Assembly: GCA_024281075.1 (NCBI GenBank)
Contig: JAMXLK010000072.1
Coordinates: 1-38,409 of the forward strand
Source: Vulcanimicrobiia bacterium
GTDB lineage: Bacteria; Vulcanimicrobiota; Vulcanimicrobiia; Vulcanimicrobiales; Vulcanimicrobiaceae
Length of the DNA stretch: 38,409 nt
Reading direction: 5' to 3'
Position numbers and translations under genes: made by a program
Shown here: positions 1 through 38,409 of the stretch, one piece after another
Layout: each line of letters begins with the position of its first letter
How positions within the stretch are numbered: the first letter of the stretch is position 1
The notes under the pieces: model-generated
Databases searched by the model: none
Told to the model about the DNA's origin: nothing
The model's input: the letters and a program-made list of their open reading frames with translations, nothing else

Positions 1-268
1 CTGCGCCGGCTCCAGTATCGTTGAACACGATCGCTTCACCACGAAATCCGCGGGCCGGCCGATTGGCGCCGGAGAGCAGCATCGTGCCTTCGAGATCCGC
101 AATCGACGCATACCGGTCTAAGCCCAATCTGATAGTGCTGCGTCTCCCGGTCGCGATCCAATTGCCCGTGAACGATTGCCATTGACCGGGCGCAGCTTCG
201 GAAGCTGGCGCCGCTGCGTGGCTGCACGCGGTGATGAGGGTCAGTCCGACACACGCAATCAAGCGCAT
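1..268 (-). CDS. Putative lipoprotein, 3' end cut by window edge
   Basis: Reading the minus strand from ATG 268-266 gives an open frame of 89 codons that leaves the window without a stop. The N-terminus is a short lipoprotein signal with lipobox I-T-A-C and Cys15, followed by an Ala/Pro-rich linker. The visible mature part starts GQWQSFTGNW and looks beta-rich, but I do not recognise a family. GGGAGG lies about 8 nt upstream of the start. Because it is cut at the edge, its length and C-terminus are unknown. A longer minus-strand frame over the same bases (36-587) has no signal peptide and is probably a shadow. Confidence 0.6.
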   Translation of the reverse strand, partial: MRLIACVGLTLITACSHAAAPASEAAPGQWQSFTGNWIATGRRSTIRLGLDRYASIADLEGTMLLSGANRPARGFRGEAIVFNDTGAGA

Positions 269-478
269 ACCATGAGCCTCCCGGCACGTGGAGACGCCGG
301 CAATTCCAAGGCGTCAACGCGTGCTTATCTCGACTGACTTTCTCTTCCAAGCAGGCGAAGCCCGCTGGCAAGAGCTTGCTCCAAAAAAGCACTCCGAGGG
401 TGCCCGGCAATGCTTTTTGAGCGTTAGCGGCCGATCGGCCGGTGCAACACTGACGTTCGTTTCGAGTAATACGCCTCG

Positions 479-751
479 ATGAAAATTTTGCGGTTGCTCT
501 TCGCCGCGAAGGCGGCGATCTTTCGAACCGTGCCGCTGTTACGCGACGCACGGGTTCCAATCTCTTTGAAGCTGATTGCCGCGGCATTTGCGCTGCTGAT
601 TATATCTCCGGTCGACATCTTCGGCGACGTTCCGGTGCTGGGTGCGCTCGACGACGCGGCCCTTCTGACGCTGCTTTGCATGTGGTTCGTCAGCCGCGCA
701 GCTCGACACGTCGAGCCGGCTCCAGTACTTTCGCTAGCGCGCCTTTCTTAG
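479..751 (+). CDS. YkvA/DUF1232 family small membrane protein
   Basis: This 90-residue protein carries the DUF1232 signature: a basic N-terminus, then a hydrophobic stretch with ISPVDIFGDVPVLGALDDAAL, which matches the family pattern SP-hD-hhPD-hhPhhG-hDD. Two short hydrophobic segments (about residues 28-45 and 57-72) surround the acidic motif. The family is small and membrane-associated; its biochemical role is not established. The gene diverges from the lipoprotein on its left, with about 210 bp between the two starts that presumably hold both promoters. I see no strong Shine-Dalgarno sequence. Confidence 0.8.
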   Translation: MKILRLLFAAKAAIFRTVPLLRDARVPISLKLIAAAFALLIISPVDIFGDVPVLGALDDAALLTLLCMWFVSRAARHVEPAPVLSLARLS

Positions 752-865
752 ACCGCGAACTAATGCACGCGGCTACGGATTTCATAGCCGCTCCGCGCAT
801 CAAAAAATGCTCAAAGGTTGGCGCAGCGCGCCTTTGGGACAAGTGGCTTCCATACGACACGGTGA

Positions 866-2953
866 ATGATCGTCTCTATAATGCACAGAGTCGCTCTTTT
901 TCTTTGCGCGCTGCTGACGGCGCTGACGGTTCCGCTGCCCATGGAGGCGGCGGATGCCGTGCCGCTTCAACCGGCTCATCCGACCCAGATAGATTGGAAC
1001 CTCACGCCCCAGCAGATTACATCGACGTGCACGGCGCAGATCGCGGCGTTTGATGCCGCCGTCAAACGCATCATGGCAACCCAAGGTCCGCGAACGTTCC
1101 AGAATACGCTGCTTCCGCTCGAAAACGCGGAATCCGACTTGAACGATCGCCTGGTCGCTGAAGGTTTCCTCTTCAATATGGCCATCGACAAGCCCGTGCG
1201 CGACGCTTCGGATCGCTGCAACATCGCTCAGAGCGATTACTTCGCGGCCTTCGGCGCGCGGCCGGACGTTTATCGGGCGTTGATGGAGGTCCAGCGCAGC
1301 GGTACTGCGCGGACCGATGCCGACAAGAAGCTTTTAGAGTACTACCTCGTCAGCGCGCGTCAGTCGGGCGCCGGGCTCTCGGCAGCGAAGCGTCAATCGT
1401 TCGTCGCGCTCTCCAACAAGTTGACCGCGCTGGGCAGCAAGTGGGAGGAAACGCTCAATAACGATGCCACCACGCTCAACGTCACGGCGGAACAAGCACA
1501 GAGCTTGCCGCCGGGTTTCGTAAAGGCGATGACCCACAATGCGGACGGCACGTATACCGTTAAAGTGGACGAAAGCACGGTCACTCCGTTTTTGCAAAAC
1601 GAGCACGATGCCGCCGCGCGAAAGGCCTACTACGTCGCCTACAACAATCGTGCGCTGCCCAACGTCGCGGTACTGGAAAACGCGATCCGCGTTCGATATC
1701 AGCTAGCCCGTTTGCTCGGATACGACTCGTGGGCCGCGTATAAGTTAGCCGATCGCATGGCGAAAACGCCGGAACGCGTATTGTCGTTCGAACGTTCGCT
1801 CGATGCCAAGCTTATGCCGCAGGCCAAGCGCGATCTCGCCGGGTTGGCGCAGCTCAAAGCCCAGGATACGGGGAACGCTAATGCCACCATCGATCCGTGG
1901 GACGTCACGTATTACAACAATCAGTTAATCAAGACGAAATATTCCGTCGACAACGAGGAAGTACGGCAATACTTTCCGGTCAACGTCGTCGTCGACCGCA
2001 TCATGAACTTGTACCACAACATTCTTGGTGTGACGTTCGTAAAAGTTCCCAATCCGAAGGCATGGGCGCCGGACGTCATTAGCTACAACGTTTTCGACAC
2101 GAAGAGCGGCAAGTTCATCGGCACGACGTACTTCGATCTCTATCCGCGGCCTGGAAAGTTTTCGCACTTTGCGAACTGGCCGCTGCTGCCCGCGCGCAAG
2201 CTGCCCGACGGAATGTACCGGCCGCCGGTTACCGCCATTTTAGGCAACTGGCCGCGCCCTGCTCCGGGTTCGCCCGCGTTGCTTTCGCACGAAGACGTTA
2301 TCACGTTCTTCCACGAATTCGGGCACAACTTGGCCGCGTTGCTGGGGACGGCACCATACGAAACGCTCAGCGGTGGATTCCGTCAGGATTTCGTTGAGGC
2401 GCCCTCGCAGATGCTGGAAAACTTTATGTGGCAGCCGTCGATCCTCAAGCAAGTCAGTTCCAACGTGACGACCGGCGCACCGCTGCCCGACGACCTGATC
2501 GCAAAAATGGTGGCGGCACGTTACGTGGACGAGGCATACTTTACGACGGGCCAAATCAAGCTCGGCATGGTCGACATGACGTATCACTCGAGCGGACCGA
2601 AGGTCGATACGACGGCCGTGTGGGCTCAAATCTCTTCGCAGTATACGCCGCTCGCGATGGTCCCCGGCACGCATCCGCAAGCGTCGTTCGGTCATCTCTT
2701 CGGCTACGATGCGGGTTACTACAGTTACTTGTGGGCGCTGGTCTACGCGCAAGATATGTTTACCGCGTTTGAGGACGGCGGCTTGGAAAATCCGGCCGTC
2801 GGTCTACGATATCGCCGGACAATTTTGGAGCCGGCGCGCACGTACGAACCCGATACCGAAGTGCGCGAGTTTCTGGGCAGGCCGATGAACACCGATGCCT
2901 TTTACAAGCAATTCGAAACGGCCCCCGATCCGAAAGCCACGCCGAACGGCTGA
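866..2953 (+). CDS. Secreted M3 family zinc oligopeptidase
   Basis: The 695-residue product is the usual size for thimet oligopeptidase/oligopeptidase A relatives. The zinc site is clear: HEFGH at residues 483-487 and the third ligand Glu511 within DFVEAPSQMLENF, the classic M3 pattern. The N-terminus (residues 6-30) is a Sec-type signal peptide ending near AADA, so the enzyme probably acts outside the cytoplasm on short peptides, unlike most M3 enzymes. The start is uncertain: ATG 866 has GGTGA directly before it and ATG 881 (MHRVALFLC) gives a more compact signal peptide; neither has a well-spaced ribosome-binding site. It stands alone, followed by a 48-codon ORF. Confidence 0.93.
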   Translation: MIVSIMHRVALFLCALLTALTVPLPMEAADAVPLQPAHPTQIDWNLTPQQITSTCTAQIAAFDAAVKRIMATQGPRTFQNTLLPLENAESDLNDRLVAEGFLFNMAIDKPVRDASDRCNIAQSDYFAAFGARPDVYRALMEVQRSGTARTDADKKLLEYYLVSARQSGAGLSAAKRQSFVALSNKLTALGSKWEETLNNDATTLNVTAEQAQSLPPGFVKAMTHNADGTYTVKVDESTVTPFLQNEHDAAARKAYYVAYNNRALPNVAVLENAIRVRYQLARLLGYDSWAAYKLADRMAKTPERVLSFERSLDAKLMPQAKRDLAGLAQLKAQDTGNANATIDPWDVTYYNNQLIKTKYSVDNEEVRQYFPVNVVVDRIMNLYHNILGVTFVKVPNPKAWAPDVISYNVFDTKSGKFIGTTYFDLYPRPGKFSHFANWPLLPARKLPDGMYRPPVTAILGNWPRPAPGSPALLSHEDVITFFHEFGHNLAALLGTAPYETLSGGFRQDFVEAPSQMLENFMWQPSILKQVSSNVTTGAPLPDDLIAKMVAARYVDEAYFTTGQIKLGMVDMTYHSSGPKVDTTAVWAQISSQYTPLAMVPGTHPQASFGHLFGYDAGYYSYLWALVYAQDMFTAFEDGGLENPAVGLRYRRTILEPARTYEPDTEVREFLGRPMNTDAFYKQFETAPDPKATPNG

Positions 2954-3019
2954 CCTCGCACGACCCGTTTGTGCGATCCGGGTATATACCAGGGAAGTCA
3001 GTTATCAGGAGGCCGAATC

Positions 3020-3166
3020 GTGTCAGCACCCGTTCCTGCGCCCGACGACCCAACGCCGATCGATCCAGTAGAGAATCCGCCGCTCGATGCGCCCGGTGAC
3101 GACGAGATGAGTGAACGCGATTCATCACAGGAAGGGCCGTGGCGGCCAGGGGAGCCGCTTCCGTGA
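3020..3166 (+). CDS. Small proline-rich acidic protein (48 aa)
   Basis: GTG 3020 lies 7 nt after a perfect AGGAGG (3007-3012), which fixes the start; an in-frame extension upstream to 2969 is less likely. The 48 residues are rich in Pro, Asp and Glu (PAPDDPTPIDPVENPPLD) and end GPWRPGEPLP. There is no signal peptide, membrane segment or cysteine, so the product is probably disordered and cytoplasmic. I do not recognise a family. It is 66 bp after the M3 peptidase gene and convergent with the stress protein gene to its right. Confidence 0.6.
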   Translation: MSAPVPAPDDPTPIDPVENPPLDAPGDDEMSERDSSQEGPWRPGEPLP

Positions 3167-3248
3167 ACCTTGAGCCGCATTGCCCGCTACCGGCACCGCC
3201 GATATCGAGCAACACGGCTCAGATCATTCGGCTAAGAGAAGAGCGGGT

Positions 3249-3815
3249 TTAAGACCGCCCGGGGCGTATCTCGCCCGCGTAGTCCACATCGCGGTCGGCA
3301 TTGCTATAGGCCGTGTCGCCGGACGCGAGTGCCTTGCGCACCTTTTCCCGATGTTCTTTCGTTTTAGGACGGACTGCGACGAGAATTCCGCCCTCACGCA
3401 AACCTTTCTCGTACTCCTTGGCGCGCTTCTCGCCAATCCCAACGCCGATCAGCCCGCCAACAATGCCGCCTCCCGCTGCGCCGGCTCCTAGCCCGGCTAA
3501 AGCCGCTGCCAAAGGGCCGACGACGAGTGGCGTCGCGAGTCCACCCGTACCGGCAATGGCGGCGACACTTCCCGTAGCGGTAAGGCCCGCAACGATCGCG
3601 CCCAACACGCCTCCCACCGTGGCGCCGGCGGCCATACCTTCGCTGCCTTTTGCCTTGACGGTGGCGGAGAATGCTTTTTCGCGCGTTTTATCGTCCATCA
3701 TCACGCTGATGTCGTCGCGACCGTAGCCGAGTTCGTGCAAACGGTCAACCGCCGCGCTGGCCGGTTCACGGTCGAAGTAAATCTCTGATTCAAATGCGTC
3801 GTCCGTATCGTACAT
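3249..3815 (-). CDS. YflT-like general stress protein with glycine-zipper segment
   Basis: From ATG 3815 the product has 188 residues; GAGGACTT just upstream supports this start over the longer frame to 3914. Residues 1-50 resemble the heat-induced stress protein YflT domain (FDREPASAAVDRLHELGY followed by DDISVMM). The middle (about 62-130) is a long Gly/Ala-rich hydrophobic stretch with GxxxG repeats typical of glycine-zipper membrane insertion. The C-terminus is charged, GILVAVRPK included, as in related putative membrane stress proteins. It diverges from the YXWGXW gene across 111 bp. Confidence 0.75.
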   Translation of the reverse strand: MYDTDDAFESEIYFDREPASAAVDRLHELGYGRDDISVMMDDKTREKAFSATVKAKGSEGMAAGATVGGVLGAIVAGLTATGSVAAIAGTGGLATPLVVGPLAAALAGLGAGAAGGGIVGGLIGVGIGEKRAKEYEKGLREGGILVAVRPKTKEHREKVRKALASGDTAYSNADRDVDYAGEIRPGRS

Positions 3816-3875
3816 AAGTCCTCGCTTTCCGGCGCTTTCTACCCCTCGCGTTGAATAATCAAAACAAACGGGGTG

Positions 3876-3881
3876 TATACT
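3876..3881 (+). promoter_or_regulatory. Candidate -10 box for the YXWGXW gene
   Basis: TATACT at 3876-3881 in the 111-bp divergent region is the best promoter match ahead of the gene starting at 3927. A TTGAAT at 3851-3856 is a possible -35, but the 19-bp spacing is long. Confidence 0.35.
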
Positions 3882-3926
3882 GGCAGAACGATCGCAAGTG
3901 TGTCCGTGAAGCAAAGGAGGGCGCGC

Positions 3927-5021
3927 ATGAAAGCCTACGGATCGATTTCCACGATACTGATTTCAGCGCTAATTTTACTGATTGCGCTTGCGGCGCGGCC
4001 GCTGTCGTCGAGCGCGCAGTATACCCCGTGCGAGAATACAAGTTCGAGCGCGAGCCCAACGGTGAATATGCCCCCGCCTGCGCTTCCGACGTATGAGCAG
4101 CCGCCCGCTCCCGCACCAAACTATCAGTGGACCCCCGGCTATTGGGGATACGGCAACTACGGCTACTACTGGGTTCCCGGCGCGTGGGTAGCTGCGCCCG
4201 CCGTAGGCCTTTATTGGACGCCGGGTTACTGGAGTTACGCGCCGACCGGATATGTGTGGATCGCAGGTTACTGGGGCCCCAGCGTCGGGTTCTATGGCGG
4301 CATCAATTACGGTTACGGCTACTACGGCGCCGGCTTTGTCGGCGGTTTTTGGTCGGGGAGCACCTTCAACTACAACGTCGCCGTCACGAACGTCAATAAA
4401 ACCGTCATCCATAACGTGTACTCGAATAGAGGAACGATCAGCGGGCACACCGTGACCCACAGCCGCGTCAGCTTTAACGGCGGCCACGGCGGAATATCCG
4501 CAAAACCAACGAGCGGACAACTTTCTGCCGCGCGCGCAAGGCGTTCTGGAGCGACTCCTGCGCAGATGCGGCACGTCGCAAACGCGCGCGCCAATAGCAA
4601 CAACCTCGTCGCATTTAATCACGGTAAGCCGGCAGCCGCGACAAGACACGGAACGAGTGGTACCGTACGCGGTCACGCTGCCGTCAGTCACGCTGCCTTC
4701 AGTCACGCGCACGTCGCGAGCCATGGAACGCTTAGCAGCGGATCGCATTGGTCACACCAATCGTCGAGCGGCTTTCGCGGTTCGCGCAGCGGTTTCTCGA
4801 GTGGATATCGCGGGTCGTCCCGCGGCTTCCGCGGTTACCAAGGCGCTTTCCGTGGTTACCAAGGCGCTTTCCGTGGTTACCAAGGCGGCTTCCGCAGCTA
4901 TCAGGGCAGCTTTCGAGGCTATGCCGGCGGATTCCACGGATACGCTGGTGGATTCCGAGGTTCGCCGGGTGGATTCCGAGGTTCGCCGGGTGGATTCCGC
5001 GGAGGCGGTCGTCCACGGTGA
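3927..5021 (+). CDS. YXWGXW (WxxGxW) repeat secreted protein with Gly/aromatic tandem repeats
   Basis: ATG 3927 follows AAGGAGG at 7 nt and gives 364 residues. The N-terminus is a Sec signal peptide (about residues 1-30). Residues 68-116 hold four W-x-x-G-x-W motifs (WTPGYW, WVPGAW, WTPGYW, WIAGYW), the hallmark of the YXWGXW repeat family, embedded in a Tyr/Gly/Trp-rich region. A Ser/Ala/His-rich linker follows, and the C-terminus (303-358) is a run of eight heptapeptides of the type G-Y-Q-G-A-F-R. The composition suggests a cell-surface or extracellular structural protein; the family's function is unknown. Confidence 0.85.
   Translation: MKAYGSISTILISALILLIALAARPLSSSAQYTPCENTSSSASPTVNMPPPALPTYEQPPAPAPNYQWTPGYWGYGNYGYYWVPGAWVAAPAVGLYWTPGYWSYAPTGYVWIAGYWGPSVGFYGGINYGYGYYGAGFVGGFWSGSTFNYNVAVTNVNKTVIHNVYSNRGTISGHTVTHSRVSFNGGHGGISAKPTSGQLSAARARRSGATPAQMRHVANARANSNNLVAFNHGKPAAATRHGTSGTVRGHAAVSHAAFSHAHVASHGTLSSGSHWSHQSSSGFRGSRSGFSSGYRGSSRGFRGYQGAFRGYQGAFRGYQGGFRSYQGSFRGYAGGFHGYAGGFRGSPGGFRGSPGGFRGGGRPR
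4833..5000 (+). repeat. 21-bp coding tandem repeat, about eight units
   Basis: Eight in-frame 21-bp units encode GYQGAFR-type heptads. Units 1 and 2 are nearly identical in DNA, as are units 7 and 8, while middle units diverge, which points to recent duplication by slippage. The region could vary in copy number between strains. Confidence 0.85.
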
Positions 5022-5059
5022 ATTCGTCGGGTCTCCTTAAGGGCGCAGCGAGAAAGTAG

Positions 5060-5215
5060 TTAATCCGGCTCCGATTCTTGTGGCGTGACTGCGCCTTCGG
5101 GCGTTGGCAAGCCGACGGTCTTAGCGGACCGAAGTTGCTGGGTTATTGACTTTTTGGTGACCGCTTTCGCGTCGCTCAGAAGCTCCGCGACGGCTGACGG
5201 CTCCTTGCTTTTCAT
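5060..5215 (-). CDS. Small hydrophilic ORF (51 aa) directly downstream of kup
   Basis: ATG 5215 to TAA 5060 encodes 51 residues beginning MKSKEPSAVAELLSDAK and ending in an acidic tail (PQESEPD). The start is 17 bp after the kup stop on the same strand, with a weak AGGA 8 nt upstream, so it is probably translated from the kup transcript if at all. Residues 6-32 could form a basic amphipathic helix. There is no signal or membrane segment and I know no homologue. Codon use resembles its neighbours, but the ORF is short and may be chance. Confidence 0.45.
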   Translation of the reverse strand: MKSKEPSAVAELLSDAKAVTKKSITQQLRSAKTVGLPTPEGAVTPQESEPD

Positions 5216-5232
5216 ATGACGATCCTACCCAA

Positions 5233-7125
5233 TCACATCGGTACTTCCACGCCCAGCTTAGCATGGGCGTCGGCCGGTATGCCGAGACTGTCGGTTACCG
5301 AGCGAGCATTTCGCTTCAACAACACGAACAGATTCCGGCGCCACGCATGCCACAAGTCGCATTTCATCGGCACGATCTGCGGGTCGGCGCTGTAGTACGT
5401 TACATCGTCTCCGCCTATGTGGAGGCCCCAAGCGGCGCAATCGCGCGCGACGCGGTGGATGTCGAGCTTTTCCATAAAACCGAATCGGGCCGTGACGCGG
5501 AATAACCCTTCGGAGAGCGATTCGACCTCAACCCGGGATGGTTCTGGTACGTAAGGATCGTTGGCGGGTATGAGCGTCAGCAGCACGATTCTTCCATCGA
5601 TGCTATGCGTGCGCGCCAACTGGTGACGCAAAACGAATGGAACTCCCTCGGGATCCGGCGTGAGGAAAACGGCCGTTCCGTGCAACGGAACGCGCAGACG
5701 TCCTTTGACTTCCCTTAGAAAGTCTTCGACTGGTTGAGATTGGTCGACTTGACTCTGCGCGATTCGCCGCCGTCCGGTGCGCCATGTGCTTGCGATCATG
5801 AAGACGATTCCGCTAACGACCAGTGGAATCCAGCCGCCTTCCAATATCTTCGGCAGATTTCCCAGCACGAAAAGCATTTCGAGGACGATAAACGGCACGC
5901 TGGCGCAGAGTGTCGCTAGTACGCTCCATCCCAACTTTCCGCGCACGACCTCGAAATAGGCGATCGACGTCACCACCATAGTGACCGCAACCGCCAAACC
6001 GTAGGCATTCGCGAGTCGCGCAGAACTGTGGAAGCCGATCACGAGCCCGATGCAGATCACGGCGAGGAGGCGGTTCACGAAAGGTACGTAGATTTGGCCG
6101 CGGTGCGCGATCGACGTATAGATCACGCGCACGCGTGGGACGAATCCAAGGCTAATCGCTTGTTTCGTCAACGTAAATACGCCGGAGATGAGAGCTTGGG
6201 ATGCAATGATCGTCGCGACGGTGGCCAACACGACGACCGGGTAGAGGACCAAAGGCGGCGTGAGCCGGTAAAACGGGTTGTCCAGTGTGCGCGGATCGGC
6301 AAGCACGACTGCGCCCTGTCCCGCATAGTTGAGTGCCAGGGCCGGGAAAACGACGAACGTCCAGGCCACCGCAATGGGGCTGCGCCCAAAATGCGACATG
6401 TCGGCATAGAGCGCTTCCACCCCCGACACGCAAAGCACGATCGCGCCGAAGATTGCAATGCCGGCGAATCCATGATGTGCAAAAAAGCGGACGATGTGGT
6501 ACGGATCGATCGACCACAGCACGGCGGGGTCGCGAGCAATACCGAAAAGACCGAGTATCGCAATCATCCCGAACCATAGAAGCATGACCGGGCCAAAAAT
6601 AGAGCCGATGCGCTGAGTGCCCCGGCTTTGCAGCGCGAACAGCCCCAGCAAAATAGCGATTGCAATCGGCACGATAAACGGCCGGGCATCGGGCGTTGCG
6701 ACTTCGAGTCCTTCAACTGATGACAGGACCGATACCGCGGGCGTAATGACTCCGTCGCCGAACAGCATTCCGGCGCCCAGAATCACGAGAAACGTCAGCC
6801 AGGTCGCCTTCGGCAGAATGCCGCGTTTTACGGGCGGCAACACGAAGGCGAGCAGTGCCAAGATGCCGCCTTCGCCATCGTGGGCCACCCTCATGATCAT
6901 GCCGATGTATCGGACGAATACGATCAAAATCAGCGACCAAAAAATCAAGCTGACAATTCCCAGCACGTTTTCATGAGTTGGCGAAATTTTCAGCAGGCTG
7001 ACAAAGCACTGTCGAAACGCATACAGTGGACTCGTGCCAATATCGCCGAAGACGATTCCGAGTGCCGCGAGGGCCAGCGCGGCGCGCACGGCGCTCCGAT
7101 TCGCGACTCCAGCGGCCGTATCCAT
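5233..7125 (-). CDS. kup: Kup family potassium uptake transporter
   Basis: From ATG 7125 the product is 630 residues, the family's usual size. The signature GDIGTSPLYAF is at residues 27-37, followed by GEGGILALLAFVLP, a conserved GVEALYADMSHFGRSPI and a GQGAVVL stretch, all matching Kup/HAK/KUP transporters. About twelve membrane segments are followed by a cytoplasmic domain with VPLHGTAVFLTPDPEGVPF and a short conserved tail. It imports potassium, probably with protons. The frame is open to a GTG at 7302, but the extra 59 residues do not look like Kup and overlap a foldable leader, so I prefer ATG 7125 although its ribosome-binding site is weak. Confidence 0.95.
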   Translation of the reverse strand: MDTAAGVANRSAVRAALALAALGIVFGDIGTSPLYAFRQCFVSLLKISPTHENVLGIVSLIFWSLILIVFVRYIGMIMRVAHDGEGGILALLAFVLPPVKRGILPKATWLTFLVILGAGMLFGDGVITPAVSVLSSVEGLEVATPDARPFIVPIAIAILLGLFALQSRGTQRIGSIFGPVMLLWFGMIAILGLFGIARDPAVLWSIDPYHIVRFFAHHGFAGIAIFGAIVLCVSGVEALYADMSHFGRSPIAVAWTFVVFPALALNYAGQGAVVLADPRTLDNPFYRLTPPLVLYPVVVLATVATIIASQALISGVFTLTKQAISLGFVPRVRVIYTSIAHRGQIYVPFVNRLLAVICIGLVIGFHSSARLANAYGLAVAVTMVVTSIAYFEVVRGKLGWSVLATLCASVPFIVLEMLFVLGNLPKILEGGWIPLVVSGIVFMIASTWRTGRRRIAQSQVDQSQPVEDFLREVKGRLRVPLHGTAVFLTPDPEGVPFVLRHQLARTHSIDGRIVLLTLIPANDPYVPEPSRVEVESLSEGLFRVTARFGFMEKLDIHRVARDCAAWGLHIGGDDVTYYSADPQIVPMKCDLWHAWRRNLFVLLKRNARSVTDSLGIPADAHAKLGVEVPM

Positions 7126-7241
7126 AAATCGGCAATACCCCCGTAGCGCCCGGTTTTTATCTCCGTTTATCCATGAAGGTTGCATTAGAAACCGCAAGAA
7201 GACGATGAGATTACGTGGGCGCTCCGGGTAAGCCGAAGCAG

Positions 7242-7304
7242 GAGTGTTCGCCGCACAAATAGCGTTGGAGCTAGGTCGGAGGAAATCGACCTCGACGGAC
7301 ACTC
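7242..7304 (-). promoter_or_regulatory. Structured 5' leader candidate of kup
   Basis: On the minus strand GAGTGT (7304-7299) can pair with ACACTC (7247-7242), enclosing a second hairpin AGGTCG/CGACCT (7292-7287 with 7278-7273). This lies 117-179 nt upstream of the chosen kup start. Known kup genes are sometimes controlled by c-di-AMP riboswitches, but I do not see that consensus here. Confidence 0.3.
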
Positions 7305-7368
7305 TTTTGGCGGCGCGACGCCTTTAGCCGCAGGCTACGTTTCTTAGTCAGCGTAACAGAAATCAGTC

Positions 7369-8157
7369 ATGTGGCAATCGGTTTCTAAGGCCATCGGCGC
7401 GCTGACTGTTGGAGGCGACGCTGCGCGGCAATACGACATTGCCGCCGAGCGGATACAAAGCGCGCTTTTGAACGTGAACCTTCCGAAGCTTGACGGACTA
7501 GATCTCGGCGTTCATGCCGAGCCGGCGCGTCTCGTCGGCGGGGACTACATCGATGTATTCGCCCGCGATCGGCACCTGCTTTTCGGTTTAGGTGACGCGT
7601 CGGGCAAGTCGCTGGGCGCGGCCATCAACGCACTCATGCTTCGTTACCTGCTTCGGGGATTGATTCAAGTGCTCGGTCACGATCAGCTGGCTGCGATCGC
7701 AAGACACGTCAACCAGGTCGTTTGCGAAGACTTCGATGACACCGATTACTTCATAACGCTTGCGGTCGGTACCGTACACGTTGAGTCTGGGCGCCTGAAC
7801 ATCGTCAATGCCGGCCACGAACCCCCACTGATCTTGCGAAACGGCGCTTCGGGCGTCGAGGTTTTGGGCCGGCATGGCATCGTGCTCGGGGTCGACCCGA
7901 ACGCTCGCTACGAACCCCAGGAGACGACGCTGCACAACGGCGACCGGGCCGTCATTTATACCGACGGCCTGACGGAGGCTTCAAATGAGTCAGGCGAGTT
8001 GTTCACCGCCGAACGTCTGAAAGAAACGTTTCTCGAACATCGTTATCTGGACGCGCAAGAATTGGCAGACGCCCTGTTCGACGCCGTAAAGACCTATGCG
8101 GGCGATAACATGCGCGACGACGCTACGATCCTAGTCATCCGCTCCGTCGGATCTTGA
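7369..8157 (+). CDS. SpoIIE/RsbU-type PP2C serine phosphatase
   Basis: The 262-residue protein is almost entirely a PPM-type phosphatase domain of the SpoIIE/RsbU group. Metal-binding motifs are present: GGDYID (57-62), GDASGK (75-80), NAGHEPP (148-154), YTDGLTEASN (197-206) and the closing DD (250-251). There is no receiver, PAS, GAF or membrane domain, so its input signal must come from elsewhere. Such enzymes usually dephosphorylate anti-sigma-factor antagonists (STAS proteins) in partner-switching stress pathways; no such partner is in the window. It diverges from kup. No clear ribosome-binding site precedes the ATG. Confidence 0.9.
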   Translation: MWQSVSKAIGALTVGGDAARQYDIAAERIQSALLNVNLPKLDGLDLGVHAEPARLVGGDYIDVFARDRHLLFGLGDASGKSLGAAINALMLRYLLRGLIQVLGHDQLAAIARHVNQVVCEDFDDTDYFITLAVGTVHVESGRLNIVNAGHEPPLILRNGASGVEVLGRHGIVLGVDPNARYEPQETTLHNGDRAVIYTDGLTEASNESGELFTAERLKETFLEHRYLDAQELADALFDAVKTYAGDNMRDDATILVIRSVGS

Positions 8158-8174
8158 GTTTTGCCGGTTTAGCA

Positions 8175-8206
8175 AGAACCGGGCGAATAGCGATTCGCCC
8201 GGTTCT
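8175..8206. terminator. Perfect 14-bp hairpin, bidirectional terminator
   Basis: AGAACCGGGCGAAT (8175-8188) pairs perfectly with 8193-8206 around a 4-nt loop. It sits between the convergent phosphatase and lipoprotein genes and has T-rich flanks on both sides, so it probably ends both transcripts. Confidence 0.85.
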
Positions 8207-8225
8207 CGTTGTCTGACGTAGTTAA

Positions 8226-8807
8226 CTAGATAAAGTTGGTAATGTGCAGCACGGCTTGGCCGATTTTCGTGCCGCTGCTGTTCTTTAGGATGAAGAGGGC
8301 TTTACACGACCCTGTTTGCGGTCCGGCCGTCACCGTCCATTGGTCGGTTGTGCCTACCTCTGCGACCGTCGCGATACCGCTCGCGCCGCCGCAGGTGTCC
8401 TGCTCGGAGATCGTGCCTTGCTTGTTCGCCGTGACGGTCACGGTAAACGGACCGGGATTCGAGGGCGTAAAGAACACGCGGTGGGGCTTCACGGTAACGT
8501 TTTTGCACTGGCCGCCTTCGCCGCCGCCGTCGTTATTGTGGATACCGTTTACGCCGTGCAGCACGTCGCCACCGTCGCCGCCGCAGCCGCCGCAGCCGTC
8601 CGTTTGTTGAATTCCGCCTTTCGTATCGCCTCCGCAACCGCCGCCATCGGCCGGCAGAACGGAGTGTTGCGACGAGGGCGCGCCGCCGGCTAGCGGGGTC
8701 GTACCGACCGAGCTACCGGACATCTGCGAGCCCCCGCAGGCGGCGAGCATGGCTCCCGCCAGCGTGCAGCTAACCGCAAGCCGCATTAAATTGAAAGGTG
8801 TCGCCAT
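8226..8807 (-). CDS. Lipoprotein with a CGGASGIA-type Cys-bearing domain (paralogue 1)
   Basis: ATG 8807 gives 193 residues; TTG 8816 is an alternative lying directly after GAGGAGAA. The lipobox is LAAC with Cys24. A low-complexity Gly/Cys/Asp-rich linker (about 50-105) contains many cysteines. The C-terminal 90 residues form a beta-rich, possibly immunoglobulin-like domain with SEQDTCGGASGIATVA, then W-T-V-T-A-G and TGSC, which closely match the protein at 9560-10009. The two domain cysteines could form a disulfide outside the membrane. Function unknown. Confidence 0.82.
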   Translation of the reverse strand: MATPFNLMRLAVSCTLAGAMLAACGGSQMSGSSVGTTPLAGGAPSSQHSVLPADGGGCGGDTKGGIQQTDGCGGCGGDGGDVLHGVNGIHNNDGGGEGGQCKNVTVKPHRVFFTPSNPGPFTVTVTANKQGTISEQDTCGGASGIATVAEVGTTDQWTVTAGPQTGSCKALFILKNSSGTKIGQAVLHITNFI

Positions 8808-8922
8808 ATGAGTCAATTCTCCTCAAGTCGTTCGGGAAAGTGAAGAATGGGGTTCTTGTTCATAACCTATACCGCGCCCATTATGAGCTAAACGTGCCTC
8901 CGCAACTGTGTGAGTCGCAACC

Positions 8923-8942
8923 GGGTAGCGGCTCGGCTACCC
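8923..8942 (-). terminator. Hairpin just after the 8944-9324 ORF
   Basis: GGGTAGC (8923-8929) pairs with GCTACCC (8936-8942) around a 6-nt loop, immediately beyond the stop codon at 8944. There is no long T tract on the minus strand, so it is only a candidate. Confidence 0.4.
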
Positions 8943-8943
8943 G

Positions 8944-9324
8944 CTACGCGACGATTCTGCCCTTTGGATAGCCGCTAATCTGCAAAATCACGTTTCCAGA
9001 ATCCATCGAAGCATTGACGGTATGCTCTCCGTCAGAAAACGAGATCGCCGATTCGCTCTTCGTGTACGTGCCCGTCAGGGTTCGTCCGCCGTTGGTTACC
9101 GAACACGGTCCGGACGTCGCCGCCGGATTCCGGTCGGTCAGCTTTAAGTTAATGCTGAAGCTTCCGCTCCGTCCCATCACGTCGTAAGACCCCGATGCCG
9201 CGAATTCAAATTGCTCGTTGATGGTAATCGTGCAAGAACCGACGCGATGCCATCCTAGAAGACTGACCTGAAGGTCGTGCTGCCCGAGTTTTAGCCCGCC
9301 AAAAATCGAGTCTAATGTCGCCAT
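8944..9324 (-). CDS. Hypothetical beta-rich protein (126 aa)
   Basis: The frame is open from 9603, but the first 93 codons have unnatural composition and overlap the next gene's start, so I place the start at ATG 9324. No Shine-Dalgarno sequence precedes it closely; GGGAGGAG lies about 35 nt upstream. The product alternates short beta-prone stretches (QFEFAASGSYDVMGRSGSFS, GRTLTGTYTKSESAISFSDG) with two cysteines and has no signal peptide from this start. It resembles lipid-binding or barrel-like domains in pattern only. I do not recognise a family. Confidence 0.55.
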   Translation of the reverse strand: MATLDSIFGGLKLGQHDLQVSLLGWHRVGSCTITINEQFEFAASGSYDVMGRSGSFSINLKLTDRNPAATSGPCSVTNGGRTLTGTYTKSESAISFSDGEHTVNASMDSGNVILQISGYPKGRIVA

Positions 9325-9454
9325 AACGGCTATTAGATGGTCAGGCGTCTGCGCCGGCTCCTCCCGAACGCATATCGGCGTCGGTCCCCGCGCGAGGTTG
9401 CTCACCCAGGAAGGCGCTTGGCGCCGCCGACTGCTACACTCGCTGATACATTCT

Positions 9455-9480
9455 CTCCACAGTTTCACTGTGGGGTTTTT
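9455..9480 (+). terminator. Intrinsic terminator in the leader of the 9560 gene
   Basis: CTCCACAGT (9455-9463) pairs with ACTGTGGGG (9467-9475; one G-U) around TTC, followed directly by TTTTT (9476-9480). This is a good rho-independent terminator on the plus strand, yet no plus-strand gene lies upstream within 1.2 kb, which suggests a short RNA or an attenuator. Confidence 0.65.
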
Positions 9481-9559
9481 GCTGGCCCTGGGTTTGGTAT
9501 AACCGCGTAAGCAGTCACGCACCTCGTTGTTCTTAGCTTCAATATAGAGGAGAAAAACA

Positions 9560-10009
9560 GTGTCGACATTGAGCTTCCTAGGCCGGCCGCTCGTCGCCGG
9601 CATTGCGCTACTGGGCGCAACCGCGATGCTCGGCGGCTGTGCCGGGTCGCAGTCAGGCGTTACGCCTCAGACCTCGGCGCAGGCGCCGCTTCAGGCGCGA
9701 TCCCCGATTATGCCGGACAAAAACTGCACCTCGCAGGGTCATATCAAGGTCAAGCCCTGCTCCGTTACTCTTACGGTTTCCATGCCTACCGCAACCGTAA
9801 CGACCAAAACCCAAAAACATGACACGGTCTCGGAACAGGATAATTGTGGCGGCGCAAGCGGCATCGCAACCGTTGCGCAGGGCACGTCGAACACTTGGAT
9901 CGTAACGGCAGGCGCGACGACCGGATCCTGCACCGCGACGTTCACCGCTACGAACAAGCACGGTAAAGTGAAAGGCACGGCTGACCTCAGCATCACCAAC
10001 ACCGTTTAA
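9560..10009 (+). CDS. Lipoprotein with a CGGASGIA-type Cys-bearing domain (paralogue 2)
   Basis: GTG 9560 follows GAGGAGAA at a good distance and encodes 149 residues. The lipobox is LGGC with Cys27. After a short linker the C-terminal domain (about 60-149) carries SEQDNCGGASGIATVA, W-I-V-T-A-G, TTGSC and a terminal L-S-I-T-N strand. These align with the same motifs in the lipoprotein at 8226-8807, including both cysteines, although the linkers are unrelated. It is probably anchored outside the cytoplasmic membrane. Function unknown. A plus-strand terminator lies in its leader. Confidence 0.85.
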   Translation: MSTLSFLGRPLVAGIALLGATAMLGGCAGSQSGVTPQTSAQAPLQARSPIMPDKNCTSQGHIKVKPCSVTLTVSMPTATVTTKTQKHDTVSEQDNCGGASGIATVAQGTSNTWIVTAGATTGSCTATFTATNKHGKVKGTADLSITNTV

Positions 10010-10035
10010 TTCGGGCGATCAAATCATCGATTAAG

Positions 10036-10073
10036 CGCCCCGCTTTGCATTGGAAAGCATGCGAAGCGGGGCG
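10036..10073 (+). terminator. Long hairpin after the 9560 lipoprotein gene
   Basis: CGCCCCGCTTTGCAT (10036-10050) pairs with ATGCGAAGCGGGGCG (10059-10073), 15 bp with one G-U, around an 8-nt loop. No T tract follows. It may be a terminator or a transcript-end stabiliser between two lipoprotein genes. Confidence 0.5.
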
Positions 10074-10118
10074 ATATACCCAGGTGCGGCCGCCGCGTTC
10101 TTGGAACGAATCCTCAGA

Positions 10119-11081
10119 GTGTCACGCATTGCGCAGATTTCAGGCGCGAGCCTTATGCTTTCCGCGATCGCCTGCTTGGCAGGCTGCATGGCAGGCGCTC
10201 CTGCGGTTGCCCCGCAGCGCGCCATTGACAGCTTGCGCTTCCATGAAGCGATTCGGCGAGACGCGCAGCACTATGAGGACGACGTCGTGTACTCCTCGCA
10301 GCCCTACAACAACGATGCGACGGTCTATAAGCGCAAGGGGCATTCCATTACGCTATTTCAGACGCTCACGGGGTTAGCCGCGCCGCAGGGAGCGGTGGCG
10401 ACCCCACAAGGCCTCTGGTACCTGACAAACAGCGGCAAGTCGAACGTGCTGATCTATAGGACGACGAAAAAAGGGCCGCGGTACGTCCGCAGCCTCACGG
10501 ATAGCGGTGAGATCCCTGTCAACGTCGACGTTACTTCAGATCAGAAACTCGTTGCAGTCTCAAACGGGACGAGTCCCACGAGCGGAACCGGAAGCGTAAG
10601 CGTTTACCTCAACCGCGCGTCCGAGCCGTCCCGTGTTCTGACCTACGGCCACGACTTGCTCCAAGGCCAAGGTGTTGCAATCGATGCTCAGGGTAACTGC
10701 TTCTGGAGTTTCAATGACTTAACCCAGCCGAGCGCCGGCGGGTCAATTGTAAAGTTCGACCAGTGCAGTGGGACAGGGACGTTGTTGAAGTCAGGCCTTA
10801 CGAGCGCCGGCGGAATTGTCTTCGATCGGCTCGGCGCCCTCTATTACATCGATGAAGGGCGCGGTATTTACAAGTGCGATAAGTTGGCGCATTGCTCGCT
10901 CTTTGCGACAGGCTTTGGCCTGCCGGTCAACATGAACTTCGATGCTCAAGACAAGAACTTATGGGTCGCCGACGCTACCGGTTATATCGATGCCGTCGAT
11001 CCAAAGTCAGGCCAAATCAAAAGCGAAACCATCTCCATCGACGGCGATCCTTACGGAATAGCGCCAGCGCCCGGGGATTAA
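10119..11081 (+). CDS. Beta-propeller lipoprotein overlapping the STAND regulator gene
   Basis: I choose GTG 10119, which gives 320 residues and a compact signal with lipobox LAGC, Cys23; TTG 10101 is an alternative. The mature part has repeated strands of NHL/gluconolactonase-like propellers (GLWYLTNSGKSNVLIY, GVAIDAQGNCFW, GIVFDRLGALYYID, NLWVADATGYIDAVDP). It contains a Cys pattern G-N-C-F, D-Q-C-S-G-T-G and Y-K-C-x4-C that recurs in the truncated protein at the right edge. Its TAA shares a base with the ATG of the next gene (TAATG), implying translational coupling, so it could be a surface partner of that regulator. That partnership is inference. Confidence 0.82.
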   Translation: MSRIAQISGASLMLSAIACLAGCMAGAPAVAPQRAIDSLRFHEAIRRDAQHYEDDVVYSSQPYNNDATVYKRKGHSITLFQTLTGLAAPQGAVATPQGLWYLTNSGKSNVLIYRTTKKGPRYVRSLTDSGEIPVNVDVTSDQKLVAVSNGTSPTSGTGSVSVYLNRASEPSRVLTYGHDLLQGQGVAIDAQGNCFWSFNDLTQPSAGGSIVKFDQCSGTGTLLKSGLTSAGGIVFDRLGALYYIDEGRGIYKCDKLAHCSLFATGFGLPVNMNFDAQDKNLWVADATGYIDAVDPKSGQIKSETISIDGDPYGIAPAPGD

Positions 11082-13600
11082 TGGACGCGGCCACGGGCGC
11101 CGATCTCGCCAGCCTGCTCAAACGCTTCCGAATGCAGGCAGGGCTTTCGCAGCAGATGCTTGCGGATCGCGCGCTGATCAGTCCCCAGGCGGTGTCGGCA
11201 CTGGAATGCGGCAGCCGCAAAGTCCCATACCGGTATACCCTCGATCGTATTGCGGCGGCTCTGGAGCTCTCTGAAGAAGCTCGCGGCGAGCTTGAACGTT
11301 CGGCGGCCCGTGCACGTGGATCACGCTTGGAAGACACCGTCGCGATCCCCGCGCACAATCTGCCGCGCCAACTCACCGGTTTCTTTGGTCGCGAGGACGT
11401 GGTCAACGAAATCGTCGGACTGCTGGAACAAACGCCGCTGGTCAGCATCGTTGGGACCGGCGGCGCCGGCAAAACGCGCGTGGCCGCCGCAGTCGGAACC
11501 GCCTTGCTGAACAGGTTTGCCGATGGGGTTTGGTTCGTCGAGGTAGACCGTCTCAGCGACCCTAACTTAGTAGCGCAGGCTTTGGCAACGGCGCTTCGCG
11601 TGCAAGAATCAGCGAACCAGCCGCTCTTAGAGACACTGGTCGCGTACCTTGCGCAAAAGCAAGCCTTGATCATATTCGACAATTGCGAACACGTCATTTC
11701 GGGCGCGCGAGCAGTTATCGGGTCATTGCTGCGCGACTGTTCCAATCTCGCATTGCTCGCCACGAGCCGCGAGGCATTGAGCTTGAGCGGCGAGCGTGTC
11801 TATCGTATCCCGCCGCTTGCGGTACCTCGCGGAGAAATTCCTCGACCCGAAGACGCGCTGCAGTATGCTGCCATCGAGCTCTTCGTCGATCGTATGCGGG
11901 CGGTCGACGTGCGGGCCGCTATAACATCCGATAACGTCGGTTCCATAGTTGAGATTTGCCGCCGACTCGATGGGTTGCCACTGGCGTTGGAGCTTGCCGC
12001 CGCACGTACCGCGGTGCTTTCGCCGCGTCAGATTTGCGAGCGTCTCGATCGCGTCTTCGATATTCTCGCTGACAACGACGCCGTAACGATCCCTCGACAT
12101 CAGACGATGCGAGCCGTCATCGACTGGAGTTACGAGCTCCTATCCCCGCGAGCGAGGATTCTCTTCGAACGACTTGCGATCTTCACTGGCGGATTCTCGT
12201 TGGAATCGGCGAGCGTCGTTTGTTGCGACGAAGAGTTTTCCGCTTTGGAAGCGTTAGAGTTACTGTCGTCGCTCGTCGGGCAATCATTGGTATTGGTCGA
12301 TTTCGAACCCGGCGGTGCGCGTTACCATCTGCTGGAATCGACGCGGCAGTATGCATCCGAAAAGTTGGAACAGCACGGGAGCGCACCGATCGCAGAGCGA
12401 CACGCTCGCGCGTTCTTGCAACTCGCCGAACGGCTCGATCGCGACTGGTATCACGCTCCGGAACGCCCATGGTTTCGCGAAGCACAGGCCGAGGTGGACA
12501 ATTTTCGTAGGGCGCTGGTCTGGTCGCTCGCGGAGCGGCGGGATTTGGCTTTGGGTCGGGCGCTCGCGGCTGCGTTAGTGCGCGTCTGGTATGCGATTGC
12601 ACCGGTAGAGGGACGCCGATGGGTTCGCCTTGCCGCAAACTCGTGCGACGATCGATCAGAGGGCGGTGCACTGGCGCGCCTGCTCGTTGCGGACGCGCTG
12701 CTTTGCGGGTCCCTCGGTGAGTACAAAGCATCGCTTACGTCGGCTCGGCAAGCGTTGCAGCGTAGCGAAGAACTCGATGAACTGCAGCGAGCTCGCGCAA
12801 AGCAGGCCGCAGGCAGAGCACTTGGTGCCCTCGGCCGCGCCGACGAAGGTCAGGGACTGCTGGAGGAAGCGCTAGCGATTTCGCAACGACTCGATAACCG
12901 TCGAATGCAAGCGCTGGTACTCGGCGATCTCGGCACCGCGCGTTCCCGATCTGGGGACGTCGCGGGTGCGAGGAGGTACTACGCCGACGCGTTAGCTTAT
13001 TACGAGGCTCTCAACCTGGAACGGCCCGCGGCGTCGATCGCAGGAAACCTCGCCGAAGTTGAATTCGCCGCCGGCGACGCTGCGGCCGCTCTGCGCCTGG
13101 CGGAGGCGGCGCGGGCGGGACACGAGGCCACGCAGAACCGGCGCTCGGCCGGAAACGACCTTTGCAATATGACCGCCTATCTCATCGCTCTCAACTGCTT
13201 CGACGACGCCCGCGCGTACGGAGTTCAAGCGCTCTCCGTTCTCCGCGAAGTCAAGCAGACGGTTCTAATTGCCTATGCGCTCCAGCATTTGGCGGCAGCG
13301 GCCGCGCTAAGACCCGACGCCGACGGACAAGACGCCGGTGCCGTTCGCAAACGAGCGGCAATGCTGGTCGGGTTCGTGGATGCGTGGCTTACGGCACTTG
13401 GAGCGAACCGTGAGTATACCGAGCGTCAAGAGTACGATCGGGTCATGGCCGCGCTGCGCGAGACATTGGGTGAGCGTCTGAAAAGCACCATGGCCCTCGG
13501 CGCACAGTGGTCTGAAGAAATCGCAATCGGCGTCGCCCTCGAGCTTGCGGTCACAACGCCGGATTCTCGTGCGTTCCGTCACACAATAGCCGACTCGTGA
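11081..13600 (+). CDS. XRE helix-turn-helix / STAND ATPase / TPR regulator
   Basis: The 839-residue protein starts at ATG 11081, one base inside the previous stop codon. Residues 8-63 are an XRE-type helix-turn-helix (LSQQMLADRALISPQAVSAL). A STAND/NB-ARC-like ATPase follows with Walker A GTGGAGKT (125-132), Walker B ALIIFDNCEH (195-204), a TSRE sensor region and the GLPLALELAAAR motif. The C-terminal half is helical with several TPR-like repeats. Proteins of this architecture are signal-dependent transcription regulators in soil bacteria, in which TPRs bind a ligand or partner and the ATPase switches oligomeric state. The target genes are unknown; nearby lipoproteins are candidates. Confidence 0.9.
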   Translation: MDAATGADLASLLKRFRMQAGLSQQMLADRALISPQAVSALECGSRKVPYRYTLDRIAAALELSEEARGELERSAARARGSRLEDTVAIPAHNLPRQLTGFFGREDVVNEIVGLLEQTPLVSIVGTGGAGKTRVAAAVGTALLNRFADGVWFVEVDRLSDPNLVAQALATALRVQESANQPLLETLVAYLAQKQALIIFDNCEHVISGARAVIGSLLRDCSNLALLATSREALSLSGERVYRIPPLAVPRGEIPRPEDALQYAAIELFVDRMRAVDVRAAITSDNVGSIVEICRRLDGLPLALELAAARTAVLSPRQICERLDRVFDILADNDAVTIPRHQTMRAVIDWSYELLSPRARILFERLAIFTGGFSLESASVVCCDEEFSALEALELLSSLVGQSLVLVDFEPGGARYHLLESTRQYASEKLEQHGSAPIAERHARAFLQLAERLDRDWYHAPERPWFREAQAEVDNFRRALVWSLAERRDLALGRALAAALVRVWYAIAPVEGRRWVRLAANSCDDRSEGGALARLLVADALLCGSLGEYKASLTSARQALQRSEELDELQRARAKQAAGRALGALGRADEGQGLLEEALAISQRLDNRRMQALVLGDLGTARSRSGDVAGARRYYADALAYYEALNLERPAASIAGNLAEVEFAAGDAAAALRLAEAARAGHEATQNRRSAGNDLCNMTAYLIALNCFDDARAYGVQALSVLREVKQTVLIAYALQHLAAAAALRPDADGQDAGAVRKRAAMLVGFVDAWLTALGANREYTERQEYDRVMAALRETLGERLKSTMALGAQWSEEIAIGVALELAVTTPDSRAFRHTIADS

Positions 13601-13609
13601 GGTTTCGCT

Positions 13610-14305
13610 ATGACAACTCTTCGCGTTTGCGCACTTTTGGCCGGCGCCTTTGCCCTTGCGGGAGCTGCCGGCAGCCGGACGATGCGGCCGGTCTCGCAGT
13701 ATTTGATGAGCCCCGACGCGGAAATCGCCCTTGCACGCAGCGCCGCTCCCGCTTCAATTTCGAACCACGCGACCATCATGACCCTCACCCCGCACGGTTA
13801 TACCGTGGCGGTGAAAGGCGGCAATGGGTTCACGTGTTTGGTCGAGCGGGGATGGATGCACCTCAATATACCGGCGTCCTGGAATCTCAAAATCCAGAAT
13901 CCGGTCTGCTATAATGCGGCCGCGTCCCGAACCGTCCTTTTGTATGTGTTCAAACGAACGGCGCTGACGCTGAGCGGAGCGACTGAAGCGCAGATCGAGC
14001 AGACGATGTCGAGCGACGTTGCGAACAAAACGCTGCCGCCGGCGGCGCCGGATTCAATTGCCTACATGATGTCGAAAGAGCAGTACATCAGCGACGACGC
14101 TAAGTCGTGGTATCCGCACCTCATGTTTTTCATGCCGCAAGCAGATGGGGCGAACGTGGGCGAAAGCTGGGGGGCCGATCGTCCGCGCTCGCCCGTCGTG
14201 TACGACCCCCACAGCGGCGTATTTCACGAACCGTGGGCGCGGTTCTTCATTCCGGTGACGCACTGGTCCGACGGATCGACAGCACCGCTATACTCGGGAA
14301 CGTAG
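13610..14305 (+). CDS. Secreted hypothetical protein in the STAND regulator operon
   Basis: ATG 13610 begins 9 bp after the regulator's stop, with GAGG 9 nt upstream, so it is likely the third gene of the operon. The 231-residue product starts with a Sec signal peptide (about residues 1-21, ending AGAAG). The mature part contains two cysteines, a conserved-looking ATIMTLTPHGYTVAVKGGNG segment and a C-terminal HPHLMFF-like region (WYPHLMFFMPQ), ending with a W-A-R-F-F-I-P-V-T-H-W stretch. I do not recognise a named family, though such secreted proteins are common in soil bacteria. Confidence 0.8.
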   Translation: MTTLRVCALLAGAFALAGAAGSRTMRPVSQYLMSPDAEIALARSAAPASISNHATIMTLTPHGYTVAVKGGNGFTCLVERGWMHLNIPASWNLKIQNPVCYNAAASRTVLLYVFKRTALTLSGATEAQIEQTMSSDVANKTLPPAAPDSIAYMMSKEQYISDDAKSWYPHLMFFMPQADGANVGESWGADRPRSPVVYDPHSGVFHEPWARFFIPVTHWSDGSTAPLYSGT

Positions 14306-14345
14306 GTCGCAAGGACGGCGACGTGCGGTCGTCGGAGTACCAGGT

Positions 14346-14975
14346 GTGAAGCTGATCTTTTACTACGATGTTTGTTCGCAGTGGTCGTATTTCGGCGACT
14401 TGACGTTGGATAGGCTGCGCGAGAAGCATGGTGCCGAGCTCGACGTCGATTGGCGGATCGCTATGGTGAAGGACGGCGAGACGATTGGGTACACGCAGGA
14501 AGATCTCGGTTGGATGTACCGCCGGTCTGAGTCGATCACCGGTATCGCGGTTACGCCGGAGTGGATTGCGGGCAACGATCGCACGCTCTATGCTAACCTT
14601 GCGGTGGCCGCGGCGCACGATCTGGGTCACGACGTGCGGCGTCAGGTTGCCGAAGCGATCCTGCTGCGCGGCGAACCGATGGGATCGCAAACGGGCGCCG
14701 TTGGTGCGGTCTCGCGGTTGATCGGTGTCTCTCCCGCTGCGCTGGAGACGGCGATGCAGAAAGTCGAGCCGGAGGTTCGCTCGAGCACGAAGGAGTTTCG
14801 TGCGCTGCCGGTCACCGTCGTTCCGACGTTCCTGATTCGCAACGAGATCGGCGACACGGCTCTGCTCTCGGGCCTTTACGAGTTTGAAACGCTCGATCGG
14901 GTGGTCGCGGAAATGCTTCGCGCGGAGCGAGGATACGCAGAATTCGGCGCGGCCAACGCACCGGTTCCCACGTAA
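14346..14975 (+). CDS. DsbA-fold protein, HCCA-isomerase/FrnE-like
   Basis: GTG 14346 follows GGAG at 6 nt and gives 209 residues with no signal peptide. The N-terminus (KLIFYYDVCSQWSYFGD) is the first strand and active-site helix of DsbA-like thioredoxin folds, and VTVVPTFLI (about 157-165) supplies the cis-proline loop. In the active-site position it has S-Q-W-S rather than C-P-W-C, which is closer to 2-hydroxychromene-2-carboxylate isomerase and kappa glutathione transferases than to disulfide oxidoreductases. Cys10 lies one residue before that motif. It is probably a cytoplasmic glutathione-dependent isomerase or transferase; the substrate is unknown. Confidence 0.8.
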   Translation: MKLIFYYDVCSQWSYFGDLTLDRLREKHGAELDVDWRIAMVKDGETIGYTQEDLGWMYRRSESITGIAVTPEWIAGNDRTLYANLAVAAAHDLGHDVRRQVAEAILLRGEPMGSQTGAVGAVSRLIGVSPAALETAMQKVEPEVRSSTKEFRALPVTVVPTFLIRNEIGDTALLSGLYEFETLDRVVAEMLRAERGYAEFGAANAPVPT

Positions 14976-14998
14976 ACCTCGCCCTTCGCAGGTTGCGT

Positions 14999-16087
14999 TT
15001 ACCGGCCTTTCACCGCGTCGCATGACGCGTTGCCGGTGTTGGAGCTGCTCATCGTGAACTCGATCGATGGGTAGCGTAACACCGGCGGATTTTGGGGTGC
15101 CTTTACGAAAAACAAATTGTTCGTTTCGCCCGTCGTGCCGCTGTCCGAAAGACAGGTCGGTTTCGTTGTTAGTCCGGTGTCCGTCTCAAGACTCACGGTG
15201 ATCGTCGACCCCTTATTGAAATCCGCGACGTCGCCGCCGGCGTCGCCGACGACGTTAAACTCTGCGCCGTCCCAGTTCGCACTGAGATCGACGATGCCGT
15301 CGCTTTGAATCTTCCGCATGCCGTATTCGGTGGTGCCCACGGAAAGGTAGATGCTGTCACCGTTCGGGGACGCAGCGCCGGTTTCAATCAGCTGGCCCAG
15401 ATCCTTGATGGAAACGTTGGGGACTCTCACTGCCTGGCTATTCTGCACGCATCCAATGCCGACGAACTGCCAACCAGCGCTCGGCGGACAGCCGCTCAAG
15501 CTTCCTCTTCCAATAGGCATCGGAACGAGCCAATCCTCGATGAAGAGGAACCCCTGTCTTCCGTGCGGTGGATTTTCAAAAACGAACTGTTCCCAACCGC
15601 CGCAATACGGAATGCTGCCGCACGCAGACGTCGGAAAGAAGTCCGAGTTCAGCTGCAGCGTATAACTGTTTGGCCCTTGCACGCCACAGCAGCCGACGCT
15701 ACGCACTCTTTTTACGCCTTCAACTTGAGGAAACGCGCCAATGGCCTTGGAGATGATATTCGGGTCCGTGGCGGCGGTATAATCGAAGCCGCGACCGACA
15801 ACTTGCCCTAACGGCGCACGCAAGGAGCGAGCAACCGGGTACCAGTGATGCGGCGGAGCGGAGCAATCGATGCGATCCCACTGCGTGGATGGATACACGG
15901 CCTTAAAGCATCCCGCCGTCGGTAGCGGGCTTTGCGTCAACGCAAAATGCCAGGAATCCATCGATTGGACTCTCGCGTTGGGAGAGTTTCCGCCGCTTCC
16001 AGGCGGCGCGAACGGTTGCGTGGAACTAGAACACGCCGCTAGCGCAGCAGAAAAGGCCCCGATCAGAGCTAGTCGTGAAGAGTTCAT
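14999..16087 (-). CDS. Cys-rich hypothetical lipoprotein
   Basis: ATG 16087 has AAGGTGAAGG upstream and gives 362 residues; GTG 16096 would add three. The lipobox is LAAC, Cys19. The mature protein has about a dozen cysteines, including a CCG pair and C-G-S-I-P-Y-C, suggesting several disulfides. Motifs such as WEQFVFENP and GFLFIEDWLVP and a glycine-rich second half suggest a beta-rich carbohydrate-binding or propeller-like fold. I do not recognise the family. Its stop is convergent with the DsbA-fold gene 23 bp away. Confidence 0.75.
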   Translation of the reverse strand: MNSSRLALIGAFSAALAACSSSTQPFAPPGSGGNSPNARVQSMDSWHFALTQSPLPTAGCFKAVYPSTQWDRIDCSAPPHHWYPVARSLRAPLGQVVGRGFDYTAATDPNIISKAIGAFPQVEGVKRVRSVGCCGVQGPNSYTLQLNSDFFPTSACGSIPYCGGWEQFVFENPPHGRQGFLFIEDWLVPMPIGRGSLSGCPPSAGWQFVGIGCVQNSQAVRVPNVSIKDLGQLIETGAASPNGDSIYLSVGTTEYGMRKIQSDGIVDLSANWDGAEFNVVGDAGGDVADFNKGSTITVSLETDTGLTTKPTCLSDSGTTGETNNLFFVKAPQNPPVLRYPSIEFTMSSSNTGNASCDAVKGR

Positions 16088-16173
16088 TTCCTTCACCTTT
16101 CAAATGACAGCTTTTTGGGGGATCGCCCGAGCTGCGACGAAGCTGGAGTGCCTACCTTTCAATTACTTCTCAA

Positions 16174-17700
16174 TTATTTCTCAACCGCGCTCGGTTGCGA
16201 CGTTACGAGCGCGTGGTATCGCTCGAGTGCGGCCAAATGATGTTCCTCGCACCGCATGCCGATGTATCCGTCGGGACGCACAACGAGCAGCGTGCTGCCG
16301 GCACGACCGTCGAGCGCGCGGCTCGCATCAAGCGAGACGATCGTTTCGAAGACGCGGGAACGGTCCACAATCTTTTGCACGGCTTCGCGCAGGCGTGCAG
16401 CGTCGGGGTCTGCGGCGACCGGATCTGGGACGAGTACGACGGTGTGGCCGGCCGCCCCAGCCGGGATCTTGTTGGGCATGCGTTGGCCCGCTGCAAGAAC
16501 GCCGGCGCCGCCACCCAAGACGATGGGCGACGCGGCGTAGTCCACGTTCAGCTCGGTTTCCGCAACTATTTCGTTATGGCGCGATGACGACTCGGTAAAC
16601 GTCGTCCGTATCGCCGCATCGCGGCTCCGCCGGTCTGCCGGATCGGTGAGCAGTTCGCCCGCTTCGACGATATCGCCCGAATGCGCGACCATTTCGGCGA
16701 CCGGCCGCCGCTCGGCCTCATAGCTGTCGAGCAGCGAAGAGTCTGCGATCCCTTTGCAGACGAGAGCGAGCTTCCAAGCCAAATTGAAGGCGTCTTGCAG
16801 CCCGGTGTTCATCCCGTGTCCCTGTGCCGGCGAACATAAGTGAGCTGCATCGCCGGCGAGCAGCACTCGTCCCGAACGAAATCGATTGGCAACTTTGCTG
16901 GCACAATGAAACCGCGTGGGATTGGCGACATCGACGAACGACGCGCCTCCTGCATACCGTCGCACCGTCGAAGCGGCGTCGTCGACGAGATCGGACTCCG
17001 GCGAACTCGGCCGCAAGTAAACACGCCATCGCCTCCCGGGCAGCGCGGTCAAAATGACGGGCACCGCATCGAGATAACCGACGTTGAGCTCGAAGTGATC
17101 GGTCCAGCCCGCGATCGCGGCGTCGAAGACTGCCCACGGGGCGTCAATGTCGTGGCCCTCGAGAACGATGCCGCTCGATTCGCGCGTTCGACTGTGGAGC
17201 CCATCGCATCCCACGATCCATTCGGCGTGAACGCGGTAACGCGAACCATTCTCTTCGATTTCGGCCACCACGGCATCACTCTGAACGCGTACTCCTGTGA
17301 GGCGAGACGCTCGGTGCACGACGCCGCCCAATGCGGTCAAGTAATCGGTGAGAATCGATTCGGTAACTTCTTCGGACAATCCAAGATTGAACCCGTACGA
17401 ACTCCCGCACTCCGATAAGTCAAGCGCGCCGAGCAACTCACCCGCCGAGTAAATCTTGACGGCGCACTGTTTCGTGCCGGCTTCGAGAAAGCGATCGATG
17501 AGGCCGAGCGATTCAAAGACCTCGAGCGAGCGAGGATGAATTACGGTAGCGCGGTCCCAGCGCAAAGGTTCCGGGAGCGCGTCGATCAGTTTGCACGAAA
17601 CGCCTCGCCTTTGGAGCTCTGCGGCAAGGAGTAGGCCCGTTGGCCCCGCACCCGCGACGAGCACTGAGACCCGTTCTGCACCGTCACCGCGACCGATCAC
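16174..17700 (-). CDS. FAD-dependent aromatic monooxygenase (PheA/TfdB type)
   Basis: GTG 17700 overlaps the preceding exonuclease stop by 4 nt (GTGA) and gives 508 residues. The FAD fingerprint GAGPTG is at 17-22, the GCDGLHSRTR motif at 164-173, and GDAAHLCSPAQGHGMNTGLQ begins at 283. These are the three signatures of the class A flavoprotein hydroxylases. The C-terminal 130 residues have the thioredoxin-like tail of the phenol hydroxylase/TfdB branch. It would hydroxylate an aromatic or polyketide-like substrate with NAD(P)H and oxygen; the substrate cannot be read. The longer frame to 17805 lies inside the upstream gene and is unlikely. Confidence 0.92.
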   Translation of the reverse strand: MIGRGDGAERVSVLVAGAGPTGLLLAAELQRRGVSCKLIDALPEPLRWDRATVIHPRSLEVFESLGLIDRFLEAGTKQCAVKIYSAGELLGALDLSECGSSYGFNLGLSEEVTESILTDYLTALGGVVHRASRLTGVRVQSDAVVAEIEENGSRYRVHAEWIVGCDGLHSRTRESSGIVLEGHDIDAPWAVFDAAIAGWTDHFELNVGYLDAVPVILTALPGRRWRVYLRPSSPESDLVDDAASTVRRYAGGASFVDVANPTRFHCASKVANRFRSGRVLLAGDAAHLCSPAQGHGMNTGLQDAFNLAWKLALVCKGIADSSLLDSYEAERRPVAEMVAHSGDIVEAGELLTDPADRRSRDAAIRTTFTESSSRHNEIVAETELNVDYAASPIVLGGGAGVLAAGQRMPNKIPAGAAGHTVVLVPDPVAADPDAARLREAVQKIVDRSRVFETIVSLDASRALDGRAGSTLLVVRPDGYIGMRCEEHHLAALERYHALVTSQPSAVEK

Positions 17701-18536
17701 CCTGCCGCCTTCGACAGCTCGGCGGCTTTTTTTGCCCGCGCAGCGAGATTCGGAGCCTCGATGCGCTCGCAGAACGAAGCAAATTCGGCGGACGGTCCGT
17801 GCCACTGGAGCTCGTTGACGTCGGCGAAGAGCGGCGCGTCCGTTCGCAGCGTTGCAAGGTCTTTGAACTTGAGCGCGAGCGGCTTACGGTCGCCCAAAAC
17901 TTCCGGCGGAAAATCCTCAATTCGGCCGTGGCGCGCGATAAGGAGCGCCGCGTTCTTCGCACCGATGCCCGCAATGCCCGGGTAGCCGTCGGCGGCATCT
18001 CCAACCAGCGCGAGGTAATCCGGGACGAATCGAGGGTCTACGCCGAACTTCGCGCGGACGCCGGCGGCGTCGCGAACCAGCTTGCTCCTTCGGTCCACTT
18101 GCACGACCCGATCCTCGCGCACGCATTGAGCAAGGTCTTTATCGGGCGTCCAGATACAGATTTGTTCCGCGCGGGAATCCTTCGACGCAATTGCCGCAGC
18201 AGAGGCAAGCGCATCGTCAGCTTCGAGTTCTACCATGGCCCACACAACGACGCCCATCGCGCGTAATGCATCCTCGAGCGGTTCGAATTGCGCGCGGAGC
18301 GCCGGCTCGATACCGGCCCCGGTTTTGTAGCCGCTCCAGAGTCCGTTGCGGAACGACTCGATAACGTGGTCGGTCGCCACTCCAATGTGCGTCGCGCCTT
18401 CGCCGATCATCTGCAGAACCGTATTCGCGACGCCGACGACGGCCCCGAATCGCCGGTCCTTACCGTTGTTGAAGCGGCGCAGGCCATAAAAATGGCGGAA
18501 GAGCTCGTAGGTTCCGTCAACGAGATGAACGATCAC
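17697..18536 (-). CDS. 5'-3' exonuclease (Pol I N-terminal / FEN-like)
   Basis: From GTG 18536 (GGAG 11 nt upstream) the product has 279 residues, the size of a free-standing 5' nuclease domain. Acidic metal-binding motifs are visible: HLVDGTYELFRHF near the start, VELEADDALASAAA, WTPDKDLAQ, and the helix-hairpin-helix clamp LVGDAADGYPGIAGIGAKNA. It should cleave 5' flaps or RNA primers in repair and replication. There is no polymerase domain. Its stop overlaps the start of an FAD monooxygenase, a pairing with no obvious functional logic. GTG 18584 is an in-frame alternative start. Confidence 0.9.
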   Translation of the reverse strand: MIVHLVDGTYELFRHFYGLRRFNNGKDRRFGAVVGVANTVLQMIGEGATHIGVATDHVIESFRNGLWSGYKTGAGIEPALRAQFEPLEDALRAMGVVVWAMVELEADDALASAAAIASKDSRAEQICIWTPDKDLAQCVREDRVVQVDRRSKLVRDAAGVRAKFGVDPRFVPDYLALVGDAADGYPGIAGIGAKNAALLIARHGRIEDFPPEVLGDRKPLALKFKDLATLRTDAPLFADVNELQWHGPSAEFASFCERIEAPNLAARAKKAAELSKAAG

Positions 18537-18644
18537 AGGGCACCGTTCTCCACTGGGCCGGCCGCATCCAGCAGGCAGCCACACGGCAGTGTGGTCGTAA
18601 GCGCTCTTCGATCACATCAGCGTGCCTGCCATCGTACAGAGTGG

Positions 18645-18650
18645 TACAAT
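18645..18650 (+). promoter_or_regulatory. Candidate -10 box of the 18687 gene
   Basis: TACAAT at 18645-18650 is a good -10 match 37 bp before the start codon. No convincing -35 hexamer lies 16-18 bp upstream. Confidence 0.35.
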
Positions 18651-18686
18651 GCCGGCGTAGTTTTTACGAGGGGAGGACTTGGGTCC

Positions 18687-19082
18687 ATGAAGCGATTTCC
18701 TTTTCTGAGCGGTGTGGTCGCTGCGACGGCCGTCATTTTCGCAATTCCAGCCTACAATGCCGGCGCGCAGATGATGGGTACGCCCAATCTCACCGGCACT
18801 TACAATATCCAAGCAACGGGCGACACTCTTCTTGTCGGAACCGTCCGTCTAACGCAGCAGGGCTCGACCGTCGTCGGTTCCGGTCGCACAAAAAGCGGCG
18901 GAACGTTGCAGTTCAGTGGAAATTTGACCAACAACAAACTGGACGGGACGTGGCGTGCACCGAACAACGAAACAGGTTGGCTGACGATCAACTTCCAGCA
19001 GAATGGACGCGGCTTCAGCGGTGAGTGGGGCTATCACGGCAGGAAGGCAAACGGCAACATCGTCGGCACGCGCCGGATGTAG
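18687..19082 (+). CDS. Small secreted beta-rich protein
   Basis: ATG 18687 has GGGGAGG about 11 nt upstream; the frame extends to 18288 but the upstream part is not protein-like. The 131 residues begin with a Sec signal peptide ending near NAGAQ (residue 28). The mature domain repeats G-T-x and strand patterns (NLTGTYNIQATGD, LDGTWRAPNNETGWLTINF, FSGEWGYHGR) like small lipocalin-like or META-type barrels in which each strand pair ends G-x-W. No catalytic motif is visible. A strong terminator follows. Confidence 0.75.
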   Translation: MKRFPFLSGVVAATAVIFAIPAYNAGAQMMGTPNLTGTYNIQATGDTLLVGTVRLTQQGSTVVGSGRTKSGGTLQFSGNLTNNKLDGTWRAPNNETGWLTINFQQNGRGFSGEWGYHGRKANGNIVGTRRM

Positions 19083-19096
19083 AGTCGACCGGAACC

Positions 19097-19127
19097 AAAA
19101 GACCCGCGGCAGCGCGCGGGTCTTTTT
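19097..19127. terminator. Strong bidirectional intrinsic terminator
   Basis: AAAAGACCCGCG (19097-19108) pairs with CGCGGGTCTTTT (19115-19126) around a 6-nt loop. T runs occur on both strands. It separates the small secreted protein gene (+) from the PqqA-like gene (-) and can end both. Confidence 0.92.
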
Positions 19128-19152
19128 CTTTTTCCGGGTTCGTGCTAAGGCG

Positions 19153-19269
19153 CTAACTGCCGATCGAAAGCGTCTTTGTCGCGAATGGCTGCGTATTAAC
19201 GTACGCGGTGACTTCGGCGCCTAACGGACGCTCCTCGAAGTCGGGTCGTTCCCATCGTTGCTTCTTCAT
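19153..19269 (-). CDS. pqqA: PqqA-like RiPP precursor peptide (38 aa)
   Basis: ATG 19269 to TAG 19153 encodes 38 residues, with GGAGG 4 nt before the start. The core WERPDF...LGAEVTAYVNT aligns without gaps to the Klebsiella-type PqqA peptide (W-x2-P-x-F-x4-L-G-x-E-V-T-x-Y). Glu19 and Tyr23 have the exact E-x3-Y spacing of the two residues that PqqE crosslinks to build pyrroloquinoline quinone. The N-terminus has five extra residues and the C-terminus about a dozen beyond the core (ending TLSIGS), longer than the classical 23-29 residues. No pqqB, C, D or E is in the window. It lies 38 bp after a PQQ-type propeller lipoprotein gene and before a terminator. Confidence 0.8.
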   Translation of the reverse strand: MKKQRWERPDFEERPLGAEVTAYVNTQPFATKTLSIGS

Positions 19270-19307
19270 TGTACCTCCAAAAGAAGTTTTTAAAGAAAAT
19301 GTGCGTG

Positions 19308-22094
19308 CTAGCGGTCGGGGGGCCATGTCGCGGGCGAGGAATTTACGCGCTGGACAACGGTCGCGTGCAAGATGCCGGAAGCGTCGTACGTTCCCCTCGC
19401 GTTGTACGGTCGGCCGACGACCAACACGTTGGTTCGCTCGTTCCGAATGGCCACGGATTGATCGACCTTAATCAGTTTTCCGCTACGCGTGCGTAACGCA
19501 AACTGCGACCCGTGAATCGCGACGAGTATCCCCGTCACCTCGTGCGGCGCGCCGAAGGCGTACGACTGAGCTTTTGCCGCAATTGGTTGTGCGAACTTTT
19601 CGTTCCCATGAACGAGCCCGAAGATGTCCAGCTGCTGGAAGCTTGCAACGTAGACTTGGCCGTTTGCGACCACCGGAACGAGATTTGCGTTTCCGCCCGG
19701 CGACGCCCACGAGCCCGCGGGCGCCTGGAACAGCGTTTGCAGCGGTCCGCTGCCCGAAGGCTCCGACTTAAACGCCAAAAGCGTAATGTTTCCGGGAACA
19801 GTTTGCGGCCGCGCGACCGCCCAAATGATGGCACCGGCCTTGGATCCATCTGAAGATATCGCGGTGAAGAAACCTGGATCTTGCCCACTCGGCAAAGTGG
19901 GCGAAAGTGCCGCCAGCGACAATTTTTCGGCGGTGCTCAGGACTTTCCACACCGTCATTTGGAAGCCGCCGCTGGCAACGATTCGGGGCGCCGAGTCACT
20001 GGTCGCGTTGAAATACGAGAGCCCGCACCAGCACCGGCCGATGTTCTGCTGATCGAGAACTTGATTGCGTCCCCTTGAATTGAAGCCGCCCAACGAGTTG
20101 GCATTCATGAAGAACATCGTGCCTTGTTTGCCGGCCGCAGCAGCGAACGGCACCGGCCCCACCGACGGAGGAAGCAGCAACAGCCCGCCTCCCCCAAAGT
20201 CGTCATCCGTCTTTTCGAGCTCGGCGACGTCATAGGGTGTAAAGAAACTGAGCAGTTGCGTGAGATCCGGGCTCATCTTGGCCGCGGACTCCGATATGTT
20301 TGTCACGCTGTTGTACGAGTTTCCGGCCGGATCGGAGTTTCCGGTGACAAAGTACACGTTACCGTTTGGATCTGCCGAAATACCGTAGCCCGACATCCAG
20401 ATTGCGTTCAAGAAGTAGTTGTTCTGCGACGTCGCGAGCTGATCGGTGAGCTCGTTTGCCGCAAGCGGCGTTAACGAACCCGCTTGCCAGCCGAGTAGCC
20501 ACCCACGCGACAGCGATGTGGCAAAGTCGCAAAAACTGCCGAAGCCGGCGTAGACGTTCCCATTCGAAAGAAGCAGAGCCGGCCGTTGCCTTTGGACGGT
20601 TGCGTTGAACGTGTACGTAGTCCCGTCCGTTAACAGATGTGAAGCAGTCACCATGACGGGTGTAGTAACGTCGGACAGGTTGGAAAGACTGAGTTCGTGG
20701 ATGATATACTCCGGCGTACTCCCTTGCAGCGTGTAGGCAATGACGTACATCACGTTGGCATTTTGATCAATGACCGGCGTCCCGTCGATCCCGACATTTG
20801 GGCCATTGTTAAGGCAGCCTTCCGGTAACGGCACCGGGGTTCCCAGATTCTGCTGGAACAGCACCGTCCCGCTCGACGCGTCGATCGCATAAACCGTATT
20901 GTGCTCCGTCGCAACGTACGTCACGTCGTGGAGACCCGGGTTAACACCGCGAGTCGTCGTTTCATTAGAAACGACCAACGGCTGCGTATCGACCTGATCG
21001 TCAAGCGCTACGGCATGCAGCAAACCGAACTTCTTACCGCCGACGCTCTGATACGTGAGCGACGACTCGCTACTGTCCCATCCGGTTCGCAGATTATCGT
21101 AGTGGTACGTCGTGACAGAGATTTTGCTATTCCGAGCTTGGCTGAGTGCTATGGACTCTGGTCCGCCGGCATCGGCGATCATCACCGTGGGCCGATCGCC
21201 GGCCGGGTAGCGATACAGCGTAACGGACGCACCTGCGTTCGAGGCGCCGGCTACGACGATTTGCGCGCCGTGAATGACGAACTGCACGGTTTTTCCAGCA
21301 CCCGTGAGCGTGGCACGGCCCACGTCCGTCGCAAAGCCGAGACTCACTCTGTATCTGATCAGCGTCAGGCTTGCCGAGCCTTCCCGGCTCTCTGCTGCGA
21401 GGAACTTGCCGTCCCATTGGATCGCATCAACCTGCGCCGAACGCATCCGGCCCAATGCGATCTCTCTGAGTCGGGTGTCACCCTTGCCGAGCTCTAATAG
21501 CTGCGTCGTCCTGCGTACGTCCGCTGCGGTGAACGCGACGAAGAGGTTTCCACGGCTGTCGTACGTGCAAGAGCCGTACGTGCCGTTGGGGCCGGCATAC
21601 ATTTGCGGGCTGCCCTTGGCGTTCGCGTAGATCGTGAGGCCGCTCTCTTTGCGATCACCGCCGGAAACCGCGAGGTTGCCCGTGGTGGGATCGACCGCAC
21701 AAAATTCGGAGCTGCCGCCTAGCGGATTGCGCAGCACCGCAATTGGACGTACCCCGCCGTGGGCGTATTCTCGGATAGTGTTAGCTTGGGATAGAAAAAC
21801 GTTGCCGCCGGAATCCGTGCAAAGAGCACCAGCGCTGACGTTCGGGATCTGGCCCTTGAGCTTTCCTTGAGGATACGAGTAGATGTCGACACCGTTATTG
21901 TTGCGGTTCGACACGTAGAGCAGGTCTTGACCCTTGGCCTCGCCGAGCATCGATGAGGCCTCGACGTTGAGCGGACCACCCGCTCCGGGAACCCTGGGGC
22001 TCGGCCCCAAGAGAGTACCGCCATTCGGGCCGCACGCGCTAAGTGCGAGCGCGCCAATCAAAAACAGCAGTAATCGTGTTGCATGCAACCTCAT
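19308..22094 (-). CDS. Large PQQ-type beta-propeller lipoprotein
   Basis: The 928-residue product has a lipoprotein signal with LSAC and Cys21; AGAGGTG lies 9 nt before ATG 22094. Residues about 55-330 form an NHL-like propeller (DLLYVSNRNNNGVDIYSYPQ and repeats). A second, quinoprotein-like propeller begins at TTYHYDNLRTGWDSSESSLT and continues with FGLLHAVALDDQVDTQPLVV, VYAIDASSGTVLF and G-I-D-G-T-P-V-I-D, the pattern of PQQ-binding-like repeats seen in many soil bacteria. Most such proteins have no proven cofactor. It is exported and membrane-anchored; enzymatic activity is unproven. The PqqA-like peptide gene follows it on the same strand. Confidence 0.88.
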   Translation of the reverse strand: MRLHATRLLLFLIGALALSACGPNGGTLLGPSPRVPGAGGPLNVEASSMLGEAKGQDLLYVSNRNNNGVDIYSYPQGKLKGQIPNVSAGALCTDSGGNVFLSQANTIREYAHGGVRPIAVLRNPLGGSSEFCAVDPTTGNLAVSGGDRKESGLTIYANAKGSPQMYAGPNGTYGSCTYDSRGNLFVAFTAADVRRTTQLLELGKGDTRLREIALGRMRSAQVDAIQWDGKFLAAESREGSASLTLIRYRVSLGFATDVGRATLTGAGKTVQFVIHGAQIVVAGASNAGASVTLYRYPAGDRPTVMIADAGGPESIALSQARNSKISVTTYHYDNLRTGWDSSESSLTYQSVGGKKFGLLHAVALDDQVDTQPLVVSNETTTRGVNPGLHDVTYVATEHNTVYAIDASSGTVLFQQNLGTPVPLPEGCLNNGPNVGIDGTPVIDQNANVMYVIAYTLQGSTPEYIIHELSLSNLSDVTTPVMVTASHLLTDGTTYTFNATVQRQRPALLLSNGNVYAGFGSFCDFATSLSRGWLLGWQAGSLTPLAANELTDQLATSQNNYFLNAIWMSGYGISADPNGNVYFVTGNSDPAGNSYNSVTNISESAAKMSPDLTQLLSFFTPYDVAELEKTDDDFGGGGLLLLPPSVGPVPFAAAAGKQGTMFFMNANSLGGFNSRGRNQVLDQQNIGRCWCGLSYFNATSDSAPRIVASGGFQMTVWKVLSTAEKLSLAALSPTLPSGQDPGFFTAISSDGSKAGAIIWAVARPQTVPGNITLLAFKSEPSGSGPLQTLFQAPAGSWASPGGNANLVPVVANGQVYVASFQQLDIFGLVHGNEKFAQPIAAKAQSYAFGAPHEVTGILVAIHGSQFALRTRSGKLIKVDQSVAIRNERTNVLVVGRPYNARGTYDASGILHATVVQRVNSSPATWPPDR

Positions 22095-22155
22095 GTGTGC
22101 ACACCTCTAAAAGCTAATAGCAAAACCTACCGAGCTCGAGATAGTTCGTGCTAGC

Positions 22156-22251
22156 TTAATGCCGTGCGCACCCCGTAAGTGCAATTCCGCATGCGACAAA
22201 GAAGAGACAAGTAAGGCGGCGCAGTTCACAGGATTTCGCAACGAGACTCAT
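22156..22251 (-). CDS. Tiny lipoprotein-like ORF (31 aa)
   Basis: ATG 22251 to TAA 22156 encodes 31 residues: a basic start, a hydrophobic stretch LTCLFFVACGIALTGC and then only C-A-R-H. This is a complete lipobox signal (LTGC, Cys28) with almost no mature protein, like entericidin-type peptides or a decayed lipoprotein. GAAGGGG lies 7 nt upstream. An in-frame ATG at 22302 with GGGAGG 10 nt upstream would give 48 residues. It precedes the large propeller lipoprotein by 61 bp on the same strand. Being so short it could be chance. Confidence 0.4.
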   Translation of the reverse strand: MSLVAKSCELRRLTCLFFVACGIALTGCARH

Positions 22252-22430
22252 CGATGATCCCCTTCGCACGTAAAACGCCACGGTGTGCCGGCGACAATGC
22301 ATTACATCGAATCCTCCCGAGAGTCGGAAGGCGGGGGTTTGTTATTATGAACTGCAGTTATGAAGAAAGTCTGAACTATGAAAGCAGACGGGCAGAATCC
22401 GGCTGCTTCGGCAATGTCAGAGTCAGCCGG

Positions 22431-23798
22431 TCACTCACTATCGGGAATTCGATAGTCGTCCGGGAACTGATGCATGAAGAACTTCGGCGGATATTTGGCC
22501 TTGATCGGAACGAACTTGGCCGGCGGTTGCGAAAAATCGAAGCAGTCCGCCGCGGGCGACGTCGCGCGTCTGTCGGCTGCCGCCAGCTGACCGAGACCGA
22601 AGAGATCCTCGGCGAAGCGAAGCACGCTGGCCGTTTCGTATGGAACGTGCGAGACGTGATCGTGAACGACATACGGCGATAGCATAATTAACGGTACGCG
22701 GAAGCCCAAGCTGTCGCGATCAAGGTACTTCGGCGCCACCGGGTCGTACAGGCCGCCCCAATCGTCCCACTGGATGAAGATGGCGGTGGAATCCCAGAAC
22801 TTGCTCTTGCCGACGGTGTTCACGAGCGCAGATACCCAGGAGGGTCCGTAGTCGTCGGGACAGTTGGTGTGATCGGAGTCGTCGCAGACGGGTGTGATCC
22901 ACGTAAAGTTTGCGAGTTGTCCATGCCGCACGTCGGTTATGAACTTCCAATTCGGTGAGATGACGTCTTTCTTCCAGTCCGGGCCGTTATAAATGTGCTT
23001 AACGGCTTGATAGCTGGACCAGGTTCCACCGACGCCGCTCGAAGCGCTGCCGTATCGACTTGCATAAAAACGCCACGATAGTTTCGCCTTATCGAGCTCG
23101 TCGCCCAGCGTTTGGTAGTCGAAGCACGCTTTCTCGTATCCGGTGACGACGCGCTCTTTGGTGATCATCGGAACGCTGGCTTGCTCGTGGTTCTCGCAAC
23201 CCCAATCCCCTAAGGGAAGATCGGCGCTCCAGGCTGCCTGCGCGGCAATGATGTATTGATGGCCGACGAAGCTCTCATCGAGCTGCGACTGAAACATTCT
23301 ATCGGCCAGTGCGCCTTCGTGTGCCATATCGAAGTACGGCTTCGATTGATTGTGCGGCACATAGACGTACTGCGGGTTTTTAAAGTAGCCGTCGGTCTGC
23401 TCCAGATCGAATCCGTTCATTTGACAATCCGTACCCGGCAGTTTGCCGGTTCCGTTGCATGCCGCGACCATAGCCGCCACCGAGTGATCGATGTCATAAA
23501 AGGCGCCGAGCTTCGACGCCTTCAGCTTGATCGTTTCGCCCTTCGAGTTCTTACCTTCTTTGACCGTATACGCGCCCGGATAACCATAGAAGAGGTTGTT
23601 GAAGCTGCGATTCTCTTGAACGATGTAGACAATGTGCTGGATCTTGCCGGCTCCCGTCGCATTGAGCGCCCGCAATGCGTTGCCGCTCTGCATGTAAGGC
23701 GCCGAAGACGGCAACGCCGCTGAGCCCAGCGAGCAACCCGCGAGGAGGGCTCCGCCGCAAATGGCGGCGGCGAAGCGATGGAAAGCTAAGATTCTCAT
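22431..23798 (-). CDS. Lipoprotein phosphoesterase (PF04185, phospholipase C/acid phosphatase type)
   Basis: From ATG 23798 (AAGG 9 nt upstream) there are 455 residues with lipobox LAGC, Cys22. The metal-site motif YIVQENRSFNNLFYGYPGA opens the catalytic domain, and IFIQWDDWGGLYDPVAP and VPLIMLSPYV close it, as in bacterial phospholipase C and acid phosphatase AcpA relatives. In the usual D-E/D-x-G-G-x-Y-D-H motif the final His is Pro here. About eight other cysteines suggest disulfides in the exported enzyme. It presumably hydrolyses phosphoesters outside the cytoplasm; substrate unknown. Confidence 0.9.
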   Translation of the reverse strand: MRILAFHRFAAAICGGALLAGCSLGSAALPSSAPYMQSGNALRALNATGAGKIQHIVYIVQENRSFNNLFYGYPGAYTVKEGKNSKGETIKLKASKLGAFYDIDHSVAAMVAACNGTGKLPGTDCQMNGFDLEQTDGYFKNPQYVYVPHNQSKPYFDMAHEGALADRMFQSQLDESFVGHQYIIAAQAAWSADLPLGDWGCENHEQASVPMITKERVVTGYEKACFDYQTLGDELDKAKLSWRFYASRYGSASSGVGGTWSSYQAVKHIYNGPDWKKDVISPNWKFITDVRHGQLANFTWITPVCDDSDHTNCPDDYGPSWVSALVNTVGKSKFWDSTAIFIQWDDWGGLYDPVAPKYLDRDSLGFRVPLIMLSPYVVHDHVSHVPYETASVLRFAEDLFGLGQLAAADRRATSPAADCFDFSQPPAKFVPIKAKYPPKFFMHQFPDDYRIPDSE

Positions 23799-23948
23799 CG
23801 ATGACACCCTTCGTTTGCAGGACGGCGCAGTTCTACCTGGCCGTCATCCGAATTGGCCGCCGTGAAAGGCCGAGGCTCGAGAGCTCGATCGCGCCGTACT
23901 TCAAGCGTTCCTCGTTCATGGTAAGCCGCAAACTTTCCGACAACGATA

Positions 23949-24386
23949 TTAGGTTAGAACGCGCGCGGGGGCAATCTCCGTTTTGCCTATTTCCCGGGCG
24001 CACTTTGGACAGTGGAAACCGAGCTCGATTCCGTCGCCGCAAGCCTTGTGGACGATGCGGCTCGCGTCGGCTCCTTTGGTAAACCGCCTACCCCAGGATC
24101 GTAGCGCGAGCACGACGGGCGCGAGCGCGGAGCCCTTTTCGGTAAGAAGGTACTCGTAACGATCCGGGCGCGTCTGATACCGCCGGCGCTTTAGGATGCC
24201 GGCTTCGGTGAGTTTCTTCAAACGGGCAGAAAGAATATTGTCGGCGATGCCCGTCGCCTTGAAGTCCTCGAACCGCCGAGCACCGAGAACGGCGTCGCGT
24301 ACGATCAGCAACGTCCACCACTCTCCTATGATGTCAAGCGTTCGGGCCACCGGGCACGGTTGACCGGCCAAGCTAGCATGCCGCAT
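23949..24386 (-). CDS. HxlR family transcription regulator
   Basis: The 145-residue product from ATG 24386 has the HxlR winged-helix pattern: CPVARTLDIIGEWWTLLIVRD, GARRFEDF, ILSARLKKLTEAGILKRR and a wing with RYEYLLTEKGSAL. The C-terminus has C-G-D-G and C-P-K-C, a possible metal site seen in some relatives. ATG 24416 is an in-frame alternative, but a promoter with -10 at 24398-24393 predicts transcription starting at 24386, so I infer a leaderless mRNA. It diverges from a membrane protein gene across two palindromes it very probably binds. Confidence 0.93.
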   Translation of the reverse strand: MRHASLAGQPCPVARTLDIIGEWWTLLIVRDAVLGARRFEDFKATGIADNILSARLKKLTEAGILKRRRYQTRPDRYEYLLTEKGSALAPVVLALRSWGRRFTKGADASRIVHKACGDGIELGFHCPKCAREIGKTEIAPARVLT

Positions 24387-24392
24387 GCTCCG

Positions 24393-24421
24393 AGTATAGA
24401 TACTTGCATGATGCAAGTCAA
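24393..24421 (-). promoter_or_regulatory. HxlR gene promoter, predicted leaderless
   Basis: TTGACT (24421-24416), 17 bp, TATACT (24398-24393) is a near-consensus promoter. Seven bases beyond the -10 is 24386, the A of the regulator's ATG. Confidence 0.7.
24402..24418. promoter_or_regulatory. Operator 1: perfect 17-bp palindrome
   Basis: ACTTGCATGATGCAAGT is a perfect 8+1+8 palindrome. It fills the spacer of the HxlR promoter and covers the -35 of the opposing promoter. Confidence 0.8.
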
Positions 24422-24432
24422 TATGCTATATA
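24404..24432 (+). promoter_or_regulatory. Promoter of the 24479 membrane protein gene
   Basis: TTGCAT (24404-24409), 17 bp, TATATA (24427-24432); transcription would begin near 24439, inside operator 2. Confidence 0.55.
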
Positions 24433-24435
24433 GTC

Positions 24436-24452
24436 ACTTGTGTCACGCAAGT
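24436..24452. promoter_or_regulatory. Operator 2: second copy of the palindrome
   Basis: ACTTGTGTCACGCAAGT has the same ACTTG...CAAGT arms with one mismatch between its halves. It lies 34 bp from operator 1, about three helical turns. Confidence 0.75.
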
Positions 24453-24478
24453 AACAGTTCGAGAAAGTGAGAAACCCC

Positions 24479-25153
24479 ATGCTCGAAATCGTTCGAACCT
24501 TGACCATTGGTGCCACAGCCGGGGCGCTGTTTACCGCAGTTCTTACCTCGTTGCCCATCCGTCCGGGTTCGCGCCTCGCACTCGGCGCGGGCATCGGCAC
24601 CTGGATCGCGCTGGTTGTCGCGATCACGCTCTCCGGCGCGACGGCCAACATGCCGTTCGCCGTCCCCGTACTCTTCATGTTGCCGCTCGCCGTGGTGGGC
24701 CTCGCCGCAACGTCGTCGGCGGCGCGCTCGGCAATGATGGCGATTCCGATGACGCTCATCATCGCGCTCAATGGAATGCGCGTCCTCGGCGTTCTCATGC
24801 TGATCGCCGCCATCTCCGGTCAGATGAGCGGACCTTTTCCCTACTCTGCCGGCATCGGCGACATCATCACCGGCATTTTTGCCCTGCCCGTCGCACGTTT
24901 AGCCGCGCGAAATCCCGGTAGCGCGCGCGTTCTGGGATGGAATATCTTCGGCACGCTCGATCTCGTCGTGGCCGTGTCGCTGGGAGTGATTTATGCCAGA
25001 ACAGGTGAGACAACCGCGATGACGACGCTTCCCTGGTCAATGATTCCGTTAGTGCTCGTCCCGACATTCCTGATTGGTCACGCGCTCGTCTTCGCGCATC
25101 TACGCGAAGCAGCGACCGCCGGAGGCACTATTGCTCGTTTGGCGCGAGCATAG
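24479..25153 (+). CDS. Polytopic membrane protein, probable HxlR target
   Basis: ATG 24479 gives 224 residues; GTG 24467 is an alternative and neither has a strong ribosome-binding site. The sequence is almost all hydrophobic, with six to seven predicted membrane segments (for example GTWIALVVAITLSG, LIIALNGMRVLGVLMLIAA, LDLVVAVSLGVIYA, VLVPTFLIGHALVFAHL) and polar motifs RVLGVLML and YSAGIGDIITG between them. I do not recognise a named family. The shared control region with HxlR suggests induction by a small effector sensed by that regulator. Confidence 0.85.
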   Translation: MLEIVRTLTIGATAGALFTAVLTSLPIRPGSRLALGAGIGTWIALVVAITLSGATANMPFAVPVLFMLPLAVVGLAATSSAARSAMMAIPMTLIIALNGMRVLGVLMLIAAISGQMSGPFPYSAGIGDIITGIFALPVARLAARNPGSARVLGWNIFGTLDLVVAVSLGVIYARTGETTAMTTLPWSMIPLVLVPTFLIGHALVFAHLREAATAGGTIARLARA

Positions 25154-25180
25154 CCGCTTGTCGTTTAAGAAATGTTAATG

Positions 25181-25224
25181 GGGGAGGACGATGCGTTCGC
25201 AATGAAACGCATTGACTCGTTATG
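25181..25224 (+). promoter_or_regulatory. Ribosome-binding site set apart from its start by a hairpin
   Basis: GGGGAGGA (25181-25188) is 33 nt before ATG 25222, too far for normal initiation. ATGCGTT (25191-25197) can pair with AACGCAT (25206-25212); looping this out leaves about 12 nt. A four-codon ORF (25191-25205) and a start at 25202 overlap the element. Confidence 0.45.
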
Positions 25225-26184
25225 GCGAGCAGCACGAGTCCGATAAAAACCGTCGTGATTATCGTGAAGGAAAATCACACGTTCGATAATTACTTCGGAA
25301 CGTTTCCGGGTGCGAATGGCGATCCTACCCTGCCTCAGGCACCGAATCCGCCGAAGAGCGATCCAAGTCACACGCACGAAGCGTGGTTGCGCCGCAAGAC
25401 CGGGGCTGCTCGGTTAGGTTATAAAGAATCCGACATTCCTGCGTATTTTGCATACGCGCGGCAGTTCACGCTTTGCGACAATTATTTCACCGCGGTGGCG
25501 GGCCCGTCGACGCCCAATCATCTTATGCTCATTACGGCGGACTCGCCGCTGATCGATAATCCGCGAACGTATCGAGGGCAGCCCGACCAAACCTACGATC
25601 TGCCGTCGTTGCCCGATCAGCTCGATGCGGTGGGTCTCACGTGGGGCAGCTACACGAGCGGTTATCCGTTCACGTTGATAACGAAGCTCGGCACTCGCAA
25701 CATGAAGCCGCAAAGTGCCTTCGTGGGCGACGCTGCAGCCGGGCGGCTTCCAAACGTTTCGTGGATCTACGGGCCGTCAGGACTCGACGAGCATCCAGTC
25801 GCCAACGTGACCGATGGAGCGAACTGGACGGCCGGGCTCGTGGAAGCGGTTGCGGGCGGACCGCAGTGGGCAGAGTCGGCGATCTTTATAACGTGGGATG
25901 ATTGGGGAGGTTGGGTCGATCACGTCGATCCGCCGCTGCTCGAGACCTGGACCGACGGTACGCAGTTCTATCCCGGCGGCCGAGTCGGCTGCCTCGTCAT
26001 TAGTCCATATGCGCGTCACGGCTATGTGTCTTCCGCTCAACACACCCATGTCAGCCTTGTGAAATTTTGCGAAGTCACATTCGGCCTCGGCGCGCTCAAT
26101 CAGCGCGACGCCGCCTCCGATGGTATGGAAGATTGCTTCGATTTCACGAAGCCGCCAGATCTCACGCCGCCTCAGGCGCGCTGA
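25222..26184 (+). CDS. Phosphoesterase (PF04185) without signal peptide
   Basis: The 320-residue protein starts at ATG 25222; an in-frame TGA at 25213 rules out any earlier start. The catalytic motifs are VIIVKENHTFDNYFGTFPGA near the N-terminus, VAGPSTPNHLML, and FITWDDWGGWVDHVDPP with the His retained, followed by VGCLVISPYARHGYVS. It is the same superfamily as the lipoprotein at 22431-23798, but it is shorter and lacks any export signal, so it may be cytoplasmic or exported by other means. It overlaps the convergent VOC gene by 13 bp. Confidence 0.9.
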   Translation: MASSTSPIKTVVIIVKENHTFDNYFGTFPGANGDPTLPQAPNPPKSDPSHTHEAWLRRKTGAARLGYKESDIPAYFAYARQFTLCDNYFTAVAGPSTPNHLMLITADSPLIDNPRTYRGQPDQTYDLPSLPDQLDAVGLTWGSYTSGYPFTLITKLGTRNMKPQSAFVGDAAAGRLPNVSWIYGPSGLDEHPVANVTDGANWTAGLVEAVAGGPQWAESAIFITWDDWGGWVDHVDPPLLETWTDGTQFYPGGRVGCLVISPYARHGYVSSAQHTHVSLVKFCEVTFGLGALNQRDAASDGMEDCFDFTKPPDLTPPQAR

Positions 26185-26543
26185 CCGCGATAGGTGGCGA
26201 TCTGCCAAACGTTACCACCCGGGTCTTCGATCATGGCACGACGGTCGCCGTAGAACATATCGGCCGGCTCTTCGATAGACGTTGCTCCCGACGCAAGCGC
26301 GCGCCGATACGTTGCATCCGCGTCCTCGACGTAAAGATAGAGAAAACTCGTCGTCGCTTCCCGCGGTCCTGCGCCGCTCACCATAACGATCGAATCGCCG
26401 ATTTGAATCTCTGAAGGCCGCTCGCCGGCGAAGTCTCCGCTTGCGTCAAAGACGTCCTTCAGAAACTGCACGAGGCTCGCGGGATCGCGAGCTACCAGCC
26501 GCGGCGTAATGCTATGCCAACCTTCCGGCTTCCATTCAGGCAT
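26172..26543 (-). CDS. VOC family protein (glyoxalase/PhnB-like)
   Basis: GAGGTG 7 nt before ATG 26543 sets the start; the product is 123 residues, normal for a single VOC protein. Two beta-alpha-beta-beta-beta modules are visible: SITPRLVARDPASLVQFLKD with EIQIGDSIVMV, then FLYLYVEDADATYRRALASG with DRRAMIEDPGGNVWQIAT. The pattern is that of PhnB-like members, which may act as metal-dependent lyases, isomerases or resistance proteins. No substrate can be inferred. The last 13 bp overlap the convergent phosphoesterase gene. Confidence 0.9.
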   Translation of the reverse strand: MPEWKPEGWHSITPRLVARDPASLVQFLKDVFDASGDFAGERPSEIQIGDSIVMVSGAGPREATTSFLYLYVEDADATYRRALASGATSIEEPADMFYGDRRAMIEDPGGNVWQIATYRGQRA

Positions 26544-26601
26544 TTGATTTCACCTCATGCGCTGCCGATTGACGGCGCGCCGGCTTGGGGAACGTGTCCG
26601 T

Positions 26602-26865
26602 ATGCCTAAGAAACATCGATATACCGAAAAAGAACATCGCCAAGTCGAGCATATCAAAGAAAGCGAAGAGTCGCGAGGGCACTCGCCCGAGGAGGCTGAG
26701 GCCATCGGCTATGCCACGGTCAACAAGCAGAATCCGGCGCGACATCGCTACACTGCAAAAGAGAAGCGGCAGGCCGAGCACATTATGGAATCCGAGGAGG
26801 CCCGCGGAAAATCTGAAGACGAGGCCAAACGCATCGCGTACGCTACAGTGAACAAACGCTCTTAA
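26602..26865 (+). CDS. Small charged protein with two tandem 'YTxKExRQxEHI...ATVNK' repeats
   Basis: ATG 26602 gives 87 residues. Two copies of a ~40-residue unit follow each other: RYTEKEHRQVEHIKESEESR...YATVNK and RYTAKEKRQAEHIMESEEAR...YATVNK. The unit (Q-x-E-H-I-x-E-S-x-E-x-R-G-x-S-x-x-E-A-x-x-I-A-x-x-T-V-N-K) is common in small bacterial proteins often labelled plasmid stabilisation or Rho-N-like, usually as one copy. It is highly charged, helical and cytoplasmic; a nucleic-acid-binding role is possible but unproven. It diverges from the VOC gene with 58 bp between starts. Confidence 0.82.
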   Translation: MPKKHRYTEKEHRQVEHIKESEESRGHSPEEAEAIGYATVNKQNPARHRYTAKEKRQAEHIMESEEARGKSEDEAKRIAYATVNKRS

Positions 26866-27060
26866 TGGGTGGTAATGAACGCGAGCGTGACGCGCCTCAC
26901 GTTAAGCCTTCCTTTAAGTAAGTAACGTTTTCCGTAACACAATTGGGAGCGCGAGCTCTCGCGACGGTTTCGTTCACAGAATGCTAAGGCGTATTTACAT
27001 AGCCTTAATGCGTTGTGTTCTATAGTTACTGGCATAGCGATTCGTCCTTGGAGGTACGCC

Positions 27061-28095
27061 ATGCACGCACAACGTCTTATTCCAGTCGCGTTTGCGATCG
27101 CGACTGCCGCATGCTCGCAGCAGCAGAGCACCTTACCCGGATCGAGCGCGTCGTTCCCGTCAGCGGGAACGCAGGCGCCTATGGGAAGCTACACAAAGAG
27201 CGTCTTCGTACGCGGCACCGACAGGCGCTATAATCCCGACCCTATCGTTTGGGTTAACGGTTTTCTCTTCGTCGCCTACCAAAATGCTACCGGAGCGGAC
27301 GGGAGCGGCGGAGACAGTACGATCGTGCAATACAGTCGCAAAGGCAAAGCCATTGCGGCGATTAAAGTGCCCGGCCGCTGCGACGGAATGCGCTGGAACC
27401 CTTACACGAATATCATGTGGATTACCGTTAACGAGGACGCGAACAGCTCGATGTTCACCTGGGATCCGACGTCGGGCTCGGTCGCGCATTACACATTTTC
27501 GTCGGCCAAGCACGGCGGCGGTTATGACGATCTCGCGTTCAGTAACGGGATGGCCTTTATCGCGGCATCGAATCCGAAGCTGTCAAAAAAGGGGATCAAC
27601 AAGCATCCGGCGATCGTAAGCGTCGCCTTGAACGGCAGCGTCGCTCAAGTCACGCCCGTGCTCATGGGAGATGCGAAGGCCACCGATATTACCAGCGGGC
27701 AGACGGTGACGCTGAATTTGACCGACCCTGATTCCATGACGGTCGCACCGAACGGCGATGTGGTCCTCGTATCCCAAGCCGACTCGGAGATCGTCTGGGT
27801 TCACTCCGCGGGTTCACCGTCACAAACAGTCTCAAGACTGCTCGTCGGTACGCAGCTCGACGATACGGTGTATGCGACGCAGAGCCATGGTCTGCTGTAC
27901 GTCGCCGACGCTAAGCGCAACATCATCTACACGGTTTCGGGCCGGTACCAGTCAGGCGCTCTCTACACCGAAGCGCCGAAGGATTCGGGAGTCCGCGCCT
28001 TCGTCGGTAAAGTCGACCCAATCTATGGAAGTATCACGCCCATTATGAGCGGTTTCGGAAGTCCGACCGGGCTGTTATTCGTGCCCACCAGGTAA
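27061..28095 (+). CDS. Propeller-like lipoprotein
   Basis: GGAGG 6 nt before ATG 27061 sets the start; 344 residues. The signal has lipobox T-A-A-C with Cys18. The mature part contains propeller-type strands (DPIVWVNGFLFVAYQN, CDGMRWNPYTNIMWITVNE, DDLAFSNGMAFIAASNP, DSMTVAPNGDVVLVSQADSEIVWV, GLLYVADAKRNIIYTV), ending FGSPTGLLFVP. This is an NHL/SMP-30-like beta-propeller exported to the cell surface; ligand unknown. The 195 bp upstream holds a 6-bp inverted repeat TAAGGC/GCCTTA (26985-27007) that may be a regulatory site. Confidence 0.83.
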   Translation: MHAQRLIPVAFAIATAACSQQQSTLPGSSASFPSAGTQAPMGSYTKSVFVRGTDRRYNPDPIVWVNGFLFVAYQNATGADGSGGDSTIVQYSRKGKAIAAIKVPGRCDGMRWNPYTNIMWITVNEDANSSMFTWDPTSGSVAHYTFSSAKHGGGYDDLAFSNGMAFIAASNPKLSKKGINKHPAIVSVALNGSVAQVTPVLMGDAKATDITSGQTVTLNLTDPDSMTVAPNGDVVLVSQADSEIVWVHSAGSPSQTVSRLLVGTQLDDTVYATQSHGLLYVADAKRNIIYTVSGRYQSGALYTEAPKDSGVRAFVGKVDPIYGSITPIMSGFGSPTGLLFVPTR

Positions 28096-28187
28096 CGCAT
28101 CCAACGTTTCCGTCTGCAGGTGAGGACAAACGGGGTTCAGAGTTTCTTCACACTTGCATCTTACTTTGGCCTCCTGAAGGAGACACC

Positions 28188-29438
28188 ATGAAAAAGCGCT
28201 TTCTCGGCATAGCGACCGTCAGCGCCATGCTGGCCCTCGCTCTATCTGCCTGTAACAGCGGTTCGCAGATGGGCGGTACCGGCATGACGCCGTCAACGTC
28301 GACGGTCTACAATAGCAACGGCCAAGGCGGCAACGGCCAAGGCGGAAACGGTCAAGGCGGCAACGGCCAAGGCGGCAACGGCCAAGGCGGCGGCTGCCAA
28401 AACGAACAAGGCAACGGTGGTTTTCCCCGTCGCGGAGACATGACGATCTCGGACCAATTCAATAACCGCGTGATCGAGATCAATCCGCCTTCGCACAAAG
28501 TCGTGTGGAGCTTCGGCGGTTCCTCGACCGCCGGTCCCGACACGGTCGTCGGCGTGAACGACGCCCAGGCCGTCGGCTGCTTCATCTTAATGGCCGGCAC
28601 CGGAGTGCCGGCGAACAGTCCGCCGTTTGAGCCCGGATGCGGCAACGGATGTCCGGACAACCGCGTCATGCTCGTCAACGAGCATAAGAAAATCGTCTGG
28701 CAATACGGTCAGGCGGGCGTATCCGGAAGCGGCCCAGACCAGCTGAACACGCCGGTTCAAAACACGTTCTTGCCGAACGGCCACGTTTTGATCACGGATC
28801 AGGCGAACGAACGCGTGATCGAGGTAACGCGCCACAAGAAGATCGTTTGGCAATATGGTACGACCGGCGTCAGCGGCAACGGCGCGGACCAATTGAACAA
28901 CCCGAACAGCGCGGAACTGCTCAAGAACGGCCATATCCTGATCGCCGACGAGAGCAACAACCGCGTGATCGAAGTCGACCGGGGCAAGAACATCGTATGG
29001 CAGTACCCCGTGACGACCAATACGAGCTTATTGAACGGTGCGGCATTTGCCAGCCGCCTATCTAACGGCAACACGTTGATCACCGACTCCGGGAACAATC
29101 GTATCATTGAGATCGACAGCAATAGTAACGTCGTCTGGACGTATTCTACGATTCAATCGGGTGGCGTCAGCAATCCGCTGCCCACGCGGGCAGTGCGCTT
29201 ACGTAACGGCGACACGCTGATCAGCAATCAATTCAACGACGTCGTGATTCAGGTTCGCAAGTCGGGCTCGACCGGCGGAACGATCGTCTTTACCCAAGGC
29301 ACCCTCGCGGTGCCCGGCAACGGATTCAATCAGCTCAACGCGCCGTACGATGCCAAGATCGTCGGCGATTGGACGGGCTTGACGAATCCCGGTCGCGGCG
29401 AAGGCGGCGACGCCGGCGGTATCCCGATCAAAGACTAG
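28188..29438 (+). CDS. Lipoprotein with NGQGG repeats and ASST/NHL-like propeller
   Basis: AAGGAG 6 nt upstream of ATG 28188 sets the start; 416 residues. Lipobox LSAC, Cys22. A linker of five NGQGG pentads (residues 44-68) joins to a propeller with at least six repeats of the form N-G-[DHN]-x-L-I-[ST]-D-x-x-N-x-R-V-I-E-[VI]-x...I-V-W-Q-Y-G (for example GHVLITDQANERVIEV, GHILIADESNNRVIEVD, GNTLITDSGNNRIIEID). This resembles arylsulfotransferase-like propellers, but I see no catalytic His to assign activity. A CTCC-TGAA-GGAG mini-hairpin (28171-28182) includes the ribosome-binding site. Confidence 0.88.
   Translation: MKKRFLGIATVSAMLALALSACNSGSQMGGTGMTPSTSTVYNSNGQGGNGQGGNGQGGNGQGGNGQGGGCQNEQGNGGFPRRGDMTISDQFNNRVIEINPPSHKVVWSFGGSSTAGPDTVVGVNDAQAVGCFILMAGTGVPANSPPFEPGCGNGCPDNRVMLVNEHKKIVWQYGQAGVSGSGPDQLNTPVQNTFLPNGHVLITDQANERVIEVTRHKKIVWQYGTTGVSGNGADQLNNPNSAELLKNGHILIADESNNRVIEVDRGKNIVWQYPVTTNTSLLNGAAFASRLSNGNTLITDSGNNRIIEIDSNSNVVWTYSTIQSGGVSNPLPTRAVRLRNGDTLISNQFNDVVIQVRKSGSTGGTIVFTQGTLAVPGNGFNQLNAPYDAKIVGDWTGLTNPGRGEGGDAGGIPIKD
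28317..28391 (+). repeat. Five 15-bp coding repeats (NGQGG)
   Basis: Five in-frame copies of AACGGCCAAGGCGGC-like units with one or two silent changes. They encode a flexible linker between the lipid anchor and the propeller. Confidence 0.9.
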
Positions 29439-29460
29439 TCACCTCGCAGATCCGATCCAA

Positions 29461-29498
29461 GCACGGCTTCGCATTCGCGAGGCCGTGCATTTTATTTT
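29461..29498 (+). terminator. Intrinsic terminator after the NGQGG lipoprotein
   Basis: GCACGGCTTCGC (29461-29472) pairs with GCGAGGCCGTGC (29477-29488), one G-U, around ATTC, then ATTTTATTTT. The tract overlaps the stop codon of the convergent TMEM175 gene. Confidence 0.88.
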
Positions 29499-30088
29499 CG
29501 ATTGATGTCGATGAGAGGCTCGAGGCGGCGATCGGGGACGAACCAGATGATCGCGACCGTGATGATGATCACGTCGGAAACGAGCGTTGAAAAGAACGCC
29601 GCGCCGATCGCGACGACGTAGAGCAACATCGAAACGTTCCCTTTGACGTCCCGCGCCAGCGCCTTAGCAAAGGCCGAGTCGGGCCCGTTGACGGCGATCA
29701 GCGCGCGCTGCAGTATCGCATAAGCGACGCCATCCATGAGAAAGACGGCGGCATAGAGTGCCGTCGGACCGACGGCGCTCGGGTTTCTTCCCAGCCACGC
29801 CGTCGAAAACGGAACCAGCGATAGCCAAAACAGGAGATTGAAGTTGGCCCACATCGCGCGGCCGTCGACGCCGCGGCTCGCGCGCAGCATGTGGTGGTGG
29901 TTATTCCAATAAATCGCGATGAAAACAAAGCTCACGGCGTACGTCGCGATCGACGGCAGCGCACCGGTGAGCGAGCGAAGGTCCGTCCCGAGCGGTGGCC
30001 GCAGTTCGAGCACCATGATGGTGATAATCACCGCGAAGACACCGTCGCTGAAGGCTTCGAGCCGATTCGTTTCGGCGGCAAATCTCAT
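29492..30088 (-). CDS. TMEM175-family (DUF1211) putative potassium channel
   Basis: The 198-residue protein has the family motif R-L-E-A-F-S-D-G-V-F-A-V-I-I-T-I-M near its N-terminus, then ELRPP, a second segment FVFIAIYWNNHHHMLR and a total of six hydrophobic helices, the normal bacterial TMEM175 layout. Related proteins form tetrameric potassium channels. Only one copy of the channel repeat is present, as is usual for bacterial members. No Shine-Dalgarno sequence precedes ATG 30088; TACGCT six bases upstream could be the -10 of a leaderless mRNA. Confidence 0.9.
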   Translation of the reverse strand: MRFAAETNRLEAFSDGVFAVIITIMVLELRPPLGTDLRSLTGALPSIATYAVSFVFIAIYWNNHHHMLRASRGVDGRAMWANFNLLFWLSLVPFSTAWLGRNPSAVGPTALYAAVFLMDGVAYAILQRALIAVNGPDSAFAKALARDVKGNVSMLLYVVAIGAAFFSTLVSDVIIITVAIIWFVPDRRLEPLIDINRK

Positions 30089-30141
30089 AACGGGAGCGTA
30101 ACACGTTCGGCTTCAGAAAGTCTTCATGAGCGGCTCTTAGA

Positions 30142-30180
30142 ATGCGGTAGCCGCATCTGCTGAAACGGAGATTTCCGCAT
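30142..30180 (+). promoter_or_regulatory. Possible alternative-pairing element at the 30179 start
   Basis: ATGCGG (30142-30147) can pair with CCGCAT at 30151-30156 or with an identical CCGCAT at 30175-30180 that includes the start codon. The two folds exclude each other. Confidence 0.3.
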
Positions 30181-31342
30181 GTCGAAGCTCAATACGATCC
30201 CGGCGCTGTTGGTGCCGTTCGCGCTTACTGTGATTCTGGCTGCCTGTTCCTCGTCGTCGACCACGCAAATCACACCGTCGGCCCCCGGCGCGCCGATGCG
30301 ACAAACGATCTCGCCGCTCTCGGGCACGCTGGGACCGATCGTCCAGCCGAAGATGCCCGGTGAGATCCTCGGCTTCGACATCGATCAGCACGGCAACGAC
30401 GGTTTGCTCGCGAACTATCGCGATCTCCAGGGAGGCGTTACCGAAGCCACCGTCGAGCGATTCGATCAGCGCAGCGGGAAGATCACCAAAATGGTCGTCA
30501 AGACCAAAAGCCCGAGTGCAAGTTACGCGATTTTCGGCATCGTGGGGCACGACGTCGGTTTTATCGACGAAGGCGCCGGGACGTACGAGCTCATGAATCC
30601 CGTTAGCGCCGGAAAGATTACGGGCACGTGGACTCCGCCGATTCCCTTTATCGTTAGTCAGATTGCGGAAAATCAAAGCTCTTCAACGTCGGTGATGCTG
30701 GGCTACGACAAGCGCTACGGATCGTTTCCGACCGCGATCGTCGTCGCCGACGTGTTGAAAGCGTCCGGCGACACCGTGATCGGGCTCGATCAAAACCTTT
30801 TTGGAACCGGCAACGTCCCCACCATCGCACAAGACGTCGCGACGAATCAGGCGGTCGTCACCGGCGGAAACAGCGCGCCTTTCACCCATCCCTCGATCGG
30901 GATCGTGGATCTTGCGAAAGGGAAGGTGAGTTCGTTTACGGCGCTCGGTGAGGGTTCCATCAACTCCGTCGCCGTGGATCCGAAGACCGGTACGGCGTGC
31001 ACCGTTACCAACTTGGATGAAGGGCTCGAGTTCTACAAGATTAAGTCGCAGTCGGGTTTCGAGGTCTTCATTCCAAACAACGGCAGTCAGCTCCAAAGCG
31101 GCTCGCAAGTCGCGATGGATCCCATTCACGGGCTCTGCATCGTGACGCAGCCGGTATCAACCGGTCAAGGCACGCAGCAGAGTGCGATCTGGGTCTACGA
31201 CGAGAAGGGCAATCTGCAGGAAGGAATCTCGGGATTCAACTTCTGGTTTGGTGCGGGCCTTGCGATCGATCCCGCGAAGCGCCGGGGCTACGTGCTCAAT
31301 CCGCGGCCCGGGTATCTTACGCTGACGGGCTTTACCTACTGA
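30179..31342 (+). CDS. Propeller-like lipoprotein
   Basis: GGAG lies 9 nt before ATG 30179; 387 residues. The lipobox is LAAC with Cys23. The mature region has repeated strand motifs (EILGFDIDQHGNDGLLANYR, GVTEATVERFDQRSGKIT, SIGIVDLAKGKVSSF, INSVAVDPKTGTACTVTNLD, SAIWVYDEKGNLQ, AGLAIDPAKRRGYVL), consistent with a six- or seven-bladed propeller. It has only a few cysteines outside the lipobox, unlike the 10119 family. Exported and lipid-anchored; ligand unknown. Confidence 0.82.
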   Translation: MSKLNTIPALLVPFALTVILAACSSSSTTQITPSAPGAPMRQTISPLSGTLGPIVQPKMPGEILGFDIDQHGNDGLLANYRDLQGGVTEATVERFDQRSGKITKMVVKTKSPSASYAIFGIVGHDVGFIDEGAGTYELMNPVSAGKITGTWTPPIPFIVSQIAENQSSSTSVMLGYDKRYGSFPTAIVVADVLKASGDTVIGLDQNLFGTGNVPTIAQDVATNQAVVTGGNSAPFTHPSIGIVDLAKGKVSSFTALGEGSINSVAVDPKTGTACTVTNLDEGLEFYKIKSQSGFEVFIPNNGSQLQSGSQVAMDPIHGLCIVTQPVSTGQGTQQSAIWVYDEKGNLQEGISGFNFWFGAGLAIDPAKRRGYVLNPRPGYLTLTGFTY

Positions 31343-31352
31343 AGACTTCGCA

Positions 31353-32279
31353 TTAACTTCGGGCGGCAGCGGCCGCGCTGGTACCCGGTGCTATTTCGCC
31401 GCGGCTCGTCGACGTTCGCATCGATCCGTAGCGGCGCGCGTACACGTGCGTGAATTCGGCTCCGAGTAACATAATTTGCGCGGAATAATTGACCCAAATG
31501 AGAAAGACGACGATGCCGCCGAAGCTGCCGTAACCCGATGAGACGCCGGCGCGACCGAGATACCATCCCAGCAAAAACTGACCGATAACGAAAAGCAGCG
31601 CCGAGACCGCGGCGCCGGCCCAAACGTCGCGCCACGCGATGCGGCATTCCGGCAGAAACTCGAACATCAAGGCGAACAACGCCGTAACGAGTGCCAACGA
31701 TACCACAAAATCAAGGACTTTGAGCAACAGGGGAAACCCGACGAAAACGTGAGCGAGCGCGGTGCCCGCTACCGTCAGCAAGGAATTGATCCCGAGCAAA
31801 ACCAGCAGCATAAATGCGATCACGAGCACGGTTCCAAACGAGAGCAACCGCTCTTTCACCGTTTCCATCAACGTACGTTTCTGTGGAGTAACGTCCCAGA
31901 CGGTGTTGAGCGCTTCTTGCACGGCTGAGAATAGGCCGACTGCGGCGACGACGAAGAGCGCCCAGCCGATGATTTGCGATAGTAGACCGGCCTTGCGCTG
32001 TGCGAACGTTGCCGACACGATGGATTGGATTCCGTGGGCCGCCGACGGTCCCGCCGTGGTGCCCATATAGTTATAAAGCTCGTTGAGCAGCGCCTGATGG
32101 CGGCCTAGGAAGAAACCGGCAATTTCAACGACGATGATGATCAACGGCGCAACGGCGAACAGCGTGAAATACGCGATCGCCGCCGCGAGCCATTGCGCCT
32201 TGTGCCGCTGGAATTCCGAAAAGGTTTCTTTCGCGAGCGGGACTACGTTCGAGACTGCTTGGCGCGCCGGCGTGCCCAT
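31353..32279 (-). CDS. YihY/BrkB family membrane protein
   Basis: ATG 32279 has GGAGG 7 nt upstream and gives 308 residues, the family norm. Typical features are WLAAAIAYFTLFAVAPLIIIVV, the AQRKAGLLSQIIGWALF segment, LDFVVSLALVTALFALMFEFLPE and GSFGGIVVFLIWVNYSAQIMLLGAEFTHVY near the end; six membrane helices are expected. The family includes BrkB and the former 'RNase BN', but its function is not settled. It overlaps the upstream Holin-X gene by 37 bp, so the two are co-translated. Confidence 0.93.
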   Translation of the reverse strand: MGTPARQAVSNVVPLAKETFSEFQRHKAQWLAAAIAYFTLFAVAPLIIIVVEIAGFFLGRHQALLNELYNYMGTTAGPSAAHGIQSIVSATFAQRKAGLLSQIIGWALFVVAAVGLFSAVQEALNTVWDVTPQKRTLMETVKERLLSFGTVLVIAFMLLVLLGINSLLTVAGTALAHVFVGFPLLLKVLDFVVSLALVTALFALMFEFLPECRIAWRDVWAGAAVSALLFVIGQFLLGWYLGRAGVSSGYGSFGGIVVFLIWVNYSAQIMLLGAEFTHVYARRYGSMRTSTSRGEIAPGTSAAAAARS

Positions 32280-32659
32280 TCCATGTCCTCCTTCACGTTC
32301 GCGATCGTCTGCTCCGGAACGAAAGGGCTCGCGTCTTGCACCTTCCGTTTGCCGATCAGTGCAAGGACGGCCGTCGTCGCACCCCAGAGGAGCGTGACAA
32401 TCAGGACCGCCAGCCACGCGGGCAGCAAGAGCGAGAGCGCTACCGCGACGAGCGCCGTGAGGCAAGTCAGCGTGATGAGGCCGCTGACTGCCGAAGCGCT
32501 CAGCATGCCCGCACCGACACCCGCGGATTTGAGTTTTTCGCCGAGCTCCGCTTTTGCCAGATCGACTTCGTGGCGGATCAGCGTGGCGAGATCGCCGGCA
32601 AGCTCTTTGAGCGAGGCGGCCGATTCACCGCGCTCGGGCATTTCGTTCTTAGCACTCAT
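32243..32659 (-). CDS. Holin-X (phage holin superfamily, Act-Holin) membrane protein
   Basis: From ATG 32659 (GGAG 9 nt upstream) the product is 138 residues; the longer frame to 32854 lies over the opposite gene and is rejected. Pattern: soluble start with LKELAGDLATLIRHEVDLAKAELGEKLK, then two hydrophobic helices (about 50-75 and 80-105) and a basic tail. This is the Holin-X/YqjE-like family common in non-phage chromosomes; it is not evidence of a prophage. It is paired with the YihY gene that it overlaps. Confidence 0.87.
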   Translation of the reverse strand: MSAKNEMPERGESAASLKELAGDLATLIRHEVDLAKAELGEKLKSAGVGAGMLSASAVSGLITLTCLTALVAVALSLLLPAWLAVLIVTLLWGATTAVLALIGKRKVQDASPFVPEQTIANVKEDMEWARRRAKQSRT

Positions 32660-32781
32660 CGCACAATCTCCGATTCGTAGCAGCTTACCCATCGGCGGGA
32701 GTATGCGAACGCAACAACCGAGCGTTTCGCTTTCGGCACTGTTGGGAACCGTTGAGCGAAAGACGCAAAGGAGTAGTGGAG

Positions 32782-33162
32782 ATGGCTGTAAAGAGGGCCG
32801 CGAAAAAAACGGCAAAGCGACCGGCGGGTGGGATGAAGCGTAAGTCCGCTTCAACGACCAAAACGGTTCGTAGCGCTGCGAAAAAAACGGTGCGCAAGGC
32901 GGCGAAAAGCATGAAGAGTGTCTCGAAGGCTGCCGGCGGAGCCGCCAAGCGTGCTAAAAAAGCGGTGTCGAATCCGCGACGCACCGTTCGCCGGGCCGCG
33001 GAGAACGTGCATCAGAGCGCAACACGCGCGCGAGACTTCGGCGATTCCGTCGTAAGCGCCGGCGAATTGATAAAGGAAACCGCCGACTTCGTCGACGCGG
33101 TGTCGCAACGCGCCAAGCGGCGCGTCGGGCAAACCACCTCGCGGTCCCGAAAGGCCCGGTAG
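32782..33162 (+). CDS. Histone H1-like Lys/Ala-rich protein
   Basis: AAGGAG 8 nt before ATG 32782 sets the start; 126 residues. About a third of the residues are Lys or Arg, in Ala-rich repeats such as RAAKKTAKRPAGG, SAAKKTVRKAAKS and RAKKAVSNPRRTVRRAA, like the C-terminal tail of histone H1 and bacterial Hc1/AlgP-type proteins. The last 50 residues are a more ordinary amphipathic helix (SVVSAGELIKETADFVDAVS). It probably binds DNA non-specifically as a nucleoid protein. Confidence 0.82.
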   Translation: MAVKRAAKKTAKRPAGGMKRKSASTTKTVRSAAKKTVRKAAKSMKSVSKAAGGAAKRAKKAVSNPRRTVRRAAENVHQSATRARDFGDSVVSAGELIKETADFVDAVSQRAKRRVGQTTSRSRKAR

Positions 33163-33171
33163 CGGGGCGGG

Positions 33172-33222
33172 AACGCATGGGATTCCTCTTGCGTTACTAA
33201 GTCGAGAGGAAAATCCATGCGT
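33172..33222 (+). promoter_or_regulatory. Start-site hairpin of the sedolisin gene with alternative fold
   Basis: CGCATGG (33174-33180), ATT (33182-33184) and CCTCT (33185-33189) pair with CCATGCG (33215-33221), AAT (33212-33214) and AGAGG (33205-33209), hiding ribosome-binding site and ATG. AACGCA (33172-33177) can instead pair with TGCGTT (33190-33195), breaking the occluding stem. Confidence 0.5.
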
Positions 33223-34410
33223 CTGTTTGCTATCACTACGGCCGTCTTTGCGCTGACGGCGTGCGCGCAATCCATGAACGCGTTGCCGCCCGCTGCGGCC
33301 AACGCGCCGCAAAATGCCGTACGCCGGCCCACCGCTGCCGAGTTAGGGCTTTGGCCGCGTCAAGGGCCGGCCGTGCGCGTTTGCGGCGAGGTCGGCTATG
33401 GATATGCTCGCTGCCTGTCGTGGCTTCGCACCGACATCGCGGGGACGATCCGGCCCGATACGCCCGGAGGCTATGCGCCGAGCGACCTTCAGCGCGCCTA
33501 CGCGCTGACGATGGACAGCGCTACGAAGGGCGATGGTGAAACCGTTGCAATCGTCGACGCCTACGACAATCCGAACGTCGCTAAAGACCTCAACGTGTAT
33601 CGCAAGCAGTACGGCTTGCCGCCGTGCACCGTCTCCAACGGATGTTTTACCAAACAAAAATTTACGGTGCATACGAACATCGGTTGGGCCGGCGAGGAGG
33701 CGCTCGACGTCGAAATGGTTTCCGCAATCTGTCCGAACTGCAAGATCCTCTTGGTCGAAGCTGCGTCAGCGCGCATTGCCGATCTCAGCGCCGCCGAGAG
33801 GTACGCGACCGCACACGCACGGTACGTGAGCAACAGTTGGGGTGGCGCCGAGGGCAACAGATCGTACGATGCCGACTATAACGTCAGCGGCGCAATCGTG
33901 ACCGCCTCTACCGGCGACTACGGCCACAACGCTACGGCGCAGTGGCCGGCGATTCTTCCGAGTGTCGTCGCCGTCGGCGGCACCGTTTTAAACTCCATCA
34001 GTCCTCACGCCGAAGTCGCGTGGCGCGGAGCGGGAAGCGGCTGCAGCAAAATTTACGCTAAGCCGAAATTCCAGACCGGTTTCGCGACCGGTTGTTCGAT
34101 GCGCGCGCAGGCCGACGTTTCGGCCGACGCCGATCCCTATACCGGCGTCGCGGTCTACGACACGTTTGCGCAGTCGGGCTGGGTCGTTTTCGGGGGCACG
34201 TCGGTCGCGTCGCCGATCGTGGCTTCGGTCTTCGCGCTCAGCGGCAATGCGAACGGCAATTATCCGGCCGAGCTTTATGCGAACGCTTCGGGTTTGCGCG
34301 ACATCCGGCGCGGGAGCAACGGCACCTGCGGCGCGCCGCTCTGCGTCGCGGGTTCGGACTGGGACGGTCCGACCGGCCTGGGCACCCCCAACGGTATTAC
34401 GGCGTTCTAA
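33217..34410 (+). CDS. Sedolisin-like (S53) serine-carboxyl peptidase lipoprotein, no prodomain
   Basis: GAGAGGAAAA precedes ATG 33217; 397 residues. The N-terminus is a lipoprotein signal (LTAC, Cys16). The domain begins at YAPSDLQRAYAL (about 86), a typical first motif of mature sedolisins. Catalytic candidates: Glu160 and Asp164 (GWAGEEALDVEMV), oxyanion Asp234 (STGDYG) and Ser329 (GGTSVASP). Sedolisins normally carry a 180-residue pro-kumamolisin domain and act in acid; here only about 70 residues separate the lipid anchor from the catalytic domain. It is presumably a surface protease. Paired cysteines suggest disulfides. Confidence 0.88.
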   Translation: MRLFAITTAVFALTACAQSMNALPPAAANAPQNAVRRPTAAELGLWPRQGPAVRVCGEVGYGYARCLSWLRTDIAGTIRPDTPGGYAPSDLQRAYALTMDSATKGDGETVAIVDAYDNPNVAKDLNVYRKQYGLPPCTVSNGCFTKQKFTVHTNIGWAGEEALDVEMVSAICPNCKILLVEAASARIADLSAAERYATAHARYVSNSWGGAEGNRSYDADYNVSGAIVTASTGDYGHNATAQWPAILPSVVAVGGTVLNSISPHAEVAWRGAGSGCSKIYAKPKFQTGFATGCSMRAQADVSADADPYTGVAVYDTFAQSGWVVFGGTSVASPIVASVFALSGNANGNYPAELYANASGLRDIRRGSNGTCGAPLCVAGSDWDGPTGLGTPNGITAF

Positions 34411-35384
34411 GAAAATTGTCGCGGAGCCAACTGGTCGGCCGGAATAACGCCGAGCCGGCCACGCTGAAAATCCTCGACCGTCGCAATGATCTCGGCGCGC
34501 GTATTCATGACGAAGGGTCCGTAGTGCGCGATCGGTTCGCGAATCGGAATGCCGCCCAGTAGCAGCACATCAAGCGCGGACGCACCGTTTGCCGGCACGT
34601 CGGCCGCGCGGAGCACGATGTGATCGCCGCCTCCGTATACAACCAGCTCGTGCTCGACGATCGGGCGTTCGTCCGTTCCGGCGTAACCGCTGCCGGTTAA
34701 TACATAGGCGAACGCGTTAAAAGCCGGATTCCACGGAATCTTTGCTTGCGCACCGGGACTGATCGTGGCGTGCACGTACGCAATCGGCGTGTGCGTCACA
34801 CCCGGGCCTTCAAACGGCCCGACGTTTCCAGCAATAATCCGCAGCAGCGAAGCGCCGTCGGGCGTCGTGATGAGCGCAAGCTTCTTGGCCGTGATCGACT
34901 GATAGCGCGGCGGCGTGAACTTCAGCGATGACGGCAGGTTCACCCAAAGCTGAACGATATGCATGGCGCCCCCGCGGCGGAACATCGCTTCCGTCGGCAG
35001 TTCGTCGTGCAGAATTCCACTGCCGGCGGTCATCCACTGGGTGTCGCCTTCGCGAATGACGCCGCCGCCGCCGTTGGTATCGTGATGCGAGATCTCGCCG
35101 TCGAGGACGTAGGTGACCGTTTCGAAACCGCGGTGGGGGTGCCACGGCGCCCCGACCGCTTCGTCCGGTCCGTACTCGGTTGGACCGCCTTGATCGAGCA
35201 GCAAGAACGGGTCGGCCTCCTGCATCGAGAGCTCGCCCGGAAACGGGCGCCAGATTTCGAACCCGGCGCCTTCGAGCTGATGGTGCGCGGTAACGACGCG
35301 CCGGACGGGGCGCGCGGCTGCTTCGCCCCCAATCGGTGCGAGGCGGCGGAGGACCAGCGGATTATCAACGGTTACGGCAGGCAT
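34407..35384 (-). CDS. Pirin family cupin protein
   Basis: ATG 35384 gives 325 residues; GTG 35402 adds six. Two cupin domains are present. Metal ligands match pirin: His82 and His84 in WHPHRGFETVTYVLDGE, then His126 and Glu128 in GILHDELP. Pirins are iron proteins with quercetinase activity or redox-sensing roles in some species. The C-terminal domain has AYVLTGSGYAG and a GIPIREPIAHYGPFVMNT motif found in pirins. The stop overlaps that of the convergent sedolisin gene by three bases. The membrane protein at 35469 diverges from it. Confidence 0.94.
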   Translation of the reverse strand: MPAVTVDNPLVLRRLAPIGGEAAARPVRRVVTAHHQLEGAGFEIWRPFPGELSMQEADPFLLLDQGGPTEYGPDEAVGAPWHPHRGFETVTYVLDGEISHHDTNGGGGVIREGDTQWMTAGSGILHDELPTEAMFRRGGAMHIVQLWVNLPSSLKFTPPRYQSITAKKLALITTPDGASLLRIIAGNVGPFEGPGVTHTPIAYVHATISPGAQAKIPWNPAFNAFAYVLTGSGYAGTDERPIVEHELVVYGGGDHIVLRAADVPANGASALDVLLLGGIPIREPIAHYGPFVMNTRAEIIATVEDFQRGRLGVIPADQLAPRQFS

Positions 35385-35468
35385 GATGATAGTATTCTCC
35401 ACTCCCTACAACCCGGCGAGGGTTGCAGCGCCGAGGTCACAGCGGGCGGGTAGCCGCGTTACGCTTAC

Positions 35469-36179
35469 ATGAAGCCCGCTATCGGGGCGCGGTTGCTCTT
35501 TGGCGCCTCCGCCATACTCTTCGGCGTCATCACGCTGATGTGGCACGATCCCGAAACCTGGCAGGGTCTGCCGATCATGAAGCTTCCGTTCGGCGCGTTC
35601 ATTGGAGACGGTCTGGCGATTGCCCAAATCGCTGGTGGAATCGGCTTGATGTTTTCGCGAACGTTGCGTGCCGCCGCAATCGTACTCGGCGTCGTTTATG
35701 CGCTTTTCTGTCTGGCATGCATCCCGGGCATCATTGCGCAACCGAAGGCGTACGTGTACTACGGCGGCTTCTTCGAGTGGTTTTCGCTGGTGAGCGGCGC
35801 ACTCGCCGCGTACGGGTTCGCAAATGCCGCGCGCCTGGGGCTCGGGCTCTCGACGGTTTCATTCACGCTGGCGCAGATTTTCTATTTTCGCTTCACCGCC
35901 AGTCTCGTACCGATGTGGATTTTACCGAACCAGCAATTTTGGGCGATACTGACGACGGTCGCATTCGGACTTGCGGCAATCGCTATGCTCACCAATCGTT
36001 CTGCGGTGCTCGCGATCCGTTTGATGACGCTGATGCTGGCACTCTTCGGCTTGTTGGTTTGGGTTCCGGCGGTTATGGGGCATCCGGACGCACACGGTAA
36101 TTGGTCCGAATTCGCTCTGAACTTTCTGATCACGGGAGCCGCATGGACGATCGGAACGGCGATCGAGCGGAATGCCTAG
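35469..36179 (+). CDS. Conserved polytopic membrane protein (DoxX-like)
   Basis: The 236-residue protein has seven or so hydrophobic helices. The first half resembles DoxX/DUF417-like proteins (ARLLFGASAILFGVITLMW, GDGLAIAQIAGGIGLMF, AAIVLGVVYALFCLACIPGI), and the second half adds ASLVPMWILPNQQFWAILTT and a final helical pair. No catalytic or transport motif can be assigned. It shares an 84-bp divergent control region with the pirin gene, so the two may respond together. No strong ribosome-binding site is visible. Confidence 0.8.
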   Translation: MKPAIGARLLFGASAILFGVITLMWHDPETWQGLPIMKLPFGAFIGDGLAIAQIAGGIGLMFSRTLRAAAIVLGVVYALFCLACIPGIIAQPKAYVYYGGFFEWFSLVSGALAAYGFANAARLGLGLSTVSFTLAQIFYFRFTASLVPMWILPNQQFWAILTTVAFGLAAIAMLTNRSAVLAIRLMTLMLALFGLLVWVPAVMGHPDAHGNWSEFALNFLITGAAWTIGTAIERNA

Positions 36180-36189
36180 CAGGCTTCGG

Positions 36190-37854
36190 TTACTGTGCGA
36201 GCACTTGATGAACGAATGAAATGGCGATCGAACCTTCGCCGACGGCCGATGCGACCCGCTTGATGCTGCCGCTGCGCGCATCTCCAACGGCAAACACGCC
36301 CGGCAGACTCGTCTCGAGCAGATACGGCGACCGTGCGAGTGGCCAATGCGCGCGCGAGAGGTCTTCGGGGCTCAGATCGGGACCGGCTTTTACAAAGCCC
36401 TGAGCGTCGCGCGCGACGCATCCTTCGAGCCAGTCGGTATTTGGCGCCGCGCCGGTCATCATGAACACGTGCGCGATCGCACGTTCTTCGACTGCACCGG
36501 TTTGATTGTTCTTCCAGCGAACCGCTCGCAACCGGGTGTCACCGGTCAGCTCCACGATCTCGGTGTGCGTCAACAGCTCGATCTCCGGCGTCTCCTCGAT
36601 GCGCCGGCTTAGGTAGCGCGACATGCTCTCGGAGAGGCTGCCGGATCGAACCAGTACGTAGACGTGAGCGCCGCTGGCGGCTAAATACACCGCCGCTTGA
36701 CCCGCCGAGTTGCCGCCGCCCACAACGATCACGTCGTCGCCCTTGCAGAGCTTTGCTTCGATCGCGGTCGCGCCGTAGTAAACGCCGTCACCCTCGAGCC
36801 GCGATAGATTATCTAACGACGGCTTTCGGTAGCGCGCGCCGCTCGCGATGATGATGGAGCGCGTCGCAATCGCGTCACCGTCTTCGAGGTAGACGCGGTA
36901 GGGCGCGCGGTCGCAATCGAGCCGCACGGCGCGATCGGTCAAGAGTTGCGCACCGAATTTTTCGGCTTGCGAATAGGCGCGCGCCGCCAGCTCGCCGCCG
37001 GAGACGCCGGTGGGAAATCCGAGGTAATTTTCGATGCGCGAGCTCGATCCGGCTTGTCCCCCTGGAGCGTTCGCCTCGATGACGAGCACGTCGAGTCCTT
37101 CGGAAGCTCCGTACACCGCGGCCGCCAAACCCGACGGTCCAGCACCGATGACCACGACGTCGCGTACGTGCGTCCGGTCGATCGACTCGTTGAACCCAAG
37201 GCACTGCGCCAAGTCGTGGTTGGACGGATTGCGTAATGCGGTATCGCCGCGACAAATGACGACTGGGATGTCGCCCACATCGACCCGGAACGTCGTCATC
37301 AGCTGCTCGGATTCGGCGTCGCGCTCCAGCTCGAGATACGAATATGGATGGCCGTTACGCAGCAAGAATTCTTTGAGCCGCCACGTGTCGGCAGAATGCG
37401 CGGATCCGATCAAGACGACGTCGCCGATCTCACCCTTTACCAGGCCGGCGCGGCGCAAGATGAAGGCGCGCATGACGATTTCGCCGATTTCTTCATCGCC
37501 TTGTACCAGCGCCATCATCGCGTCCCGGCGAAGTTCGACGACCTCACCCGGCTTCGAGACTTGGACGCGGAACATCGTCGCGCGGCCGGAGAGCGTATTG
37601 AGCTCCCCGCTGAATTGCCCCCGCCCGCTCAACGTAATGATTCGCCTGCCGAACTCCGCGGGCCGCACCGCTTCGAGCTCGCCGGAGAGCAGCACGAAAA
37701 ACGGAATCGCCGCGTCGCCTTGTTCGACGAGAATCTCGCCGGCCGCAACGGCGCGCACGCGGCCGCGGGCTTTGACACGCTCGATCTGCGCTTCCGACAG
37801 CGTCGGAAAGACCTTTTCGCGCGGCGCGACGAGCGGAATTTCGGTGAAGCTCAC
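36190..37854 (-). CDS. cNMP-binding / glutaredoxin-like / thioredoxin-reductase-like fusion
   Basis: GTG 37854 begins a 554-residue three-part protein. Residues 15-130 are a cyclic-nucleotide-binding (CRP-type) beta-roll; 143-222 resemble a thioredoxin/glutaredoxin fold without a CxxC; 230-554 match low-molecular-weight thioredoxin reductase, with FAD motif GAGPSG (237-242) and NAD(P)H motif GGGNSA (379-384). Where thioredoxin reductase has C-A-T-C this protein has G-A-T-A (361-364), so it cannot be a disulfide reductase by that mechanism. Such fusions are known in soil bacteria; their substrate is not. It starts 13 bp after the upstream propeller gene and is probably co-transcribed. Confidence 0.92.
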   Translation of the reverse strand: MSFTEIPLVAPREKVFPTLSEAQIERVKARGRVRAVAAGEILVEQGDAAIPFFVLLSGELEAVRPAEFGRRIITLSGRGQFSGELNTLSGRATMFRVQVSKPGEVVELRRDAMMALVQGDEEIGEIVMRAFILRRAGLVKGEIGDVVLIGSAHSADTWRLKEFLLRNGHPYSYLELERDAESEQLMTTFRVDVGDIPVVICRGDTALRNPSNHDLAQCLGFNESIDRTHVRDVVVIGAGPSGLAAAVYGASEGLDVLVIEANAPGGQAGSSSRIENYLGFPTGVSGGELAARAYSQAEKFGAQLLTDRAVRLDCDRAPYRVYLEDGDAIATRSIIIASGARYRKPSLDNLSRLEGDGVYYGATAIEAKLCKGDDVIVVGGGNSAGQAAVYLAASGAHVYVLVRSGSLSESMSRYLSRRIEETPEIELLTHTEIVELTGDTRLRAVRWKNNQTGAVEERAIAHVFMMTGAAPNTDWLEGCVARDAQGFVKAGPDLSPEDLSRAHWPLARSPYLLETSLPGVFAVGDARSGSIKRVASAVGEGSIAISFVHQVLAQ

Positions 37855-37867
37855 GTTTCCGGCGAAG

Positions 37868-38409
37868 CTATTCTTTTGATCGCGGGTTGTATGCGGCGCC
37901 GAAAACGCCTGCGCTCACGGAGAGTCCGTTGTTGAAGCTGTACTGGTACGTCATGTTGGTGGGCGAGTATTTATAAATGTCGACTTGGCTGTATTGGTAA
38001 TCGGCTGCGACGAACTCTGTCGAATCCTTGTTTAAGTGGCCGTACTCAGTACCGCCTTGCGCCGTAAAGGGACCGCCGACGAGCGTGCAGTCAGGGCGAC
38101 AATTTTTGTAGACCCAAATTTGCGCATTTTCCGCGTCAATCGATACGAGATTTCCGTGTTTATCGACGTCCAGTCCGCCGGCGTACTTATTTTTAAACCC
38201 GGTTGCAACTTTGCCCGAGCCGGAGCACCCTTTGAAGTAGACCAGCACGGTCGAGCTGAACCCGACGGCTGACGCCCAGCAATCGCCATTTTTTGCAAGC
38301 GCAACTCCAAGGACGGCTTCGATACTGGAGTTCGTAAGCGTGGTCGGGCATCCGCCTGACAATGTGCAGACGACGACATTACCCAAACCGGTGGAGTTCC
38401 CGTAAACGT
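37868..38409 (-). CDS. Cys-patterned beta-propeller protein, N-terminus beyond window
   Basis: The frame is open from the right edge to TAG 37868, so about 180 C-terminal residues are visible; a TTG at 38386 is internal rather than a start. Propeller strands are clear (GVALAKNGDCWAS, GLDVDKHGNLVSIDAENAQIWVY, VDIYKYSPTNMTYQYSF, GAAYNP). Its cysteines, G-D-C-W, G-C-S-G-S-G and Y-K-N-C-x3-C, line up with the lipoprotein at 10119-11081, indicating common descent. A signal peptide is expected upstream. The cNMP/thioredoxin-reductase-like gene follows 13 bp later. Confidence 0.85.
   Translation of the reverse strand, partial: VYGNSTGLGNVVVCTLSGGCPTTLTNSSIEAVLGVALAKNGDCWASAVGFSSTVLVYFKGCSGSGKVATGFKNKYAGGLDVDKHGNLVSIDAENAQIWVYKNCRPDCTLVGGPFTAQGGTEYGHLNKDSTEFVAADYQYSQVDIYKYSPTNMTYQYSFNNGLSVSAGVFGAAYNPRSKE

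Follow-up and report, generated by a model that had tools for sequence, protein, structure and literature searches.

The window (the whole stretch of 38,409 nt that was analyzed, i.e., contig C72 of an assembly of 164 contigs with a completeness of 86.5% and an estimated contamination of 1.48%) carries an intact pqqA-like gene located outside any pqq operon, and an operon with its own pqqA is found elsewhere in the same assembly, on contig C106. The orphan is probably a second pqqA, the peptide of which would be matured in trans by the PqqD and PqqE of C106 and would add to the supply of PQQ precursor, with a control of its own. The initial annotation had recognized this peptide correctly: the observation is real, and it is an ordinary one given the rest of the genome.

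The orphan pqqA occupies positions 19153..19269 on the minus strand (read 19269 -> 19153), as shown by the translation, by the Pfam and TIGR02107 models and by an internal stop on the plus strand of the same interval. It encodes the peptide MKKQRWERPDFEERPLGAEVTAYVNTQPFATKTLSIGS, 38 residues followed by a stop (a length range of 23 to 39 residues is given for PqqA in PMC2294125). A GGAGG motif, read from the sequence at 19274..19278 on the same strand, lies 4 nt 5' of the ATG and is a likely ribosome-binding site, so that the 38-codon reading frame with a good ribosome-binding site described earlier was borne out. A promoter scan of 18550-19700 around the gene found no sigma-70-like promoter. 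The peptide had also been described as extended at both ends, which holds for the C-terminus, where 15 residues follow Tyr23 (among the 39 peptides of the lineage only the one from genome G020, with 16, has a longer tail), and does not hold for the N-terminus as a special feature, the operonic relatives being equal or longer there.

The peptide was assigned to the PqqA family by both curated models, scoring 30.1 bits against Pfam PF08042 (cut-off 21.1) and 38.7 bits against TIGR02107 (cut-off 20; E 6.3e-10), and on this basis we classify the reading frame as a predicted PqqA, in agreement with the identity first proposed for it. A search of the whole genome with the Pfam model recovered the orphan at E 3.4e-6, while the same model had zero matches in 14 control genomes. 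The nine matches over 21 core positions that had been counted against the Klebsiella peptide agree with what we take to be the sequence of that peptide. The residue pair joined by PqqE consists of a Glu and a Tyr of PqqA; the corresponding residues of the orphan, recognized by motif and alignment conservation, are Glu19 (codon 19213..19215, minus strand), expected to be linked by PqqE to Tyr23 (codon 19201..19203, minus strand). They belong to an E-[VI]-T-x-Y motif present in all 39 lineage peptides, and P9, G17, E19, T21 and Y23 were invariant in an alignment of 26 of these, so the conservation on which the earlier proposal depended was found throughout.

A location inside a pqq operon is usual for pqqA and is not required. 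Neither tblastn of the window with PqqB, C, D and E from this genome as queries (E<=1e-3) nor the genome searches for these families had any match on contig C72, which supports the initial annotation in that no modification enzymes are within reach. All of them were found on C106, where pqqA, pqqC, pqqD, pqqE and pqqB follow each other in this order and are followed by an S9-family peptidase gene, and where PqqE (508 bits), PqqD (53.5), PqqB (293) and PqqC (294.6) all score above their cut-offs. The pqqA of this operon differs from the window copy. At E<=0.001 the search of the genome retrieved only the window copy; with the limit raised to 0.01 the C106 copy came up as well (E 0.0018), a weak score probably due to a Tyr that replaces the Trp usual in the others. 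One further match, on contig C21 (E 0.04), was judged to be due to chance. A search for PQQ alcohol dehydrogenases, limited to the family TIGR03075 and to this 86.5% complete assembly, gave five matches, none above the cut-off (best 44 of 480 bits). Two neighbors of the C106 operon were also recorded. The gene directly 5' of its pqqA encodes a DesA-like desaturase (L035:6585-7424), relatives of which precede pqqA in 15 of 39 PqqA loci, this one included. The S9-family peptidase gene 3' of pqqB (L035:1564-3531) could encode the protease for releasing the Glu-Tyr pair once it has been joined.

Since both models match, Glu19 and Tyr23 are conserved and pqqD and pqqE are present in the genome, PQQ synthesis in trans, one of the two options originally offered for the orphan, is the leading reading. 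Accepting it, the orphan peptide, which has the features that these proteins are expected to need, would be passed to the PqqD and PqqE of the C106 operon, its Glu19 and Tyr23 would be joined, the pair would then be cut out, and PqqB and PqqC would complete PQQ. We infer both the maturation in trans and a regulation distinct from that of the operon, the latter because the orphan stands behind a 928-aa gene and outside the operon. Against this reading stand the promoter scan, with no sigma-70-like promoter near the gene, the location of the orphan, which is not conserved among nine testable orthologous loci (see below), and the TIGR03075 search, from which no user of PQQ in this genome is evident. 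The second option, in which a related maturase would form another product, is without positive support, as the genome search for PqqE and PqqD returned a single PqqE above the cut-off (508 bits; two others were weak, with 57 and 21 bits) and a single PqqD, and all good matches are those of C106; within these two families, a different maturase was rejected accordingly as a candidate. For the same reason, and because its core is the same as that of the operonic peptides, it is very unlikely that the orphan has a job of its own beside the 928-aa gene, be it as the substrate of another radical-SAM enzyme or active in unmodified form, even though its C-terminal tail is longer than in 37 of the 38 other peptides.

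Orphan pqqA genes are already known from methylotrophs, and orphan or multiple copies are described in Methylorubrum, Methylovorus and the Methylophilaceae in the accounts cited here. In Methylorubrum extorquens AM1, pqqA2 and pqqA3 are likewise extra copies outside the pqq operon of their genome, and they change in expression while most pqq genes stay unchanged (PMC11317620); this bacterium is, however, unrelated, and its copies are ones for which expression was measured. The Methylophilaceae, with 3–12 pqqA copies and one set of the other pqq genes (PMC4109929), and the PQQ producer FJNU-6, with five copies, three of which stand apart, a highly expressed one among these three (PMC9851590), resemble the present case in that pqqA outnumbers the other pqq genes and that some copies stand alone; in the window's genome, by comparison, two were found. 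For Methylovorus MP688, the supply of PqqA is reported as rate-determining (PMC11317620, citing Ge 2015). The orphan in the window thus extends an arrangement described in methylotrophs to another lineage.

In order to place the orphan among its relatives, 98 genomes (the window's own and 97 others) were searched for PqqA at E<=0.01, which gave 39 matches in 36 genomes. Within the fetched stretches or contigs, pqqC or pqqB lies directly downstream in 34 of these 39 loci, two are truncated where their contig ends (G078:C27 and G066:C62), and three are orphans, namely the one in the window, G024:C187 and G020:C56. When the search was widened to 103 genomes of the order, one more operonic copy turned up (G110), and a profile built from the lineage peptides added another one (G032); two further profile matches at E ~0.04 were dropped as chance. 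No match to the orphan peptide was obtained in a plasmid search. PqqE was found at E<=1e-60 in 35 of the 98 genomes (above the cut-off in 33), including 34 of the 36 with PqqA; the exceptions are G003, where a contig end truncates the pqq operon, and G020. The orphan in G024, from the same family as the window's genome, is also a second copy, with the pqq operon on another contig. Unlike the one in the window, it is followed after ~5.4 kb by a gene for a PQQ alcohol dehydrogenase (520.9 bits against TIGR03075), and the interval contains genes for cytochrome c and aldehyde dehydrogenase. The three orphans, each in a different neighborhood, amount to a natural experiment, if a small one, on whether additional precursor genes link the supply of PQQ to particular pathways.

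The third of them, in G020 (L072 798-927), lies between genes for an amidohydrolase and an NmrA-like protein, behind molybdenum-hydroxylase-like genes; its start is one base behind the amidohydrolase gene and its stop overlaps the start of the NmrA-like gene. Searches for PqqE and PqqC in this 96% complete genome found neither; sequence may be missing, the contig may be misplaced, or the gene may be a relic. Of all the loci, this one hints most strongly at a PqqA outside PQQ synthesis, and it favors a separate job for the orphan in the window as well. More generally, some PqqA-like peptides of the group could have left PQQ synthesis for other operons (that of the propeller gene in the window, that of the amidohydrolase and NmrA-like genes in G020), matured there by another enzyme or unmodified, although we give such a departure very little credence.

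The 928-aa gene upstream of the orphan (19308..22094, minus strand) has a lipoprotein-like start and propeller-like repeats, and its stop lies 38 nt before the pqqA ATG; co-transcription of the two genes is possible. A role of its product as a PQQ-dependent dehydrogenase was considered and is unsupported: the protein falls below the cut-offs of PF01011 and PF13360 (20.8 bits for the latter, cut-off 27.6), has no NCBIfam match at E<=0.01 and gave only weak BamB matches in a PDB sequence search (E 0.008). A comparison with a real PQQ-dependent dehydrogenase gave one short blade-like stretch, with a probability of 10.5%. A structure model based on 2 sequences had a mean pLDDT of 33, too low to speak for or against a PQQ-binding propeller fold. 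Within the genus, relatives of full or near full length (54–61% identity) occur in 11 further genomes, and 12 loci behind such orthologues were examined besides that of the window, three of which were dropped (a contig end, Ns together with a contig end, and a break inside the gene). None of the nine testable loci has a PqqA motif within ~1.4 kb, so the location of the orphan is not conserved and a conserved propeller-pqqA pair was not seen in the genus. A relative of the 928-aa gene precedes pqqA in two of the 39 PqqA loci, in G071 (L066:4998-6896) and G077 (L064:7089-8999), where the propeller gene, 36% identical to that of the window, is directly 5' of pqqA. This pairing would suit a peptide acting beside the propeller, but in both genomes it is part of a normal pqq operon (with a phosphoesterase gene 3' of pqqE), which points to PQQ. 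The N-terminal ~320 residues of the 928-aa protein belong to a large paralogous family in the genus, the protein having as many as 44 matches in a single genome, and a scan of genome contigs with the protein retrieved one Acidobacteriaceae record.

The absence of pqqA from all nine orthologous places would also be expected if the window held a stranded copy, i.e., an intact gene left by transfer or by an old duplication and without effect on PQQ synthesis. The nearest cores point in the same direction, as they are operonic ones from other genera (G059 and G029) and not that of the genome's own operon: over 16 codons the orphan differs from each of the former by nine synonymous and zero amino-acid changes, and from the C106 pqqA by six synonymous and four amino-acid-changing ones. 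The orphan, being closer to G059 and G029, did not arise as a recent copy of the C106 pqqA, and the core sequences fit an origin by transfer or old duplication. We nevertheless consider a copy without effect unlikely, since the reading frame is intact, the ribosome-binding site is good and the amino acids of the core are identical despite the nine synonymous differences, when a random change in these codons would be synonymous in 25–30% of cases. Judged from the codons, such conservation argues against decay, although part of that history may lie inside an operon.

That the closest cores belong to other genera of the family could also mean that contig C72 stems from another organism and was binned wrongly, in which case there would be no genome with two pqqA genes, and the G+C content (59.6% in the window vs. 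62.5% in the 12 kb around the operon) would be in line with this. Such an artefact is nonetheless highly improbable given the estimated contamination of the assembly (1.48%) and a neighboring exonuclease, the best match of which has 73–78% identity in 13 of 17 relatives of the same genus. The exonuclease is equally close to G029, from another genus (76%), and C72 is therefore placed more firmly in the family than in the genus. The pqqA sits in the middle of its contig without any other pqq gene nearby, and is thus an orphan whoever owns C72. On the other side of the orphan, a convergent small gene with a secretion-signal-like start (18690..19082, plus strand, its ATG chosen within a longer reading frame) is without a Pfam match. 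Between its end and the pqqA stop, a structure scan located a 12-pair hairpin (19097..19126, z -3.15), which was called as a terminator only for the plus strand; on the minus strand the T run is just four.
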